The position numbers and the translations under genes are program-made. This document shows, piece by piece, positions 1 through 64,000 of a stretch of 64,000 nucleotides of DNA. Source of the stretch: Xenophilus azovorans DSM 13620 (GTDB taxonomy: Bacteria; Pseudomonadota; Gammaproteobacteria; Burkholderiales; Burkholderiaceae_C); the NCBI RefSeq assembly GCF_000745855.1, contig NZ_JQKD01000006.1, forward strand, positions 124,001 to 188,000, read 5' to 3'. The notes under the pieces were generated by a model. That model was given only the letters and a program-made list of their open reading frames with translations, was not told the origin of the DNA and made no database searches. Numbering within the stretch: position 1 is the stretch's first letter; every line of letters begins with the position of its first letter.

Positions 1-77
1 GGAGCTGCGACAGGTGTTTGCTTTTGATGCCTCCAAAGGCCCCCTCCAAGAAACAACATTGCGACAATGAAGGCCTA

Positions 78-554
78 ATGGAAAAGATCGATAAGTATGA
101 CCTGACCATCCTGCAAGAACTGCAGGCCGATGCGCGTCTGACCAACGCCGAGCTGGCCAGCCGCGTGGGCCTGTCGGCGGCGCCGTGCTGGCGGCGCGTG
201 CGGGCGCTGGAGGCGGCCGGCTACATCAAGGGCTACCACGCCGAGATCGACCGCCACAAGATCGGGCTGGGCGTGCTGGCCTTCGTGCGGGTGGACACCG
301 AGCGCGTCACGCTCGACGCCACGCGCCGGCTGGAGGAGGCGATCCGCCAGATGCCCGAGGTGGTGAGCTGCCACTACATCAGCGGCACCGGCACCTTCGA
401 GCTGCAGGTGGTGGCGCAGGACCTGGACGGCTTCTCGCGCTTCGCCCGCGAGCACCTGATGAACCTGCCCAACGTGAAGGACCTGCACACCAGCTTCTCG
501 CTGGGCGAGGTCAAGGCCAGCCGGGCGCTGCCGCTGGGGCACCTGGAGCGGTGA
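78..554 (+). CDS. Lrp/AsnC family transcriptional regulator
   Basis: A 158-residue DNA-binding regulator of the feast/famine family. The N-terminal winged helix-turn-helix (residues about 4-65) has the family signature DLTILQELQADARLTNAELA. The C-terminal RAM domain (about 68-150), which binds amino-acid-like effectors and mediates octamer assembly, follows. I chose the ATG at 78 because the protein then begins MEKIDKYD, as in relatives; the open frame extends to 18 but that extension looks non-coding. The likely target gene lies left of the window. The gene converges on the membrane protein gene at 576. Effector unknown. Confidence 0.93.
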   Translation: MEKIDKYDLTILQELQADARLTNAELASRVGLSAAPCWRRVRALEAAGYIKGYHAEIDRHKIGLGVLAFVRVDTERVTLDATRRLEEAIRQMPEVVSCHYISGTGTFELQVVAQDLDGFSRFAREHLMNLPNVKDLHTSFSLGEVKASRALPLGHLER

Positions 555-575
555 GCTCGGCCGCGCCGGCGCCGC

Positions 576-1169
576 TCAGTCCAGGGTGTCGAAGAGCCGG
601 AAGATCCACGACAGCTGGTAGGCCAGCGTGGCGGCGACGAACAGGGCATGGAAGCGCCGGCTGGCGGTGCGCGCCGCCACCAGGCACAGGACCACGAGGA
701 TCGGCGTGCGCACCAGGTACTCGCGGGCGAAGCGCGCGAAGTGCGCCTCGCCCTTCATGAAGGTGTCGATCACGTCGAGCAGGTAGGTGACGGCCAGCAG
801 GCCGAAGAACCAGGCGCGGCGCGTGTAGAAGTAGTCCTCGTAGCCCGCGTAGTCCTGCATGCTGTCGGGAAAGAGCAGCGCGCACAGCAGGAACAGCACG
901 ATCGCGTAGCCGATGACGAAGAGGTAGGTGCCGAAGGTCCAGACCTCGATCTGGTTGAGCCCGAACTGCCACCACCAGAAGTGCACCAGCGCCAGCAGCA
1001 CCGAGGCGACCCAGGCCAGGTGCACCGCGTGGAGCCGGTACTGCCGCGGGTGCTGCACGATGCGCGCGACGCCCGAGAGCAGCCGCGTGACCCCCAGGCC
1101 GATGACCATGCCCATGACGACGCGCACGTGGGCGAAGATGTCGTGGGCGGAAAGAACCTCGTGCTGCAT
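576..1169 (-). CDS. Conserved hypothetical integral membrane protein
   Basis: A 197-residue protein with five or six hydrophobic helices (about residues 14-33, 47-68, 76-98, 118-135, 150-165 and 170-190) and short connecting loops. The third loop is acidic and aromatic (DYAGYEDYFYTRR). There are no catalytic motifs, and I do not recognise a named family. It is transcribed away from the MFS gene that starts 100 bp further on, and it ends 21 bp from the convergent Lrp gene. The strongly hydrophobic composition in this frame only, in a very GC-rich region, supports a real gene. Function unknown. Confidence 0.8.
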   Translation of the reverse strand: MQHEVLSAHDIFAHVRVVMGMVIGLGVTRLLSGVARIVQHPRQYRLHAVHLAWVASVLLALVHFWWWQFGLNQIEVWTFGTYLFVIGYAIVLFLLCALLFPDSMQDYAGYEDYFYTRRAWFFGLLAVTYLLDVIDTFMKGEAHFARFAREYLVRTPILVVLCLVAARTASRRFHALFVAATLAYQLSWIFRLFDTLD

Positions 1170-1269
1170 GCGATGGTGCGGTCCGGCCGGGGCCGTGGCG
1201 GATCAGCGAAGTCGGCATTGTCGGCCCCCGGCGGACCGGCGGCCGATCCGCCGCGACAATCGCCTGCCG

Positions 1270-2898
1270 ATGCCACCCATCACCCCCGAAGAATCGCCCC
1301 CCCTCTCGCCGCTCAAGCCCCGCCCGTCGCGCTGGGCCGCGCTGGAGCCGCTGAAGCTGCCGGTGTTCCGCATGCTGTGGACCACCTGGCTCATGGCCAA
1401 CGTCTGCATGTGGATGAACGACGTGGCGGCCGCCTGGATGATGACCACGCTGACCACCTCGCCGGTGTGGGTGGCGCTGGTGCAGTCGGCCTCCACGCTG
1501 CCGGTGTTCCTGCTGGGCCTGCCCAGCGGCGCGCTGGCCGACATGCTGGACCGCCGCCGCTGGCTGGTGGTGACCCAGTTCTGGCTGGCCGGCGCGGCGG
1601 TGGTGCTGTGCGCGGCCATCGCGCTGGACCTGATGACCGCGCCGCTGCTGCTGGTGCTGACCTTCGCCAACGGCATCGGCCTGGCGATGCGCTGGCCGGT
1701 GTTCTCGGCCATCGTGCCCGAGCTGGTGCCGCGCACGCAGCTGCCGGCTGCGCTGGGGCTGAACGGCATCGCGATGAACGCCTCGCGCATCATCGGCCCG
1801 CTGACCGCCGGCGTGCTGATCGCCAGCGCCGGCAGCGTGTGGGTGTTCGCTCTCAACGCGGTGCTGTGCGTGGCCTCGGGCTTCGTGGTGCTGCGCTGGC
1901 GGCGCGAGCACCGGCCCCATCCGCTGGGGCGCGAGCGGCTGATCAGCGCGATGCGGGTGGGCGTGCAGTTCGTGCGGCAGTCGCCGCGCATGCGGGCGGT
2001 GCTCACGCGCATCGCGATCTTCTTCCTGCACTCCACCGCCCTGCTGGCGCTGCTGCCGCTGCTGGCGCGCGGCCTGCAGGGCGGCGGCGCGGGCACCTTC
2101 ACGCTGCTGCTGGCCTCGATGGGCGCCGGCGCCATCGGCGCCGTGCTGGTGATGCCGCGGCTGCGCCAGGCCTACGGGCGCGACCAGATGGTGATCCGCG
2201 GGGCCACGCTGCATTCGGCCGCCACGCTGGTGATGGCGGTGGCGCCCAACGCCTGGGTGGCGGTGCCGGCGATGTTCTTCGGCGGCGCGGCCTGGATCAC
2301 CACGGCCAACTCGCTCTCGGTCTCGGCCCAGCTCGCGCTGCCGGACTGGGTGCGCGCGCGCGGCATGGCGATGTACCAGATGGCGATCATGGGCGCCAGC
2401 GCCTTCGGCGCCGCGCTGTGGGGCCAGGTGGCCGAGGTCAGCAGCATGCAGACCAGCCTGATGGTCTCGGCCGTCAGCGGCGTCCTGGTCATGTGGCTGG
2501 CGATCCGCACGGTGACGGACCATGTGGGCGAGGACGACATGAGCCCGGCGCAGGCCGGCTGGCCGGCGCACCCGATGCCGGACGCGCCGGCCGAGAGCGG
2601 CCGCGTGCTGGTGACGGTGGAATACCTGATCGACCCGGCGCGCGCCGCCGCCTTCCACGTGGTGATGCAGCACACCCGCCGCGCGCGGCTGGGCGAAGGC
2701 GCCATCGGCTGGGAGCTGCTGCACGACGTGTCGCAGCCGGAGCGCTACGTGGAGCAGATCGTCGACGAGTCGTGGACGGAGCACCAGCGCCGCTACAGCC
2801 GGGCCACCGCCGCCGACCTCGCGCTGCGCGAGCGGCGGCTGGCCTTCCACCAAGGCGAGGTGCCGCCGGTGGTGAAGCGCTACGTCATCACGCGCTAG
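1270..2898 (+). CDS. MFS transporter (MFS_3/EntS-like) with C-terminal soluble domain
   Basis: A 542-residue exporter of the major facilitator superfamily. About 12 membrane helices span residues 30-430, with the typical cytoplasmic motif ADMLDRRR after helix 2 (about 92-99). The last 98 residues (from RVLVTVEYLI) form a soluble, probably ferredoxin-like domain resembling NIPSNAP or antibiotic-biosynthesis monooxygenase folds; this arrangement recurs in the MFS_3 family. I chose the ATG at 1270 because the open frame upstream overlaps the divergent gene and is not conserved-looking. The substrate cannot be told; EntS relatives export siderophores or drugs. Confidence 0.9.
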   Translation: MPPITPEESPPLSPLKPRPSRWAALEPLKLPVFRMLWTTWLMANVCMWMNDVAAAWMMTTLTTSPVWVALVQSASTLPVFLLGLPSGALADMLDRRRWLVVTQFWLAGAAVVLCAAIALDLMTAPLLLVLTFANGIGLAMRWPVFSAIVPELVPRTQLPAALGLNGIAMNASRIIGPLTAGVLIASAGSVWVFALNAVLCVASGFVVLRWRREHRPHPLGRERLISAMRVGVQFVRQSPRMRAVLTRIAIFFLHSTALLALLPLLARGLQGGGAGTFTLLLASMGAGAIGAVLVMPRLRQAYGRDQMVIRGATLHSAATLVMAVAPNAWVAVPAMFFGGAAWITTANSLSVSAQLALPDWVRARGMAMYQMAIMGASAFGAALWGQVAEVSSMQTSLMVSAVSGVLVMWLAIRTVTDHVGEDDMSPAQAGWPAHPMPDAPAESGRVLVTVEYLIDPARAAAFHVVMQHTRRARLGEGAIGWELLHDVSQPERYVEQIVDESWTEHQRRYSRATAADLALRERRLAFHQGEVPPVVKRYVITR

Positions 2899-2905
2899 CT
2901 TCGCT

Positions 2906-4546
2906 TTACGCCGCGGCGAGGGCGGCCGGGCGCCCCGCGCACGACTGCAGGATCCGCTGCGCGTCGAACGGCCCGGCATCGGCCGCGTCGGTCCAGGCGA
3001 CGAACTCGTCGGGCCGCACCAGGATCAGGCGGGCGTCGTAGCGCGCCCGCTCGTCCGCGGCCGTGTCCTCGACCACATCCAGCGGCAAGCCGGCCGACCG
3101 CGCCACCGCCCGCAGGGCTTCCACCTTCTCCTGCTCCGCGCCGAAGGCCAGCAGGGTGAAGCGACCCTGGAGCCGCTGGTAGACGTTGGCGCCCGAGGAC
3201 AGCCGCGCCGGCGCCAGGTGATGCCCGGGGCGGGCCTGGAAGGCGTGCGAGCCGACCGCGCTGCCGCCCGTCCCCCGGCCGTCGGGGCACGGCGCCACCA
3301 CCGGCGAGCCTTCGTAGTTCGGCTCGAAGGCATGCACCTCGCCCACGGCGCCCTCGCTGCGCGCGCGCCACGCTTGCTCGAAGGCGGGACGGTCGCGCCC
3401 GGGGTCGAACGCATGCAGGAACTGCCGGTCGGTCTCGATCGACCGGGCGATGAAGTCGCGCGCGGTCGATTCGAAGACCGGCCTGCGCTCGCTGTCGTAC
3501 GAGTCCAGCAACGCCTCGCCGCCCCAGCCCTGCAGCACCGCCGCCAGCTTCCAGCCCAGGTTGCGCGCGTCCTCGAAGCCGGTATTGACGCCGTAGCCGC
3601 CGTAAGGCGGGTGGCTGTGCGCCGCGTCGCCGGCGATGAACACCCGCCCCGCCCGGTACGTGTCGGCGACGGCGAAGCGCAGGTCCCAGAAGCCGATGTG
3701 CTCGAACTCGACCTCGAACTCCGCGCCCACGGCCTCGTGCAGGTAGCGGCGGAAGTCGAAGTTGTCGCGCGTGGTGCCCGGCGGGACGGGCGCATGGAAG
3801 AACCAGGTGCTGCCCAGGTCCACCCGCCCGAAGAACTTCCAGTAGCCGTCCAGTTGCGGCTGCAGCACGTTGTAGTAGGACTTGCCGGGGTAGCGCGCCA
3901 GCAGCTCGTGCAGCCCGCGCGAGCGGAACACCAGCAGCACCATCATCCGGTCGTGGTCCGACAGCGTCTGCGTGATGCCGGCCTGCGTGCGCACCAACGA
4001 GCGGCTGCCGTCGCAGCCCACCAGCCAGTCCGCGCGCAGCGTCCGCGCGGCCCCGCCGCCGCGCTCGGCCACGGTCAGCGTCACGTGGTCGTCCGCGGGC
4101 GCCACCGCCGTCGCCTCCCAGCCGTAGAGCACCCGCACCGAGGGCAGCTCGGCCACGCGCGCGCGCAGCACCGCCTCGGTGGCGTACTGCGGCAGCCGCT
4201 CGTTGGCGGTGAAGTAGTAGGGGCGCACCAGGTCGCGCTGCAGCCAGTCGTAGTGGTAGGGGCCGAGCAGCGAGCCGTAGGCGGTCAGGCCGCCGATGCC
4301 GTACTCGGGGGGAATGGTGCGCGCCGCGCGCAGCGCCTGCTCCGCGCCCCAGAAATGGAAGTGCTCCATGGTCCGCTGCGTCAGGTTCTGGCCCTTGGGG
4401 ATGGGCTGCGGCTCGGGGTACCGCTCGACCAGCGTGCAGCGGATGCCGCGCTGCCCCAGCTCGATGGCCAGCCCCATGCCCACCGGCCCGCCGCCGACGA
4501 TGGCGACCTGGCAGTCCTGGTCCCGCGAAATCTCCTGCTTCGACAT
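2906..4546 (-). CDS. FAD-dependent monooxygenase (PheA/TfdB aromatic hydroxylase family)
   Basis: A 546-residue flavoprotein hydroxylase. It has the dinucleotide-binding GGGPVG (residues 18-23), the NAD(P)H-linked DG motif in GCDGSRS (around 177), the FAD-ribityl GD motif in AGDAAHSHPP, and a C-terminal thioredoxin-like domain, as in phenol and 3-(3-hydroxyphenyl)propionate hydroxylases. These enzymes hydroxylate aromatic rings using NAD(P)H and O2. I took the ATG at 4546 (MSKQEIS) rather than one 42 bp upstream. The gene is divergent from a LysR gene 96 bp away, the normal arrangement for an inducible catabolic gene. The substrate cannot be read from sequence, and no ring-cleavage dioxygenase is nearby. 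Confidence 0.92.
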   Translation of the reverse strand: MSKQEISRDQDCQVAIVGGGPVGMGLAIELGQRGIRCTLVERYPEPQPIPKGQNLTQRTMEHFHFWGAEQALRAARTIPPEYGIGGLTAYGSLLGPYHYDWLQRDLVRPYYFTANERLPQYATEAVLRARVAELPSVRVLYGWEATAVAPADDHVTLTVAERGGGAARTLRADWLVGCDGSRSLVRTQAGITQTLSDHDRMMVLLVFRSRGLHELLARYPGKSYYNVLQPQLDGYWKFFGRVDLGSTWFFHAPVPPGTTRDNFDFRRYLHEAVGAEFEVEFEHIGFWDLRFAVADTYRAGRVFIAGDAAHSHPPYGGYGVNTGFEDARNLGWKLAAVLQGWGGEALLDSYDSERRPVFESTARDFIARSIETDRQFLHAFDPGRDRPAFEQAWRARSEGAVGEVHAFEPNYEGSPVVAPCPDGRGTGGSAVGSHAFQARPGHHLAPARLSSGANVYQRLQGRFTLLAFGAEQEKVEALRAVARSAGLPLDVVEDTAADERARYDARLILVRPDEFVAWTDAADAGPFDAQRILQSCAGRPAALAAA

Positions 4547-4642
4547 GCTGCTTGCTCTCTCTTTTCCGTGGATCCGGAAATTAGGCACCAGGCCGATGCA
4601 TCAGGCAAATTTAGCTATGACATGAACTGATAATGACGCCAT
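4547..4642. promoter_or_regulatory. Divergent control region, flavin monooxygenase / LysR
   Basis: A 96-bp AT-richer spacer between the divergent monooxygenase and LysR genes. It contains T-N11-A type candidates around 4609-4640. A CATATGAAT motif at 4641-4649 lies across the LysR start and reappears at 5572-5580, upstream of the Bug gene. This is the expected place for a LysR operator; the exact site is inferred. Confidence 0.5.
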
Positions 4643-5542
4643 ATGAATCTCTCGACGCGCCAGATCCGGGCCTTCCTGCACGTCGCCCGCGCCGGCAGCT
4701 TCACGCGCGCGGCCGAGCGGGTGCATATGACGCAGGCGGGCCTGAGCATCCTCGTGCGCGAGGTGGAGCGGCAACTGGGCGCGCGCCTGTTCGACCGCAC
4801 CACGCGCGCAGTGGTGCTGACCGAGGCGGGCCGGCGCTTCGCCGTCGTCGCCGAGTCCGTCCTGGCGCAGCTGGACGACGCCACGGCCGAGATGGACGCC
4901 ATGGGCAAGCGCACGCGCCAGCAGCTGCGCATCGCGGCCACGCCGCTGGTGTCGTCCCATCTGCTGCCGCACATGCTGGCGCGCTTCCGCGACGACCATC
5001 CCGGCATCCGGATCCAGCTGATGGACGACAACCTGGGCGGCGTGCAGGAGGCGGTGGAGTCGGGCGCGGCCGACATCGGCCTGGGCTTCTTCTTCAAGGT
5101 CAGCGCCGGGCTGGTGCGCCGCCAGATCGCGCAGTTCCCGCTGATGCGGGTCTCGCCCGCCGGTGCGCCGCCCACGGCGCTGGGGCGCGCCAGCTGGGCC
5201 TCGCTGCGCTCGGCGCGCCTGATCACGCTGCCCGCGGACAACCCGATCCAGCGCGCCGTCGACCTGCACCTGCACAAGCTCGGCGTGGCGCAGGAAAGCA
5301 GCCAGCCGGTGAGCTTCATCGCCACCATGATCTCGATGGTGGAGGCGGGCTTCGGCGTGGCCGTCATGCCGACCTTCGCCGTGGCCGCCTGCCGGCGCCA
5401 CAGCGTCCAGATCGACCTGCTGGGCAGCCCGCAGATGAAGCTGGGCTTCTACCGGATCGCGCGCCGCGGCGCGGCCCAGACCCAGGCGATGAAGGACTTC
5501 GACGAGGTGCTGTCGGAAGACCTGCCGCGGATGTCGCGCTGA
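4643..5542 (+). CDS. LysR family transcriptional regulator
   Basis: A 299-residue regulator. The N-terminal winged HTH (residues 1-60) reads MNLSTRQIRAFLHVARAGSF, then AAERVHMTQAGLSILVREVE. The C-terminal two-lobed effector domain (about 90-295) is complete. It is divergent from the flavin monooxygenase and precedes a Bug-family binding protein in the same direction, so it probably controls one or both. Effector unknown; an aromatic acid or its ring-cleavage product would fit the neighbours. Confidence 0.95.
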   Translation: MNLSTRQIRAFLHVARAGSFTRAAERVHMTQAGLSILVREVERQLGARLFDRTTRAVVLTEAGRRFAVVAESVLAQLDDATAEMDAMGKRTRQQLRIAATPLVSSHLLPHMLARFRDDHPGIRIQLMDDNLGGVQEAVESGAADIGLGFFFKVSAGLVRRQIAQFPLMRVSPAGAPPTALGRASWASLRSARLITLPADNPIQRAVDLHLHKLGVAQESSQPVSFIATMISMVEAGFGVAVMPTFAVAACRRHSVQIDLLGSPQMKLGFYRIARRGAAQTQAMKDFDEVLSEDLPRMSR

Positions 5543-5703
5543 CGCCGTCCTGCGCATCCCATATGGAACTCATATGAATTCATGTGATTCCTGAATTTCT
5601 CTTTGTCCGTGCGTCGATGGCCTAATGCCACCGTTCGAGGCGCCATGCCTTGACGCAGCGCAGACCACCTGCAGCCGGACGGGCCGGCAAAAGGAGACAA
5701 GAG
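5543..5703 (+). promoter_or_regulatory. Upstream region of Bug gene with repeated CATATG motifs
   Basis: This 161-bp spacer holds CATATG twice (5561-5566 and 5573-5578) followed by an imperfect inverted segment ATTCATGTGATTCCTGAAT, in a much more AT-rich context than the surrounding genes. The second CATATGAAT matches the sequence at the LysR start. A clear ribosome binding site, AGGAG at 5692-5696, lies 7 nt before the GTG start at 5704. Operator role is inferred. Confidence 0.45.
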
Positions 5704-6672
5704 GTGAGATTCGGAATGCTTCGTTGGATGTCCATCTTCGCGGCCGGCTGCGCCATGGCCGCGTCCGCGTGGGCCTGGCCGGACCGGCCGATCACGCTGG
5801 TGGTGCCCTACACGCCGGGCACGGGCATCGACCTGGTGGCGCGCCAGCTGTCGGCGCGCCTGCCGCAGGTGCTGGGCCAGCCGGTGGTCGTCGACAACGT
5901 GCCGGGCGCCAGCGGCAACATCGGCAGCGAGCGCGTGGCGCGCGCCGCGCCCGACGGCTACACGCTGCTGGTGCAGGTCAGCACGCTGGTGATGAACAAG
6001 AGCCTGTACAAGTCGCTGCCCTACGACCCGGTCAGCGACTTCGCGCCGGTGGCGCAGACCTCCTGGGGCACGCTGCTGCTGGTGCGCAACCCGTCGGCGC
6101 AGAAGGCCGCCACCGTCCCGGCGCTGGTGGCCGAGGCCAAGGCCCGCCCCGGTGCGCTGACCTACGGCACGCCCGGCGTCGGCACGCCGCACCACCTGGC
6201 GATGGCGCTGCTGACGCAGAAGGCCGGCATCGAGATGCTGCACGTGCCCTTCAAGGGCACGGCCGGCGCCGTCACCGACTTGCTGGGCGGCCGCCTGGAC
6301 TTCATGTTCCTGCCTGTCCACGTGGCGCTGCCGCACATCAGGGCGGGCAAGCTGCAGGCGCTGGCCGCGGGCAGCGACCAGCGCGTGCCGCAGCTGCCCG
6401 ACGTGCCGACGCTGGCCGAGGCCGGCATCGACACCGGCAGCGTCGACATGTGGTACGGCGTGCTCGCGCCCAAGGGCACGCCGCCGGCGATCGTCGAGCG
6501 CCTGAACGGCGCGATCGCCGGCATCCTGCGCCAGCCGGACGTGGCGGCCGCCTTCGAGACGCAGGGCATGGTGCCCGCCGTCTCCAGCCCCGGCGACTTC
6601 GCCCGCCTGGTGGCCAAGGACGCCGCGCGCTGGGCCGAGGTGGTGAAGAAGGGCGGCATCACGGCCGACTAG
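5704..6672 (+). CDS. Bug family tripartite tricarboxylate transporter substrate-binding protein
   Basis: A 322-residue periplasmic binding protein of the BugT/TctC family, which is greatly expanded in Burkholderiales. A signal peptide (about residues 1-24, ending ASAWA) precedes the conserved start of the mature protein [18 protein letters not shown] selected the GTG at 5704 because AGGAG lies 7 nt upstream; the ATG at 5716 would be too far. No TctA/TctB membrane genes are adjacent, so it is an orphan component. Ligands of the family are organic and aromatic acids. The 3' end overlaps the convergent isomerase-like gene by 14 bp. Confidence 0.93.
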
Positions 6673-7462
6673 GGCCGCGCCGCATCCAGCCCAGCCCCTC
6701 GCGGGTGCCGCCCGCCGGCCGGTACTCGCAGCCGACCCAGCCCTGCCAGCCGCACTGCGCGGCCACCTCGTCGATCACGTCGAACAGATAGGGGTGGTGC
6801 AGCTCGCCCACGTCGGGCTCGTGCCGCCCCGGCACGCCGGCGATCTGGAAGTGGCCGACGCGGCCGGTGGGCAGGTACTGGCGGATCTTCATTGCCACGT
6901 CGCCCTCGACGATCTGGCAGTGGTAAAGATCCATCTGCACCCTCAGGTTCGGTGCGCCGACGGCCTGCACGATGGCGTGCGCCTCGTCCTGCCGGTTGAG
7001 GAAGAAGCCGGGGATGTCGCGCGTGTTGATCGGCTCGATCAGCACCTCGCGGCCGGCCTGCGCCGCCATCTCGGCGGCGCGGCGCAGGTTGTCGATGTAC
7101 AGCGGGCGCAGTTCGTCGCGCGTGCGGCCCTCGGGCACCAGGCCGGCCATCAGGTGGATGCGCGGGCAATCGAGCGCCTGGGCATAGTCCAGCGCCTTGG
7201 CCACCGCGTCGCGGAAGCCGGCTTCGCGGCCCGGCAGGCAGGCCAGGCCGCGCTCGCCGGCCGCCCAGTCGCCGGGCGGGGTGTTGAACAGCACCTGTTG
7301 CAGGCCGTGATCGCGCAGCCGCGCGGCGAGGTCGGCCGGCGCGAAGTCGTAGGGGAAGAGGTACTCCACGGCCTCGAAGCCGTCGGCCGCGGCGGCGGCG
7401 AAGCGCTCGAGGAAGGGCAGCTCCGTGTAGAGCATCGAGAGGTTGGCGGCGAAGCGGGGCAT
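6659..7462 (-). CDS. Hydroxypyruvate isomerase family protein (Hyi/OtnI-like TIM barrel)
   Basis: A 267-residue sugar-phosphate isomerase-like TIM barrel. The start [20 protein letters not shown] is characteristic of Hyi/OtnI. Probable metal ligands and catalytic glutamates are in [35 protein letters not shown] and [10 protein letters not shown]. Hyi interconverts hydroxypyruvate and tartronate semialdehyde; OtnI acts on 2-oxo-tetronate. Neither the glyoxylate carboligase nor the otn kinase/aldolase is nearby, so I cannot choose between them. The start at 7462 matches family length. The gene ends inside the Bug gene (tail-to-tail overlap of 14 bp). Confidence 0.9.
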
Positions 7463-7472
7463 GGCGGCGACT

Positions 7473-7886
7473 CTACCGCCGCGTGCGCCGCGCCTGGGTG
7501 AAGGCATTGCGCGGCGCGGGCGCAGCGGCTGCCCGCCGCGCCTCTCGCTCGCGCAGCCAGGCGATGTGCGAGACGAGCTTGCGACGCAAGGCACGGCGGG
7601 CGGCGATCTCGGCATCGACCTCGGCGATGCGCTCGCGCATCAGCGCCTCCATGTCGGCCACCGTGAGCCGGCCCGAGCGGTAGCGCGGCAGCACCTCGGC
7701 GATGCGCGCGAGGGTGAAGCCCAGGTCGCGGCTCATGGCGATGAAGACGGCCTCGCGCTCCGTGCCCTCGGCGAACTCGCGGTAGCCCGAGTCCAGGCGC
7801 CGCGCCTTCAGCAGCCCCTGCGCCTCGTAGCGGCGCAGGCGGTTGGCGGAGACGCCGCTGCGGCGGGCCAGCTCGGAAATCCTCAT
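7473..7886 (-). CDS. MerR family transcriptional regulator
   Basis: A 137-residue regulator starting [20 protein letters not shown], the standard MerR winged-helix opening (residues 1-70). A dimerising coiled coil follows (about 75-115) with a basic tail ending RRTRR. It has no cysteine cluster for metal sensing. It is divergent from a hot-dog thioesterase gene across an 80-bp spacer carrying inverted repeats, so it probably regulates that gene and itself. Effector unknown. Confidence 0.92.
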
Positions 7887-7965
7887 GGCGCCAAGCCTAG
7901 CAACCCTGGCGCGGTGCGAAGGTTCGCAGACTGCATTCCTGTTCTTTTTCATCAGGAGGCTTTCG
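7887..7965. promoter_or_regulatory. MerR/thioesterase divergent operator-promoter region
   Basis: Two dyads are visible: GCGCCA (7888-7893) N13 TGGCGC (7907-7912), and the palindrome GCGAAGGTTCGC (7916-7927). MerR proteins bind dyads inside long promoter spacers, so these are candidate operators. AGGAGG at 7954-7959 is the ribosome binding site of the thioesterase gene. Confidence 0.5.
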
Positions 7966-8385
7966 ATGAACGATGCCTGCGAACGCGTGCGCCAGGCGGT
8001 GCTGGCGATGCCCATGGCCGCCACCCTCCACTTGCAGTTCGACCACCTCGCGCCCGGCGAGACGGTGCTGCGCATGCCGGTGCTCGATGCCTTCTGCTTC
8101 CGCCCCGGCCAGTTGCAGGCCACCGCGGTCTACGCCATCGCCGACTTCGCCGCCGTGTCGGCGGCGGGCACACTGCTGCCGCCCGGCTGGGCCAACGCCA
8201 CCATCGACGGCACGCTCAAGCTGCTGGCGCCGGCGGCCGGCACGCACCTGCGCGCGCGGGGCCGGGTGGTCGATGCAGGACGCGTGCTGAGCGTGTGCGC
8301 GGCCGAGGTCCATGCCGTCGACGGCGCGAAGGAGACGCTGTGCGCCACGCTGCTGGCCACGGCGCGCAACCTGCCGCCGCGCTGA
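7966..8385 (+). CDS. Hot-dog fold thioesterase (PaaI/DUF4442-like)
   Basis: A 139-residue protein with the size and pattern of a PaaI-type acyl-CoA thioesterase: an N-terminal helix, then FCFRPGQLQATAVYAIADFA resembling the central hot-dog helix, and a C-terminal beta sheet (THLRARGRVVDAG, then VCAAEVHAVDG). The usual HGG motif is not obvious, so activity is uncertain. The ATG at 7966 has a strong AGGAGG 6 nt upstream. It is divergent from the MerR gene and convergent with the AceE-like gene, which ends 6 bp away. Confidence 0.75.
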   Translation: MNDACERVRQAVLAMPMAATLHLQFDHLAPGETVLRMPVLDAFCFRPGQLQATAVYAIADFAAVSAAGTLLPPGWANATIDGTLKLLAPAAGTHLRARGRVVDAGRVLSVCAAEVHAVDGAKETLCATLLATARNLPPR

Positions 8386-8391
8386 GCGGAG

Positions 8392-11121
<2,730 letters not shown>

Positions 11122-11227
11122 GCCCCGCACTCTAGGCCGGCGGCCGCGGAATGGGGTATCGAAATGCGCGGCACTGCCCTGCTGCGGCGGCATAAACTGC
11201 CGCACCAACATCATTCGACGGCACATC
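11122..11227. promoter_or_regulatory. Divergent control region, AceE-like gene / Lrp regulator
   Basis: A 106-bp spacer with the inverted repeat TGCGGC (11183-11188) N10 GCCGCA (11199-11204) flanking CATAAACT, a possible -10 for the Lrp gene. This is the likely autoregulatory operator, inferred from symmetry and position. Confidence 0.4.
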
Positions 11228-11698
11228 ATGGAACTGGACGCCATCGACCTGCGCATCCTCGACGAGCTGCAGCGCGACGGCGCGCTGACCAACGTGGCGC
11301 TGGCGCGCCGGGTGCACCTCTCGCCCTCGCCCTGCCTGGCGCGGGTGAAGGCGCTGGAGGCCGCGGGCGTGATCGCCCGCTACGTGGCGCTGTGCAGCGC
11401 GCCGGCGCTCGGGCTGGGGCTGAACGTGTTCATCTCGATCAGCCTGCGGGCGCAGTCGAAGGAAGCGCTCGCGGCCTTCGAGCACCGCATCGCCGAGCAC
11501 GAGGAGGTGATGGAGTGCTACCTGATGACCGGCGACAGCGACTACCTGATCCGCGTCGCCGTGGCCGACATGGCGGCGCTGGAGAAGTTCATCCTCGAGC
11601 AGCTCACGCCGATCCCCGGCATCGAGAAGATCCGCTCCAGCTTCGCGCTCAAGCAGGTGCGCTACAAGACGGCGCTGCCGCTGCCGCTGCCGCGCTGA
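11228..11698 (+). CDS. Lrp/AsnC family regulator (MdeR-like position)
   Basis: A 156-residue regulator beginning [18 protein letters not shown], with the HTH at residues 3-62 and a RAM domain at 68-150. Its position divergent from an AceE/MdeB-type E1 gene parallels mdeR in Pseudomonas putida, which activates methionine catabolism genes; that analogy is inference. The 3' end overlaps the end of the convergent HxlR gene by 50 bp, so the last 16 codons of each share DNA. Confidence 0.93.
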
Positions 11699-12083
11699 GC
11701 ACGGCGGCACCGGCCGGGCGCCCGCGCTGTTCCAGCCACTGCAGCAGGCCGTCCAGCGCCGGGCACAGCTGCTGCCCCCAGGGGGTGAGCCGGTAGTCCA
11801 CCACCGGCGGGCGCTCGGCCTGCACGGTGCGCTCGACCAGGCCGTCCTCCTCCAGCTGGCGCAGCTGCTGGGCCAGCATCTTCTGCGAGATGCCGGCGAT
11901 GCTGCGCTGCAGGTCGGAGAAGCGCCGCACCTGCCCGCCGAACAGGTGGAACAGGATCAGCAGCTTCCAGCGCCCCCGCAGCAGCCGATGGCAGACCTCC
12001 ACGTCGATGGCCGCCGCCAGGGGCGTGTAGGCCTTGCGGCGCGGGGCCGCCGCGGCGCTTACCTTCTGGTGCGTACTTCCCAT
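11649..12083 (-). CDS. HxlR family transcriptional regulator
   Basis: A 144-residue winged-helix regulator. The core (residues about 28-120) has the HxlR hallmarks [37 protein letters not shown] and [15 protein letters not shown]. One cysteine (in EVCHRLL) sits where quinone- or aldehyde-sensing HxlR/YodB proteins have their sensor Cys, which hints at sensing reactive electrophiles (inference). The Ala-rich tail runs into the end of the convergent Lrp gene. It is divergent from the SnoaL-SDR fusion gene, the probable target, across 51 bp. Confidence 0.92.
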
Positions 12084-12134
12084 CGGCCGAGCGTAATCCG
12101 AGCATGCGGGCATCACAACGACGCGACCGATCCC

Positions 12135-13235
12135 ATGCCTGCCGTGCCCATGCCCGACGCCCTGACCCGCTATCTCGCCTGGCGCGCCCTGGACGACGCG
12201 GCCGGCGCCGCGGCCTGCTTCCACCCTGGGGCCCAGGTGCACGACGAGGGGCGCGTGCACCAGGGCCTGCCGGCCATCCAGGCCTGGAAGGCGGACGCCG
12301 AGGCCCGCACGGCCTATCGCCTCGTGCCCCTCGGCCTGGCGCGCGAGGGCGGCGTGTACCGGCTGCTGGCCCACGTGACAGGCAACTTTCCGGGCGGGCA
12401 GGCGGACCTGATGCACGAGTTCGAGGTCGAGGAAGGACGCATCGCCTCGCTGCGCATCCGGCTGCCGGTGGCGCTCGAAGGGCGCCGGGCGCTGGTCACG
12501 GGCGGCACGCGGGGCATCGGCGCCGCCGTGGCCGCGCGGCTGCGCGAGGCCGGCGCCACGGTGATGGTGGCGGCGCGCAGCGCGCCCGCCGGCATCGACG
12601 GCGACGCCTTCGTGGCGGCGGACCTGGGCCGCGCCGATGGCTGCGCCGACGTGGCCCGCGCCGTCGACTCGCGCCTGGGCGGCGTGGACATCCTGGTGCA
12701 CGCCGCCGGCGGCTCGGCGGCCCCGGCCGGCGGCTTCGCGGCGCTGGACGACGCGCAGTGGCACGACGCGCTGGACCTCAACCTCCTGGCCGCCGTGCGG
12801 CTGGACCGCGCGCTGCTGCCCGGCATGCTGGCGCGCGGCGTGGGCGTGGTGGTCCACGTGACGTCGATCCAGCGGATGCTGCCGCTGCCCGAGTCGACCA
12901 CCGCCTATGCCGCGGCGAAGGCCGCCCTGTCCACCTACAGCAAGAGCCTGTCGAAGGAGGCGGGGCCGCGGGGCGTGCGCGTGGTGCGCGTGGCGCCCGG
13001 CTGGGTGGAGACCGAGGCCGCCACCGCGCTGCTCGAGCGCCTGGCCGGCGAGCAGGGCGGCGACATCGAGTCGGCCCGCCAGCAGCTGATGCGCTCGCTC
13101 GGCGGCATCCCCCTCGGCCGGCCGGCGCGGCCGCGGGAGGTGGCGGAACTGGTCGCCTTCCTCGCATCGCCGCAGGCGGCCGGCATCACCGGCACCGAGT
13201 ACGTGATCGACGGCGGCACGGTGCCGGTGGCATGA
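12135..13235 (+). CDS. SnoaL-like domain fused to short-chain dehydrogenase/reductase
   Basis: A 366-residue two-domain protein. Residues 1-110 resemble a SnoaL/NTF2-like domain ([20 protein letters not shown], then [15 protein letters not shown]). Residues 114-366 are a classical SDR: cofactor loop VTGGTRGIG (121-129), catalytic Ser in VHVTSIQ, YAAAK for the Tyr/Lys pair, and a C-terminal [14 protein letters not shown]. The junction [13 protein letters not shown] runs straight through, with no stop between domains. In many bacteria these are two separate adjacent proteins regulated by an HxlR/TetR gene. The SDR probably reduces or oxidises a carbonyl with NAD(P); substrate unknown. Confidence 0.88.
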
Positions 13236-13272
13236 ACGCGGCAGGCCGGCGGACGGGCGCCGCGCGCGGATC

Positions 13273-14289
13273 TCAGCCGTTGCGGAAGATGTAGCTGTAG
13301 GCGCTCAGGGCCGGCGCGCCACCCAGGTGCGCGTACAGCACGCGCGATCCGGCAGGGAATTCGCCGCGGCGCACCCTCTCGATCATGCCCTGCATGGATT
13401 TGCCTTCGTACACGGGGTCGGTCAGCATGCCCTCGGTGCGCGCACACAGGCGGATGGCCTCGAGCGTGCCCTCGCTGGGCAGGCCGTACTCGGGGCCGCC
13501 GAAGCGGGTGTCGAGCACGATGTCCTCGTCGGTGATGTCGCGCCCCAGTTCCACCAGCCCGGCCGTGTGCCTGGCGATGCGCAGGATCTGGTCGAAGGTC
13601 TGCTGCGGCTTGGCCGAGGCGTCGATGCCGATCACGCGGTCGGCCCGGCCGTCGGCCGCGAAGCCGACCACCATGCCGGCCTGCGTGCTGCCGGTGACGG
13701 AGCAGACCACGATGTAGTCGAAGCGGAAACCCAGTTCCTTCTCCTGTTGCCGCACCTCTTCGGCGAAGCCGACGAAGCCGAGGCCGCCCTTCGGGTGCTC
13801 CGAGCAGCCGGCCGGGATCGGGAAGGGCCGGCCGCCGGCGCTGCGCACGCTCTCCATGGCCTCTTCCCAGCTCCTGCGGATGCCGATGTCGAAGCCCGCC
13901 GCGTCGAGCCGCACGTCGGCGCCCAGGATGCGCGACAACTCGATGTTGCCCACGCGGTCGTACACGGCGTCGGCGTAGTTGACCCAGTTCTCCTGCACCA
14001 GCACGCACTTCATACCCAGGTGCGCGGCCACGGCGGCCACCTGGCGCGTCTGGTTCGACTGCACGCCGCCGATGGACACCAGCGTGTCGTAGCCGCCCTC
14101 GATGGCGTCGGGGATCAGGTACTCGAGCTTGCGGGTCTTGTTGCCGCCGAAGGCCAGGCCGCTGTTGCAGTCCTCTCGCTTGGCATAGAGCTGGACCTCG
14201 CCGCCCAGGTGGGCGGACAGGCGCCGCAGCGGGTGGATCGGCGTGGGGCCGAAGGTGAGCGCATGGCGGGGAAACTTCCGGAGGTTCAT
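13273..14289 (-). CDS. acdS: 1-aminocyclopropane-1-carboxylate deaminase
   Basis: A PLP enzyme of 338 residues, exactly the usual length, that opens ACC to 2-oxobutyrate and ammonia and so lowers ethylene in host plants. The PLP lysine is K51 (GGNKTRK) and the nucleophile region has S78 (GGVQSN). The residues that separate true AcdS from D-cysteine desulfhydrase are all present: Y294, E295 (VYEGKS) and L322 (AHLGG). It is divergent from an Lrp-type regulator (AcdR) across 145 bp, the standard proteobacterial arrangement. The product, 2-oxobutyrate, is a possible substrate of the AceE/MdeB-like E1 encoded about 2 kb away. Confidence 0.98.
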
Positions 14290-14434
14290 GGCGGCGATCT
14301 CGGGTGGCGGCAGGCCGGGATGGCCTTGCCCTGGGCGAAATCGTAGGAAGGAGCGCGGTTCACAGGGTTGCAAACTTGGGGCTTCTGGCGAAACTGACAC
14401 CCCCAATCTGGCCGGATCGCAACCGGCAACCCCC
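14290..14434. promoter_or_regulatory. acdS-acdR divergent operator region
   Basis: This 145-bp spacer contains nested inverted repeats: GGTTGC (14366-14371) with GCAACC (14419-14424), and TTGGGG (14376-14381) with CCCCAA (14401-14406). Such spaced symmetry fits the multi-dimer binding of Lrp-family AcdR. The sites are read directly; their function is inferred. Confidence 0.5.
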
Positions 14435-14932
14435 ATGAAGAACCGCAATCGCGCAACAAAATTGCAGAACCCGACGGAACTCGACCGCACGGACCGCGCC
14501 ATCCTGCGCCAGCTGCAGCGCGATGCCTCGATCTCGAACGTGGCGCTGGCGGCGAAGGTGCACCTCAGCCCGCCGGCCTGCCTGCGGCGGGTGGAGCGCC
14601 TGAAGGCGCAGGGCCTGGTGCGCGGCATCGTCGCGCTGCTGGAGCCGCGCGCGCTGGGCTGCGGCACGCTGGTGATGATCGGCGTGGTGCTCGACCGCTC
14701 CACGCCCGAGTCCTTCGCGGCCTTCGAGAAGGCGGCCCAGAAGGTCTCCGGCTGCCTCGAATGCCACGTGGTGACGGGCGAGTTCGACTACTTCATGCTG
14801 CTGCGCACGCGCGACGCCGAGAGCTACAACCGGCTGCATGCCGAACAGCTGCTGTACCTGCCGGGGGTGCGGCAGGTGCGCACCTTCATGGTGTTGAAGC
14901 AGGTGCTGTCGAGCACGCAGCTGCCCATCTGA
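14435..14932 (+). CDS. acdR: Lrp family regulator of ACC deaminase
   Basis: A 165-residue Lrp/AsnC protein with the HTH at about residues 17-77 ([20 protein letters not shown]) and a RAM domain in the C-terminal half. It is divergent from acdS, the position held by acdR in Pseudomonas, Burkholderia and Variovorax, where AcdR senses ACC availability and switches acdS on. I took the ATG at 14435 because it gives the family start; the longer open frame would cross the operator region. Confidence 0.93.
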
Positions 14933-14940
14933 CGCAATGG

Positions 14941-14978
14941 GCGCCGATGCCCCGGCGGATGGGCCGGGGCATCGGCGC
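14941..14978. terminator. Bidirectional hairpin between acdR and phoX-like gene
   Basis: A perfect 16-bp stem (14941-14956 with 14963-14978, arms beginning GCGCCGATGCCCCGGC) and a 6-nt loop, located between two convergent gene ends. It lacks a long T tract, but its position and strength fit a shared terminator or transcription barrier. Confidence 0.65.
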
Positions 14979-14984
14979 CGCCGT

Positions 14985-17255
14985 TCACAGCCCGATCAGG
15001 CCGCCGTCGTCCTTGGTGATGACCAGCGTGGCCGAGCGCGGGCGCGCCGTGCCGCCCTCGGGCCAGTGGCTGCCGAACTTCGACGGGTCGCCGATGTCCG
15101 CCACCGGCGTGGTCTCGCCCGGGTGCTGGATGTTGACGAACAGCGCGCGGCCGTCGCCGGACTCGGCGATGCCGGTCAGCTCGCAGTCGGCCGGGCCGAC
15201 CAGGAAGCGCCGCAGCCCTGCATCGCCCGGCGCCTGGCCGACGAAGGTGTCCTGCTGCGCCGTGGTGGCGCCGTCCACGTTGGTGATGGTGCGCGGACCG
15301 CCGTCGCCGACGCTGCCGGGCAGCGCGGCCAGCAGCATGCAGTTGGTCACGTCGGTGTAGGCGCCGTCGTCGGTCTCCAGCCACAGCAGGCCGGGGCTGG
15401 CGTGGCTGAACCACATGCCGTCGGGGCTGGAGAAGTCGTTATCGTCGGACAGCTGCGAGACGTTGACGTCCGCCGGCGCGGTGGCGCGGGCGCCGAAGAG
15501 GTACACGTCCCAGGTGAAGGTGGTGGCCGCCGGGTCGCCGCCGTCGTCCGCGAAGCGGATGATGTGGCCGTTGGGGTTGCCCTTCTGCGCCGTCTGCGCC
15601 GGCCCCTTGGGGTCGTCGTAGAAGCGCGGGTTGGCCGCATCGGTGGCGGTGATGGGGCGCGAGGAGGCGTTGGTGTTCGTCAGCGTGAGGTACACGTCGC
15701 CGTTCTTCGGGTTGACCGCCGTCCACTCGGGGCGGTCCATCTTGGTGGCGCCGGCCGCGTCGGCCGCCAGGCGCGCGTTGACGACCACGTCGGCCGCGTC
15801 GGCGAAGGCGTAGGCGGCGTTGCTGCCGGTGATGCCGTTGACGCCCAGCGCCAGCTCCAGCCACACGCCGGTGCCGTCGGCGTCGAAGCGCGCGACGTAG
15901 AGCCTGCCCTCGTCCATGTACTTGTCGCCGGCCGCGGTGCCGCCGCCGATGTCGGCCGGGTCCCAGGCCTTGGCCGACACGAACTTGTAGAGGTACTCGC
16001 CCCGCGAGTCGTCGCCCATGTACCAGACCAGCGGCTTGCCTTCGGCGACCGGGCCGAGGCAGGCGCCCTCGTGGCCGAAGCGGCCCAGCGCGGTGCGCTT
16101 CTTCGGCGTGCTGGCCGGGTCGAACGGGTCGATCTCGACCACCCAGCCGTAGGTGTTGTGGCCGTTGCGGTAGTCGTCCGTGGCGGTGGCGCCCAGGGCC
16201 TGCGTGTTCCAGCGGCCGTAGAGGCCGTCGGCGGTGTCGGGCGTGACGGTGGCCCACAGCTCGCGCCCGTTGCCGGCCACGCCGTAGCGCGCGAAGGAGG
16301 CGGTCTCCTTCGCGGTGCGGCCGGTGTCGTCGGCGGCGATGCGACGGAAGTAGCCGGCCCAGTTCTCCTCGCAGGTGAGGTAGGTGCCCCAGGGCGTGGT
16401 GCCGTTGGCGCAGTTGTTGACGGTGCCGCGGGTCTTGCTGCCGTCGGGCGAGAACTTCGTCTTCAGCGCGTCGGACTTCGCCGCCGGGCCGGAAAATTCC
16501 ATCTCGGTCAGCGTGTGGACGCGGCGGTTGAAGGCGGAATCCTGCTTGTAGCTCCACGCGCCGGCGCCGTCCTTGACGACCTCGATCACGCTCACGCCGT
16601 GCAGGTAGAACTCGCGCTGCACCTCGCCAGCCACGGTGCGCACCTGCGCCGCGCCGCTGCCGCTGGTGGTCTGGCCGGCCGGGTGCAGGAACAGCGGCGT
16701 GATGGCCTCGTGGTTCATCACCAGCAGGCCGCGGTCGGCGGCCGTGGGGTTCCACGCGCCGCTGGCCAGGCCGAAGAAGGTCATGCCGTCGTGGTGGTCG
16801 CCGGCGCGGCGGTCGTAGGTGGCGGGGTCGTCGCTGCCGTCGTTGGCGTAGGCGGGCACGCCCGCGGCGATGGGGTCGCCCAGGCGGTAGAGCACGGTGG
16901 CGGTGTAGCCGGCGGGCACGCTCACCACGTCGGCCAGGCTCTTGGCGACGGGGTTGAACTTCAGCTCCAGCGGGGCCGCCGGTGCAGGGGCGGGGGCCGG
17001 CGAAGGTGCGGGCGCCGGCGCGGGGCTGGGGGCCGGCGCGGGCAGGATCGGGAAGCCGCCGCCCCCGCCGCCTCCACCGCAGGCGGCCAGCAGCGCGCTG
17101 CCGCCGCCGGCCAGGCCGAAGCCCAGCATGCGGCGCCGGCTCAGGCGCGCGGCGACCAGGTCGGCCAGCGGCGGGCTGGCGGGGTTGTCGGTGGGGTTGT
17201 GGCCGATGTCATCGGGGTCGATGGCGGGGGTGCCGAGGCTTCGTGGGGCCGTCAT
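14985..17255 (-). CDS. PhoX-family (DUF839) phosphatase, Tat-exported lipoprotein
   Basis: A 756-residue protein of the PhoX/DUF839 family, which contains Ca2+/Fe-dependent alkaline phosphatases and phosphotriesterase-like enzymes. The N-terminus carries a twin-arginine motif (SRRRMLGF, R40-R41) and a lipobox LLAAC with Cys59, then a Gly run and an Ala/Pro-rich linker (about 70-95) before the catalytic domain. Conserved family stretches include LLVMNHEAITP, TPWGTYLTCEENW and GRFGHEGACLGP. It probably sits on the outer membrane facing the periplasm or outside and releases phosphate from esters. No pho genes adjoin it, and I see no Pho box. Confidence 0.9.
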   Translation of the reverse strand: MTAPRSLGTPAIDPDDIGHNPTDNPASPPLADLVAARLSRRRMLGFGLAGGGSALLAACGGGGGGGGFPILPAPAPSPAPAPAPSPAPAPAPAAPLELKFNPVAKSLADVVSVPAGYTATVLYRLGDPIAAGVPAYANDGSDDPATYDRRAGDHHDGMTFFGLASGAWNPTAADRGLLVMNHEAITPLFLHPAGQTTSGSGAAQVRTVAGEVQREFYLHGVSVIEVVKDGAGAWSYKQDSAFNRRVHTLTEMEFSGPAAKSDALKTKFSPDGSKTRGTVNNCANGTTPWGTYLTCEENWAGYFRRIAADDTGRTAKETASFARYGVAGNGRELWATVTPDTADGLYGRWNTQALGATATDDYRNGHNTYGWVVEIDPFDPASTPKKRTALGRFGHEGACLGPVAEGKPLVWYMGDDSRGEYLYKFVSAKAWDPADIGGGTAAGDKYMDEGRLYVARFDADGTGVWLELALGVNGITGSNAAYAFADAADVVVNARLAADAAGATKMDRPEWTAVNPKNGDVYLTLTNTNASSRPITATDAANPRFYDDPKGPAQTAQKGNPNGHIIRFADDGGDPAATTFTWDVYLFGARATAPADVNVSQLSDDNDFSSPDGMWFSHASPGLLWLETDDGAYTDVTNCMLLAALPGSVGDGGPRTITNVDGATTAQQDTFVGQAPGDAGLRRFLVGPADCELTGIAESGDGRALFVNIQHPGETTPVADIGDPSKFGSHWPEGGTARPRSATLVITKDDGGLIGL

Positions 17256-17336
17256 GGTTTTTGCCTTCCGTCAGGGCTGGTCAGAACAGCCCGGGACGGT
17301 AGGCAGCCCGCATGACACGGGCACGAAACACGAATG

Positions 17337-18518
17337 TCAGTTGCGTGACACGGCGGTGCCCGACGGGTCCAGCCCGCGCGGCCACAGCGCCCACAGCCGC
17401 AGCGGCTGCTTCATGCGCGCGGCGAAGCGGCCCGCCTCGGCGCCGGTGCCGGCGAAGAAGTCTGCCCGCACGGCGCCGACGATGGCGCTGCCGGTGTCCT
17501 GCGCCACCACCAGGCGCTGCAGCTGCGCGGTGGGCCCGGCCGACCACAGCCACAGCGGCGTGCCGTAGGGGATGGCGTCGCGGTCCACCGCCACGGAGCG
17601 GCCGGCCGTCAGCGGCACGCCCTGGGCGCCGCGCGGGCCGAAGGCGGCGTCCACCTCGCCCAGCGGCTCTTCGCGGAAGAAGGTGTAGCGCGGGTTGCTC
17701 CACAGCATCTGCGGCACGCGCTGCGGGTTCTGGACGGCCCAGGCCTTTACGTCCTCGGGCCAGCGCCCGATGGGCGAGACGCCCTGCCCCGCCAGCCAGC
17801 CCTGCACGCTGCGGTAGGGCTGCTCGTTGGTGCCGGCGAAGGCCAGCCGCACGATGCGCTGGCGGCCGTCGGGCTCGGTGATGCGCAGGCGCCCCGAGCC
17901 CTGGATGTGCAGCATCAGCGCGTCGATCGGGTCGGCCAGCCAGGCGATCTCGCGTCCGCGCAGGGCGGCCTGGGCCTGCGGGTCGGTGTCGATCTGCTGG
18001 CGCGTGTACCAGGCGCGGCCGCGCCCGGCGCCCGGCGGCAGGCCGTACAGCGGCACGGCGTGCGTCGCGCTCGGCTGGCGCGTGGCGTCGAAGACGGGCT
18101 CGTAGTAGCTGGTGAGCAGGCCTTCGCTCTGCCCGCCCGGCGCCTCGACGCGGTAGGGCTGCAGCCGCTCCATGAGGAAGGCGCGCTGTTCCTCGGGACT
18201 GGCGATGGCCAGGCGCCGCACCTCGCCGCACAGCGGCGCGAAGGCGGCGTTGGGCCGCTGGCAGTTGGCCAGCAGCGCGACCCAGCCCTCGCTGGTGGTG
18301 TCCTCGTCGAAGCCGGGCAGCTCGGCCCAGGCCACCGGCACCCAGCGCGTCTTCGGATGGGTCAGCGGGCCGGTGAGCGGTGGCAGCGGAGCGGGGGCGG
18401 TGTCGATGGAACGCGGCTCGGGCACGCGCGGCGGCTTCGAGGGCCCCAGGGCGCAGCCGGCCAGCATTGCTACGATCGCCAGCGCCGGCGCCAGGCGCGC
18501 CGCAAATGCAGATCTCAT
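17337..18518 (-). CDS. mltA: Membrane-bound lytic murein transglycosylase A
   Basis: A 393-residue outer-membrane lipoprotein that cleaves peptidoglycan glycan strands, leaving 1,6-anhydro-MurNAc ends. The signal peptide ends in the lipobox MLAGC with Cys22. The MltA domain includes GLLTSYYEPVF, and the C-terminal 3D domain has VAQDTGSAIVGAVRADFF, with the conserved aspartates that include the catalytic one. Residue 1 lies at 18518, and this start codon overlaps that of a small divergent ORF within the tetranucleotide CATG. Confidence 0.96.
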   Translation of the reverse strand: MRSAFAARLAPALAIVAMLAGCALGPSKPPRVPEPRSIDTAPAPLPPLTGPLTHPKTRWVPVAWAELPGFDEDTTSEGWVALLANCQRPNAAFAPLCGEVRRLAIASPEEQRAFLMERLQPYRVEAPGGQSEGLLTSYYEPVFDATRQPSATHAVPLYGLPPGAGRGRAWYTRQQIDTDPQAQAALRGREIAWLADPIDALMLHIQGSGRLRITEPDGRQRIVRLAFAGTNEQPYRSVQGWLAGQGVSPIGRWPEDVKAWAVQNPQRVPQMLWSNPRYTFFREEPLGEVDAAFGPRGAQGVPLTAGRSVAVDRDAIPYGTPLWLWSAGPTAQLQRLVVAQDTGSAIVGAVRADFFAGTGAEAGRFAARMKQPLRLWALWPRGLDPSGTAVSRN

Positions 18519-18645
18519 GCTCCTGATTTTGCTCGAAGCCCTCGCGGCCCTGGCCGTGCTCGTCCTCATCGTCTGGTGGACCATGTTCCACGGCCGCCGG
18601 CGCGGCGAACTGCCGGGGCGCGAGGACGACGAGACGCCGCGCTGA
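18517..18645 (+). CDS. Small single-pass membrane protein (42 residues), hypothetical
   Basis: A 42-residue ORF: a hydrophobic helix (residues 2-24, LLILLEALAALAVLVLIVWW) followed by a basic/acidic tail (GRRRGELPGREDDETPR). This is a typical small inner-membrane protein layout with a positive-inside tail. Its ATG overlaps the mltA start on the other strand, so the two genes would have to be read from promoters inside one another. The composition differs sharply from random antisense frames here (no Arg-rich run over the helix), which supports it, but homology would be needed to be sure. Confidence 0.5.
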   Translation: MLLILLEALAALAVLVLIVWWTMFHGRRRGELPGREDDETPR

Positions 18646-18895
18646 ACGCCTGCCCGCCGCGCCTGTCGGACGGCGGCGCGTGCCCGCGTGAGGCAGCGGC
18701 GCAAGGACGCCCGGCGGGCCGCCGCGCGGCGCACCCTGTGCTACGGTGATTTACGTCACGTTCGGTCCGGAACTCACAGTTCGATACCACCGCCGCCACA
18801 TGCCGGCGCGAATGCGGGCCGACACTGCGCCTCCTGTCGCCGCTGCGTCCACCGCGCCGGCGGCATCCATCCCGCAAGCAAAGGAGCACACCACC
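18646..18895 (+). promoter_or_regulatory. Leader region of OmpA-like lipoprotein gene
   Basis: A 250-bp spacer. The segment 18735-18775 (GCTACGGTGATTTACGTCAC) is less GC-rich than its surroundings and is the best place for the promoter, though no strong -35/-10 pair can be named. AAGGAG at 18880-18885 is the ribosome binding site. Confidence 0.35.
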
Positions 18896-19552
18896 ATGCA
18901 TCACAAGATCGTTCTGAGCACTGCCGCCCTCGCCGTCGCGCTGACCGGCTGCGCGGGCATGTCCGACACGCAGCGCAACGTGGGCGTCGGCGCCGGCGCC
19001 GGCGCGCTGGGCGGGGCCGCCATCGGCGCGGCCGCCGGCAACAGCCGCACGGCCGCGGCCGGCGCGGCCATCGGCGCCGGCGTGGGCGCGCTGGGCGGCT
19101 ACCTGTGGTCGCAGCGCATGGAGGCGCAGAAGCGCCAGATGGAGCAGGCCACGCAGGGCACGGGCATCGCGGTCTCGCAGACGGCCAACAACGAACTGAA
19201 GCTGGCGATCCCCAGCGATGCGGGCTTCGACACCGGCCGCGCCAACATCAAGCCTCAGCTGGCCGGGGTGCTCGACCAGTTCGCCGGCGGCCTGCGCAAC
19301 AACCCGGCGGCGGAGGTGCGCATCATCGGCCACACCGACAACACCGGCTCCGACGCGATCAACAACCCGCTGTCGGTGGACCGCGCCGCCAGCACGCGCG
19401 ACTACCTGGTGTCGCGCGGCGTGAACGCGGCGATCTTCCGCATCGAGGGCCGCGGCTCGCACGAGCCGGTGGCCGACAACCGCACCGACGCCGGCCGCGC
19501 GCAGAACCGGCGCGTCGAGATCTACGTGGGCGAGCGCGCGCCGCAGGGCTGA
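18896..19552 (+). CDS. OmpA family lipoprotein with glycine zipper
   Basis: A 218-residue outer-membrane lipoprotein. The signal peptide ends ALTGC (Cys19). Residues about 28-65 form a glycine-zipper segment (GVGAGAGALGGAAIGAAAGN) able to insert in membrane. Residues about 105-215 form the OmpA C-terminal peptidoglycan-binding domain, with IIGHTDNTGSDAINNPLSVDRA and the terminal AGRAQNRRVEIYV, including the D and R that hold diaminopimelate. It belongs to the YiaD group and anchors the outer membrane to the wall. A good Shine-Dalgarno lies 10 nt before the ATG. Confidence 0.95.
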   Translation: MHHKIVLSTAALAVALTGCAGMSDTQRNVGVGAGAGALGGAAIGAAAGNSRTAAAGAAIGAGVGALGGYLWSQRMEAQKRQMEQATQGTGIAVSQTANNELKLAIPSDAGFDTGRANIKPQLAGVLDQFAGGLRNNPAAEVRIIGHTDNTGSDAINNPLSVDRAASTRDYLVSRGVNAAIFRIEGRGSHEPVADNRTDAGRAQNRRVEIYVGERAPQG

Positions 19553-19579
19553 CGGCGGCCGGGCGCCGGGCGGCGCGCT

Positions 19580-20221
19580 TCACGCCGCGCCGTCCACCAC
19601 CCCGCGCAGGAGGTTGGCCAGCTCCACCGCGGAGCGCACCTCCATCTTGTCGAACACGCGCGCGCGGTGCACCTCGACCGTGCGCACGCTGATCGACAGC
19701 TGCTCGGCGATGAGCTTGTTGGGCAGCCCCTCCACCACGCGGCGCATCACCTCGCGCTCGCGCTCGGTCAGCTCCTGCACGCGCCGCTGGATGCACTGGC
19801 GCGCGCGCCGCGCGTCGATGGCCTCTTGCGAGGCGGCCAGCGCGTGCTCGATGCGGTCTACCAGCGCGTTGTCCGAGAAGGGCTTCTCGCAGAAGTCGAA
19901 GGCGCCGCGCTTGACGGCGTCCACCGCGGTCGGCACGTCGGCGTGGCCGGTCAGGAAGATCACCGGCATCTCGGCCAGCAGCTGCCGCTCGGCCAGCCGG
20001 TCGAACAGCACCAGCCCGCTGATGCCGGGCATGCGCACGTCCAGTAGCAGGCAGCGCGGCTGGTCGATGGCGGGGGCGTCGGCCAGGCGCTGCTCGAAGG
20101 CCTCGGCGCTGGCGTAGTGCTCGCTGTCCAGGCGGCGCGAGCGCAGCAGCCAGGCCAGCGCCTCGCGCACGCTGGCGTCGTCGTCGACGATGAAGATCCG
20201 GGCATCGATGGGGGGTTGCAT
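19580..20221 (-). CDS. FixJ/NarL-type two-component response regulator (DctR/TtrR-like)
   Basis: A 213-residue response regulator. The receiver domain (residues 7-122) has the acidic pocket VDDD, the phospho-acceptor D61 (LLLDVRMPG), and the conserved Lys in FCEKPF. A LuxR-type HTH (about 148-205, LTEREREVMRRVVEGLPNK) follows. It lies 30 bp downstream of the histidine kinase gene on the same strand and is its obvious partner. FixJ-like regulators of this build (DctR, TtrR) control C4-dicarboxylate or anaerobic respiration genes; the target is not evident here. Confidence 0.95.
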   Translation of the reverse strand: MQPPIDARIFIVDDDASVREALAWLLRSRRLDSEHYASAEAFEQRLADAPAIDQPRCLLLDVRMPGISGLVLFDRLAERQLLAEMPVIFLTGHADVPTAVDAVKRGAFDFCEKPFSDNALVDRIEHALAASQEAIDARRARQCIQRRVQELTEREREVMRRVVEGLPNKLIAEQLSISVRTVEVHRARVFDKMEVRSAVELANLLRGVVDGAA

Positions 20222-20251
20222 GCGTGAAAAGCTCCGTGGCGGCGCGCGGGT

Positions 20252-22378
20252 TCAGCCGGGCGCCGCGGCCGTTTCGGTGGGCGGCAATGCGGGCGCGGCA
20301 CCGGCCACCGGCAGCGTGAAGCGGAAGACGGTGCCGCACGGCGCGCTCGGCTCGTGCACCAGCTCGCCGCCGTGCTGCTCCACGACCGTGCGGCACAGGC
20401 TCAGGCCCAGGCCCATGCCGTCGGGCCGGGTGGTGAAGAAGGGGGTGAACAGCCGCGCCGCGGTGGCCTCGTCGATGCCGCTGCCGCGGTCGGTGACGCT
20501 GAGGGCCAGCCAGCGCCGCGCCGCGGCGCCGGCGCTGACGGGGCCGCCGACGCGCGCCGCGGCCAGGCACAGCACGCGCTGGCCCGGCGGCGCGCCGTCC
20601 ATGGCCTGCATGCCGTTGCGCGCGAGGTTGAGGATCACCTGCTCCACCAGCGTCGGGTCGCACTGCACGGCGGGCAGGTCGGCGGGCACGTCCAGCTCGA
20701 TGCGCACACCGAGCTTGCGCGCCTGCAGGCCCACCAGCGGCAGAACCGCGTCGAACAGCAGGCGCGGCGCGACGGCCTCGCGCGTGCGGTCGCGGCGGCG
20801 CACGAAGTCGTGCACGCTGCGGATCACCTGGCCGGCGCGGTCGGCCTGCTCGGCGATGCGGCGCACGGCCATGGCGATGTCCTCGCGCTCGGGCGCGGGC
20901 ACCGGCGCGGCGGCCGGGTCGGCCAGCAGGTTCAGCGAGCCGGTGGCATAGCTGGCGATGGCCGCCAGCGGCTGCGTCAGTTCGTGGCTGAGCAGCGACG
21001 CCATCTCGCCCACGGCGGCCAGCCGGGCGCTGGCCTGCAGGCGCTCCTGGCTGGCGCGCGAGATCTCCTCGATGCGGCGCTGCTCGCTGATGTCGATGAA
21101 AGCGCTCATCCAGCCGGTCTGCACGCGCTGCGCGTTGACCAGCGGGGCCTCGAAGATCAGCACCGGGAAGCGCGTGCCGTCCTTGCGCTGGAAGACCGAC
21201 TCGAAGCCCTCGCGCGCGAAGTCGCCGCTGGCCTGGCGCTGGCGCTGGCGCTGCCAGTACTCGTGCGCCAGCTCGGACGGCCAGTAGGGCACGTCGCGCG
21301 AGGCGCCCAGCAGCTCCTCCGGCGCGAAGCCCACCATCTCGCAGAAGGCCGGGTTGACGTAGGTGATGCGGCCCTGCAGGTCGCGCGCGCGCAGGCCGGT
21401 CATGACCGAGTCCTCCATCGCCTTGCGGAAGGCCAGGGCGTCGGAGAGTTCGGCCTCGGCCTGCTCGCGCCGGCGCGTGTCGCGCGCCAGCAGCACCAGC
21501 ACCGACACCAGCGCGATGGACATGGCGGTGACCAGCCCGGTCAGCACGTTGGGGAACAGGTCGGGCGCGGTGCGCCAGCCGTCCACGCGCAGCACCAGCG
21601 CGTTGCCCGGCAGGTCCAGCAGCTGCTGCGCGGTGAACACGCGGTTGCCCACGCGACGCGCCGTGCCCAGGCTCACCAGGCGGGTGCCGTCGGTCTCGGC
21701 CAGCGAGACCTCCTGGCCGCGCATGAGGGCCGGGCCGAGCATCTCGCCGAGCATGCCGCGCAGGCCGTAGGCGGCCACCAGGTAGCCGCCCGATTCGAGC
21801 GGCAGGCACAGGTCCATCACCTCCAGGCCGCCGGCCGTGCCCGGTGGCTGCACGAACGGCACGTAGTGGCTGGGCGCATAGGCGGCGCTGCGCTGGCGGC
21901 GCGCGGCGGTGCAGGCCATCACCAGGTCGGGCGAGGCCTCGACACGCTCGGCGGGGTCGAAGACCTCGGGGCGGTAGGGCGTGTCGGCGGCGTGCAGCAG
22001 GCCGAACCGGGCGTCGCGCCACTCGATGCGCAGCCACTCGCGGTGCCCGCGCAGCAGCTCGGCGGCGACCGCGCCCCATTGCGCGGGGTCCTGGGGGGCG
22101 GCCTGCAGCGTCTGCAGGCTTTGCACGTTGCGCGCCAGGCCGGCGCGCAGGTCGGCCACGGCGTCGGCGGTGTCGCGGTCCAGCCGCGCCTGCACCTGTT
22201 CCACCTCGTGCCGGCCGGCCAGCCACACCACGGTGACCAGCAGCCCCATCACCAGCACGGCCAGCAGCACCCACAGGAACCAGCGCCGCCACAGCGAGCG
22301 CAGCGCCCGCAAGGTGCGGCGCCACGGCGCCGGCGGCGTGGCGGGGAGGTCGAGGGCGGCCTGCGGCGGTTCGCTCAC
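20252..22378 (-). CDS. PAS-domain sensor histidine kinase (DctS-like)
   Basis: A 708-residue membrane kinase. A first transmembrane helix (about 33-54), a periplasmic sensor region of some 210 residues and a second helix (about 273-296) are followed by a cytoplasmic PAS domain (about 310-435) ending in a short coiled region. The H-box is GEMASLLSHELTQPLAAI. The ATPase core shows the N-box VEQVILNLARNGMQAM, DRGSGID and GLGLSLCRTVVEQHGG. This architecture is that of DctS/FixL-type kinases; DctS senses C4-dicarboxylates outside the cell. The ligand here is unknown, and no dctPQM genes are adjacent. It overlaps nothing, and nit1 ends 8 bp away. Confidence 0.93.
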   Translation of the reverse strand: MSEPPQAALDLPATPPAPWRRTLRALRSLWRRWFLWVLLAVLVMGLLVTVVWLAGRHEVEQVQARLDRDTADAVADLRAGLARNVQSLQTLQAAPQDPAQWGAVAAELLRGHREWLRIEWRDARFGLLHAADTPYRPEVFDPAERVEASPDLVMACTAARRQRSAAYAPSHYVPFVQPPGTAGGLEVMDLCLPLESGGYLVAAYGLRGMLGEMLGPALMRGQEVSLAETDGTRLVSLGTARRVGNRVFTAQQLLDLPGNALVLRVDGWRTAPDLFPNVLTGLVTAMSIALVSVLVLLARDTRRREQAEAELSDALAFRKAMEDSVMTGLRARDLQGRITYVNPAFCEMVGFAPEELLGASRDVPYWPSELAHEYWQRQRQRQASGDFAREGFESVFQRKDGTRFPVLIFEAPLVNAQRVQTGWMSAFIDISEQRRIEEISRASQERLQASARLAAVGEMASLLSHELTQPLAAIASYATGSLNLLADPAAAPVPAPEREDIAMAVRRIAEQADRAGQVIRSVHDFVRRRDRTREAVAPRLLFDAVLPLVGLQARKLGVRIELDVPADLPAVQCDPTLVEQVILNLARNGMQAMDGAPPGQRVLCLAAARVGGPVSAGAAARRWLALSVTDRGSGIDEATAARLFTPFFTTRPDGMGLGLSLCRTVVEQHGGELVHEPSAPCGTVFRFTLPVAGAAPALPPTETAAAPG

Positions 22379-22385
22379 GGCGCTT

Positions 22386-23204
22386 TCACAGGACGCGGTG
22401 GCCCAGGGCCGGCAGTTGCGTGCGGCACTGCGCCAGGCGGGCGATGTCGAGGTCGGCGAGGACGACGCCCTCGCCTTCGGCGCGCTGCGCGACCACCTGG
22501 CCCCAGGGGTCGGTCACCAGCGTCTGGCCCCAGGTGCGGCGGCCGTTCTCGTGCGTGCCGCCCTGTGCGGGCGCGGCGACCCAGCACAGGTTCTCGACAG
22601 CGCGGGCGCGCAGCAGCAGCTCCCAGTGCGCGCTGCCGGTGGTGTGGGTGAAGGCGGCGGGCACCAGCAGCAGGTCGGCGCCCTGCCCGGCCAGCGCGCG
22701 GTACAGCTCGGGGAAGCGCAGGTCGTAGCACACGCTCATGCCGACGCGCCAGCGGTGGCCGTCGCGCGAGGGCAGCTCGAAGACGACCGGCCGCGCGCCG
22801 GGCGCGATGACGCGCGCCTCGTCGTAGCGCTCGCGGCCGTTGTCGAAGCAGAAGAGGTGGATCTTGTCGTAGCGCGCGGCGCACTCGCCCTGCGGCGAGA
22901 AGGCCAGGCTGGTGTTGAAGACGTGCTGCGCATCGCCCTCCACCCGCATCGGCAGCGTGCCGCCGACGATCCACAGGCCCAGCTCGCGCGCCGCGTCGGC
23001 CAGGAAGCGCTGCACCGGGCCCTCGCCCGGCGTCTCGGCCAGCGGCAGCTTGTCGCTGTCGCGGTGGCCCATCAGGCAGAAGTACTCGGGCAGCACGGCC
23101 AGCTCGGCGCCGCCGGCGGCGGCCTCGGCCAGCAGGGCGTGCGCGCGGGCCAGGTTGGCCTCGCGCGAGACGCCGGACACCATCTGCACGGCAGCGATCT
23201 TCAT
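22386..23204 (-). CDS. Carbon-nitrogen hydrolase (Nit1-like amidase)
   Basis: A 272-residue nitrilase-superfamily amidase beginning [19 protein letters not shown]. The catalytic triad is visible: Glu in [12 protein letters not shown], Lys in [12 protein letters not shown], and Cys in [15 protein letters not shown]. Nit1 proteins act as deaminated-glutathione amidases, a metabolite-repair role. The ATG overlaps the stop of the yhdP gene by 4 bp (ATGA), so the two are translationally coupled; this pair downstream of the glnE divergence is conserved in Burkholderiales as far as I know. Confidence 0.95.
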
Positions 23205-26200
23205 GGTGGAGTCTCCTTCGTGGCGGGTGTGCTGCCGCCCGGCGGCAGCGGCAGCAACTTGGGCAATTCGGACAGCTCGGGCAGGTGCGGCAGCGCCGGC
23301 AGCTTCGGCAGTTCGGGCAGGTGGCGCCGCTCCAGCTTGTTCACCTTGGGGTCGGCCCAGGTGCCGTCGATGTGGAACTCCTGCGTGGCGGCCACGGCCA
23401 GCGGGCGGCTGAGCACCATCTGCGCCAGGAAGGCGCCCAGGCCGACGGCCGGGTTGATGGCGGTGGCCACCAGCGCGGCGGTGCCGGCATTGATCTCGGG
23501 CACGACGACCACGCGCAGGTCCTGCGTCTCGCGCACGATGTCGGCCTGCCCGTCCATCAGCACCGCGGCGTTGACGCCCTTCATCTGCAGGTTGTTGGTG
23601 GAGGCGGTGCCGCTGGCGATGCGCGCGTCGCCGCGGATGAAGTCGAAAGCGAAGCCGGCGCTGAACACGTCGCGGAAGTCCAGCGTCAGCCGCCGCGGCA
23701 GCGCCTGCAGACTGAGCACGCCCAGCAGCTTGGCGATGCCGGGGTCGGCCTTGAGGAACTGGCCCGAGGCCACGTCCAGGTGCACCTGGCCGCCCAGGCT
23801 GGGGTAGTCGATGGAGAAGGGCGAGCCGCGCCACTGCACCTGTCCGCTCATCTGCCCGCGCCCGCGCGCCAGCACGCCGCGCATGCCGAAGCGCTCCAGC
23901 AGCGCGCCGGCGTCCTGGATGTCGAGCTGGAAGTCCATCGCCGTGCGCCGCGCCGCGCCCGGCCCGGCGCCGGCGGGGGCCGCCCAGCTGCCCTTGGCGT
24001 TGAACACGCCCTCGGGCGTGGACAGCACCAGCTTGTTCAGCCGCCACTCGCGCTCGCGGCCGCCGCGGTTGACGGCGTCGATCTCGGCACGGCCCAGGCG
24101 CTTGCCCAGCAGCTCGAAGTCGTCGACCACCACGTCCAGCGCCGGCAGGTCGTCGGGCTGCTCGTCCAGCAGCGTCTCGACCTCGCGCGCCTCGCTCGGG
24201 GCGATCTTCAGCCGGGCCAGCCGCGCGTACAGGCGCCCGGCGGACTGGCTGCCGTACTCGGCATAGCCGCTGAGCTCGCGCGCGTCGATGTTGGCGCGCC
24301 AGAGCTCGCCCTCGCGCGAGCCGCCGAGCACCACGTCGTGCAGGGTGCGGCCGGCCACGCGGAAGGTGCCGGCGCGGATCGCCACCAGGTCGGGCATCCA
24401 GGCGGTGGCGGCAGGCGCCGAAGCCTGCGCCGCCGGCGTCTGCGCGTCGAGCGCGCCGGCGCCGTCGGAGAGCAGGCGCCGCCATTCGTCGACGTCGAGC
24501 CGGTCGAGCACCACGTTGGCCAGCAGGCCCGCATGGGGCAGCGCGCCCGCCTCGACCGCCTCGGCGCCGATGTGGACGGCGCCGCGCGTCAGGCGCGGCG
24601 CGGCGCCCGCGGTGTCGCGCAGCAGCCGGGCCGAGGCGACGCTGCCCAGCGTCGCCTCCAGCTGCTCGCCGGCGGCGGCGCCCTCGGCACCCGGGCGCAG
24701 CGCGGTCTGCGCCACGCGCAGCGGCAGCGCCGCCTCGGCGCTCTTGCCCAGCGGCGCGGGCAGGTCCAGCGCCAGGCCGCGCAGATCGCTGGCGACGCTG
24801 AACTCCGGCGTGCCGCGGCGCTGGCGGACGCTGACGCTGTAGTCGGTGGCGCCCTCGGCGCGGCGCGCCAGCGGCGCCAGCCAGGCCACCTCGCTCGCCT
24901 CGCGCAGGCCCTCGGCCGTCAGGCGGCCGCTGGCGCGCAGGTCCAGCTCGTCGCCGCTGCCGTCCCAGCGGCCCTGGCCCTCCACGCGCACCTCGCCGCC
25001 GGCCAGGCGGGCCTGCAGGCCGCCCAGGCTGAAGCCGCGCTCGGTGAAGTCCAGCGCGCCCTGCGCCTGGGTGAAGGCGGGCGTGTGGGGCGCCAGCTGC
25101 AGCGTGTTGCCGGCCAGCGCGACGCGGGCCTGCACCTTGGCCTGGTCCATCGCCTGGATGGGCAGCTCCAGCTTCAGCCGGTAGTCGCCGCCGCCCTCGG
25201 CGTGCAGGCCGGCGAGGAAGTCGCGCGCGCCGCCGGCCAGCGGCGCGCCCAGGCGCAGCACGTCGCCCAGCGGGCCGCGCGCCTGCGCATCGACCGACAG
25301 CACCGCGTGCTCCAGGTCCGGGATACGCGCCTCGCCGCGCAGCAGCTCGACCGCCGGCGCCGCGGCCAGCCGCGCCCGGGCGTTGGCCACCTGCATGCCG
25401 GCGCGGTCGAAGACCAGATCGCCCGACAGGCTGCCCAGCGCCGGCCAGGCCGGGGGCTGGCCGTTCTGCTCGTGCGGCACGTAGGCGTACTGCACGTCCT
25501 GCACCTTGGCGGCGATGCGGAACTCGCCCTTGGCCGGGTCCTTGAAGGGCATGTCCCACAGGTCGCCGCGCAGGCGGAAGTCGGCCTCGCTCGCGCGGCC
25601 CTTGCTCACCGCGTCGCGCACGTAGTGGCGCACCTCCTGCGGGATGTCCAGCGGCAGGTAGCGGTGCACGCGCGTGCCGTCGGCGCGGCTGAGCCGGCCC
25701 TGCAGGTCCAGCACGCCGGGGAAGCGCGAGCGGCTGCCCGAGGCCGCCGGGTCGCTGGTGTGCCAGGCCAGGCGCGCGCTGCCCTCGGCGTCGGCGTTGG
25801 CGAAGCGCAGGTCGGGCAGGCTGAGCTGGATGCGCTCGCCCTCGCGCTGCCACTGCAGCGTGCCGCTCATCTGGTCCAGCGGCAGCAGCGGGTCCTCGAA
25901 CACGCCCGGCAACTCCAGCGCGCCGGAGGCCATGGCGAGCGTGGCGCGGCCGCCGGCCTGGGTCATGTCGAAGCTGGCGTCCAGCCCGCGGATGCCGGGC
26001 ACGCCCACCGGTGCGCGCGCCTGCGCGATGCGGGTGGCGGGCGTGGTGGCCTCGACGCTGGAGGCCAGGCTCAGGCCCGTCACGCGCCCCTTGGCCTGGT
26101 ACGTGGCGGGCGCGTCCAGCGGGCCCTGCCAGGCGGCGTCGATGTTCTCCACCAGCCCGCGCGGCGCGCGGCGGGCGATGACGCCGCGGATCTCGTCGCC

Positions 26201-27346
26201 CAGCGGCAGGCGGTTGGCGATCAGCGCCAGCGCGCCGAGGTCGATGCGGTCGGCGCGCAACGCGCCGCTCTCGGGCGTGCGGCCCTGGACGGCCGTGCGG
26301 CGGAACCACACGTTGCCGCCCGGCCAGCGCACGCCGTCGCCGGTGGCGAACTGCAGGTCGCGGGTGGAGAACTCGAACAGCTCCGGCGTGTTGCGCGCCG
26401 TCAGCCGGCCGGTGAGCTGGCGCAGCACCAGCGGCTCCAGCTTCTCGCCCAGCACGGCGTCGACGCGCGCCAGCGCGAGGTCGGCCGCGCCGCCGGCGGG
26501 CTGGCCGTCCTCCACGTCGATCCAGGCACGCAGCGCGCCGCTGCCCTCGCGGATGCGCGCGTCGAGCGTGACGTAGCGGCCCAGCCGCGTGACGTCGATG
26601 CGCGGCAGCTCGGCGTAGAACTCGCCGTCCCAGCGCCGCCAGTCGCCGCTGCGCAGCGACAGCAGCGGCTGGCGGAACACGCCCATCAGCGTGAAGCGCT
26701 CGCCCCAGCCGGCCGGCGGCGTGGCGTCCAGCCGCAGGCGGTGGCTGCGCGCGCCGTTGCGCGCGACGAAGCGCACGTCGGTCAGCAGCAGGGGCGGCGC
26801 GGCGCGCAGCTCGTCGGTCCACTGCACGGTGCCGCCCTCGACCACCAGCTCGCGCTGCGCGAAGAACCAGTCGGCCGCGCGCTCGCCGCCGGCGCTGCCG
26901 TCGTCGGCCGACAGGTCGAGCCCGGCCACGTGCAGCCGGCCCTGCGCGTCGCGCCGCACCTGCGCCTCGGGGCGCTCGATGTAGAGCTGCTCGAAGCTCA
27001 GGTGCCACAGCGAGCGCGGCGACACGCCCGCCACCACGCGCGCCAGCCGCAGCGCGTCGTGCTGCTGCGCGTCCTGCAGCGCCACGTCGCGCAGCTCGAT
27101 GGTGGGGAACAGGCCCTCGGTGCGGGCCTCGATGGCGCCGATGCGCACCGGTACCCCGATGGCCCGCGTGGCCTGTGCTTCCAATGCGCCGCGCCACTCG
27201 CCGATTCGCGGCACAATCCAGCCGTGTAGGACGACCACGCACAGCAGCAGCCCCAGCCATGCCGCGATCAGCAACCACAGCAGTCCGCGTGCGATCCGGG
27301 CGGTCGTCCTGAGCAGTCGTGAAGGGGAAGGCGTCGTGACGTTCAT
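23201..27346 (-). CDS. yhdP: YhdP family (TIGR02099) AsmA-like envelope protein
   Basis: A 1381-residue protein anchored by one N-terminal helix (about residues 17-42, LLWLLIAAWLGLLLCVVVL), with the rest in the periplasm. It shows the long beta-groove AsmA-like repeat organisation and a conserved C-terminus (YPSLGGQVHLDVASGQFLKA, then GLGAFLAQMVLSRPLAVAA). YhdP, TamB and YdbH move phospholipids between inner and outer membrane. The length matches the family (about 1270-1400). The start at 27346 is only 25 bp from the divergent glnE start, so the promoters overlap. Confidence 0.95.
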   Translation of the reverse strand: MNVTTPSPSRLLRTTARIARGLLWLLIAAWLGLLLCVVVLHGWIVPRIGEWRGALEAQATRAIGVPVRIGAIEARTEGLFPTIELRDVALQDAQQHDALRLARVVAGVSPRSLWHLSFEQLYIERPEAQVRRDAQGRLHVAGLDLSADDGSAGGERAADWFFAQRELVVEGGTVQWTDELRAAPPLLLTDVRFVARNGARSHRLRLDATPPAGWGERFTLMGVFRQPLLSLRSGDWRRWDGEFYAELPRIDVTRLGRYVTLDARIREGSGALRAWIDVEDGQPAGGAADLALARVDAVLGEKLEPLVLRQLTGRLTARNTPELFEFSTRDLQFATGDGVRWPGGNVWFRRTAVQGRTPESGALRADRIDLGALALIANRLPLGDEIRGVIARRAPRGLVENIDAAWQGPLDAPATYQAKGRVTGLSLASSVEATTPATRIAQARAPVGVPGIRGLDASFDMTQAGGRATLAMASGALELPGVFEDPLLPLDQMSGTLQWQREGERIQLSLPDLRFANADAEGSARLAWHTSDPAASGSRSRFPGVLDLQGRLSRADGTRVHRYLPLDIPQEVRHYVRDAVSKGRASEADFRLRGDLWDMPFKDPAKGEFRIAAKVQDVQYAYVPHEQNGQPPAWPALGSLSGDLVFDRAGMQVANARARLAAAPAVELLRGEARIPDLEHAVLSVDAQARGPLGDVLRLGAPLAGGARDFLAGLHAEGGGDYRLKLELPIQAMDQAKVQARVALAGNTLQLAPHTPAFTQAQGALDFTERGFSLGGLQARLAGGEVRVEGQGRWDGSGDELDLRASGRLTAEGLREASEVAWLAPLARRAEGATDYSVSVRQRRGTPEFSVASDLRGLALDLPAPLGKSAEAALPLRVAQTALRPGAEGAAAGEQLEATLGSVASARLLRDTAGAAPRLTRGAVHIGAEAVEAGALPHAGLLANVVLDRLDVDEWRRLLSDGAGALDAQTPAAQASAPAATAWMPDLVAIRAGTFRVAGRTLHDVVLGGSREGELWRANIDARELSGYAEYGSQSAGRLYARLARLKIAPSEAREVETLLDEQPDDLPALDVVVDDFELLGKRLGRAEIDAVNRGGREREWRLNKLVLSTPEGVFNAKGSWAAPAGAGPGAARRTAMDFQLDIQDAGALLERFGMRGVLARGRGQMSGQVQWRGSPFSIDYPSLGGQVHLDVASGQFLKADPGIAKLLGVLSLQALPRRLTLDFRDVFSAGFAFDFIRGDARIASGTASTNNLQMKGVNAAVLMDGQADIVRETQDLRVVVVPEINAGTAALVATAINPAVGLGAFLAQMVLSRPLAVAATQEFHIDGTWADPKVNKLERRHLPELPKLPALPHLPELSELPKLLPLPPGGSTPATKETPP

Positions 27347-27371
27347 CGAGGCTCGCGCTGGGTCGGAAATT

Positions 27372-30311
27372 ATGACCGGCGCCCCACCCGCCGGTTCCTC
27401 GCCGGCCTCCGCCGTGCCGCCCGCCTCCGCCCATTCGCGCTTCGTGCAGCGCCTGCGCCGCCGCTACGCGGCCGAACTGCCGCTGCTGCCGCCCGGCGCC
27501 CCGCTGCGCCCCCACATGGAAGCCGCCTACGCCGCCCTGCGCGGGCGCGGCGACGCGGCGGGCGACGCGCTGCGCATCGTGCGCCAGCTCGTCATGGAGC
27601 GCCTGGTGGTGCTGGACTGCGACGCCGGCTGCGAGCTGGCCGACGTGACGCGCGCCGTGACGCAGCTGGCCGAGTTCGCGCTCGACACCGCCGTGGCCGA
27701 GGCCTTCGCCGAGCTGGACGCGCTGCACGGCGCGCCCGCCGCGCCCGGACCCGATGCCGGCCGTGCGCAGCTCTGGGTCGTCGGCATGGGCAAGCTGGGC
27801 GCGCGCGAGCTCAACGTCTCCAGCGACATCGATCTGATCTACCTGTACGACCACGACGGCGAGACCGCCGGCCTGCCCGACGGGCGCGGGCGCCTGTCCA
27901 ACCAGGAGTACTTCGCCCGCGCGGTCAAGCGCGTCTACGCGCTGGTCGGCGACACCACCGAGCACGGCTTCGTCTTCCGCGTCGACCTGGCGCTGCGGCC
28001 CAACGGCAACTCCGGCCCCAGCGTGGTCTCGCTCGACGCGCTGGAGGAATACCTGCAGGTGCAGGGCCGCGAGTGGGAGCGCTTCGCCTGGCTCAAGAGC
28101 CGCGTGGTGGCGCCCGCCGCCTGCGTGGCCGACGGCTCGGCCCAGGCGCTGCGCGGCGTGGTGCTGCCCTTCGTGTTCCGCAAGTACCTCGACTACGCGG
28201 TGTTCGACGCCCTGCGCGACCTGCACCGGCAGATCCGCGAACAGGCCGCGCGCCGCAGCGCCGGCCGGCCCGAGCGGGCCAACGACGTCAAGCTCTCGCG
28301 CGGCGGCATCCGCGAGATCGAGTTCACCGTGCAGTTGCTGCAGGTGGTGCGCGGCGGCCAGTTCCCCGAGCTGCGCACCCGCCCCACCCTCGACGCGCTG
28401 CAGCGCCTGGCGCGCGCCGGCCTGATGCCGCAGCAGGCGGCCGACGCGCTGGCCGCGGCCTACGTCTTCCTGCGCCGGGTCGAGCACCGCATCCAGTACC
28501 TGGACGACCAGCAGACCCACATGCTGCCGGTGGCCGACGAGGACCTGGCCTGGATCGCCGCCACCATGGGCTTTCCCGGCACCTGCGCCTTCCTCACCGA
28601 GCTGGACGCGCACCGCGAGTTCGTGGCGCAGGAGTTCGACCGCCTGCTCGGCGGCGACAAGCCGTGCAACGGCAACTGCCGGAGCAAGGGCGCGCGCGCC
28701 CCGGCCCCCACCGACCTGGGCGAGCTGCTCGCCGACCTGCCGCCGCCGCTGGCCGAACGCATCCGCGCCTGGTGCGACAACCCGCGCGTGCAGGCCCTGC
28801 GCGACGACGCCCGCGCCCGCCTGTACCAGCTGGTGCGCCGCACCGGCCAGTGGCTGCGCGCACCCGACGGCGAAGACGAGGCGGCGGACGCCGCACCCGC
28901 GCGCATCGACGCCGCCCTGCGCTGGGCCGACTGGATGGAGCCGCTGCTGCGGCGCGACAGCTACCTGGCGCTGCTGGTCGAGCGGCCCGGTGTGCACGAG
29001 CGCCTGCTGCGCCTGCTCGGCGCGGCCCGCTGGCCGGCGCGCTACCTGATGCAGCACCCCGGCGTGATCGACGAACTGGCCGGCGCCGAGCTGCTGGCCG
29101 GCCGCTTCGTCGCCGAGGACTTCGAGGCCGAGCTGGAGGCGCGGCGCTCCTCGCTGCGCAGCACCGGCGAGGCCGACGAGGAGGCCCTGCTGAGCCTGCT
29201 GCGCCGCGCGCACCATGCCGAGGTGTTCCGCACCCTGGCGCGCGACGTGGACGGGCGCCTGACCGTCGAGCAGGTGGCCGACGACCTGAGCGCCCTGGCC
29301 GACACGGTGCTGCGCGTCACCGCCCGCTGGTGCTGGGCCCTGCTGCGGGGCCGCCACCGCGAGGCGCCGCGCATGGCCGTCATCGGCTACGGCAAGCTCG
29401 GCGGCAAGGAACTGGGCTACGGCAGCGACCTGGACATCGTCTTCGTGCACGACGACGACGACGAGATGGCCGGCGACGTGTACGCCGCTTTCGTGCGCAA
29501 GCTCATCAACTGGCTCACGGTGAAGACGGCCGAGGGCGACCTGTACGAGATCGACACCGCGCTGCGGCCCAACGGCAACTCGGGCCTGCTGAGCACCACC
29601 TTCGAGGCCTACGAGAAGTACCAGCTCGGCCGCGGCAGCAACACCGCCTGGACCTGGGAGCACCAGGCCATGACGCGCGCGCGCTTCGTGCTCGGCGATG
29701 ACCTGGCCCCCACGCTCCCTGCTACGCATGGTTCGCTGCCCCCCGAGGGGGCGCTCGCCGCCTTGGGGCGGCCCGGCGGCGGCGAGGTGGCCCCCACGCT
29801 CCCCGCTTCGCGCGATTCGCTTCCCCCCGAGGGGGCGCGTTCCGCCTTGGGGCGGCCCGGCGGCGGAACGTCGCTGGCCGAGCGCTTCGACGCCGTGCGC
29901 GAGGCCGTCATCACCGCCCCGCGCGACGTGGCCGCGCTGCGCGCCGAGATCGTCGCCATGCGCGAGAAGGTGCGCGCCGCGCACCCGGTCAAGCCCGGCC
30001 GCTTCGACGTCAAGCACAGCCCCGGCGGCATGGTGGACGCGGAGTTCGCGGTGCAGTTCCTGGTGCTGTCGGCCGCGCGCGAGCATCGCGAGCTGATCCC
30101 CAACGTCGGCAACATCGCGCTGCTGCTGCGCGCCGAGGAGGCCGGCCTGCTGCCGCCGGGCGTGGGCCGCGACGCGGCCGCCGCCTACCGCGAGCTGCGC
30201 CGTGTGCAGCACCGCGCGCGGCTGAACGAGGAGCCGACGCAGGTGCCGGCCGAGGCGCTGGCGAAGGAACAGCAGGCCATGCGCGCGCTGTGGGAGGCCG
30301 TCTTTGGCTGA
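27372..30311 (+). CDS. glnE: Bifunctional glutamine synthetase adenylyltransferase/deadenylase, with tandem in-frame repeat insertion
   Basis: A 979-residue enzyme that adenylylates and deadenylylates glutamine synthetase in response to PII. The N-terminal deadenylase has VVGMGKLGARELNVSSDIDL; the C-terminal adenylyltransferase has VIGYGKLGGKELGYGSDLDI. Residues about 779-834 are an insertion of two 28-residue units, each of the form APTLPA-x-SLPPEGA-x-ALGRPGGG, placed just after ARFVLGDD and before SLAERFDAVREAVITAPRD, where relatives join directly. Conserved sequence (KHSPGGMVDAEFAVQFL) resumes in frame, so the gene seems functional. E. coli GlnE has 946 residues. Confidence 0.95.
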   Translation: MTGAPPAGSSPASAVPPASAHSRFVQRLRRRYAAELPLLPPGAPLRPHMEAAYAALRGRGDAAGDALRIVRQLVMERLVVLDCDAGCELADVTRAVTQLAEFALDTAVAEAFAELDALHGAPAAPGPDAGRAQLWVVGMGKLGARELNVSSDIDLIYLYDHDGETAGLPDGRGRLSNQEYFARAVKRVYALVGDTTEHGFVFRVDLALRPNGNSGPSVVSLDALEEYLQVQGREWERFAWLKSRVVAPAACVADGSAQALRGVVLPFVFRKYLDYAVFDALRDLHRQIREQAARRSAGRPERANDVKLSRGGIREIEFTVQLLQVVRGGQFPELRTRPTLDALQRLARAGLMPQQAADALAAAYVFLRRVEHRIQYLDDQQTHMLPVADEDLAWIAATMGFPGTCAFLTELDAHREFVAQEFDRLLGGDKPCNGNCRSKGARAPAPTDLGELLADLPPPLAERIRAWCDNPRVQALRDDARARLYQLVRRTGQWLRAPDGEDEAADAAPARIDAALRWADWMEPLLRRDSYLALLVERPGVHERLLRLLGAARWPARYLMQHPGVIDELAGAELLAGRFVAEDFEAELEARRSSLRSTGEADEEALLSLLRRAHHAEVFRTLARDVDGRLTVEQVADDLSALADTVLRVTARWCWALLRGRHREAPRMAVIGYGKLGGKELGYGSDLDIVFVHDDDDEMAGDVYAAFVRKLINWLTVKTAEGDLYEIDTALRPNGNSGLLSTTFEAYEKYQLGRGSNTAWTWEHQAMTRARFVLGDDLAPTLPATHGSLPPEGALAALGRPGGGEVAPTLPASRDSLPPEGARSALGRPGGGTSLAERFDAVREAVITAPRDVAALRAEIVAMREKVRAAHPVKPGRFDVKHSPGGMVDAEFAVQFLVLSAAREHRELIPNVGNIALLLRAEEAGLLPPGVGRDAAAAYRELRRVQHRARLNEEPTQVPAEALAKEQQAMRALWEAVFG
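29706..29789 (+). repeat. Palindromic repeat inside glnE, copy 1 of 2
   Basis: An 84-bp unit with the stem GCCCCCCGAGGGGGC and GCCGCCTTGGGGCGGC. It begins GCCCCCACGCTCC and ends in GGCGGCGG. It encodes the first 28-residue unit of the GlnE insertion. 84 is divisible by three, so the frame is kept. Confidence 0.85.
29790..29873 (+). repeat. Palindromic repeat inside glnE, copy 2 of 2
   Basis: A second unit directly abutting the first with a period of 84 bp. It has the same hairpin arms (CCCCCCGAGGGGG, then CCGCCTTGGGGCGG) but a different middle (CCGCTTCGCGCGATTCG). The differences lie mainly in the first hairpin, so this is not a recent exact duplication. Confidence 0.85.
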
Positions 30312-31452
30312 GCCCGCGCGCAGCGGCGACGCCGGCGCGCTGCGCGCCTGGGGCATGGGCGCGGCGGTGGCAGCCGCCCTGCTGGCCGGCTGCGCCAGCG
30401 GCCCCGGCGGACGCATCGGCCGCGACGGCGCCCCCTCCTCCCCGCCGCCGGACCTGGCCAGCGTGCCCGACGCCGAGCCGCGCGTGGAGGCCGTCCGCGC
30501 CAGCGGCGGCACCAGCAAGCCCTACAGCGTGCGCGGGCGCAGCTACGTGCCGATCACCGACGACCGCCCTTTCCGCGAGCGTGGCCTGGCCTCCTGGTAC
30601 GGCACCGGCTTCCACGCCCGCTCCACCGCCAGCGGCGAGCCCTACGACATGTACGCCATGACGGCCGCGCACAAGACGCTGCCGCTGCCCAGCTACGTGC
30701 GCGTGCGCAACCCGGCCAACGGCCGCGAGGCGATCGTGCGGGTGAACGACCGCGGCCCCTTCCACGACGGCCGCATCATCGACCTGAGCTACACCGCCGC
30801 GCTCAAGCTCGACCTGCTGCGCGGCGTGGCGCCGGTGGAGATCGAGCGCCTCACCAACGAGGACATCCGCACCGGCGCCTGGCGGCGCGACGGCGGCACG
30901 CAGTTCGCCTCGGCCGCGGCGGCGCCCTCGCCTGCCCCGGCCGCCGCCGAGCCGGCGCAGGCCGTCGCCGTGCCGCCGGCCTGGGTGGCGCCGGTCGCCG
31001 CCACCCCGACAGACCGCTCGCAGGCGCTGGTGCTCGCCCAGGCGCCGGCGGAGCCTGCCCCGCCCGGCACCGCCAGCGACAGCACCGCGCCGCCGCCGCG
31101 CTTTCGCAGCATGCAGGTGGACGAGCTGCCGCCGATGACGCCGGCGTCCGCCGCCACGCCTCCACCCACTCCGGCCGCGCCGGCCGCCGCACCCGCGCCG
31201 CAGGATGCGGCGGCCACCGCGGGCTTCTGGGTGCAGCTCGGCGCCTTCCGCGAGCGCGACGGCGCCGAGGGCCTGCAGGCGCAGGCCGGCCGCACGCTGC
31301 CGGCGCTGGCACCGCAGTTGCGCGTGTTCAGCGAAAGCGGCACGCACCGGCTGCAGGCCGGGCCCTACCCCAGCCGCGAGGCAGCCGCCGCCGCGCAGGC
31401 GCAGTTGCGCGACGGCCTGCGCCTCGCGCCCATCGTCGTCGAGCGGCGGTAA
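30304..31452 (+). CDS. rlpA: RlpA family septal lytic transglycosylase with SPOR domain
   Basis: A 382-residue lipoprotein. The lipobox LLAGC gives Cys30 from the TTG start at 30304, which overlaps the glnE stop by 8 bp; an ATG at 30355 is the alternative but would leave a signal peptide without a basic start. The double-psi beta-barrel (about 95-190) has ASWYGTGFHARSTASGEPYD and VRVNDRGPFHDGRIIDLS, including the catalytic-type Glu and Asp. A Pro/Ala-rich linker leads to a SPOR domain (about 305-382, GFWVQLGAFRERDGAEG), which binds denuded glycans at the division septum. Confidence 0.93.
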   Translation: MAEPARSGDAGALRAWGMGAAVAAALLAGCASGPGGRIGRDGAPSSPPPDLASVPDAEPRVEAVRASGGTSKPYSVRGRSYVPITDDRPFRERGLASWYGTGFHARSTASGEPYDMYAMTAAHKTLPLPSYVRVRNPANGREAIVRVNDRGPFHDGRIIDLSYTAALKLDLLRGVAPVEIERLTNEDIRTGAWRRDGGTQFASAAAAPSPAPAAAEPAQAVAVPPAWVAPVAATPTDRSQALVLAQAPAEPAPPGTASDSTAPPPRFRSMQVDELPPMTPASAATPPPTPAAPAAAPAPQDAAATAGFWVQLGAFRERDGAEGLQAQAGRTLPALAPQLRVFSESGTHRLQAGPYPSREAAAAAQAQLRDGLRLAPIVVERR

Positions 31453-31463
31453 CCCCCTCCCCG

Positions 31464-32702
31464 CTACGGGAAGCGCTGCGCCGAATAGGGCGTCGGGTCC
31501 ACCAGCGGCGCCTCGCCATCGATCAGCTCGGCCAGCAGCCGCCCGCTGACCGGCCCGAGCGTGAAGCCCTGGTGCGCGTGGCCGAAGTTGAACCACAGGC
31601 CGCGGTGGCGCGGCGCCGGGCCGATCACCGGCTTCATGTCGGCCGTGCAGGGCCGCCCGCCCAGCCAGGGCTGCGGCTCCACCGGTTCGCCCAGGTCGAG
31701 CAGCTCGCGCGCATGCGCCTCGGCGCGGCCGAGCTGCCAGGGCGTGGCCGGCGCGTCGCGACGCGCGAACTCGGCGCCGGTGGTGATGCGCACGCCGCGC
31801 CGCATGGGGGCGATGACCAGGCCGCGCGCCACGTCGTACAGCGGCAGCCGCGGCCCCGGGGTGCCCGCGTGGTGGCGGTGGTAGCCGCGCTTGACGAACA
31901 GCGGCAGGCGGTAGCCCAGCGGGCGCAGCAGCAGGTCGGCCCACGGGCCGAGCGCGACGACGGCGTGTTCGGCATCGAGCGGGCCGTCGTCGGTGCGCAC
32001 CCGCCAGCCGGTGGCGGTGGGCCGCAGGGTCGCCGCATCGCCGCGCACCAGCGTGCCGCCCAGGCGCTGGAAATGCGCCGCGTAGCGCGCCACCAGCTCG
32101 CCCGGGTCGCTCACGCTCCAGGGGTCGAGCCAGTGGACCGCACCGGCCAGGCGGCGGCGCAGCGCGGGCTCGGCGGCGGCCAGCGCGTCGCCGTCCAGCG
32201 CGGCGTGGCGCAGCCCGTGGCTGCGCGCCAGCGCTTCGGCCTCGGCCAGCGCCGCGTCCAGGCCGGCGGCATCGCGGAAGATGTGCAGGTAGCCCTCGCG
32301 GCGGACCAGGTCCTCGGCGCCGGCGGCGGCGATCAGGGGCGCGTGCTCGCTGGTGGCGTGCCCGATCAGGCGCGCATGGGCCTGCGCGATCGCCGGGTAG
32401 TGCGCGGCGCCGGAGTGGCGCCAGTAGCGCGCCAGCCCGCCGGCCACGCGCGGCAGCGCGCGCAGGTGGTAGTTGACGTCCGACCCGCGCTTGAGCGCCA
32501 CGCCCAGCAGCCGGGCGATGCTGCGCGGAAAGGCGTAGGGCTCGACGGCCTCGCGCTGGATGATGCCGGCGTTGCCGTAGGAGGTCTCGCGCCCGGGCTC
32601 GCGGCGGTCGACCAGCGCCACCGTGTGGCCGCGCATCGCCAGATGCAGCGCGGTGCAGGTGCCGACCATGCCGGCGCCGAGGACGATAACGGGGGAGGTC
32701 AT
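31464..32702 (-). CDS. FAD-dependent amino acid oxidase/dehydrogenase (DadA-like)
   Basis: A 412-residue DAO-family flavoprotein. The FAD-binding GAGMVG (residues 9-14) is followed by ETSYGNAGIIQ, similar to the DadA signature, and a C-terminal GLWFNFGHAHQGFTLGPVSG. Enzymes of this type oxidatively deaminate D-amino acids or related amines. Of two possible ATGs I chose 32702: AGGAG lies 7 nt upstream of it, and it overlaps the LysR stop in ATGA. The gene is therefore translationally coupled to the LysR gene, an unusual same-strand arrangement that suggests co-regulation. Substrate uncertain. Confidence 0.9.
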   Translation of the reverse strand: MTSPVIVLGAGMVGTCTALHLAMRGHTVALVDRREPGRETSYGNAGIIQREAVEPYAFPRSIARLLGVALKRGSDVNYHLRALPRVAGGLARYWRHSGAAHYPAIAQAHARLIGHATSEHAPLIAAAGAEDLVRREGYLHIFRDAAGLDAALAEAEALARSHGLRHAALDGDALAAAEPALRRRLAGAVHWLDPWSVSDPGELVARYAAHFQRLGGTLVRGDAATLRPTATGWRVRTDDGPLDAEHAVVALGPWADLLLRPLGYRLPLFVKRGYHRHHAGTPGPRLPLYDVARGLVIAPMRRGVRITTGAEFARRDAPATPWQLGRAEAHARELLDLGEPVEPQPWLGGRPCTADMKPVIGPAPRHRGLWFNFGHAHQGFTLGPVSGRLLAELIDGEAPLVDPTPYSAQRFP

Positions 32703-33652
32703 GGCCATGCTCCTTTGCGCCCGGTGCGCGCGGGCCGTTGCGGCGGCGCCTCGCGCAGGCGCGGCTGCATGAAGTCGATGAACGCGCGCAGCTTGCGCGG
32801 CATCTGCGCGCGGCTGGTGTGGTAGAGGTAGAAGCCGGGGAAGCTGGCCCACCAGCGCTCCAGCACGGGCACCAGCGTACCGGCTTCGAAGTCGGCCCGC
32901 ACCTCGCCCTCGAAGGCGCAGCCGATGCCGGCGCCGGCGCGCACGGCGGCGACCAGCACGCCGTTGTCGTTGGCCACCAGCGGCCCCTGCACCGCCACCT
33001 CGAACACGCGGCCGGCCTGCGCGAACTCCCAGCGGTACAGGCCGCCCGCCGTGAGGCGGATGTTGACGCAGGCGTGGTCCTTCAGCTCCTGCGGCGTGCG
33101 CGGCGGGCGCCGGCCCTGCAGGTAGCGCGGCGCGGCGAAGCACACCATCCGCTGCGCGCCGCCCAGCGGCACGGCCACCACGTCCTGCGCCAGGCTCTCG
33201 CCCAGGCGGATGCCGGCGTCGAAGCCGCCGGCCACCAGGTCGAGCAGGCGATTGTCGCAGTGCAGGTCGAGCGTGATGCCGGGGTACGCGGCGGCGAAGT
33301 CGGCCAGGTGCGGCAGCAGCAGCACGCGCGCCGCCACGCCGGAGAGGTTCAGCCGCAGCACGCCGGCCGGCGCGGCGCGCCGCTCGTCCAGCCCCTCCAC
33401 CGCCTGCGCCAGTTGCGCCAGGCCGGGCGCGGCGGCGTCGAGGAACTGGCGGCCGAGTTCGGTGAGGCCGACGCGGCGCGTGCTGCGGTCCAGCAGGCGC
33501 ACGCCCAGGCGCGCTTCCAGCGTGCGCACAGTCTGCGAGAGCGCCGAGGGCGACACGCCCATCTGCGCCGCCGCGCGGGTGAAGCTGGCGTGCCGCGCCA
33601 CCTGCGCGAAGGCGGCGATGGCGGGCAGCAGCTCGGGCGACATGCGATCCAT
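32699..33652 (-). CDS. LysR family transcriptional regulator
   Basis: A 317-residue regulator with the N-terminal HTH (FAQVARHASFTRAAAQMGVS, then SALSQTVRTLEARLGVRLLD) and an effector domain of the CrgA/DsdC-like subgroup (GFDAGIRLGESLAQDVVAVPLG). Start choice between 33652 and 33643 is uncertain. It overlaps the DadA-like gene by 4 bp at its 3' end and is divergent from an aldo/keto reductase gene 109 bp away, which is a common LysR-AKR pairing; it may control both. Confidence 0.93.
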   Translation of the reverse strand: MDRMSPELLPAIAAFAQVARHASFTRAAAQMGVSPSALSQTVRTLEARLGVRLLDRSTRRVGLTELGRQFLDAAAPGLAQLAQAVEGLDERRAAPAGVLRLNLSGVAARVLLLPHLADFAAAYPGITLDLHCDNRLLDLVAGGFDAGIRLGESLAQDVVAVPLGGAQRMVCFAAPRYLQGRRPPRTPQELKDHACVNIRLTAGGLYRWEFAQAGRVFEVAVQGPLVANDNGVLVAAVRAGAGIGCAFEGEVRADFEAGTLVPVLERWWASFPGFYLYHTSRAQMPRKLRAFIDFMQPRLREAPPQRPARTGRKGAWP

Positions 33653-33761
33653 TATGAAGCGGCACTTCAAGACGCATGCGGCTCAACCGGCTTTTTCCCG
33701 ATGAATCGGCGGTCTACCTTCGGGCCCGTCGACTTCTTCTTTTTCCCGAAAGGACCGCACC
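33653..33761. promoter_or_regulatory. Divergent control region, LysR / aldo-keto reductase
   Basis: A 109-bp spacer with a repeated CTTTTTCCCGA motif (about 33692 and 33741) and an intervening candidate -10 TACCTT. It probably holds the LysR operator and both promoters. GAAAGGA at 33748-33754 serves as ribosome binding site for the reductase. Confidence 0.4.
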
Positions 33762-34829
33762 ATGGAACTGACCGACTACCTGACGCTGGGCGCGAGCGGC
33801 CTGCGCGTGAGCCCGCTGGCGCTGGGCACGATGACCTTCGGCACCGACTGGGGCTGGGGCGCCGACGAGGGCGAGGCGCGCAGCATCTTCGACCTGTACG
33901 TCGAGCGCGGCGGCAACTTCGTCGACACCGCCAACTTCTACACCGGCGGCAGCAGCGAGGCGCTGCTGGGCCGCTTCGCCGCCGGCCGGCGCGACCGGCT
34001 GGTGCTGGCGACCAAGTACTCGCTGAACCTGCACCCGGGCGACCCCAACGGCGGCGGCAACCACCGCAAGAGCCTGGTGCGCGCGGTCGAGGAAAGCCTG
34101 AAGCGCCTGGGCACCGACTACATCGACCTGCTGTACCTGCACATCTGGGACGGCACCACGCCGGTGGAGGAGGTGATGCGCGGCTTCGACGACCTGGTGC
34201 GCCAGGGCAAGCTGCTGTACGCCGGCATCTCCGACACGCCGGCCTGGCAGGTGGCGCGCATGCAGACGCTGGCCGCGCTGCGCGGCTGGACGCCGCTGGT
34301 GGCGCTGCAGGTCGAGTACAGCCTGGTGCAGCGCACGGTCGAGCGCGACTTGGTGCCGATGGCCGAGGCGCTGGGCCTGGGCGTGACGGCGTGGTCGCCG
34401 CTGGGCATGGGCGTGCTGGCCGGCAAGTACGACCGCGCCGCGCTGGCGCAGGGCGATGCGCAGTCGCTCACCGTGCGCGGCACGCGCCAGCAGGTGGCAC
34501 TGACGCACGACATGCTCAGCGAGCGCAACCTGGACATCGCCGAGACGGTGAAGGCCGTCGCGCAGGCGCTGGGCCGCTCGCCGGCGCAGGTGGCGCTGGC
34601 CTGGCTGCTGCAGCGGCCGGGGCGCGGCGCCATCCCGATCGTGGGCGCGCGCACGCTGGCGCAGTTCGAGGACAACCTGGGCGCGCTGGAACTGCAACTG
34701 GGCGACGAAGAGCTGCGCCGCCTGGATGCCGCGAGCGCCGTGCCGCAGGGCTTCCCGCACGACTTCATCCGGCTGCCGGTGCCGCGCAACAACATCTTCG
34801 GCGGCACGCGGGTTCGCACCGGCGCGTAG
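33762..34829 (+). CDS. Aldo/keto reductase
   Basis: A 355-residue TIM-barrel NADPH-dependent reductase. The catalytic tetrad is D55 and Y60 (FVDTANFYTGG), K85 (VLATKYS) and H127 (LLYLHIWD). The C-terminal cofactor region IPIVGARTLAQFEDNLGA is typical. The family reduces aldehydes and ketones; this member belongs to the YajO/Tas-like group. It is divergent from a LysR gene that probably induces it in response to its substrate. Confidence 0.93.
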   Translation: MELTDYLTLGASGLRVSPLALGTMTFGTDWGWGADEGEARSIFDLYVERGGNFVDTANFYTGGSSEALLGRFAAGRRDRLVLATKYSLNLHPGDPNGGGNHRKSLVRAVEESLKRLGTDYIDLLYLHIWDGTTPVEEVMRGFDDLVRQGKLLYAGISDTPAWQVARMQTLAALRGWTPLVALQVEYSLVQRTVERDLVPMAEALGLGVTAWSPLGMGVLAGKYDRAALAQGDAQSLTVRGTRQQVALTHDMLSERNLDIAETVKAVAQALGRSPAQVALAWLLQRPGRGAIPIVGARTLAQFEDNLGALELQLGDEELRRLDAASAVPQGFPHDFIRLPVPRNNIFGGTRVRTGA

Positions 34830-34844
34830 GGCCCGGCCGATGCC

Positions 34845-36434
34845 TCAGGCCGCGGCGAGCGTGCCGGCCAGGTGCCCGCGCGTGAACGCCTCCTCGAAGA
34901 TCGAGTAGCCCGACCAGTCGGCATGCGCGAACAGGAGGCGGCCGGCCCGGTGCGGCAGGCCGCCGATGCGCGCCAGCAGCCCGGGTGTGGGCATCGCCAT
35001 TGCATGGCCGTAGCGGGTGATCTCGATGCGCGTCGCCAGGCGCGGCAGGTCCGGGTGCGGCACGGCGAGTTCGGCCAGCAGCTCGTCGCGCCAGGCGGTC
35101 CAGGGCGCATCGAGCAGCCGCCGGCGGCCCTCGGCCGCGTCCGCGCCGTCGAAGGCGCTGGGGCCCAGCGGCCGGTACCAGCTCAGGACGGTGGCGCGCG
35201 GCGTCGGGTCCAGCGCCTGGTGGTTGGCGTCCACGTAGCCCAGGCCGCGCGCGCCGTACACCACGTTGTCCCAGCTCGGCGCGGCGCCGGGGCGGTCCTG
35301 CAGCGGCGCGCGCAGGTGCACGTTGGCGACCAGCCAGGGCGCGTGCCGCACCCGGGCCGCGGCCTCGCGCAGGAAGGGCGGCGCACCCTCGACGATGCGC
35401 GCGGCGACGAAGACGGGCAGGGCGACGACGGCCTGCGCGGCCTGCCAGCGCACGAGGCGCTGCGCGCGCGCGTCCCACGCATCGACCTCGACGCCGCCGC
35501 GCACCTCGGCGATGCGCACGGCCACCTGGCCGGCATGCAGCCGCTCGCCCAGCGGCGCGGCCAGGCGGCGGGTGAGCCAGCCGTTGCCTTCGGGCCAGGT
35601 GAGCACGGCGTCGCGCTCGCCGTCGTCGTCCTCGCCCGGCGCGTGGAAGCCGTGGCGGCTGGCGAAGTAGTGGATGCCGGCCCAGGCCGAGACGTGCGCG
35701 ATGCCGGCGCCGTAGTCGTCGCGGCAGCAGTAGTCGAGGTACCAGCGCAGGTGCGGGTCGGACAGGCCCTCGCGGTCCAGCCACGCGGCGAAGGGCAGGG
35801 CGTCGAGTTCGAGCAGCAGGGGCGCCAGCGGCGCGCGCAGCGTCGGGATGGCGAAGTGCGCGGCGCGGCGCAGTGCGTCCACGCGCTGCGCGAAGCGGCG
35901 GTACTGCGCGAGCGTGGCCTCGTCCACGCCGTGCAGAGGCAGCAGGCCGTCCTGCCATTCGCCGCGGAAGAACAGGCGCTCCTGCGGGCTGTGGCACAGG
36001 TGGCGCTCGTCGTATTCCCAGCGGCCGGCCACGCGCCGGCGCAGGCCCAGTTCCTCCAGCAGGTCCTGCACCTCGTGCGCGTCGTCGCCCGGCGTGGGCA
36101 GGTAGTGCGCGCCGAGCGGGCAGGCGAGGCCGCCGACGCGCCCGCCGCGCGCGTTGCCGCCGGCCTCGTCCTCCAGTTCGAGCAGCGCGAAGTCGTCGAC
36201 GCCGGCCAGCCGCAGCGCCCGCGCCGCCGCCAGCCCCGCCACGCCGCCGCCGGCGATGACGACGCGCGTGCGGCGCGTCTCGGCCGGCGCCGCATCGCGC
36301 CAGCGGCCGTCGCGCAGCGCATGGCCGCGCGTGACGTCGATGCCGGTGAAGCCGCCCTCGATGCCGGGCGGCGCGTCGCAGCCGGCCAGCGCGAGGGCGC
36401 CCGCGCCGGCACCGAGGAAGTCGCGGCGGCGCAT
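34845..36434 (-). CDS. Tat-exported FAD-dependent oxidoreductase (amine-oxidase-like)
   Basis: A 529-residue flavoprotein. The N-terminus MRRRDFLGAGAG is a twin-arginine signal followed by the lipobox LAGC (Cys19), so the folded FAD protein should be exported and lipid-anchored. The dinucleotide fold VVIAGGGVAGLAAARALRLA is at about residues 58-77, and the C-terminal half resembles flavin amine oxidases (GRLLFAHADWSGYSIFEEAF). It overlaps the aminopropyltransferase stop by 1 nt (TGATG) and closes the five-gene operon that starts with the SPFH gene. Polyamine oxidation is a reasonable guess from context, not shown. Confidence 0.88.
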   Translation of the reverse strand: MRRRDFLGAGAGALALAGCDAPPGIEGGFTGIDVTRGHALRDGRWRDAAPAETRRTRVVIAGGGVAGLAAARALRLAGVDDFALLELEDEAGGNARGGRVGGLACPLGAHYLPTPGDDAHEVQDLLEELGLRRRVAGRWEYDERHLCHSPQERLFFRGEWQDGLLPLHGVDEATLAQYRRFAQRVDALRRAAHFAIPTLRAPLAPLLLELDALPFAAWLDREGLSDPHLRWYLDYCCRDDYGAGIAHVSAWAGIHYFASRHGFHAPGEDDDGERDAVLTWPEGNGWLTRRLAAPLGERLHAGQVAVRIAEVRGGVEVDAWDARAQRLVRWQAAQAVVALPVFVAARIVEGAPPFLREAAARVRHAPWLVANVHLRAPLQDRPGAAPSWDNVVYGARGLGYVDANHQALDPTPRATVLSWYRPLGPSAFDGADAAEGRRRLLDAPWTAWRDELLAELAVPHPDLPRLATRIEITRYGHAMAMPTPGLLARIGGLPHRAGRLLFAHADWSGYSIFEEAFTRGHLAGTLAAA

Positions 36435-37969
36435 CAGTGCCCCACGACCTTGCCCCACTCCTGCTCGTAGGTCGTCACCAGCACCTGGTTCGACAGGCGG
36501 TTGACCTCGGCCGGCACGCGGTCCATGTCGCGGGGGAAGTCGAACAGCAGCGGCAGCGTCTGCGCCGAGAGGAAGCGCAGGCCCGGCGGCAGGGCCTCGG
36601 GCAGGCGCCAGGGACGGCGGCTGGTGATGACGAAGCCCCATTCGCCGAAGCTGGGCACGTGCGCGTGGTAGGGCGTGGCCGTGAGGCCCACCGACTCCAC
36701 CGTCTGCACCACCGTCCAGAAGCTCCTGCGCGCCACCAGCGGCGAGGTGGTCTGGATCACCGCGTAGCCGCTGGCCGCGAGGCGTTTGTCGAGCAGCGCG
36801 TAGAAGCTGTTGGTGAAGAGCTTGCCGATGGCGAAGTTGGTGGGGTCGGGGAAGTCGACGATCACCACGTCGAAAAGCTCGCCATCTTCCTGCAACCACC
36901 GGAAAGCGTCGGTGTTGACGACCTTCACCTTGGGCGAGGCGAGCGAATGGCCGTTCAGCGCGGCCAGCGTCTCGTGCTCGGTGAACAGCCGCGTCATGTT
37001 CGGGTCCAGCTCGACCAGCGTGACCTGTTCCACCGAGGGGTACTTGAGCACTTCGCGCACCGCCATGCCGTCGCCGCCGCCGAGTACCGCCACCTTCTTC
37101 GGCGCGCCCTGCGCCGCCATCACCGGATGCACCAGCGCCTCGTGGTAGCGGTACTCGTCGCGCTCGGCGAACTGCAGGTTGCCGTTGAGGAACAGCCGGT
37201 GCCCCGCGCCGCCGCGCGTGACGACGATGCGCTGGTAGGGCGAGCTGGCGGCGAAGACGATGCGGTCCTGGTAGAAGCGGTCTTCGGCCAGCGTGGTGAT
37301 GCGCTCGGAGAACACGAAGGCGGTGCCCAGCGCGGCCAGCGTGAGGCCGCAGGCCAGCGCGTGCGCCGGCAGCCGCCGCAGCTCGTGCCGGAACAGCCAC
37401 AGGGCCCACACGCCCACCGCCGCGTTCATCAGCCCGAACAGCAGGCCGGTGCGGATCATGCCCAGCTGCGGCACCAGCACCAGCGGGAAGGCCACCGACA
37501 CCGCCAGCGCGCCGAGGTAGTCGAAGGTGAGCACCTGCGAGACCAGGTCCTTGAGCTGGATGTCGCGCCGCAGGATGCGCATGACCAGCGGGATCTCCAG
37601 CCCCACCAGCATGCCCACCATCATCACCATGCCGTACAGCAGCAGCCGGAAGGCGTCGGGCACGTAGGCGTTGGCGATGAACAGCAGCGCCGGCAGGAAG
37701 CCGCCGGCCAGCGCCACCAGCAGCTCGATGCGCAGGAAGTGCGCCGGCAGCTGCCGCTCGAACCAGCGCGACAGCCACGAGCCCACGCCCATGGCGAACA
37801 GGTAGGTGCCGATGATGGTGCTGAACTGCAGCACCGAGTCGCCCAGCAGGTAGGAGCTGAGCGCCGCCGCCGCCAGCTCGTACACCAGCCCGCAGGCGGC
37901 GACGACGAAGACGCTGGCCAGCAGGGCGACTGCGACGGGGGAGGGGCCGGCGCGGACGGCGGCGGTCAT
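36434..37969 (-). CDS. speE: Membrane-fused polyamine aminopropyltransferase (spermidine synthase-like)
   Basis: A 511-residue protein with about seven membrane helices (residues 12-235) followed by a spermidine-synthase domain (about 255-500). The catalytic domain has HRLFLNGNLQFAERDEYRYH, the cofactor loop VLGGGDG, VELDPNM, and VIVDFPDP with the acidic residues that handle putrescine-type amines. The reaction transfers aminopropyl groups from decarboxylated SAM. No SAM decarboxylase is adjacent. The start at 37969 follows a palindromic repeat in the 101-bp gap after the DUF350 gene. Confidence 0.9.
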   Translation of the reverse strand: MTAAVRAGPSPVAVALLASVFVVAACGLVYELAAAALSSYLLGDSVLQFSTIIGTYLFAMGVGSWLSRWFERQLPAHFLRIELLVALAGGFLPALLFIANAYVPDAFRLLLYGMVMMVGMLVGLEIPLVMRILRRDIQLKDLVSQVLTFDYLGALAVSVAFPLVLVPQLGMIRTGLLFGLMNAAVGVWALWLFRHELRRLPAHALACGLTLAALGTAFVFSERITTLAEDRFYQDRIVFAASSPYQRIVVTRGGAGHRLFLNGNLQFAERDEYRYHEALVHPVMAAQGAPKKVAVLGGGDGMAVREVLKYPSVEQVTLVELDPNMTRLFTEHETLAALNGHSLASPKVKVVNTDAFRWLQEDGELFDVVIVDFPDPTNFAIGKLFTNSFYALLDKRLAASGYAVIQTTSPLVARRSFWTVVQTVESVGLTATPYHAHVPSFGEWGFVITSRRPWRLPEALPPGLRFLSAQTLPLLFDFPRDMDRVPAEVNRLSNQVLVTTYEQEWGKVVGH

Positions 37970-37983
37970 GAAAAGCTCATGCG

Positions 37984-38070
37984 CCCGCCGCCGGGCCGCC
38001 CCAAGGCGGCCGCGCCTCCCCCTCGGGGGTGGCGTTCCATGCCGCGCAGCGGCAGGAAAAGCTGGGGGGC
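37984..38070 (-). repeat. Palindromic repeat, intergenic copy in the SPFH operon
   Basis: This repeat lies between the DUF350 stop and the aminopropyltransferase start, on the minus strand relative to the glnE copies. Shared cores are GCCTTGGGGCGGCCCGGCGG and CCACCCCCGAGGGGGAGG, with a first hairpin TGCCGCTGCGCGGCA. It fills almost the whole 101-bp gap and could affect mRNA stability between the two genes. Confidence 0.85.
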
Positions 38071-38292
38071 TCAATGAATCGCCGCGGCGACGATGATGGA
38101 AATGCCCAGGCACATGGCGGCCACCACCATGCCCAGCGCCTTGTTCTGCTTCTCGACGATCTCGGCCCACAGGTCGACCGGCGTGAGCTTGTCGATGATG
38201 AGGAAGCACACCCAGAACACCACCACGCCGATGACGGCGTACAGCAGCGACCCGAGGATCACCGCCGGCTTGAGCCATTCAAATCCCATCAT
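38071..38292 (-). CDS. DUF350 family small membrane protein
   Basis: A 73-residue protein with two hydrophobic helices (about 10-33, AVILGSLLYAVIGVVVFWVC, and 50-72, ending ISIIVAAAIH) joined by a loop with PVDLWAEIVEKQNKALG. It matches DUF350, which is usually found as one or two copies of this two-helix unit beside aminopropyltransferase, DUF4178 or YjfC-type genes. A ribosome binding site GGAGG lies 5 nt upstream of the first ATG. Molecular function unknown. Confidence 0.9.
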   Translation of the reverse strand: MMGFEWLKPAVILGSLLYAVIGVVVFWVCFLIIDKLTPVDLWAEIVEKQNKALGMVVAAMCLGISIIVAAAIH

Positions 38293-38319
38293 GAGGACCT
38301 CCGGAAAAAGTTGTTGCGC

Positions 38320-39816
38320 TCACTTGTGGCCTCCGCCGCTGGAGTAGCCGCCGTACGAACCGCCCGAGCTGCGGTAGCCGCTGCCGCCGGACGAACTGGT
38401 GCAGGTGGACAGGACGATCATCAGGAAGATGATGATCACCGCGATCACGATGATGGTGCCGCAGCCCAGCCCGGAGGCCGCGCTCACAGGCGAGGCGTCG
38501 GCGCGCCGGAACAGGTCCTTCTTCGCGTCGAGCTTGAAGGCCGCCGCCACCGCCGCGCTGTCGATCTTGCTGCCGTGCGACCAGGTGATCTCGCCATCGC
38601 CGCGCTCCATCGAGAGGATGCCGCCCTTGCCGTCGGCGTAGTCGCGGTTGCTGGTCTTCTGGCCGCGCGCCACCTGCCAGTAGAACTCGCCGAGCACGTA
38701 GGTGGTCTCGGCCTCGTAGGCGTACTGCTGGCGGTAGGTGCGGCCCAGGTAGCGGGCCGTCTGGCCGCTCTGCGCGAGGGTCGGCGCGCCGGTGGTCGGG
38801 CGCACGGCGCTCCAGCCGTCCTCCGCGTCGACCAGGAAGAGGAAACCGCGCTTCCTGTTGTAGAGCAGGTACTCGTCCCAGCCGAACTGCTCGTCGTCGC
38901 CGGGCTCCTGGCCCATGCGGTGCTGGAAGCCGACCACCTGCCACGGCGCGCCTTCGAGCTGGCCCGTCGCGCCCAGGTCGATCAGCGGCCGCACCGGCTC
39001 GCGCTGGGTGGCGTACTTCAGCTCGCCGCCGATGCCGCTGCTGGTGTCGATGATGCTGCTGCACTGCGGGCAGGTGACGCTCTTGGTGTCGGCCAGGTGG
39101 AGCGTGACCGGCGAGCCGCAGTTCGGGCAGGTGAAGCTGCGGCCCTTGTCTTCCTTCGCCGACTCGGCGCGCAGGCCGGTCAGCTGCAGCTCGTCCAGCT
39201 GCACCGAGCGGCCCAGCCACGCGCCGGGCGGGTCGCTGTCGTATTCCAGGCTGAGCACCAGCCCCTGCTCGTTGCGCAGCTCCACCACGCGGAAGGGCTG
39301 GCCGAGGGCGGGCAGGCGCGGCAGCTCGCCCTGGGCGGAGACCAGCCGCGCCTCCTGGCTCGACGCGGTGGTGAAGGGGCGCCCGTCGATGGCGGTGGTG
39401 ACGCCCACGCGCAGGCTGTCGGCCGCGGGCGCCGGGCGCTGCAGCGGGTAGGGCAGCGAGAAGACGAAGGCGCCGTTGTCCTCGCTGAGCACGCCGATGC
39501 GGTCCTCGCCCTCGCCGTCGAGCTGCGCGATCCACTCCGTCCAGCGCCCGCCCTCGTAGGCGTACTGCAGGCGGCCGACGAGGGTGAAGGGCTTGTCCTG
39601 GATGCGCCCGGTGGCGAAGAGCTGCAGCGGGCTGAAGTCGTCGAACAGCTCCGCCATCTTGCCGATGCGCGCAAGCTGCTCGCCCTGCCGCGCGACGGTG
39701 CTCTGGCAGTAGGGGCAGACGGCGAAGGCCGACTGCGCCGAGCGGAATTCCACCGGCGCGCCGCAGCCGGGGCAGGGCGCCCGGTAGTGGCGCTGGCTGC
39801 CGCTGTCCTCGGTCAT
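38320..39816 (-). CDS. DUF4178 domain protein with two zinc ribbons
   Basis: A 498-residue protein. Two CxxC...CxxC zinc ribbons are visible: CPGCGAPVEF with CPYCQS near residues 14-37, and CPNCGSPVTL with CPQCSS near 232-254. Each precedes a beta-rich DUF4178 module (for example FTLVGRLQYAYEGGRWTEW, and WQVVGFQHRMGQEPGDDEQF). A hydrophobic helix near the C-terminus (GTIIVIAVIIIFLMIVLSTC) and a Gly/Ser-rich tail ending GGGHK suggest membrane anchoring. ATG 39816 was chosen over a TTG one codon upstream. It lies 6 nt after the SPFH gene. Function unknown. Confidence 0.88.
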   Translation of the reverse strand: MTEDSGSQRHYRAPCPGCGAPVEFRSAQSAFAVCPYCQSTVARQGEQLARIGKMAELFDDFSPLQLFATGRIQDKPFTLVGRLQYAYEGGRWTEWIAQLDGEGEDRIGVLSEDNGAFVFSLPYPLQRPAPAADSLRVGVTTAIDGRPFTTASSQEARLVSAQGELPRLPALGQPFRVVELRNEQGLVLSLEYDSDPPGAWLGRSVQLDELQLTGLRAESAKEDKGRSFTCPNCGSPVTLHLADTKSVTCPQCSSIIDTSSGIGGELKYATQREPVRPLIDLGATGQLEGAPWQVVGFQHRMGQEPGDDEQFGWDEYLLYNRKRGFLFLVDAEDGWSAVRPTTGAPTLAQSGQTARYLGRTYRQQYAYEAETTYVLGEFYWQVARGQKTSNRDYADGKGGILSMERGDGEITWSHGSKIDSAAVAAAFKLDAKKDLFRRADASPVSAASGLGCGTIIVIAVIIIFLMIVLSTCTSSSGGSGYRSSGGSYGGYSSGGGHK

Positions 39817-39822
39817 CAATGC

Positions 39823-40872
39823 CTAGACGAGTTTCTTCAGGAGCTCGGCCTTCTTGGCGTCGAACTCCTCCTGCGTCAGGATGCCCTTGTCCTTGAGCTC
39901 GCCCAGCTTCTCCAGCGTGGCCATCACGTCGCTGGCACTCACCGCGGCCACCGGGGCCGCCGCCGCCACGGCCGCCTGCGCGGCGGCCTGCGGGTTCAGG
40001 CCCTGCGCGAGGTTCTGCGCCAGCACCTGGCCCAGCGCCACGCCGGCGCCCAGGCCCATCGCGTCGCCCGCGATGCCGCTGCCGCCCTGGCCGGCGCCCT
40101 CGGCGAACTTCGGGATCGCCTGCGCCGTCTGGTACTGCATGAACTTGCCCATGTCGTTGCCGACCATGCCCATGCCGATGCGCTGGTCGAGGATCTTCTG
40201 CAGCTCCTCGGGCAGCGAGACGTTCTGCACCGTCATCGCCTCCAGCTTCAGGCCGATCTTGCCGAACTCGGGGTTCAGCTGCGCCATCAGCGCGTTGGCG
40301 AACTGGATCTGGTTGGCCGCGAGGTCCAGGAAGGGCACGCCGCTGGCGGCGATGGCATTGCTGATGTTCTGCAGCACCAGGCCGCGCAGCTGGCCGTCGA
40401 GGTCGGCCACGGTGTAGGTGTCGCGCGTGCCGGAGATCTCGGTGTGGAACAGCTTCGGGTCGGCGACGCGGAAGGCGTAGTTGCCGAAGGCGCGCAGCCG
40501 CACGGCGCCGAAGTCCTTGTCGCGGATGGTGATGGGCTGCGGCGTGCCCCACTTCTGGTCGACCTGCTGGCGGGTGCTGAAGAAGTAGACGTCGCTCTTG
40601 AAGGGAGACTCGAAGAGCTTGTCCCAGTTCTTCAGGTAGGTGAGGACCGGCAGCGTCTGCGTCGTCAGCTTGTACATGCCGGGGCCGAAGACGTCGGCCA
40701 CCTGCCCCTCGTTGACGAACACCGCCATCTGCGACTCGCGCACGGTGAGCGAGGCGCCGTTCTGGATCTCCATTTCCTGCATCGGGAAGCGCCAGGCGAG
40801 CGTGCCGTCGCCGGTCTCCGTCCACTGGATGATGTCGATGAACTGCTTCTTGATGAAATCCATCAGGGCCAT
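39823..40872 (-). CDS. SPFH-domain protein (YdjI/virion-core-like) with C-terminal SHOCT motif
   Basis: A 349-residue member of the SPFH/stomatin-like group: MALMDFIKKQFIDIIQWTE, the SPFH core (about 30-230), then an Ala/Gln/Gly-rich stretch, and a C-terminal SHOCT helix pair (MATLEKLGELKDKGILTQEE, ending KKAELLKKL). It has no membrane helix, so it probably associates with membrane as an oligomer. AGGAG lies 8 nt before the ATG. It is the first gene of the operon and is divergent from maeB. Relatives sit beside zinc-ribbon and DUF350 proteins. Confidence 0.9.
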   Translation of the reverse strand: MALMDFIKKQFIDIIQWTETGDGTLAWRFPMQEMEIQNGASLTVRESQMAVFVNEGQVADVFGPGMYKLTTQTLPVLTYLKNWDKLFESPFKSDVYFFSTRQQVDQKWGTPQPITIRDKDFGAVRLRAFGNYAFRVADPKLFHTEISGTRDTYTVADLDGQLRGLVLQNISNAIAASGVPFLDLAANQIQFANALMAQLNPEFGKIGLKLEAMTVQNVSLPEELQKILDQRIGMGMVGNDMGKFMQYQTAQAIPKFAEGAGQGGSGIAGDAMGLGAGVALGQVLAQNLAQGLNPQAAAQAAVAAAAPVAAVSASDVMATLEKLGELKDKGILTQEEFDAKKAELLKKLV

Positions 40873-41114
40873 GGTGCGCGCTCCTCGCTCGGCGGGGTGG
40901 GATGGGACGGGGATATTGCCATAGCCGCGGCGCCCGCCCCGCCCGGCCATGCGGCCTATGGCATGCATGGCCTCATGCGCAAGCGGCAGCGGCATGCCGC
41001 AAGGCCGCGTCCTACAATCGGCGCCCCTTTTCGACACGACAGACAACCCCGCGCGCCGGCCATCGAGCCCACCGCATGCGAGCGCCCACACGGGGATCCA
41101 AGGAGCCGCCTTCC
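40873..41114. promoter_or_regulatory. Divergent control region, SPFH operon / maeB
   Basis: A 242-bp spacer. TACAAT at 41013-41018 is a good -10 for maeB, but no clear -35 is visible. GGATCCAAGGAG at 41093-41104 carries the maeB ribosome binding site. GGCATG-type short repeats occur around 40950-41000 (three GCATG in 60 bp); their meaning is unclear. Confidence 0.45.
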
Positions 41115-43448
<2,334 letters not shown>

Positions 43449-43502
43449 AGGCCTACGCCGACAGCGTGCGCTAACTTATCTGCACGGCGGCGCCCCCTGG
43501 CA

Positions 43503-43535
43503 CCTGCCCAATCCTTGGGCAGGCGCTTGCTTTTT
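43503..43535 (+). terminator. Intrinsic terminator-like hairpin after maeB
   Basis: A perfect 9-bp stem, CCTGCCCAA (43503-43511) and TTGGGCAGG (43515-43523), with a 3-nt loop. The T5 run at 43531-43535 comes 7 nt after the stem, so termination may be partial. Confidence 0.65.
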
Positions 43536-43556
43536 GGGCAGGCCTGATGCACACTG

Positions 43557-43598
43557 GCGGGCTTGAGTTTGCGGGTTAACCCGTAAGTCAAAGCCCGC
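43557..43598. repeat. Nested inverted repeat upstream of ribonuclease gene
   Basis: Outer arms GCGGGCTT (43557-43564) and AAAGCCCGC (43590-43598) enclose the perfect palindrome CGGGTTAACCCG (43572-43583). It lies about 23 bp before the ribonuclease start and could be an operator or a 5' leader structure. Confidence 0.6.
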
Positions 43599-43620
43599 AT
43601 CTTCAGCCTTTCGCGCCTTG

Positions 43621-44073
43621 ATGGCAGCAACCATGGCGGCAACCGCCCCGCGTTCTTTTTCGGTATCCAAGTTAGCGCTTACTGGCGTTTTCGTGGCGAC
43701 CGTCTGGGCGGGGATGGCAGGTGGCCTGGACGCCTCGGCGCGGGAGACGGCAGGTGGTGGCGTGGTAGCGGCGGCTGAAAGCCGGGCGCGTTCGATCACG
43801 CTGGCGGAGCTGCCCGAGCAGGGCCGGCAGACCTACCGGACCATCCTCGCCGGCGGCCCGTTCCGCCACGACAAGGACGGCACGGTGTTCGGCAACCGCG
43901 AGCGGCTGCTTCCCAGGGAGCGGCGCGGCCACTACCGCGAGTACACGGTCCCCACGCCCGGGGTTCGCCATCGCGGCGCCCGCCGCATCGTCTGCGGCGG
44001 CCGTCCGGCGCAGCCCGAGGCCTGCTGGTACACCGCGGACCACTATGCGAGTTTCAGGAAGATCGTTCCATGA
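43621..44073 (+). CDS. Secreted guanyl-specific ribonuclease (barnase/RNase N1-T1 family)
   Basis: A 150-residue protein with an N-terminal hydrophobic export segment (about 17-37, LALTGVFVATVWAGMAGGL) and a C-terminal microbial RNase domain. The catalytic triad of barnase is recognisable: Glu in YREYTVPTPG, Arg in GARRIVCGG, His in YTADHYASFRKI. Two cysteines (IVCGG and EACWY) could form a disulfide, consistent with export. It cleaves RNA 3' of guanine. A barstar gene follows 54 bp downstream. No Shine-Dalgarno precedes the ATG, so the start is uncertain by a few codons. Confidence 0.93.
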   Translation: MAATMAATAPRSFSVSKLALTGVFVATVWAGMAGGLDASARETAGGGVVAAAESRARSITLAELPEQGRQTYRTILAGGPFRHDKDGTVFGNRERLLPRERRGHYREYTVPTPGVRHRGARRIVCGGRPAQPEACWYTADHYASFRKIVP

Positions 44074-44127
44074 GGCACGGTCTTCGTCGGCAGGGGTGAC
44101 GCACCGACGCGTCCGGGAGATTTTTCG

Positions 44128-44559
44128 TTGATCACCATGGAAACCAAGACGGAGATGAATCAGCAGCCCCTTCGGGGCGTGCGGCCGAACATCGTGCAGT
44201 CGATCCGCGCCTTTCGCGTGAGCGACCTGCAGGAGGCCGCGCAGGCGGCTGGCCAGCACTTCCTGTACGCCAACCTGGCCAATGCCCAGAGCAAGCAGGA
44301 CGTGCTCGACCTGATCGCGCAGCAGTTCATGTTCCCGGCCCACTTCGGCAAGAACTTCGACGCGCTGTACGACTGCATGACCGACCCGCTGCACAAGTCG
44401 GGCCCGCAGCCGGGCTTCGTGGTGGTGCTGGAGCAGATCCCGGCCACGGCCAAGTTCGACAAGGAAGCGCGCGAGCAACTGCTGGACATCTTCCGGGATG
44501 CGGCGGACTACTGGGGGGACCGCAAGGTACCCTTCCGATGCTTCTATTCTTTTCTGTAG
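44128..44559 (+). CDS. Barstar family ribonuclease inhibitor
   Basis: A 143-residue cytoplasmic protein of the barstar family, which blocks the RNase active site. The core FLYANLANAQSKQDVLDLIA and FMFPAHFGKNFDALYDCMTD matches barstar helices, including the acidic binding helix with NFDALYD. I chose the TTG at 44128 since GGGAG lies 8 nt upstream; the ATG at 44137 would be 17 nt away. It lies directly after the ribonuclease gene and should protect the cell from unsecreted enzyme. Confidence 0.95.
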   Translation: MITMETKTEMNQQPLRGVRPNIVQSIRAFRVSDLQEAAQAAGQHFLYANLANAQSKQDVLDLIAQQFMFPAHFGKNFDALYDCMTDPLHKSGPQPGFVVVLEQIPATAKFDKEAREQLLDIFRDAADYWGDRKVPFRCFYSFL

Positions 44560-44762
44560 CCCGTTCCGCACAAGCAGGCCAAGCGGAACGGGCGAACGAG
44601 GCCCAGGTGGCAGGCGCGCAGGGCGCCGCCGTGAACGGCATCCCTCTGGAGGCGGACCCCGCCGCGGAGAAGATGCCCACCGACAAGCTGGTGGACGTGT
44701 CGCCGCTGGCGCTGCGCATGAGCAGCCCCTTCAACAGCAGCTATTGGCTGTCGGCAGCCTGA
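44538..44762 (+). CDS. Small hypothetical protein downstream of barstar
   Basis: A 74-residue ORF overlapping the last 22 nt of the barstar gene. The N-terminal part is mildly hydrophobic; the C-terminal half (EADPAAEKMPTDKLVDVS, then PLALRMSSPFNSSYWLS) is not the Arg/Ala-rich sequence typical of chance frames in this genome. It ends just before a hairpin and terminator pair, so it would be the last gene of the RNase unit. I do not recognise a family, and there is no strong ribosome binding site. Confidence 0.4.
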   Translation: MLLFFSVARSAQAGQAERANEAQVAGAQGAAVNGIPLEADPAAEKMPTDKLVDVSPLALRMSSPFNSSYWLSAA

Positions 44763-44763
44763 A

Positions 44764-44792
44764 AACTTCAAGACGCTTTGCGTCTTGAAGTT
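44764..44792. terminator. Perfect AT-rich hairpin after the barstar unit
   Basis: The stem AACTTCAAGACG (44764-44775) and CGTCTTGAAGTT (44781-44792) is 12 bp long with a 5-nt loop, starting 1 nt after the 44762 stop. It has no T tract and may act with the adjacent terminator or protect the 3' end. Confidence 0.6.
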
Positions 44793-44804
44793 GTCCAGCC
44801 AGAT

Positions 44805-44833
44805 AAAAAGGCCGGGGAGACCCCGGCCTTTTT
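44805..44833. terminator. Bidirectional intrinsic terminator
   Basis: AAAAAGGCCGGGG (44805-44817), loop AGA, CCCCGGCCTTTTT (44821-44833): a 13-bp stem flanked by A5 and T5, serving the barstar unit on one strand and rsmA on the other. Confidence 0.93.
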
Positions 44834-44889
44834 GCTTTCGGCCCGTTGCGCTTCGCTTCACTGGGGGCGCGGCACTTGCCGCGCAATAC

Positions 44890-45660
44890 CTATTCGCCTG
44901 CAGCTTGGGCCAAGGCCACGTACTCGGCCACAGGCACTTCCTCGGCGCGGCGCTGCAGGTCGAAGTCGCCCGTGTAGCCGCGCGTCTCGAGCCAGCGGCC
45001 GAGGCTGTGGCGCAGCAGCTTGCGACGCTGGCTGAAGGCGGCCTGCACCAGCGGCTCGAGCACGGCCACGTCCACCGCCGCCGGCTGCGCCCACGGCACC
45101 ATGCGCACGACGGCGCTGTCCACCCGGGGCGGCGGGTCGAAGCTCTGGGGCGGCACGGCCAGGATGTTCTCCATCTCGTAGCGCCACTGCAGCATGACGG
45201 ACAGGCGGCCGTAGTCGCCGGTCGAGGGTGCTGCCACCATGCGGTCGATCACCTCCTTCTGCAGCATGAAGTGCTGGTCGGCGATGCGGCCGGCGAAGGG
45301 CAGCAGGTGGAACAGGATGGGCGTGGAGATGTTGTAGGGCAGGTTGCCGACCACGCGCAGCCGCCGGCCCTCGGGCGACGCGTCGGCCAGGGCGCCGAAG
45401 TCCACCCGCAGCACGTCGCTCTCGATCACGTCGAGCTGCGGATGCGCACGCAGCCGCGCGGCGAGGTCGCGGTCCAGCTCGATGACCGTCAGGTGCCCGA
45501 GGCGCTCGACCAGCGGCTGGGTCAGCGCGGCCAGCCCCGGCCCGATCTCGACCATGGGATCACCGGGGCGCGGCGCGATGGCGCGCACGATGGCATCGAT
45601 GATGGCCAGGTCGGCCAGGAAGTGCTGGCCGAAGCGCTTGCGCGGGGCGTGCGCCTTCAT
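44890..45660 (-). CDS. rsmA: 16S rRNA (adenine(1518)-N(6)/adenine(1519)-N(6))-dimethyltransferase
   Basis: A 256-residue KsgA/RsmA enzyme that dimethylates two adjacent adenines near the 3' end of 16S rRNA using SAM. Motifs are [10 protein letters not shown] at the start, the SAM loop [11 protein letters not shown], and the catalytic NLPYNIST. The C-terminal RNA-binding lobe is complete. It lies in the conserved lptD-surA-rsmA block, separated here from surA by a 163-bp gap filled by a palindromic repeat. Confidence 0.97.
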
Positions 45661-45689
45661 GCCGCCGGTGCTCCGAGCGACCCCAGGCG

Positions 45690-45820
45690 GGCCGCTTCTT
45701 TCCGAGGGCCGCGGAGCGGGCCATGCGGGAACACGCGCGGAACTGGCTTTGCCAGGCCGCAGCGTGTGCCCCCTTGAGGGGGTTGGCGGAGCGGAACGAA
45801 GTCCGCGGAGACTGGGGGTG
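45690..45820 (-). repeat. Divergent composite palindromic repeat between surA and rsmA
   Basis: Successive hairpins CTGGCTTTGCCAG (45743-45755), CCCCCTTGAGGGGG (45769-45782) and GCGGAACGAAGTCCGC (45791-45806) end in CTGGGGGTG. The order of a CCCCCA end, a C-tract/G-tract stem and further stems resembles the glnE/aceE repeat but with different sequence, so I treat it as a related subfamily. Confidence 0.65.
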
Positions 45821-45823
45821 TTT

Positions 45824-47236
45824 TCAAATCTGCGGCGGTTCGCGCAGCTCGACGTAGGCGCGGGCGCGCACTTCCTGCGACCACGCCTCGTAGGCCTCTT
45901 CCATCTTCTTGTCGCGCAGCGTGTTGCGGGCCGCCTCGCGCAGTTCCTCCGGCTTGAGCTTGGCGTCGCGCCGGCCCTCGACCTGGATCAGGTGCACGCC
46001 GAAGCGCGTGACCACCGGGTCGCTGATCTGGCCGGGCTGCAGGCGGTCCATCGCCTCCTCGAACTCGGGCACGAACTGGCCGGGCACCGACCAGCCCAGC
46101 TCGCCGCCGTTCTTGGCGCTGCCGGGGTCCTGCGAGTGGTCGCGCGCCAGCGCGGCGAAGTCGGCGGTGCCGCCCTGGATGCGGCGCTTGTAGTCCTGCA
46201 GCAGCGCCACGGCCTCCTCGGGGGTGCGCTTCGCGTCGGGGCGGATGAGGATGTGGCGCAACTGGGTCTGGCGCACCACGGCGTCGGCGGCCGCGCCGCG
46301 CTCGCGCGCCAGCACCTTCAGCACGTGGAAGCCCGCCGGCGAGCGCACCGGGCCGGCGATGCCGCCCACCGGCGTGGACTGCGTGCCCTCGACGAACAGC
46401 GGCGGATAGCGCTCGGCGCTGCGCAGGCCGAGCGCGCCGCCGGCGCTCTTGTCGGGCGCGTCGGAGTACTCGGTCACCAGGGCGGCGAAGTCCTGGCCTG
46501 CGCGGGCGCGCTGGGCGATGTCTTCCGCGCGCCTTTGCAGTTGCGCCACCTGCGCGGCGCCGGCGTTCTCGGGCACGGCCACCAGCACCTGGGCGATGTT
46601 GATGTCCTGCGCCGCCGCCGAACCGCTCTGCTGGGCAGCCAGGTACTGCGCGATCTCGCCATCGCTGACCTTGGTGCGCGACTCCAGTTCGCGCTCGCGC
46701 AGCCGGGTGAGGATGATCTGGTTGCGGATGTTGCCGCGGAACTCCTCGCGCGAGATGCCGGCCTGCGCCACGCGGCGCTGCAGTTCGACCACGCCGACCT
46801 GGTTCTGGCGGGCCACGATCTCGACGCCCTGGTCGACGGCGGCGTCGTCGGCCTTGATGCCCAGTTCCTTGGCCAGCTGCAGCTGGGCGCGCTCGGAGAT
46901 CAACTGCTCCAGCACCTGGCGCGCCAGCACCTCGCGCGGCATGCGCTGCGCCTCGGGGCCGGCCTCGTCCAACACGCGGTTCAGGCGCTTCTGCACCTCG
47001 GTGTTGGTGATGGGCTCGGAATTGACCAGCGCCACGATGTATTCGGCGATGCGCTGGCCGCGTTGCACGGGCGCGGGCCGGGGCGCGGCCGGCGGCACGA
47101 CCGCCGGGCCCGAGCGCATGATGTCCGTGATGCCCCGCCGCGCGGGCGCGCTGCCCGACTGCGCGTGCGCGAGGCCGGCACATGCCATCGCCGCGGCGCA
47201 GGCGATGGCCAGGGTGGAGCGCAGGGAAGTCTTCAT
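45824..47236 (-). CDS. surA: Periplasmic peptidyl-prolyl isomerase and OMP chaperone SurA
   Basis: A 470-residue chaperone. A signal peptide (residues about 1-25, ending GLAHA) is followed by the N-terminal chaperone module ([20 protein letters not shown]) and two parvulin domains (about 210-305 and 320-420, with [17 protein letters not shown] and [15 protein letters not shown]). SurA escorts outer-membrane proteins, LptD above all, to the BAM complex; here its gene directly follows lptD. I chose the ATG at 47236 because it begins the signal peptide; the longer frame runs back over the lptD end. Confidence 0.96.
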
Positions 47237-47270
47237 GGCGCGGGTCTCCGGGAGCCGTCGGCTCGTGGTC

Positions 47271-49793
47271 TCAGTCATAGTTGGTGAAGCGGCTGGGTGC
47301 CGGGATCGGACCGCGCAGCGGCTGGTAGCGCGGCACGTTGAGCTGCAGGGTGCGCATCGGGCTGGAGCCGATGCTGGAAAAGCCCAGGAACTCGATCTGG
47401 AACATGATGCGCTTGGTCGAGGTGGCGACGCCGGTGCTGATCTTCTCCAGCACGACGCGGCCGATGTAGCAGCAGCCGTCGTACTCGAGGCCGATCACCG
47501 CGTCGGTCATGACCTTGTCGCGCAGGCTGTAGTTCAGCCGGCCGACGGAATACCAGCGGCCGCCGCCCTGGCCGCGGCCGGGGCCGAGGTCCTTGCCCTT
47601 GTCGCCCCACAGGTCGTTCAGCGGCCACTGCCAGCCCACGTCGATCGACTCGTTGCCCACGCCGCTGGTCGAGATGCGGTCGGCCTGGTAGCGGTACGAG
47701 GCGCTGAGCGTACGGTAAGGGCCCGGCGTGTAGCGGGCGGTGACGGTGCTGCGGTTGGAGCGGCGCTCGTCCGGGTTGTACTGGACGGTGGTGTCCAGGC
47801 TCCACTTGGGGCTCAGGTTGACCTGCGCGCCGAGCAGCAGGTCGCTGGCCCGCTCGATCACCGGCGAGGTGCCGGCGGTGACGACGGTGGTGCTGCCGAT
47901 CCGGCCGACGCGCCTGGACAGCGTGACATTCTGGTCGTCGAAGCGCCGGCGCTGGGCGATGCCGAAGCGGGCCAGTTCGGCGCCGGTGTCGGGGTCGAGC
48001 AGGCGCGAGGTCAGGCCCAGGGTCAGCGCATGGGTGGACGAGACGCGGTCGTGCCCGGAGAACTCGTTCTCGGTGAACAGGGTCGCGAAGCTGAAGTCGT
48101 TGGCCGCCGTGTCGTACACCGGCAGCGCGTTCTGGCGTGCGCGGTAGGGTGTGTGGACGTAGAAGGCGCGCGGCTCCAGCGTCTGGCGGAAGGCGCGGCC
48201 GAACAGCGAGGTGTCGCGCTCGAAGGTCATGCCGCTGTCCACGCTGAAGGTGGGCACGGCGCTGGTGGCGGAGGTGCGGCCGTCGGCCAGCGGCGCATCG
48301 AAGCTGTAGCTGGCCGCGTGCAACTGCACCTTGGGGATGACGTAGGCGCCGGGCGTGATGAACGGGTGGCTCAACTGCGCCAGCGCATAGGCGCGGTCGG
48401 CATTGGGCTGGCCCTGTTCGCGCACGTCGGCGCGGAAGCGCGTGAGATCGGTGCCCAGCGTGAAGTCGAAGCCGTTCCAGTCGTACTTGGCGTAGTTGGC
48501 CGTGAGCTGGGGCAGCCGGTCGTAGGGCGGGACGATCGGCGAGGCGTCGTAGCGCAGCGTCTGGTAGGACAGCGTGCGCACCCGGCCGCTCCAGTCCCCC
48601 TTGCTCCAGTTGAGCGAGGCGTCGTTGGGCAGCAGCCGCGTGATCAGCGTGGGCGTGCGGTTGAAGTCGCGCCAGTAGTCGTCGTCGCTGACGCGGTTGA
48701 GGTTGATGTTGGCGGTGAGCGAATCCAGCCCCAGGTCGCGCGCATTGAAGCTGTGCCGGTGCCTGGCCCACAGGCCCCAGCGCGAGCGGCGCACGCTGCC
48801 GGCCATGAGCTGGCTGGCGCGGCTGTAGTTCTCGTTCTCCAGTGCCTCCGTCACGGCCTCCGCCCGGCGGCTCTCGGGCAGGTTGTCGCTGGGCATGTAG
48901 TCCAGCCGCAGTTCGCCGCTGTAGCTCTTCTCGAGGTAGCGGAACTCGTTGGACAGGTTGATGCCGCGCTTGCTCATCACCGTCGGCGTGAAGGTGGCGT
49001 CGCGGTTGGGCGCGATGTTCCAGTAGTAGGGCAGCGCCAGCTCCAGGCCGTTGATGCTGTCGATGCCCAGGGTCGGCGGCAGGAAGCCGCTCTTGCGCTC
49101 GTTGCTCAGCGGGAAGCTCACGCTCGGGATCGGCGGCGTGCTGATGCCCATGAAGGTCAGCTGCGCGTTCTCGGCCGTGCCGATGTTCTCCTCGCTGTCG
49201 GTGCGCAGGTTGGCGGCGCTAAGGAACCAGGCGGGCATCCAGCCCGGGTAGTCCTCGCGCCGGCAGGTGGTGTAGGTGGCGTGGCGCGCGATCGCGCGGT
49301 CGGCGTCGACGAAGTCGATGCGGTCGGCATCGCCGTGCGCGCCGGTGGCCAGAAGCTGGTAGCGCACGTTGTCGAAGAAGCCCTCGAAGGTCTCGACCTT
49401 CAGCTCCAGCTTGGGCCCCTCGTAGACGTTGCCGGCCTGGTTGACACGCACGTTGCCGCTGGCCTTGGCCAGGTCGTCGGGCTGGTGGTATTCCAGCCGG
49501 TCGGCGTGGATGACCGTGTCGCCGCGGCGCAGCGAGGCGTTGCCCTCGACCACCGTTTCCAGGTCGGGCCGGCCCGAGACCTTGTCGCCCTCGATGATGC
49601 TGGGCCGGCTGCCGCGCTCGGCGCGCGGGATCTGCTCCTGCAGCATGGGCGAGCGCTTGAGCACCAGCGGCGCGTCCGCGTCGGCAGGCGACTGCGCCCA
49701 GGCCCCCTGCGCCTGCAGCATCGCAAGCGTCAGCAGGGCCAGGGGCCACGGCGGCGTGCGGCGGTGCCGGGTGGCTCGGGTCAGGTCGTGCAT
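47271..49793 (-). CDS. lptD: LPS-assembly protein LptD
   Basis: An 840-residue outer-membrane translocon for lipopolysaccharide. A signal peptide (about 1-33) leads to an LptA-like domain (about 65-190, with SIIEGDKVSGRPDLETVVEG) and the large beta-barrel. Only three cysteines are present, C177 and the C774-C775 pair; the first of the four cysteines of E. coli LptD (C31) has no counterpart, so only one interdomain disulfide can form. The start at 49793 gives a proper signal peptide. It is divergent from amgK. Confidence 0.96.
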   Translation of the reverse strand: MHDLTRATRHRRTPPWPLALLTLAMLQAQGAWAQSPADADAPLVLKRSPMLQEQIPRAERGSRPSIIEGDKVSGRPDLETVVEGNASLRRGDTVIHADRLEYHQPDDLAKASGNVRVNQAGNVYEGPKLELKVETFEGFFDNVRYQLLATGAHGDADRIDFVDADRAIARHATYTTCRREDYPGWMPAWFLSAANLRTDSEENIGTAENAQLTFMGISTPPIPSVSFPLSNERKSGFLPPTLGIDSINGLELALPYYWNIAPNRDATFTPTVMSKRGINLSNEFRYLEKSYSGELRLDYMPSDNLPESRRAEAVTEALENENYSRASQLMAGSVRRSRWGLWARHRHSFNARDLGLDSLTANINLNRVSDDDYWRDFNRTPTLITRLLPNDASLNWSKGDWSGRVRTLSYQTLRYDASPIVPPYDRLPQLTANYAKYDWNGFDFTLGTDLTRFRADVREQGQPNADRAYALAQLSHPFITPGAYVIPKVQLHAASYSFDAPLADGRTSATSAVPTFSVDSGMTFERDTSLFGRAFRQTLEPRAFYVHTPYRARQNALPVYDTAANDFSFATLFTENEFSGHDRVSSTHALTLGLTSRLLDPDTGAELARFGIAQRRRFDDQNVTLSRRVGRIGSTTVVTAGTSPVIERASDLLLGAQVNLSPKWSLDTTVQYNPDERRSNRSTVTARYTPGPYRTLSASYRYQADRISTSGVGNESIDVGWQWPLNDLWGDKGKDLGPGRGQGGGRWYSVGRLNYSLRDKVMTDAVIGLEYDGCCYIGRVVLEKISTGVATSTKRIMFQIEFLGFSSIGSSPMRTLQLNVPRYQPLRGPIPAPSRFTNYD

Positions 49794-49900
49794 CGGTCGG
49801 GAAGAAGCAATCTCGAAGCGACGGTGGCGGGCGGCCCTGGCGGCCGATGCGCGGCAGGGTTCCGCCGGGCGCCGACGGCCGGCGGGACGGGGCGGATTCG

Positions 49901-49906
49901 TAGAAT
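49901..49906 (+). promoter_or_regulatory. Putative -10 element of amgK
   Basis: TAGAAT in an AT-rich patch (49897-49916) only 12 nt before the amgK ATG at 49918. The transcript would have a very short or no leader. No good -35 is visible. Confidence 0.45.
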
Positions 49907-49917
49907 TTCGATTATCC

Positions 49918-50997
49918 ATGACAGCCTCCCCGCTCCCGGCCGATGTGCCCGCCCCCCTGACCTGGGCCGACCCGGCCCGCGCCGAGGCCTTCCGCCGCTG
50001 GATCGAGCGCATCGCGCCGGCGCAGCGGCTGCGGCCCGAAACCGTGCGCCTGGCCTCGGCCGACGCCAGCTTCCGCCGCTACCTGCGGGTGGACACGGAC
50101 ACCCCCGGCCTGGCACGCATCGTGATGGACGCGCCGCCCGACAAGGAAGACAGCCGGCCCTTCGTGAAGGTGGCGGCGCTCATGAAGGAGGCCGGCGTCG
50201 CCGCACCGCAGGTGCTGGACTGGCACGAGGCCGACGGCTTCATGCTGCTGGACGACCTGGGCCGGCAGACGATGCTCGACCTCATCGACCGCGAACGGCC
50301 CGAGGCCAACCGCGCCCGCTACGAGCAGGCCATCGACGCGCTGATCCGCTGGCAGCGCGCCTCGAAGCCGGGTGTGCTGCCGCCCTACGACGCCGCGCTG
50401 CTCACGCGCGAACTGCAGCTCTTCCCCGACTGGTACCTGGCGCGCCACCGCGGCGTCGCGGTCGAGGGCAAGGTGAAGGAGACGCTGGACAGGACCTTCG
50501 CGCAAATCGTGGAGGCCAACCTGAGCGCACCGTCGGCTTACGTACACCGCGACTTCATGCCGCGCAACCTGATGATCGATGACGACCGGATCGGCGTGCT
50601 GGACTTCCAGGACGCCGTCTACGGCCCCATCACCTACGACATCGCCAGCCTGATGCGCGACGCCTTCCTGAGCTGGGAGGAGGACTTCGTGCTCGACATC
50701 ACCGTGCGCTACTGGCAGGCCGCGCGCAAGGCCGGGCTGCCGGTCCACGATGACTTCGGCGACTTCTACCGCGCCGTCGAGTGGATGGGCCTGCAGCGCC
50801 ACCTCAAGGTGGCCGGCATCTTCGCGCGCCTGACGCTGCGCGACGGCAAGCCGAAATACCTGGCCGACACGCCGCGCTTCATCGCCTACATCCGCGCCAC
50901 GGCCGGCCGCTACCGCGAGCTGGCGCCACTGCTGCGGCTGGTGGACCAGGTCGAAGGCACGGCCACCACCGAGGCCTTCAGCTTCGGCCGGATGTAG
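49918..50997 (+). CDS. amgK: Anomeric MurNAc/GlcNAc kinase (AmgK-like aminoglycoside phosphotransferase family)
   Basis: A 359-residue APH-fold kinase. The catalytic loop HRDFMPRN (210-217, base D212) and the metal-binding DFQD (229-232) are intact. Next to lptD this gene is the cell-wall recycling sugar kinase AmgK, which phosphorylates MurNAc at C1. Its usual partner murU (uridylyltransferase) would be expected immediately downstream but is replaced by rsmE, 10 bp further on. Confidence 0.88.
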   Translation: MTASPLPADVPAPLTWADPARAEAFRRWIERIAPAQRLRPETVRLASADASFRRYLRVDTDTPGLARIVMDAPPDKEDSRPFVKVAALMKEAGVAAPQVLDWHEADGFMLLDDLGRQTMLDLIDRERPEANRARYEQAIDALIRWQRASKPGVLPPYDAALLTRELQLFPDWYLARHRGVAVEGKVKETLDRTFAQIVEANLSAPSAYVHRDFMPRNLMIDDDRIGVLDFQDAVYGPITYDIASLMRDAFLSWEEDFVLDITVRYWQAARKAGLPVHDDFGDFYRAVEWMGLQRHLKVAGIFARLTLRDGKPKYLADTPRFIAYIRATAGRYRELAPLLRLVDQVEGTATTEAFSFGRM

Positions 50998-51007
50998 GGC
51001 GCGGGCC

Positions 51008-51727
51008 ATGCCGCGCATCCACTGCCCCGAAGCGCTGGCCGGCGGCCAGTCGCTCGCGCTGCCGCCGGGCGCGGCGCGGCACGTGCAGGTGCTGCGCCTG
51101 CAGCCGGGCGACGGCCTCACGCTGTTCGACGGCCGCGGCGGCGAATACGCGGCCACGGTGGAGCGCATGGGCCGCAGCGAGGTGCAGGTGCGCGTCGGTG
51201 CCCACGATCCCGTCGAGCGCGAGGCGCCGCGCGAGGTGCACCTGGCCGTCGGCATGCCGGCCAACGAGCGCATGGACTGGCTGGTGGAGAAAGCCGCCGA
51301 GCTGGGCGCCGCCAGCATCCAGCCGCTGCTGACGGCGCACGGCGTGCTGCGCCTGGCGGGCGAGCGCGCGCAGAAGAAGCAGGCGCACTGGCAGGCGGTG
51401 GCCGTCGCGGCCTGCGAGCAGTGCGGGCGCAACCGCGTGCCGCCGGTGCATGCGGTGCAGCCGCTCGACGCCTGGCTGGCCGGCCTGGGCGCGCCGCCGG
51501 CCGGCCGCCTGCTGCTGGGCTTCTCGCCGGATGCGCGCCCGTTGGCGCAGGCCGCCGGCACCGGCCCGGTACTCGTGCTCGGCGGGCCGGAGGGCGGCTT
51601 GAACGCGCAGGAGGAAGCAGCCGCCCGCGCCTGCGGCTTCCAGACGGTGACGCTGGGCTCGCGCGTCCTGCGCGCCGAGACGGCGCCGCTGGCGGCCCTG
51701 GCCGGCCTGCTGGCGCTGGCCTCCTGA
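51008..51727 (+). CDS. rsmE: 16S rRNA (uracil(1498)-N(3))-methyltransferase
   Basis: A 239-residue SPOUT methyltransferase. An N-terminal PUA-like domain (HVQVLRLQPGDGLTLFDGRG) precedes the trefoil-knot domain, with MDWLVEKAAELGA, the SAM-binding VLVLGGPEGGLNAQE and the terminal LGSRVLRAETAPLAALA. It methylates U1498 of 16S rRNA. It follows amgK closely and probably shares its transcript. Confidence 0.95.
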   Translation: MPRIHCPEALAGGQSLALPPGAARHVQVLRLQPGDGLTLFDGRGGEYAATVERMGRSEVQVRVGAHDPVEREAPREVHLAVGMPANERMDWLVEKAAELGAASIQPLLTAHGVLRLAGERAQKKQAHWQAVAVAACEQCGRNRVPPVHAVQPLDAWLAGLGAPPAGRLLLGFSPDARPLAQAAGTGPVLVLGGPEGGLNAQEEAAARACGFQTVTLGSRVLRAETAPLAALAGLLALAS

Positions 51728-51759
51728 TCCCCTGCAGGACCGGTGCTACAACCGCCGCC

Positions 51760-52932
51760 ATGAACCGCCACCTCGGCCTGCTGGTGCTCTGCCAGGGCCT
51801 CTTCCTCACCAACAACGTCGCCTTCATCGCCATCAACGGGCTGGTCGGGCTCTCGCTGGCGCCGCGCCCCTGGATGGCCACGCTGCCGGTGATGGGCTAC
51901 GTGGTCGGCGGCGCGCTGTCCACCGGCATCGTGGCGCGCACGCAGCGGCGCTGGGGCCGGCGCGGCTCCTTCCAGATCGGGCTGGTCGTCGCCTTCGCAT
52001 CGGCGCTGGCCTGCGCCGCCGCGGCCTCCACCCGCAGCTTCACGCTGCTGTGCCTGGCCACGCTGGTGGCGGGCTACTACAGCGCCAACGCGACGCTGTA
52101 CCGCTTCGCCGCGGCGGAGCTGGTGGGGCCGGACTGGCGCGAGAAGGCGGTCTCGCTGCTGATGGCGGGCGGGCTGATCGGCGCGGTGGTGGGCCCCAAC
52201 CTGGCGTCGCACACGCGCGGCTGGCTGCCGGCGCCCTTTGCCGGCGCGTACCTGGCGCTGGCGGGCGTGGCGCTGCTGTCGATGGCGGCGATGGCCTTCA
52301 TCCGCTTCCCGGCGCCGCCGGTGCGCGCAGCGGGCGCGCCGGCCGGCCGGCCGCTGTCCGAGATCGCGCGCCAGCCGGCCTTCATCGTCGCGGCCGCCGG
52401 CGGTGCGCTGGGCTACGGCGTGATGAACCTGCTGATGGCGGCCACGCCGCTGGCGATGGACGTGTGCGGCCTGCCGTTCTCCGACGCCGCCTTCGTGCTC
52501 CAGTGGCACGTGATCGGCATGTTCGCGCCGGGCTTCTTCACCGGCCACCTGATCCGCCGCTTCGGCGCGCTGCCGGTGATGGCGGCCGGGCTGCTGCTCA
52601 ACCTGGGCTGCATCGCGATCGCGCTGTCGGGCGTGGACCTGCACCACTTCCTGGCCGCGCTGTTCCTGCTGGGCGTGGGCTGGAACTTCCTCTTCACCGG
52701 CAGCACCACGATGGCGCTGGGCACCTACCGCCCGGAAGAGAAGGACCGCGTCCAGGCGGCGCTGAACTTCTGCATCTTCGCCACGCTGGCGGTCACCTCC
52801 TTCGCGTCGGGCGTGCTGGTGACCACGCAGGGCTGGCAGTGGCTGAACATCGGCTCGCTGGTGCCGGTGGCGCTGATCGCGCTGGCGCTGGGCTGGCTGG
52901 CAGGCGCGCGGCGGCGCGAAGCGGCGGCCTGA
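51760..52932 (+). CDS. MFS transporter
   Basis: A 390-residue carrier with about 12 hydrophobic helices and no large loops (LGLLVLCQGLFLTNNVAFIA at the start, LVATLVAGYY-type helix 4, and GVGWNFLFTGSTTMALGTY near helix 10). The short cytoplasmic loop ARTQRRWGRRGSF sits after helix 2. Family relatives are annotated only as MFS or UMF-type transporters; the substrate cannot be told. It lies 32 bp after rsmE in the same direction. Confidence 0.9.
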   Translation: MNRHLGLLVLCQGLFLTNNVAFIAINGLVGLSLAPRPWMATLPVMGYVVGGALSTGIVARTQRRWGRRGSFQIGLVVAFASALACAAAASTRSFTLLCLATLVAGYYSANATLYRFAAAELVGPDWREKAVSLLMAGGLIGAVVGPNLASHTRGWLPAPFAGAYLALAGVALLSMAAMAFIRFPAPPVRAAGAPAGRPLSEIARQPAFIVAAAGGALGYGVMNLLMAATPLAMDVCGLPFSDAAFVLQWHVIGMFAPGFFTGHLIRRFGALPVMAAGLLLNLGCIAIALSGVDLHHFLAALFLLGVGWNFLFTGSTTMALGTYRPEEKDRVQAALNFCIFATLAVTSFASGVLVTTQGWQWLNIGSLVPVALIALALGWLAGARRREAAA

Positions 52933-52939
52933 TTCAGCC

Positions 52940-53788
52940 TCAACCGCCGAGTTGCTCGCCCAGCCACTGCTGCAGGGCGGCATAGACCGGCGCGGCGTCG
53001 CGCTCGTTCAGCAGCTCGTGGTACAGCGGCTCGAAGCAGACCGCGCGCAGCCGAGCCGCCGGCGCCGCGGCCGCGAAGGCCCGGCTGCCCGCCGGGCTGA
53101 CCAGCCGGTCGTCGCCGGCATACAGCAGCAGCGTGGGCACCGGCCAGCGCGGCGCGGCGGCCAGCACGGCGGGCCCCTCGTCGACCAGGAAGCGCGCCAG
53201 CTGCGCACCGATGCGGTCGTGCACCAGCGGATCGGCGCGGTAGGCGGCGACCACGGCGGGGTCGTGCGAGATGAAGCCGGCGTCCAGCCCGTTGCCCACG
53301 CGCAGCGAAGGCGCCAGGCGCGACAGCACGGCGACCAGCGCCTTCTGGAAGGGCGACAAGCCCGGGTCGATGGCAGGCGAGGAGAGCACCAGCGCATCCA
53401 CCGGCACCCCGCCCTGTGCGGCCGCGCGGGCCACGAAGCTGGACGCCACCAGGCCGCCCAGGCTGTGGCCCAGCAGCACGAGGGACAGCCCGGGATGCCG
53501 CTCGCGCGTGCGTGCGACGACCGCGCCCAGGTCCTCCACCAGCCGCAGCGGATGCGGCAGGCCGCCGCGCGGCCCGCTGGAGCGGCCGTGGCCGAAGTGA
53601 TCGTGCGCGCAGACTGCCAGGCCCCGTTCGTTGAGCCAGCGCGCCACGTGCGCGTAGCGGCCGGCATGCTCGCCCAGGCCATGCACGATCTGGACGACGG
53701 CGCGGGGCGGCTGCGCCGCGGGCCATTCATACAGCGCCAGGGTCGCGCCGTCGGGCCGCGTCAGCCCCGGCGTGCCGTCGTCGCGCAC
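52940..53788 (-). CDS. Alpha/beta hydrolase, monoacylglycerol lipase/lysophospholipase-like
   Basis: A 282-residue serine hydrolase. Motifs are the oxyanion-loop HGLGEHAGRY, the nucleophile GHSLGG (S109), the acid in LLYAGDDRLVSP, and the His in PLYHELLNE. These match the PldB/monoglyceride-lipase group (Hydrolase_4). The start is a GTG at 53788, 14 nt after the M20 peptidase stop, because no ATG gives the conserved N-terminus; the frame stays open further upstream. It probably cleaves monoacylglycerols or lysophospholipids. Confidence 0.9.
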   Translation of the reverse strand: MRDDGTPGLTRPDGATLALYEWPAAQPPRAVVQIVHGLGEHAGRYAHVARWLNERGLAVCAHDHFGHGRSSGPRGGLPHPLRLVEDLGAVVARTRERHPGLSLVLLGHSLGGLVASSFVARAAAQGGVPVDALVLSSPAIDPGLSPFQKALVAVLSRLAPSLRVGNGLDAGFISHDPAVVAAYRADPLVHDRIGAQLARFLVDEGPAVLAAAPRWPVPTLLLYAGDDRLVSPAGSRAFAAAAPAARLRAVCFEPLYHELLNERDAAPVYAALQQWLGEQLGG

Positions 53789-53802
53789 GGCAGGGGTGCC
53801 GT

Positions 53803-55302
<1,500 letters not shown>

Positions 55303-55403
55303 CGGAAGCTTCTCCGAGTTGGTACGTGGGGAGGATCGAGCGGGCCATTTTGCGCCCGGAACGCGCCACGCGTAGAGTGCGCCGGATCAACCCGGAGCGT
55401 CTC

Positions 55404-56210
55404 TTGAGCCCTGCGAAGAAGCCATCCACCGTCCGCGTCGGCATCGGCGGCTGGACCTACGAGCCCTGGCGCGGCAGCTTCTACCCCGAGGGCCTGGCGC
55501 ATGCCCGGGAGCTGCAGCACGCCAGCCGCCGCCTCACGGCCATCGAGGTCAACGGCACCTACTACAGCACCTTCAAGCCGCCCACCTTCCGCAAGTGGCA
55601 CGACGAGACGCCCGACGGCTTCATCTTCTCGCTCAAGGCCAACCGCTTCGCGACCAACCGCAAGGTGCTGGGCGCCGCCGGGGACTCCGTCGCGCGCTTC
55701 ACAGGCAGCGGCCTGGAGGAGCTGCGCGCGAAGCTGGGGCCCATCGTGTGGCAGTTCATGCCCACCAAGGCCTTCGAGGCGGAGGACTTCGAGGCCTTCC
55801 TCGCGCTGCTGCCGAAGAAGGCGGGCAGCCGCACGCTGCAGCACGTGATGGACGTGCGGCACCCGAGCTTTTTGTGCGAGGCCTACCGCGCGCTGGCAGC
55901 GAAGTACGGCGTGTCGACGGTGTTCACCGACGCGGAGAAATTCCCCTCTTTCGACGAGCCGCAGGGACCGATCGCCTATGCCCGGCTGATGCGGGCCGAA
56001 TCAGGCCACCCGGCAGGCTATGCGCCCCGGGCCCTGGACGCATGGGCCGAGCGCGCGAAGGGATGGGCGGGCGAACGGCCCACCTTCGTCTACTTCATCA
56101 ATGGCGCCAAGGAGCGTGCGCCCGCGGCGGCGCAGGCGCTGCTGCAGCGGCTGGGCTGGACGCCGCCCGAGCCGGAGCCCGCGCCCCCGAAACGCGGGCG
56201 CGGGAAGTGA
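55404..56210 (+). CDS. DUF72 domain protein
   Basis: A 268-residue TIM-barrel-like protein of the DUF72/YecE family. Hallmarks are VRVGIGGWTYEPWRG near the start, IEVNGTYYSTFKPPTFRKWH, and FSLKANRFATN. I chose the TTG at 55404, with GGAG 6 nt upstream, since the protein then begins MSPAKKPSTVRVG; the frame is open to 55293 but that would overlap the divergent peptidase start. Biochemical function is unknown. Confidence 0.9.
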   Translation: MSPAKKPSTVRVGIGGWTYEPWRGSFYPEGLAHARELQHASRRLTAIEVNGTYYSTFKPPTFRKWHDETPDGFIFSLKANRFATNRKVLGAAGDSVARFTGSGLEELRAKLGPIVWQFMPTKAFEAEDFEAFLALLPKKAGSRTLQHVMDVRHPSFLCEAYRALAAKYGVSTVFTDAEKFPSFDEPQGPIAYARLMRAESGHPAGYAPRALDAWAERAKGWAGERPTFVYFINGAKERAPAAAQALLQRLGWTPPEPEPAPPKRGRGK

Positions 56211-56223
56211 ACGGCCGGAAAGA

Positions 56224-56772
56224 TCAGGCCGCGGCCTGCAGTGCCGGCTTGCCGCTGCTGTTGGTGCTGCTGCTTTCGCTGCCGCCGGTGCCCACGCTCA
56301 CCTCGCCGGAGAGCTGGCCGCCTTCCTCGATGACGACCTTGCCGTAGCGGATCTTGCCGGTGACCTTGCCGGTGGCGTGGATCACCAGCTTCTCGCGGGC
56401 GGTGAGGTTGCCGTCGAACTGGCCGCGGATCTCGGCGATGTCGATCGAGACCGAGCCCTTGAACGCGCCCGACTCGGCGATCTGGATCACGCGCGAGTCC
56501 ATGGTCGCCTCGACCGTGCCCTCGACCACCAGCGTGTCGCAGTCCGTGATCTCGACGCCCTTGAGCTTGATGTTCGGGCCGACGGTGAGCTTGCTGCCGC
56601 CTTCCTTGACCGCCCCGTTGCTGACGGCGGCGGCGGTGCCGGACGTGCCGAGCGACGAAGAAGGCGTGACGGGAGTGCCCGAGAGATTGGTGCCGCCCAT
56701 CAGGGGCGCGGGACGGGAATTCGCAGCGTCGGTGTCACGGTCGCGCTTGCCGAAGAAGGGGGATTGCGATGC
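56224..56772 (-). CDS. Bactofilin (polymer-forming cytoskeletal protein)
   Basis: A 182-residue bactofilin. A flexible N-terminal tail (1-60) precedes the beta-helical DUF583 core (about 65-165), with SKLTVGPNIKLKGVEITDCD, GTVEATMDSR and KVTGKIRYGKVVIEEGGQLS. Bactofilins polymerise without nucleotide and often scaffold cell-wall enzymes. I chose the TTG at 56772 because GAGGAG lies 6 nt upstream; an ATG 10 codons before (56802) lies in front of that site and lacks its own. Confidence 0.92.
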   Translation of the reverse strand, partial: ASQSPFFGKRDRDTDAANSRPAPLMGGTNLSGTPVTPSSSLGTSGTAAAVSNGAVKEGGSKLTVGPNIKLKGVEITDCDTLVVEGTVEATMDSRVIQIAESGAFKGSVSIDIAEIRGQFDGNLTAREKLVIHATGKVTGKIRYGKVVIEEGGQLSGEVSVGTGGSESSSTNSSGKPALQAAA

Positions 56773-56916
56773 CAATGGGTGCTCCTCGGGGAAAAGGTGC
56801 ATGGTAGGGAGCGCTCACCAGCGAGCTGCACTTCATTACGCAAGATCGGTAACCAAATCCCCGAGGGCGGGCGTCGGGGAGTACTTCCTTCTTCGTTGCG
56901 TCCCCGCGCGCAGCGC
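56773..56916. promoter_or_regulatory. Leader of bactofilin gene
   Basis: A 144-bp spacer between the bactofilin start and the yigZ stop, both on the minus strand. Apart from a moderately AT-rich patch at 56830-56860 with possible promoter sequence, I see no clear structure in it. Confidence 0.3.
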
Positions 56917-57498
56917 TCACAGCCATCCGGCGCGGCCCTGCGTCACGTCGCCGATGCGCGCGACCAGCGCGTCGGCATCGTCCTCGGCGACCGCGAAGCC
57001 GATCTCCACCAGGCTGCCGTGCGCGACGTCCTCGATCTGCGCGCCGGCCGCCGCCAGCTCGCGCCGCACCGCGCCTTCGGCGGCATAGGGCAGCGCGCAG
57101 CGCAGCGGGCGCATGCGCCGCAGCGGCACCGGCTGCGCGTCCTTGAGGGCCTGCGTCACGCTCTCGGCGTAGGCGCGCACCAGCCCGCCCGCGCCCAGCT
57201 TCACGCCGCCGAAGTAGCGCACCACGGTGGCCAGCACACCCTCGAGTTCGCGGTGGCGCAGCACTTCCAGCATCGGGCGGCCCGCGGTGCCCGCCGGCTC
57301 GCCGTCGTCCACCGCCGCGGACTGGCCGCCGGCCATCAGCGCCCAGCACACATGCGTGGCGGCAGGATGCTCTGCGCGCAGCCGCGCCACGACCGCCTGC
57401 GCCGCCGCGCGGTCGGGCACCGGCTGCACGCAGGCGATGAAGCGGCTCTTGCGCACCAGCAACTCGGCGTGTGCCGCGGCGGCGAGGGTGAAGGCCAT
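56917..57498 (-). CDS. YigZ/IMPACT family protein
   Basis: A 193-residue protein of the UPF0029/IMPACT family. The N-terminal domain has KSRFIACVQPVPD, and the family motif DDGEPAGTAGRPMLEVL is followed by VVRYFGGVKLGAGGLVRAY. The second domain (about 130-193) is an EF-G-like fold. Its role in bacteria is unclear. It follows metW by 13 bp on the same strand, and its stop abuts the bactofilin leader. Confidence 0.93.
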   Translation of the reverse strand: MAFTLAAAAHAELLVRKSRFIACVQPVPDRAAAQAVVARLRAEHPAATHVCWALMAGGQSAAVDDGEPAGTAGRPMLEVLRHRELEGVLATVVRYFGGVKLGAGGLVRAYAESVTQALKDAQPVPLRRMRPLRCALPYAAEGAVRRELAAAGAQIEDVAHGSLVEIGFAVAEDDADALVARIGDVTQGRAGWL

Positions 57499-57511
57499 GC
57501 AGCGGCCTGCT

Positions 57512-58096
57512 TCAGCCCCGCTCGAAGCGGAAGACCGCCGTGCCCGCGCGCGCGTTGGGCAGCCAGCGCACCTCGCGGCCGTCCTGCAGGCCGAAGGCAT
57601 CGAGGATGCGCAGGCGGTTCTTGCGCGCGAGGATCTCGAAGTCCTTGAAAGTGCCGACGCGGATGTTGGGCGTGTCGTACCACTGGTAGGGCAGCCGCCG
57701 CGTGACCGGCATGCGTCCGCGCGCCACGCTGACGCGGTTGGGCCAGTGCGCGAAGTTGGGGAAGGCGACGATGCCGGTGCGGCCCACGCGCGCGGTCTCG
57801 CGCAGCATCACCTCGGCGTTGCGCAGGTGCTGCAGCGTGTCGATCTGCAGCACCACGTCGAAGCTGGCGTCCTCGAACATCGTCAGCCCCTCGTCGAGGT
57901 TGAGCTGGAGCACCTGCACGCCACGGCGCACGCACTGCAGCACGTTGCCGTCGGCGATCTCGACGCCGTAGCCGCTGCAATCGCGCTCGCGCATCAGGCG
58001 CGCGAGCAGGGTGCCGTCGCCGCAGCCCAGGTCGAGCACGCGTGCGCCCTGCGGCACGAGGCGCACGATCGCGTCATGGATGACCTGGTCGTTCAT
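57512..58096 (-). CDS. metW: Methionine biosynthesis protein MetW
   Basis: A 194-residue class I methyltransferase-fold protein. The SAM loop is [12 protein letters not shown], and the family motifs [18 protein letters not shown] and [11 protein letters not shown] are present. MetW pairs with MetX in homoserine acylation in many proteobacteria; it is thought to assist MetX. Its ATG overlaps the metX stop in ATGA, indicating translational coupling. Confidence 0.96.
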
Positions 58097-59217
58097 TGCA
58101 GCTCCCCCGCGATGCCTTCGAACCAGGCGCGCACCACGCCCAGGTAGCGCACGTCGTCCAGCAGGAAGGCGTCGTGGCCGTGCGGCGCGTCGATCTCCGC
58201 ATAGCTGACGCTGCGCCGGTTGTCCAGCAGCGCCTTGACGATCTCGCGGCTGCGCTGCGGCGAGAAGCGCCAGTCGGTGGAGAAGCTCACCAGCAGGAAC
58301 TTCGCCGTGGCGCGCGCCAGGGCGGCGGCGAGGTCGCCGCCGTGTCCGCCGGCCGGGTCGAAGTAGTCCAGCGCGCGGGTGATCAGCAGGTAGGTGTTGG
58401 CGTCGAAGTACTCGCTGAACTTGTCGCCCTGGTAGCGCAGGTAGCTCTCGATCTGGAACTCGACGTCCTGCGTGGTGTAGCGGACCACGCCCTCCCTCAG
58501 CTCACGTCCGAACTTCTCGTTCATCACGTCGTCGCTGAGGTAGGTGATGTGGCCGATCATCCGCGCGATGCGCAGGCCGCGCTTGGGCACCACGCCGTGC
58601 TCGTAGAAATGGCCGCCGTGGAAGTCCGGGTCGGTCACGATGGCGCGGCGCGCGACCTCGTTGAAGGCGATGTTCTCGGCATTGAGGTTGGGCGCGCTGG
58701 CGATCACGGCCGCGTGGCGCACGCGCTCGGGGTACTGCAGCGTCCACGACAGCGCCTGCATGCCGCCCAGGCTGCCGCCCATCACCGCGGCCAGCGTGTC
58801 GATGCCCAGCGCGTCGAGCAGGCGGGCCTGGGCATCGACCCAGTCCTCCACCGTCACCACCGGGAAGTCGGCGCCGTAGACGCGGCCGGTGGCGGGGTTC
58901 ACGTGCATCGGCCCGGTGGAGCCGAAGCAGGAGCCCAGGTTGTTGATGCCGATGACGAAGAAGCGGTCGGTGTCCACCGCCTTGCCCGGGCCGATCATGT
59001 TGTCCCACCAGCCTTCGGACTTCGGCTGGCCGGCGTAGCGGCCGGCCACATGGTGCGAGGCGTTGAGCGCGTGGCATACCAGCACGGCGTTGCTGCGCTC
59101 GGCGTTGAGCGTGCCGTAGGTCTCGTAGGCCAGCGTGTAGTCGCCGAGGGAGGCGCCGCTTCGCAGCGCCAGCGGCGCGGCGAAGGACATGGATTGCGGC
59201 GTGACGTCGAAGGACAT
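58093..59217 (-). CDS. metX: Homoserine O-acyltransferase (MetX; probably succinyltransferase, MetXS)
   Basis: A 374-residue alpha/beta-hydrolase-fold acyltransferase in methionine synthesis. It has [37 protein letters not shown], the nucleophile S149 in [10 protein letters not shown], and the terminal His in [11 protein letters not shown]. MetX proteins that travel with MetW in beta/gammaproteobacteria are reported to use succinyl-CoA, so MetXS is likely. The start at 59217 has no Shine-Dalgarno (the leader ends CTCCTCC). The gene sits behind a SAM-II riboswitch and terminator, so high SAM should switch it off. Confidence 0.96.
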
Positions 59218-59223
59218 GGAGGA

Positions 59224-59262
59224 GAAAAAGAAAACCCGGCCTCGCCAAAAACGAGCCGGGTT
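59224..59262 (-). terminator. Regulated intrinsic terminator in metX leader
   Basis: On the minus strand, AACCCGGCTCG and CGAGGCCGGGTT form a stem of about 11 bp (59252-59262 with 59233-59244) with one bulge and a 7-nt loop, followed by TTCTTTTT. It lies between the riboswitch and the metX start, as an attenuator would. Confidence 0.85.
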
Positions 59263-59274
59263 CGTGCCGCGTCC

Positions 59275-59327
59275 GTCTTTAGCTGAACTTGTTAAGCGCC
59301 CGCAAGCTGGAGCAAATCGGCGCGAGG
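59275..59327 (-). ncRNA. SAM-II riboswitch upstream of metX
   Basis: Read on the minus strand, the conserved SAM-II elements appear in order: GCGCC (P1 5' arm) followed by GATTTG, then GCTTGCGGGCGC giving the P1 3' arm, CTTAACAAG, and TTCAGCTAAAGA, in which CAAG and AGCTAAA form the pseudoknot with GCTTG. This is very close to the Agrobacterium metA element as I recall it. The aptamer is at the extreme 5' end of the transcript, just after a TATACT -10, and precedes an intrinsic terminator. Confidence 0.92.
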
Positions 59328-59330
59328 CGA

Positions 59331-59336
59331 AGTATA
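59331..59336 (-). promoter_or_regulatory. -10 box of metX transcript
   Basis: The minus-strand TATACT is 4 nt upstream of the riboswitch, placing the transcription start at about 59325. No convincing -35 is seen. Confidence 0.6.
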
Positions 59337-59349
59337 GGCGCGGGCGCCG

Positions 59350-59919
59350 TCACGCGCCCCAGCCGGCCAGCGCCGCCACGCCGAGCACCAGGAAGATGAC
59401 GGCCGAGACGCCGTGCACCAGCCGGATCGGCACCTTGCGCACGATGCGCTCGCCCAGCCACACCACCGGCGCGTTGGCCAGCATCATGCCCAGCGTGGTG
59501 CCGATCACCACCGGCACGTAGTCCTGCGTGAAGCGCGCGGCCAGCATCACGGTGGCGATCTGCGTCTTGTCGCCCATCTCGGCCAGGAAGAAGGCGATGA
59601 GCGTGGTGCCGAAGACACCGAAGCGCGAGGTGCGCGGCGTGTCGTCCTCGTCGAGCTTGTCGGGGATCATCATCCACGCCGCCATCGCGATGAAGGAGAC
59701 GCCGAGGATCCAGCGCAGCACGTCCGGCCCCAGCACGCGCGTGACCCACGCACCCACCGCGCCGGCCAGCGCATGGTTGACCACCGTGGCGGCGAAGATG
59801 CCCAGCACGATCGGCCAGGGTTTGCGAAATCGTGCGGCGAGCACGAGGGACAGAAGTTGGGTCTTGTCGCCCATTTCGGCCAGCGCGACGATGCCGGTGG
59901 CCACCAGAAAGGCTTCCAT
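59350..59919 (-). CDS. TMEM165/GDT1 family Mn2+ exporter-like membrane protein
   Basis: A 189-residue cation/proton exchanger-like protein with six helices in two inverted repeats. Each repeat carries the family signature: ALAEMGDKTQL (residues 15-20) and LAEMGDKTQI (about 114-121). Bacterial members (MneA type) export manganese. The upstream yybP-ykoY riboswitch, which senses Mn2+, supports this role strongly. The SD-like GAGGAA is about 14 nt upstream of the ATG, an unusually long spacing. Confidence 0.95.
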   Translation of the reverse strand: MEAFLVATGIVALAEMGDKTQLLSLVLAARFRKPWPIVLGIFAATVVNHALAGAVGAWVTRVLGPDVLRWILGVSFIAMAAWMMIPDKLDEDDTPRTSRFGVFGTTLIAFFLAEMGDKTQIATVMLAARFTQDYVPVVIGTTLGMMLANAPVVWLGERIVRKVPIRLVHGVSAVIFLVLGVAALAGWGA

Positions 59920-59939
59920 GTGGGTATGTGGGGTTCCTC

Positions 59940-60001
59940 GGCCGAAGGACACGATTGACCACGCAGCCCTTCGGCCTTTTTCCCGAAGCTGCGCAGTCAA
60001 T
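59940..60001 (-). promoter_or_regulatory. Expression platform of Mn2+ riboswitch with two exclusive hairpins
   Basis: Hairpin A joins 59954-59976 with 59983-60001 (arms ATTGACTGCGCAGC and the complement). Hairpin B pairs GGCCGAAGG (minus strand, 59976-59968) with CCTTCGGCC (59948-59940), which abuts the GAGGAA ribosome site at 59939-59934. The two share 59968-59976, so only one can form. Switching between them could hide or expose the ribosome site. Confidence 0.65.
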
Positions 60002-60106
60002 GGTCTCGCCAGGTTCTCACTGCCGGCGCCATGCCTCGCGTGGGGGCAAGGCAAGTTTGTTGACGCAGGCCCTCTCGCGCGGCGGCGGAAGGCGGCTACT
60101 CCCCAA
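60002..60106 (-). ncRNA. yybP-ykoY (Mn2+-sensing) riboswitch aptamer
   Basis: On the minus strand the conserved blocks are GGGGAGTAGCCGCC at the start (60104-60091), GCGTCAACAAACTTGCC in the middle (about 60067-60051), and CTGGCGAGACC at the end (60012-60002). These match the yybP-ykoY consensus, which is widespread before TMEM165 and MntP genes and is turned on by Mn2+. Confidence 0.93.
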
Positions 60107-60117
60107 TGACGGGGCGC

Positions 60118-60123
60118 ATTCTA
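60118..60123 (-). promoter_or_regulatory. -10 box of riboswitch-TMEM165 transcript
   Basis: The minus-strand TAGAAT lies 11 nt before the first riboswitch bases, placing the start of transcription right at the aptamer. No good -35 is seen. Confidence 0.55.
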
Positions 60124-60220
60124 GCCATGCGCGCGAGGCTCTGCGCGGCCGCATTTTTATCAGTGAATACTTACTTTCAACAAGAAAGCCGCAAGTGGTC
60201 AATTCAGGGGCAAATTCCTG

Positions 60221-60248
60221 TTGGCGCCGCACATAAATCACCCATAAT
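60221..60248 (+). promoter_or_regulatory. Promoter and long leader of RNA-binding protein gene
   Basis: TTGGCG (60221-60226) and CATAAT (60243-60248) with a 16-nt spacer form a plausible sigma-70 promoter in an AT-rich patch. The leader then runs about 130 nt to the ATG at 60385 (TAGGAG at 60372-60377), which is long and could be a cold-responsive 5' leader (inference). The remainder of 60124-60220 shows no other structure. Confidence 0.5.
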
Positions 60249-60384
60249 GGTCGGGCGTTCGGCCTGCATTTGGCAGCCGGGCCATCGGGTGATCGGTCAG
60301 TTTCGCCGGGCCTGCCTCAGACAAGGGGCAGTCCCCGCGCCCGGGACTCCATCGCTTTTCTTTCGTGTTCATAGGAGTCCCTTG

Positions 60385-60903
60385 ATGGGCAACAAACTGT
60401 ACGTCGGCAACCTGCCCTATTCGGTGCGCGACGGCGATCTCGAGCAGGCGTTCAGCCAATTCGGCGCGGTGACCAGCGCCAAGGTCATGATGGAGCGTGA
60501 AACCGGCCGCTCCAAGGGCTTCGGCTTCGTGGAAATGGGCAGCGATGCCGAGGCGCAGGCCGCCATTCAGGGCATGAACGGCCAGCCGCTGGGCGGCCGC
60601 AGCGTGGTCGTGAACGAAGCGCGCCCGATGGAGCCGCGCCCGCCCCGTAGCGGTGGCTACGGTGGTGGCGGCGGTGGCTACGGCGGCGGTGGTGGCGGCT
60701 ACGGCGGTGGTGGTGGCGGCGGCTATGGCGGCGGTGGCCGCAGCGGCGGTGGCGGCGGCTACGGCGGCCGCGGCGGTGGTGGTGGCGGCGGCAACGACGG
60801 CAGCTTCCGCAGCCCCTACGGCACCGGCCCGCGCGGCGGCGGCGGTGGTGGTCATCGCGGCGGCGGTGGCGGCGGCTACGGCGGCGGCAACAGCGGTTAT
60901 TGA
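60385..60903 (+). CDS. RRM-domain RNA-binding protein with Gly-rich tail
   Basis: A 172-residue protein. Residues 3-81 form an RNA-recognition motif with RNP2 LYVGNL (5-10) and RNP1 KGFGFVEM (44-51). The tail (89-172) is low-complexity Gly with interspersed Tyr and Arg (GGYGGGGGGYGG, then GGRSGGGGGYGG), like plant and cyanobacterial glycine-rich RNA-binding proteins. Such proteins are often cold-induced RNA chaperones, and the Tyr/Arg/Gly tail could support condensate formation (inference). Confidence 0.95.
   Translation: MGNKLYVGNLPYSVRDGDLEQAFSQFGAVTSAKVMMERETGRSKGFGFVEMGSDAEAQAAIQGMNGQPLGGRSVVVNEARPMEPRPPRSGGYGGGGGGYGGGGGGYGGGGGGGYGGGGRSGGGGGYGGRGGGGGGGNDGSFRSPYGTGPRGGGGGGHRGGGGGGYGGGNSGY
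60651..60900 (+). repeat. GGC/GGT low-complexity tract encoding Gly-rich tail
   Basis: About 250 bp of imperfect tandem GGNGGNGGCTACGG-like units within the coding region. The wobble positions alternate GGT and GGC rather than being identical, which suggests selection on the protein rather than fresh slippage. Confidence 0.85.
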
Positions 60904-60944
60904 TGCATCCGGTGCGGCTCAGGCGAGCCGCATCAGGATCTTGC

Positions 60945-60974
60945 GAAAAAGGGCTCCCTCGGGAGCCCTTTTCG
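60945..60974. terminator. Intrinsic terminator after the RNA-binding protein gene
   Basis: GAAAAAGGGCTCCC, loop TC, GGGAGCCCTTTTC: a stem of about 14 bp with an A5 run before and T4 after, usable from both strands between two convergent genes. Confidence 0.92.
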
Positions 60975-60986
60975 TTGGGCCGGCCG

Positions 60987-61772
60987 TCACTGCTCGCTGC
61001 GCCGCTTCTTGCGGCCGCGGCCCTGGGCCAGCCGGTCGAACAGGGCGTTGGGCAGCAGGCGCATCAGCTTGGCGACCACGCCCATCTGCCACGGGATCAC
61101 GCGGTAGCTGGTGCCGGCCTCGATGGCGCGGAAGGCCCGGTCGGCGAAGGCGTCGGCCTGCAGCAGGAAAGGCATGCCGTAGCGGTTGCCGCGCGTGAGC
61201 GGCGTGTCGACGTAGCCGGGGCACAGGGTCACGACCTTGACGCCGCTGCCGTGCAGTTCGCCGCGCAGGCTCTCGCAGTAGGCCACGACGCCGGCCTTGC
61301 TGGCGCAGTAGGCGCCATGGCCGGGCAGGCCGCGGATGGCGGCCACGCTGGCGATGCCGACCAGCCGGCCGCTGCCGCGCCGGCGCATGGCGGCGACGAA
61401 GGGATGGAAGGTGGCAGCCAGCCCGACGTTGTTGATGGCGAAGGTCTGCGCCATCACGTCCAGGTCCTCGCGCTCGGCGGTGTCCATGCCGATGCTGACG
61501 CCGGCGTTGGCGATCACCGCGTCGGGCAGCCCCTGGGCGTCGATGCAGGCCCGGCCGGCGGCGGCGATGCTGTCGATGTCGGCCACGTCGGCGCCGTACA
61601 CCCGGCAGTTCTCGGCGCCCAGGCCGCGCGCGTCCGCCCATGCCTGGACTTCCGTCACGCGGCGCGCCACCAGGGCCAGACGCCAGCCCGCGTCCGCATA
61701 GCGCGCGGCCAGCGCCTGGCCGATGCCGCTGGAAGCGCCGGTGATGAAGACCAGGGGGCCGGCCTGTGGCAT
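60987..61772 (-). CDS. SDR family oxidoreductase
   Basis: A 261-residue classical short-chain dehydrogenase. It has the cofactor loop ITGASSGIGQALA (residues 10-22), NAG in VIANAGVSIG, catalytic Ser in GIASVAAIRG, and YCASK with the Tyr/Lys pair. The C-terminal third (PWQMGVVAKLMRLLPNALFD) and a basic end (GRGRKKRRSEQ) suggest association with the membrane. It follows lptC by 4 bp, in the place where lptA might be expected. Substrate unknown. Confidence 0.92.
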   Translation of the reverse strand: MPQAGPLVFITGASSGIGQALAARYADAGWRLALVARRVTEVQAWADARGLGAENCRVYGADVADIDSIAAAGRACIDAQGLPDAVIANAGVSIGMDTAEREDLDVMAQTFAINNVGLAATFHPFVAAMRRRGSGRLVGIASVAAIRGLPGHGAYCASKAGVVAYCESLRGELHGSGVKVVTLCPGYVDTPLTRGNRYGMPFLLQADAFADRAFRAIEAGTSYRVIPWQMGVVAKLMRLLPNALFDRLAQGRGRKKRRSEQ

Positions 61773-61776
61773 GGCG

Positions 61777-62424
61777 TCAGCGCCGCGCGCCGGGGGTGGG
61801 TGGCGCGATGAAGCCGCGCACCCGCCCCTGCAGGTTGGCCACGCCGGAGAGGTGGTCGTAGTCCATCGCGTCGGCGGTGAAGCGGTCGCTGCCGCGGGTG
61901 AGGATGACGGGCCGGTCCGAGCGCACGCGCTCGGTGTCCACGTAGGCATGCAGGAACTCGCCGCGGAACTCCAGCCGCGGCAGCACGCGGCCGTTGGGCT
62001 GCACGGCCGCGTCGCGCACCACGATGGCGTTGCCGAAGAGCTGGATCTCGCTGCCGTCGCCGTTGGACAGGCCGCGGTCGGCGCTGGCGTGGGTGACCAG
62101 GCCCTGGGGCGAGATCGAGCGCACGCGCACCTGATCGACCTCCAGCGTGTCGGTGTCGGGGTAGTGCCGGCCCTCCTTGCCCGTCATCTCGCTGCGCAGC
62201 TGGCCGGTGCCCAGGAAGTTCTTGACGGTGAAGTCGCGCATGAAGAAGTCGGGCTCGTGTATCGGCGCCTCCTTGGCCGCCGGCTGGACCAGCCGCGGCG
62301 CGTTGCGTACCAGCCAGTAGGTGCCCAGCGCCAGCGCGCCCATCAGGATGATCGGCAGGTACAGGCTGGCGCGGTCCAGCGCCATGCGCAGCAGCGCCCA
62401 GCCTTGCTTGAAGTCCATCGCCAT
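61777..62424 (-). CDS. lptC: LPS export protein LptC
   Basis: A 215-residue inner-membrane protein of the LPS transport bridge. It has one N-terminal helix (about 22-42, YLPIILMGALALGTYWLV) and a periplasmic beta-jellyroll (about 60-200), with FFMRDFTVKNFLGTGQLRSE. The ATG overlaps the kdsC stop by 1 nt (TGATG), so they are coupled. The lptA and lptB genes do not follow. Confidence 0.94.
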   Translation of the reverse strand: MAMDFKQGWALLRMALDRASLYLPIILMGALALGTYWLVRNAPRLVQPAAKEAPIHEPDFFMRDFTVKNFLGTGQLRSEMTGKEGRHYPDTDTLEVDQVRVRSISPQGLVTHASADRGLSNGDGSEIQLFGNAIVVRDAAVQPNGRVLPRLEFRGEFLHAYVDTERVRSDRPVILTRGSDRFTADAMDYDHLSGVANLQGRVRGFIAPPTPGARR

Positions 62425-62975
62425 CAGGAGGCCGCTCCCTCGGCCGCGTCGAGCAGGCGCTGGTAGTGGCCGCCGGCCAGGAGCAGCAGGTCGCAGAACT
62501 CGCGCGCCGCGCCTTCGCCGCCGCGGGCGGCGGTGACGTGGCGCACGGCGGCCCGCACCTCGGCGTGGGCGTTGGCGGGCGCGGCGGAGAAGCCGGCGCG
62601 CCGCAGCACCGGCAGGTCCGGCCAGTCGTCGCCGATGGCGGCGGCCTGCGCCCAGCCCAGGCCCAATTCGGCCAGCAGCGCCTCGGCGGCCGGCCGCTTG
62701 TCGCTGACGCCGTAGCGCGCATGGGCGACGCCCAGCGCCTCCAGCCGCACGCGCAGCGGCTGCGAGTCGCGCCCGGTGATCACCACCGGCTCGATGCCGG
62801 CGCGGCGCAGCAGCTGCAGGCCGTAGCCGTCGAGGATGGAGAAGCGCTTGAGCGTCTCGCCCTCGGCGCTGAAGTACACGCCGCCGTCGGTGAGCACGCC
62901 GTCGACATCGAAGAAGGCGACGCGCACGTCCTGCGCGGCCAGCAGCAGCTCGGGCGCGAAATGCACGGCCGGCAT
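62424..62975 (-). CDS. kdsC: 3-deoxy-D-manno-octulosonate 8-phosphate phosphatase
   Basis: A 183-residue HAD-superfamily phosphatase that produces KDO for lipopolysaccharide. The nucleophile motif is FFDVDGVLTDG (D23, D25). Motif II is VVITGRDSQPL, and the last motif IGDDWPDLPVL has the paired aspartates. Length fits the capless tetrameric KdsC family. It starts where kdsD stops (1-nt overlap). Confidence 0.96.
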   Translation of the reverse strand: MPAVHFAPELLLAAQDVRVAFFDVDGVLTDGGVYFSAEGETLKRFSILDGYGLQLLRRAGIEPVVITGRDSQPLRVRLEALGVAHARYGVSDKRPAAEALLAELGLGWAQAAAIGDDWPDLPVLRRAGFSAAPANAHAEVRAAVRHVTAARGGEGAAREFCDLLLLAGGHYQRLLDAAEGAAS

Positions 62976-63961
62976 CAGATGACCTTGGCCCGCATCAGGT
63001 CGGTGGTGTTCAACGCGCCGACCAGCCGGCCTTCAGCGTCGACCACGAACAGGCGGGTGATGCCGTGCTGCTCCATCAGCTCCGCGGCCTCGACCGCCAG
63101 CGCGTCGGCGCGGATGGTGCGCGGGCCGCGGTGCATCACGTCGGCGGCGGTGGGCGTGCGCAGGTCGGCGCCGGCCTCGATCAGGCGGCGCAGGTCGCCG
63201 TCGGTGAAGATGCCCTCGGCCCGGCCGCCCTCGCCCATCACGGCCGCCGCGCCGAAGCCCTGGATGCTCATCGTGCGCATCAGCTCGGAGATGCCGGCCG
63301 TGGGCGCCACGCGCGGCACGGCCTCGCCGCTGCGCATGACGTCGCTGACGTGGGTGAGCAGCTTGCGGCCCAGCGCGCCGCCGGGGTGCGAGCGGGCGAA
63401 GTCCTCGGCGCCGAAGCCGCGCGCGTCCAGCAGCGCGACGGCCAGCGCATCGCCCAGCGCCATCTGCGCGGTGGTGCTGGCGGTGGGCGCGAGGTTGAGC
63501 GGGCAGGCCTCCTTCTCGACGCCGCTGTCGAGCACGACGTCGGCATGTCGGGCCAGGGAGGATTCGCGCCCGCCGGTCATGGCGATCAGCGGCACGCCCT
63601 GGCGCTTGACGACCGGCAGGATGGCGGCCAGCTCGTCGCTCTCGCCGCTGTTGGAGATGGCCAGCACGATATCCACCGCCTTGATCATGCCCAGGTCGCC
63701 GTGGCTGGCCTCGGCCGGGTGGACGAACATGGCGGGCGTCCCGGTGGACGCCAGCGTGGCGGCGATCTTGCGCCCGACGTGGCCGCTCTTGCCCATGCCC
63801 ATCACGACCACCCGGCCGCGCACCTCGAGGATGCGGCGCACCGCCTCGATGAAGGAGGGGCCGATCCGCGCCTTCAGCCCGAGCACGGCCGCGGACTCGA
63901 TGTCGAAGGTCGCGCGGGCGCGCGCCAGCAGCGCGTCGGAATCCAGGGGCAGGGAGGGCAT
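62975..63961 (-). CDS. kdsD: Arabinose-5-phosphate isomerase
   Basis: A 328-residue isomerase converting ribulose 5-phosphate to arabinose 5-phosphate, the first step to KDO. The SIS domain (about 40-185) shows VVVMGMGKSGHVGRKIAATL, HPAEASHGDLGM and ISNSGESDEL. Two CBS domains follow (about 210-325). It heads the kdsD-kdsC-lptC-SDR unit. TAAAAT on the minus strand (63973-63968) is a candidate -10 only 6 nt from the ATG, so the mRNA may be nearly leaderless. Confidence 0.96.
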   Translation of the reverse strand: MPSLPLDSDALLARARATFDIESAAVLGLKARIGPSFIEAVRRILEVRGRVVVMGMGKSGHVGRKIAATLASTGTPAMFVHPAEASHGDLGMIKAVDIVLAISNSGESDELAAILPVVKRQGVPLIAMTGGRESSLARHADVVLDSGVEKEACPLNLAPTASTTAQMALGDALAVALLDARGFGAEDFARSHPGGALGRKLLTHVSDVMRSGEAVPRVAPTAGISELMRTMSIQGFGAAAVMGEGGRAEGIFTDGDLRRLIEAGADLRTPTAADVMHRGPRTIRADALAVEAAELMEQHGITRLFVVDAEGRLVGALNTTDLMRAKVI

Positions 63962-64000
63962 CGCGGAATTTTATCGGCCGGCACGGCGGCAAGCCCCTTG

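Follow-up and report, generated by a model that had tools for sequence, protein, structure and literature searches.

The glnE gene, encoding glutamine synthetase adenylyltransferase, is interrupted in frame by two adjacent copies of a repeat in the 64-kb window considered here (the whole stretch of DNA analyzed), which is part of a 6.5-Mb genome of 132 contigs. This raises the question of what kind of element the repeat is and how it came to lie within such a gene. The closest named relatives, as judged from GlnE, were Variovorax, Xenophilus, Pseudacidovorax, and other Comamonadaceae. In the stop-to-stop ORF (26985–30308), a Pfam search revealed the GlnE (E-value = 9.8 × 10−105) and GlnD_UR_UTase (E-value = 3.8 × 10−38) domains; the last residue of the GlnE domain match was residue 906, and repeat unit 1 began at residue 907. 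The solved adenylyltransferase chain 3k7d was matched in two parts, the break falling exactly at the insert, between chain residues 349 and 351. The distance from a conserved G to the RFD motif was 66 residues, compared with 10 in insert-free relatives, which corresponds to a net insert of 56 codons. The in-frame translations of units 1 and 2 were LAPTLPATHGSLPPEGALAALGRPGGGE and VAPTLPASRDSLPPEGARSALGRPGGGT, respectively, and the tandem period was exactly 84 bp. Two adjacent in-frame repeats of this length had been proposed by a sequence-only reading of the window, and their presence was confirmed (Table 1).

Table 1. Positions of the glnE ORF, the parts of its two repeat units, and the further copies of the repeat in the window.
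Feature	Position	Strand	Basis
glnE ORF (glutamine synthetase adenylyltransferase), interrupted in frame	27099..30311	+	ORF listing; putative start codon
Repeat unit 1, 84 bp, 28 codons	29703..29786	+	Covariance-model match, 92.9 bits
Unit 1, hairpin 2 (GCCCCCCGAGGGGGC), conserved	29738..29752	+	Copy alignment and pair counts
Unit 1, hairpin 3, 5′ arm, copy-specific	29754..29762	+	Copy comparison, covariation
Unit 1, hairpin 3, fixed loop TTGGGGCGGCCCGGC	29763..29777	+	Copy alignment
Unit 1, hairpin 3, 3′ arm, complement of 5′ arm	29778..29786	+	Copy comparison, covariation
Repeat unit 2, 84 bp, 28 codons	29787..29870	+	Covariance-model match, 89.4 bits
Unit 2, hairpin 3, 5′ arm, unlike unit 1 yet paired	29838..29846	+	Unit comparison
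Unit 2, hairpin 3, fixed loop	29847..29861	+	Copy alignment
Unit 2, hairpin 3, 3′ arm	29862..29870	+	Unit comparison
Third window copy, in AceE-like ORF (about 8395–11379, − strand), antisense, in frame	10609..10691	+	
Partial copy, between two same-strand coding stretches	37985..38049	−	

In a structural model of a 402-residue GlnE fragment, built on 39 rows, residues 204–254 had a pLDDT below 50, and this stretch was flanked by a strand (193–197) and a helix (258–270). According to this model, the 56-residue insert, once translated, is probably disordered. We infer that the insert is translated and that it is neutral for GlnE.

Comparison of the copies showed that a unit of the element consists of a variable hairpin 1, a conserved hairpin 2, and a hairpin 3 with copy-specific arms and a fixed loop, which is TTGGGGCGGCCCGGC or, alternatively, TTCGGGCGGCCGGGC. 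The hairpin covariation score was 0.426, compared with 0.125 for shuffled and no more than 0.118 for slid sequences; six of the seven tested hairpin arm pairs changed on both sides; and the 8-base arms had on average 6.76 positions paired within a copy versus 3.60 between different copies (46 rows, one place being represented twice). The folding energy of the two glnE units was unremarkable for their composition (z = −0.17 and 0.06 on the + strand), and the structure of the repeat is therefore established by covariation rather than by folding energy. The repeat had earlier been described as palindromic; the hairpins are borne out by covariation, but each unit is a set of hairpins and not one palindrome. 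Terminal inverted repeats were absent, since the longest exact inverted run between the ends of a copy averaged 3.71, compared with 3.81 for the ends of different copies. The copies were divided into classes G, J, C, and T, which are the analyst's own labels, G, the in-gene class, being partly defined by the copy being in frame and J comprising copies at gene junctions. Class T is a terminator-side subfamily set apart by its body (GACCCCTCGG...), for example at L192, L194, L195, L197, and L208, and its copies sit at A-tracts beside apparent intrinsic terminator hairpins; loci L020 and L211 were assigned to it through a body motif.

Between the two glnE units, 13 of the 84 positions were different: the first base, six positions in the hairpin 1 region (18–36), and six that make up a mirrored 3 + 3 block in the hairpin 3 arms (53–55 and 81–83). 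This corrects the earlier reading that the units differ mainly in hairpin 1. Whether the pair arose by one insertion that was tandemly duplicated and then diverged, rather than by two insertions, is evenly balanced. The exact period and eight tandem arrays in relatives, whose arms are the same or almost the same, argue for duplication, as does the pair at L182 of this genome, whose arms are also slightly different, whereas the number of differences, including the mirrored arm block, exceeds that found in the arrays of relatives. In L254, L256, and L257 of relatives, three or four head-to-tail units were found with arms identical or nearly so.

The repeat found in glnE is far beyond chance in this genome. 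At least 40 DNA matches were found, this being the number scored, and a covariance model derived from 42 copies gave 114 matches with an E-value of 0.01 or better, which is a lower bound because 150 of 14951 first-look candidates were scored. The 86 copies examined were nhmmer finds in fetched stretches rather than the full set of 114 model matches; 76 of these were anatomized by pattern, and the other 10 were omitted from the arm analyses. Coding stretches were called by codon score, the model having been trained on 156 of this genome's ORFs, and not with a gene finder. According to these calls, 32 of the 86 copies lay in frame inside ORFs, with one coding frame running through the element; 29 lay between same-strand coding stretches, in different frames (25) or in one frame interrupted by a stop (4); and the other 25 either had a non-coding side (17) or lay between opposite strands (8). 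In all 29 same-strand copies, the upstream frame ended 4–44 nt short of the element, and 28 of them had an ATG, GTG, or TTG of the downstream frame within 16 nt of the element end (raw counts; none was listed for L191). No frameshifted genes were found among the 61 in-gene and same-strand copies, to which this check was applied.

The in-frame copies were found in genes encoding GlnE, two different UvrA proteins, RecJ, RecG, valyl-tRNA synthetase (ValS), MurD (two copies), anthranilate synthase, an AceE-like dehydrogenase, phosphoglucose isomerase, a type IV pilus ATPase, two biotin-dependent carboxylases, a CobO family enzyme, and others. The proposed family of protein-invading repeats is supported by this set of many unrelated core genes, and copies were not almost always intergenic with random length in dead genes; yet 54 of the 86 copies were not in frame within a gene. 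The two uvrA copies are at L021 and L039, and the two in murD (L180:436–2310) are separate. The in-frame copy at L016 (GluQRS) lies just downstream of a stop and so close to the N-terminus that it may fall outside the protein. The copy in the AceE-like gene is, as had been stated, read from the opposite strand to the glnE copies. The AceE-like gene itself scored above the NCBIfam cut-offs of both aceE and TIGR03186, the latter being an alpha-ketoglutarate dehydrogenase exception model. Elsewhere in the window, a manganese riboswitch (yybP-ykoY, RF00080) was detected at 59937–60116 on the − strand (58.4 bits, above the gathering score).

The flanks of the copies were searched in genomes of the same genus, and the lengths between flank anchors were compared. 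The length of the in-gene inserts was divisible by three in 42 of 42 comparisons, covering all 17 in-gene sites for which relatives have an empty site. These lengths were mostly 81, 84, or 87 bp, with 33, 72, 78, and 102 bp where the relatives had or lacked other residues at the site. At junctions between same-strand genes, on the contrary, the insert was a multiple of three at two of seven sites (L036 and L176) and not at L029, L031, L035, L037, and L174. Divisibility by three within genes is expected from both genes being intact; it is the contrast with the junctions that is informative. An alignment of filled versus empty sites with MAFFT was rejected because the insert was misplaced, and long-gap and split alignments, the latter giving lengths not divisible by three in 17 of 41 in-gene rows, were superseded by the anchor count.

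The coding share of the window, calculated with the same codon score, was 93%, so unselected insertion would place far more copies in genes than were found there. It is highly probable that the repeat belongs to a family of non-autonomous mobile hairpins of about 80–90 bp in Comamonadaceae, mobilized in trans and filtered in its placement by selection, with similar sequences also present in some other Betaproteobacteria. Such elements would be spread by an enzyme acting in trans and would insert at many places, of which selection would retain the harmless ones: in frame in proteins, in the gaps between a stop and the next start, and in intergenic DNA, in some cases next to hairpins resembling terminators. 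The tandem units of glnE lie just after the adenylyltransferase domain and would be translated as the 56-residue insert. That an enzyme acting in trans moves the element and that the observed placement results from selective filtering are what we infer from these data. Conversely, the copies could be functional RNA or DNA sites (stability hairpins, terminators, or protein-binding sites) selected at operon junctions, the in-gene copies being by-products. The 29 copies between same-strand coding stretches, the conserved covarying hairpins, and the location of one class beside terminator-like hairpins agree with this explanation, but about one-third of the copies lie in unrelated genes on either strand, the examined places in relatives are often empty, and an Rfam search of the repeat gave no family at its threshold, so that we regard it as quite unlikely.

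Another explanation of the in-gene copies is that they are useful protein segments maintained by selection at the protein level. A GlnE tree was constructed from 102 of 110 rows (eight rows from other families were left out), and six of the 102 rows carried a recognizable element at the same place, each grouping with insert-free rows; the weakest fork among them was that of L111 (100/65). Our reading of the printed tree suggests six scattered origins of the element in GlnE; the count given by the tree tool was three changes, which compares labeled groups only, with 91 rows outside them. The occurrence of the element at the same GlnE site in six lineages is in favor of protein-level selection, as are the GlnE stretches of L116, L118, and L119, which are also long without a recognizable element, and a FemAB-like gene with the element at apparently the same site in two genera (L009 of this genome and L258, a copy of two units, in genome G029 of another genus). 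However, four of the six GlnE copies (L268, L076, L094, and L110) are shortened and still in frame, and the glnE insert is predicted to be disordered. Moreover, the 30 anatomized in-gene copies are read in five of the six frames (8, 3, 9, 2, and 8 copies) and yield unrelated peptides, which argues that the peptide itself is not under selection. Useful protein segments are a very improbable explanation of the in-gene copies. The shortened in-frame copies suggest erosion into new linkers; a regular expression for the whole element gave no match in 80 GlnE loci, and a looser pattern detected the eroded copies.

The copy-specific arms of hairpin 3 were compared between orthologous and paralogous copies. 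In orthologous copies from different species, with flanks 92–99% identical, the 5′ arm was the same at 8 of 8 bases in seven of eight pairs and at 7 of 8 in the remaining pair (of 20 loci, 13 formed pairs and 7 did not, and three of the eight pairs came from one trio). Among paralogues with bodies at least 97% identical, a mean of 5.15 of the 8 arm bases were common, and 39% of the pairs shared four or fewer (79 pairs, which are not independent). Since the arms vary among near-identical paralogues and are stable in orthologues, the data support renewal of the hairpin 3 arms around transposition, as far as can be judged from sequence comparison. Alternatively, the covariation of the arms might result from compensatory mutations or from correction by template switching once the element is in place. 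Template switching has been reported to restore the pairing of hairpin arms (PMC8794818, PMC8604942), and the orthologue differences (own L018 versus L298/L299, and L306 versus L307) are on both arms; nevertheless, orthologues keep 7–8 of 8 arm bases, whereas many equally similar paralogues do not, which makes post-insertion correction somewhat unlikely.

If the arms are renewed, their source may be the target. As a sign of target duplication, the match of the left flank to the 3′ arm was assessed; its observed extent was reached by 0 of 5000 permutations in each of classes T and J, with a weak signal in class C (96 of 5000) and none in the in-gene copies (3139 of 5000). When the 5′ arm was taken in place of the 3′ arm, class T alone passed (0 of 5000 permutations; 366, 1362, and 1617 for J, C, and G, respectively). 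In class T, the flank and arms were mostly both ATGAAAAA or both ACAAAAAA. The 3′ arm of L174 matches the sequence of the empty site in relatives, and that of L041 nearly does; the 5′ arm follows. These results could reflect target copying, in which the 3′ arm would be taken from the target and the 5′ arm would be its inverted copy around the invariant 15-nt loop. This possibility fits the paralogue-variable and orthologue-stable arms and the left-flank match in classes J and T, and it fits poorly with the absence of a signal in the in-gene copies, the predominance of one arm sequence in class C, and the restriction of the 5′ arm match to class T; we put it forward tentatively, as unlikely on present evidence. 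To our knowledge, no such mode of transposition is established for REPs or MITEs.

The distribution of the family was assessed in other genomes. DNA matches were obtained in all 15 genomes of the genus, counting the present one, in 19 of 21 other genomes of the family, and in 2 of 24 genomes from other families of the order. With the covariance model, the element was detected at an E-value of 10−6 in 41 of 60 genomes of the family, again counting the present one. Matches were also obtained in 11 plasmid or megareplicon records, which belong to Burkholderia, Paraburkholderia, Variovorax, Acidovorax, Rhodoferax, and Azoarcus, and no match was found in the phage records searched. Among 21 places in three other genomes, 3 were in frame, 14 were between same-strand stretches with the upstream stop before the element, and 4 were of other kinds; the further loci numbered 20, taken from the top of the match list (10 and 9 from two genomes and one from a third). 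In the near-identical genomes G009 and G014, the matches paired by score, with two extra matches in one of them in an apparently duplicated stretch, and no polymorphic insertion between the two was found. A single RAYT-like Y1 transposase gene was present in 14 of the 15 genus genomes, and such a gene was also present in all nine other family genomes searched. As the mobilizer, this transposase is unsupported by position, no element being found in nine inspected neighborhoods of the gene (L240–L248), and the gene was not found in G003, although G003 has elements.

The sequence-only reading had supposed that the family is undescribed in this group; in agreement with this, the literature search gave no description of the element, and none of four core strings was matched in the texts searched. 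Several known systems are comparable. According to reviews, Rickettsia palindromic elements (RPEs) are small palindromic repeats of 105–146 bp with terminal inverted repeats, found in frame in many unrelated conserved genes and also between genes, and at least one enzyme so interrupted is reported to be active (PMC2229807, PMC10969869). The present element resembles them in lying in frame within unrelated conserved genes and in intergenic DNA; it differs from these descriptions in its mostly 81–87-bp length, several hairpins, lack of terminal inverted repeats, high-G+C betaproteobacterial hosts, and copy-specific covarying arms. GTAG/CGTC REPs, as described in the main text of PMC3733652, are genome-wide hairpins of 20–40 bp, some of them intragenic, with many of the latter in DNA repair genes, and both uvrA genes of O. 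terrae carry them; Variovorax, Acidovorax, Comamonas, and Delftia are absent from that text. The likeness extends to genome-wide hairpins that are partly intragenic and to the invasion of two uvrA genes, whereas the REP tags are mostly missing here (on either strand, 3 of the 76 anatomized copies had a GTAG and 13 had a CGTC no more than 8 nt from an end, as raw counts), the unit is two to four times longer, and the arms differ between close copies. The REP/RAYT system (PMC2817692) likewise combines non-autonomous palindromes with one Y1 transposase in the genome, but repeats flanking the rayt gene, as expected of that system, are lacking here, none lying by nine Y1 genes, and most copies have no GTAG head. 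MITE-like elements such as ERIC and Correia (PMC2229807) are similar in being small and non-autonomous, with in-frame fusions and with target duplications, the signal for which is strong here in classes T and J, weak in C, and absent in the in-gene copies; they differ in their terminal inverted repeats, and a partner transposon was sought here in the Y1 family only. By analogy, RPEs and intragenic REPs may be regarded as the same sort of phenomenon as the element described here.

In-frame palindromes within proteins are best known from the obligate intracellular Rickettsia. Here, they are found in a group with cultured free-living members, with dozens of copies in core genes and with empty sites in close relatives, which makes it possible to test the neutrality of the inserts, their erosion into new protein linkers, and what moves the elements. 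A constant loop flanked by arms that covary and are specific to each copy is an unusual trace, from which the mechanism of transposition may be learned; if target copying is true, each copy would record its landing site.
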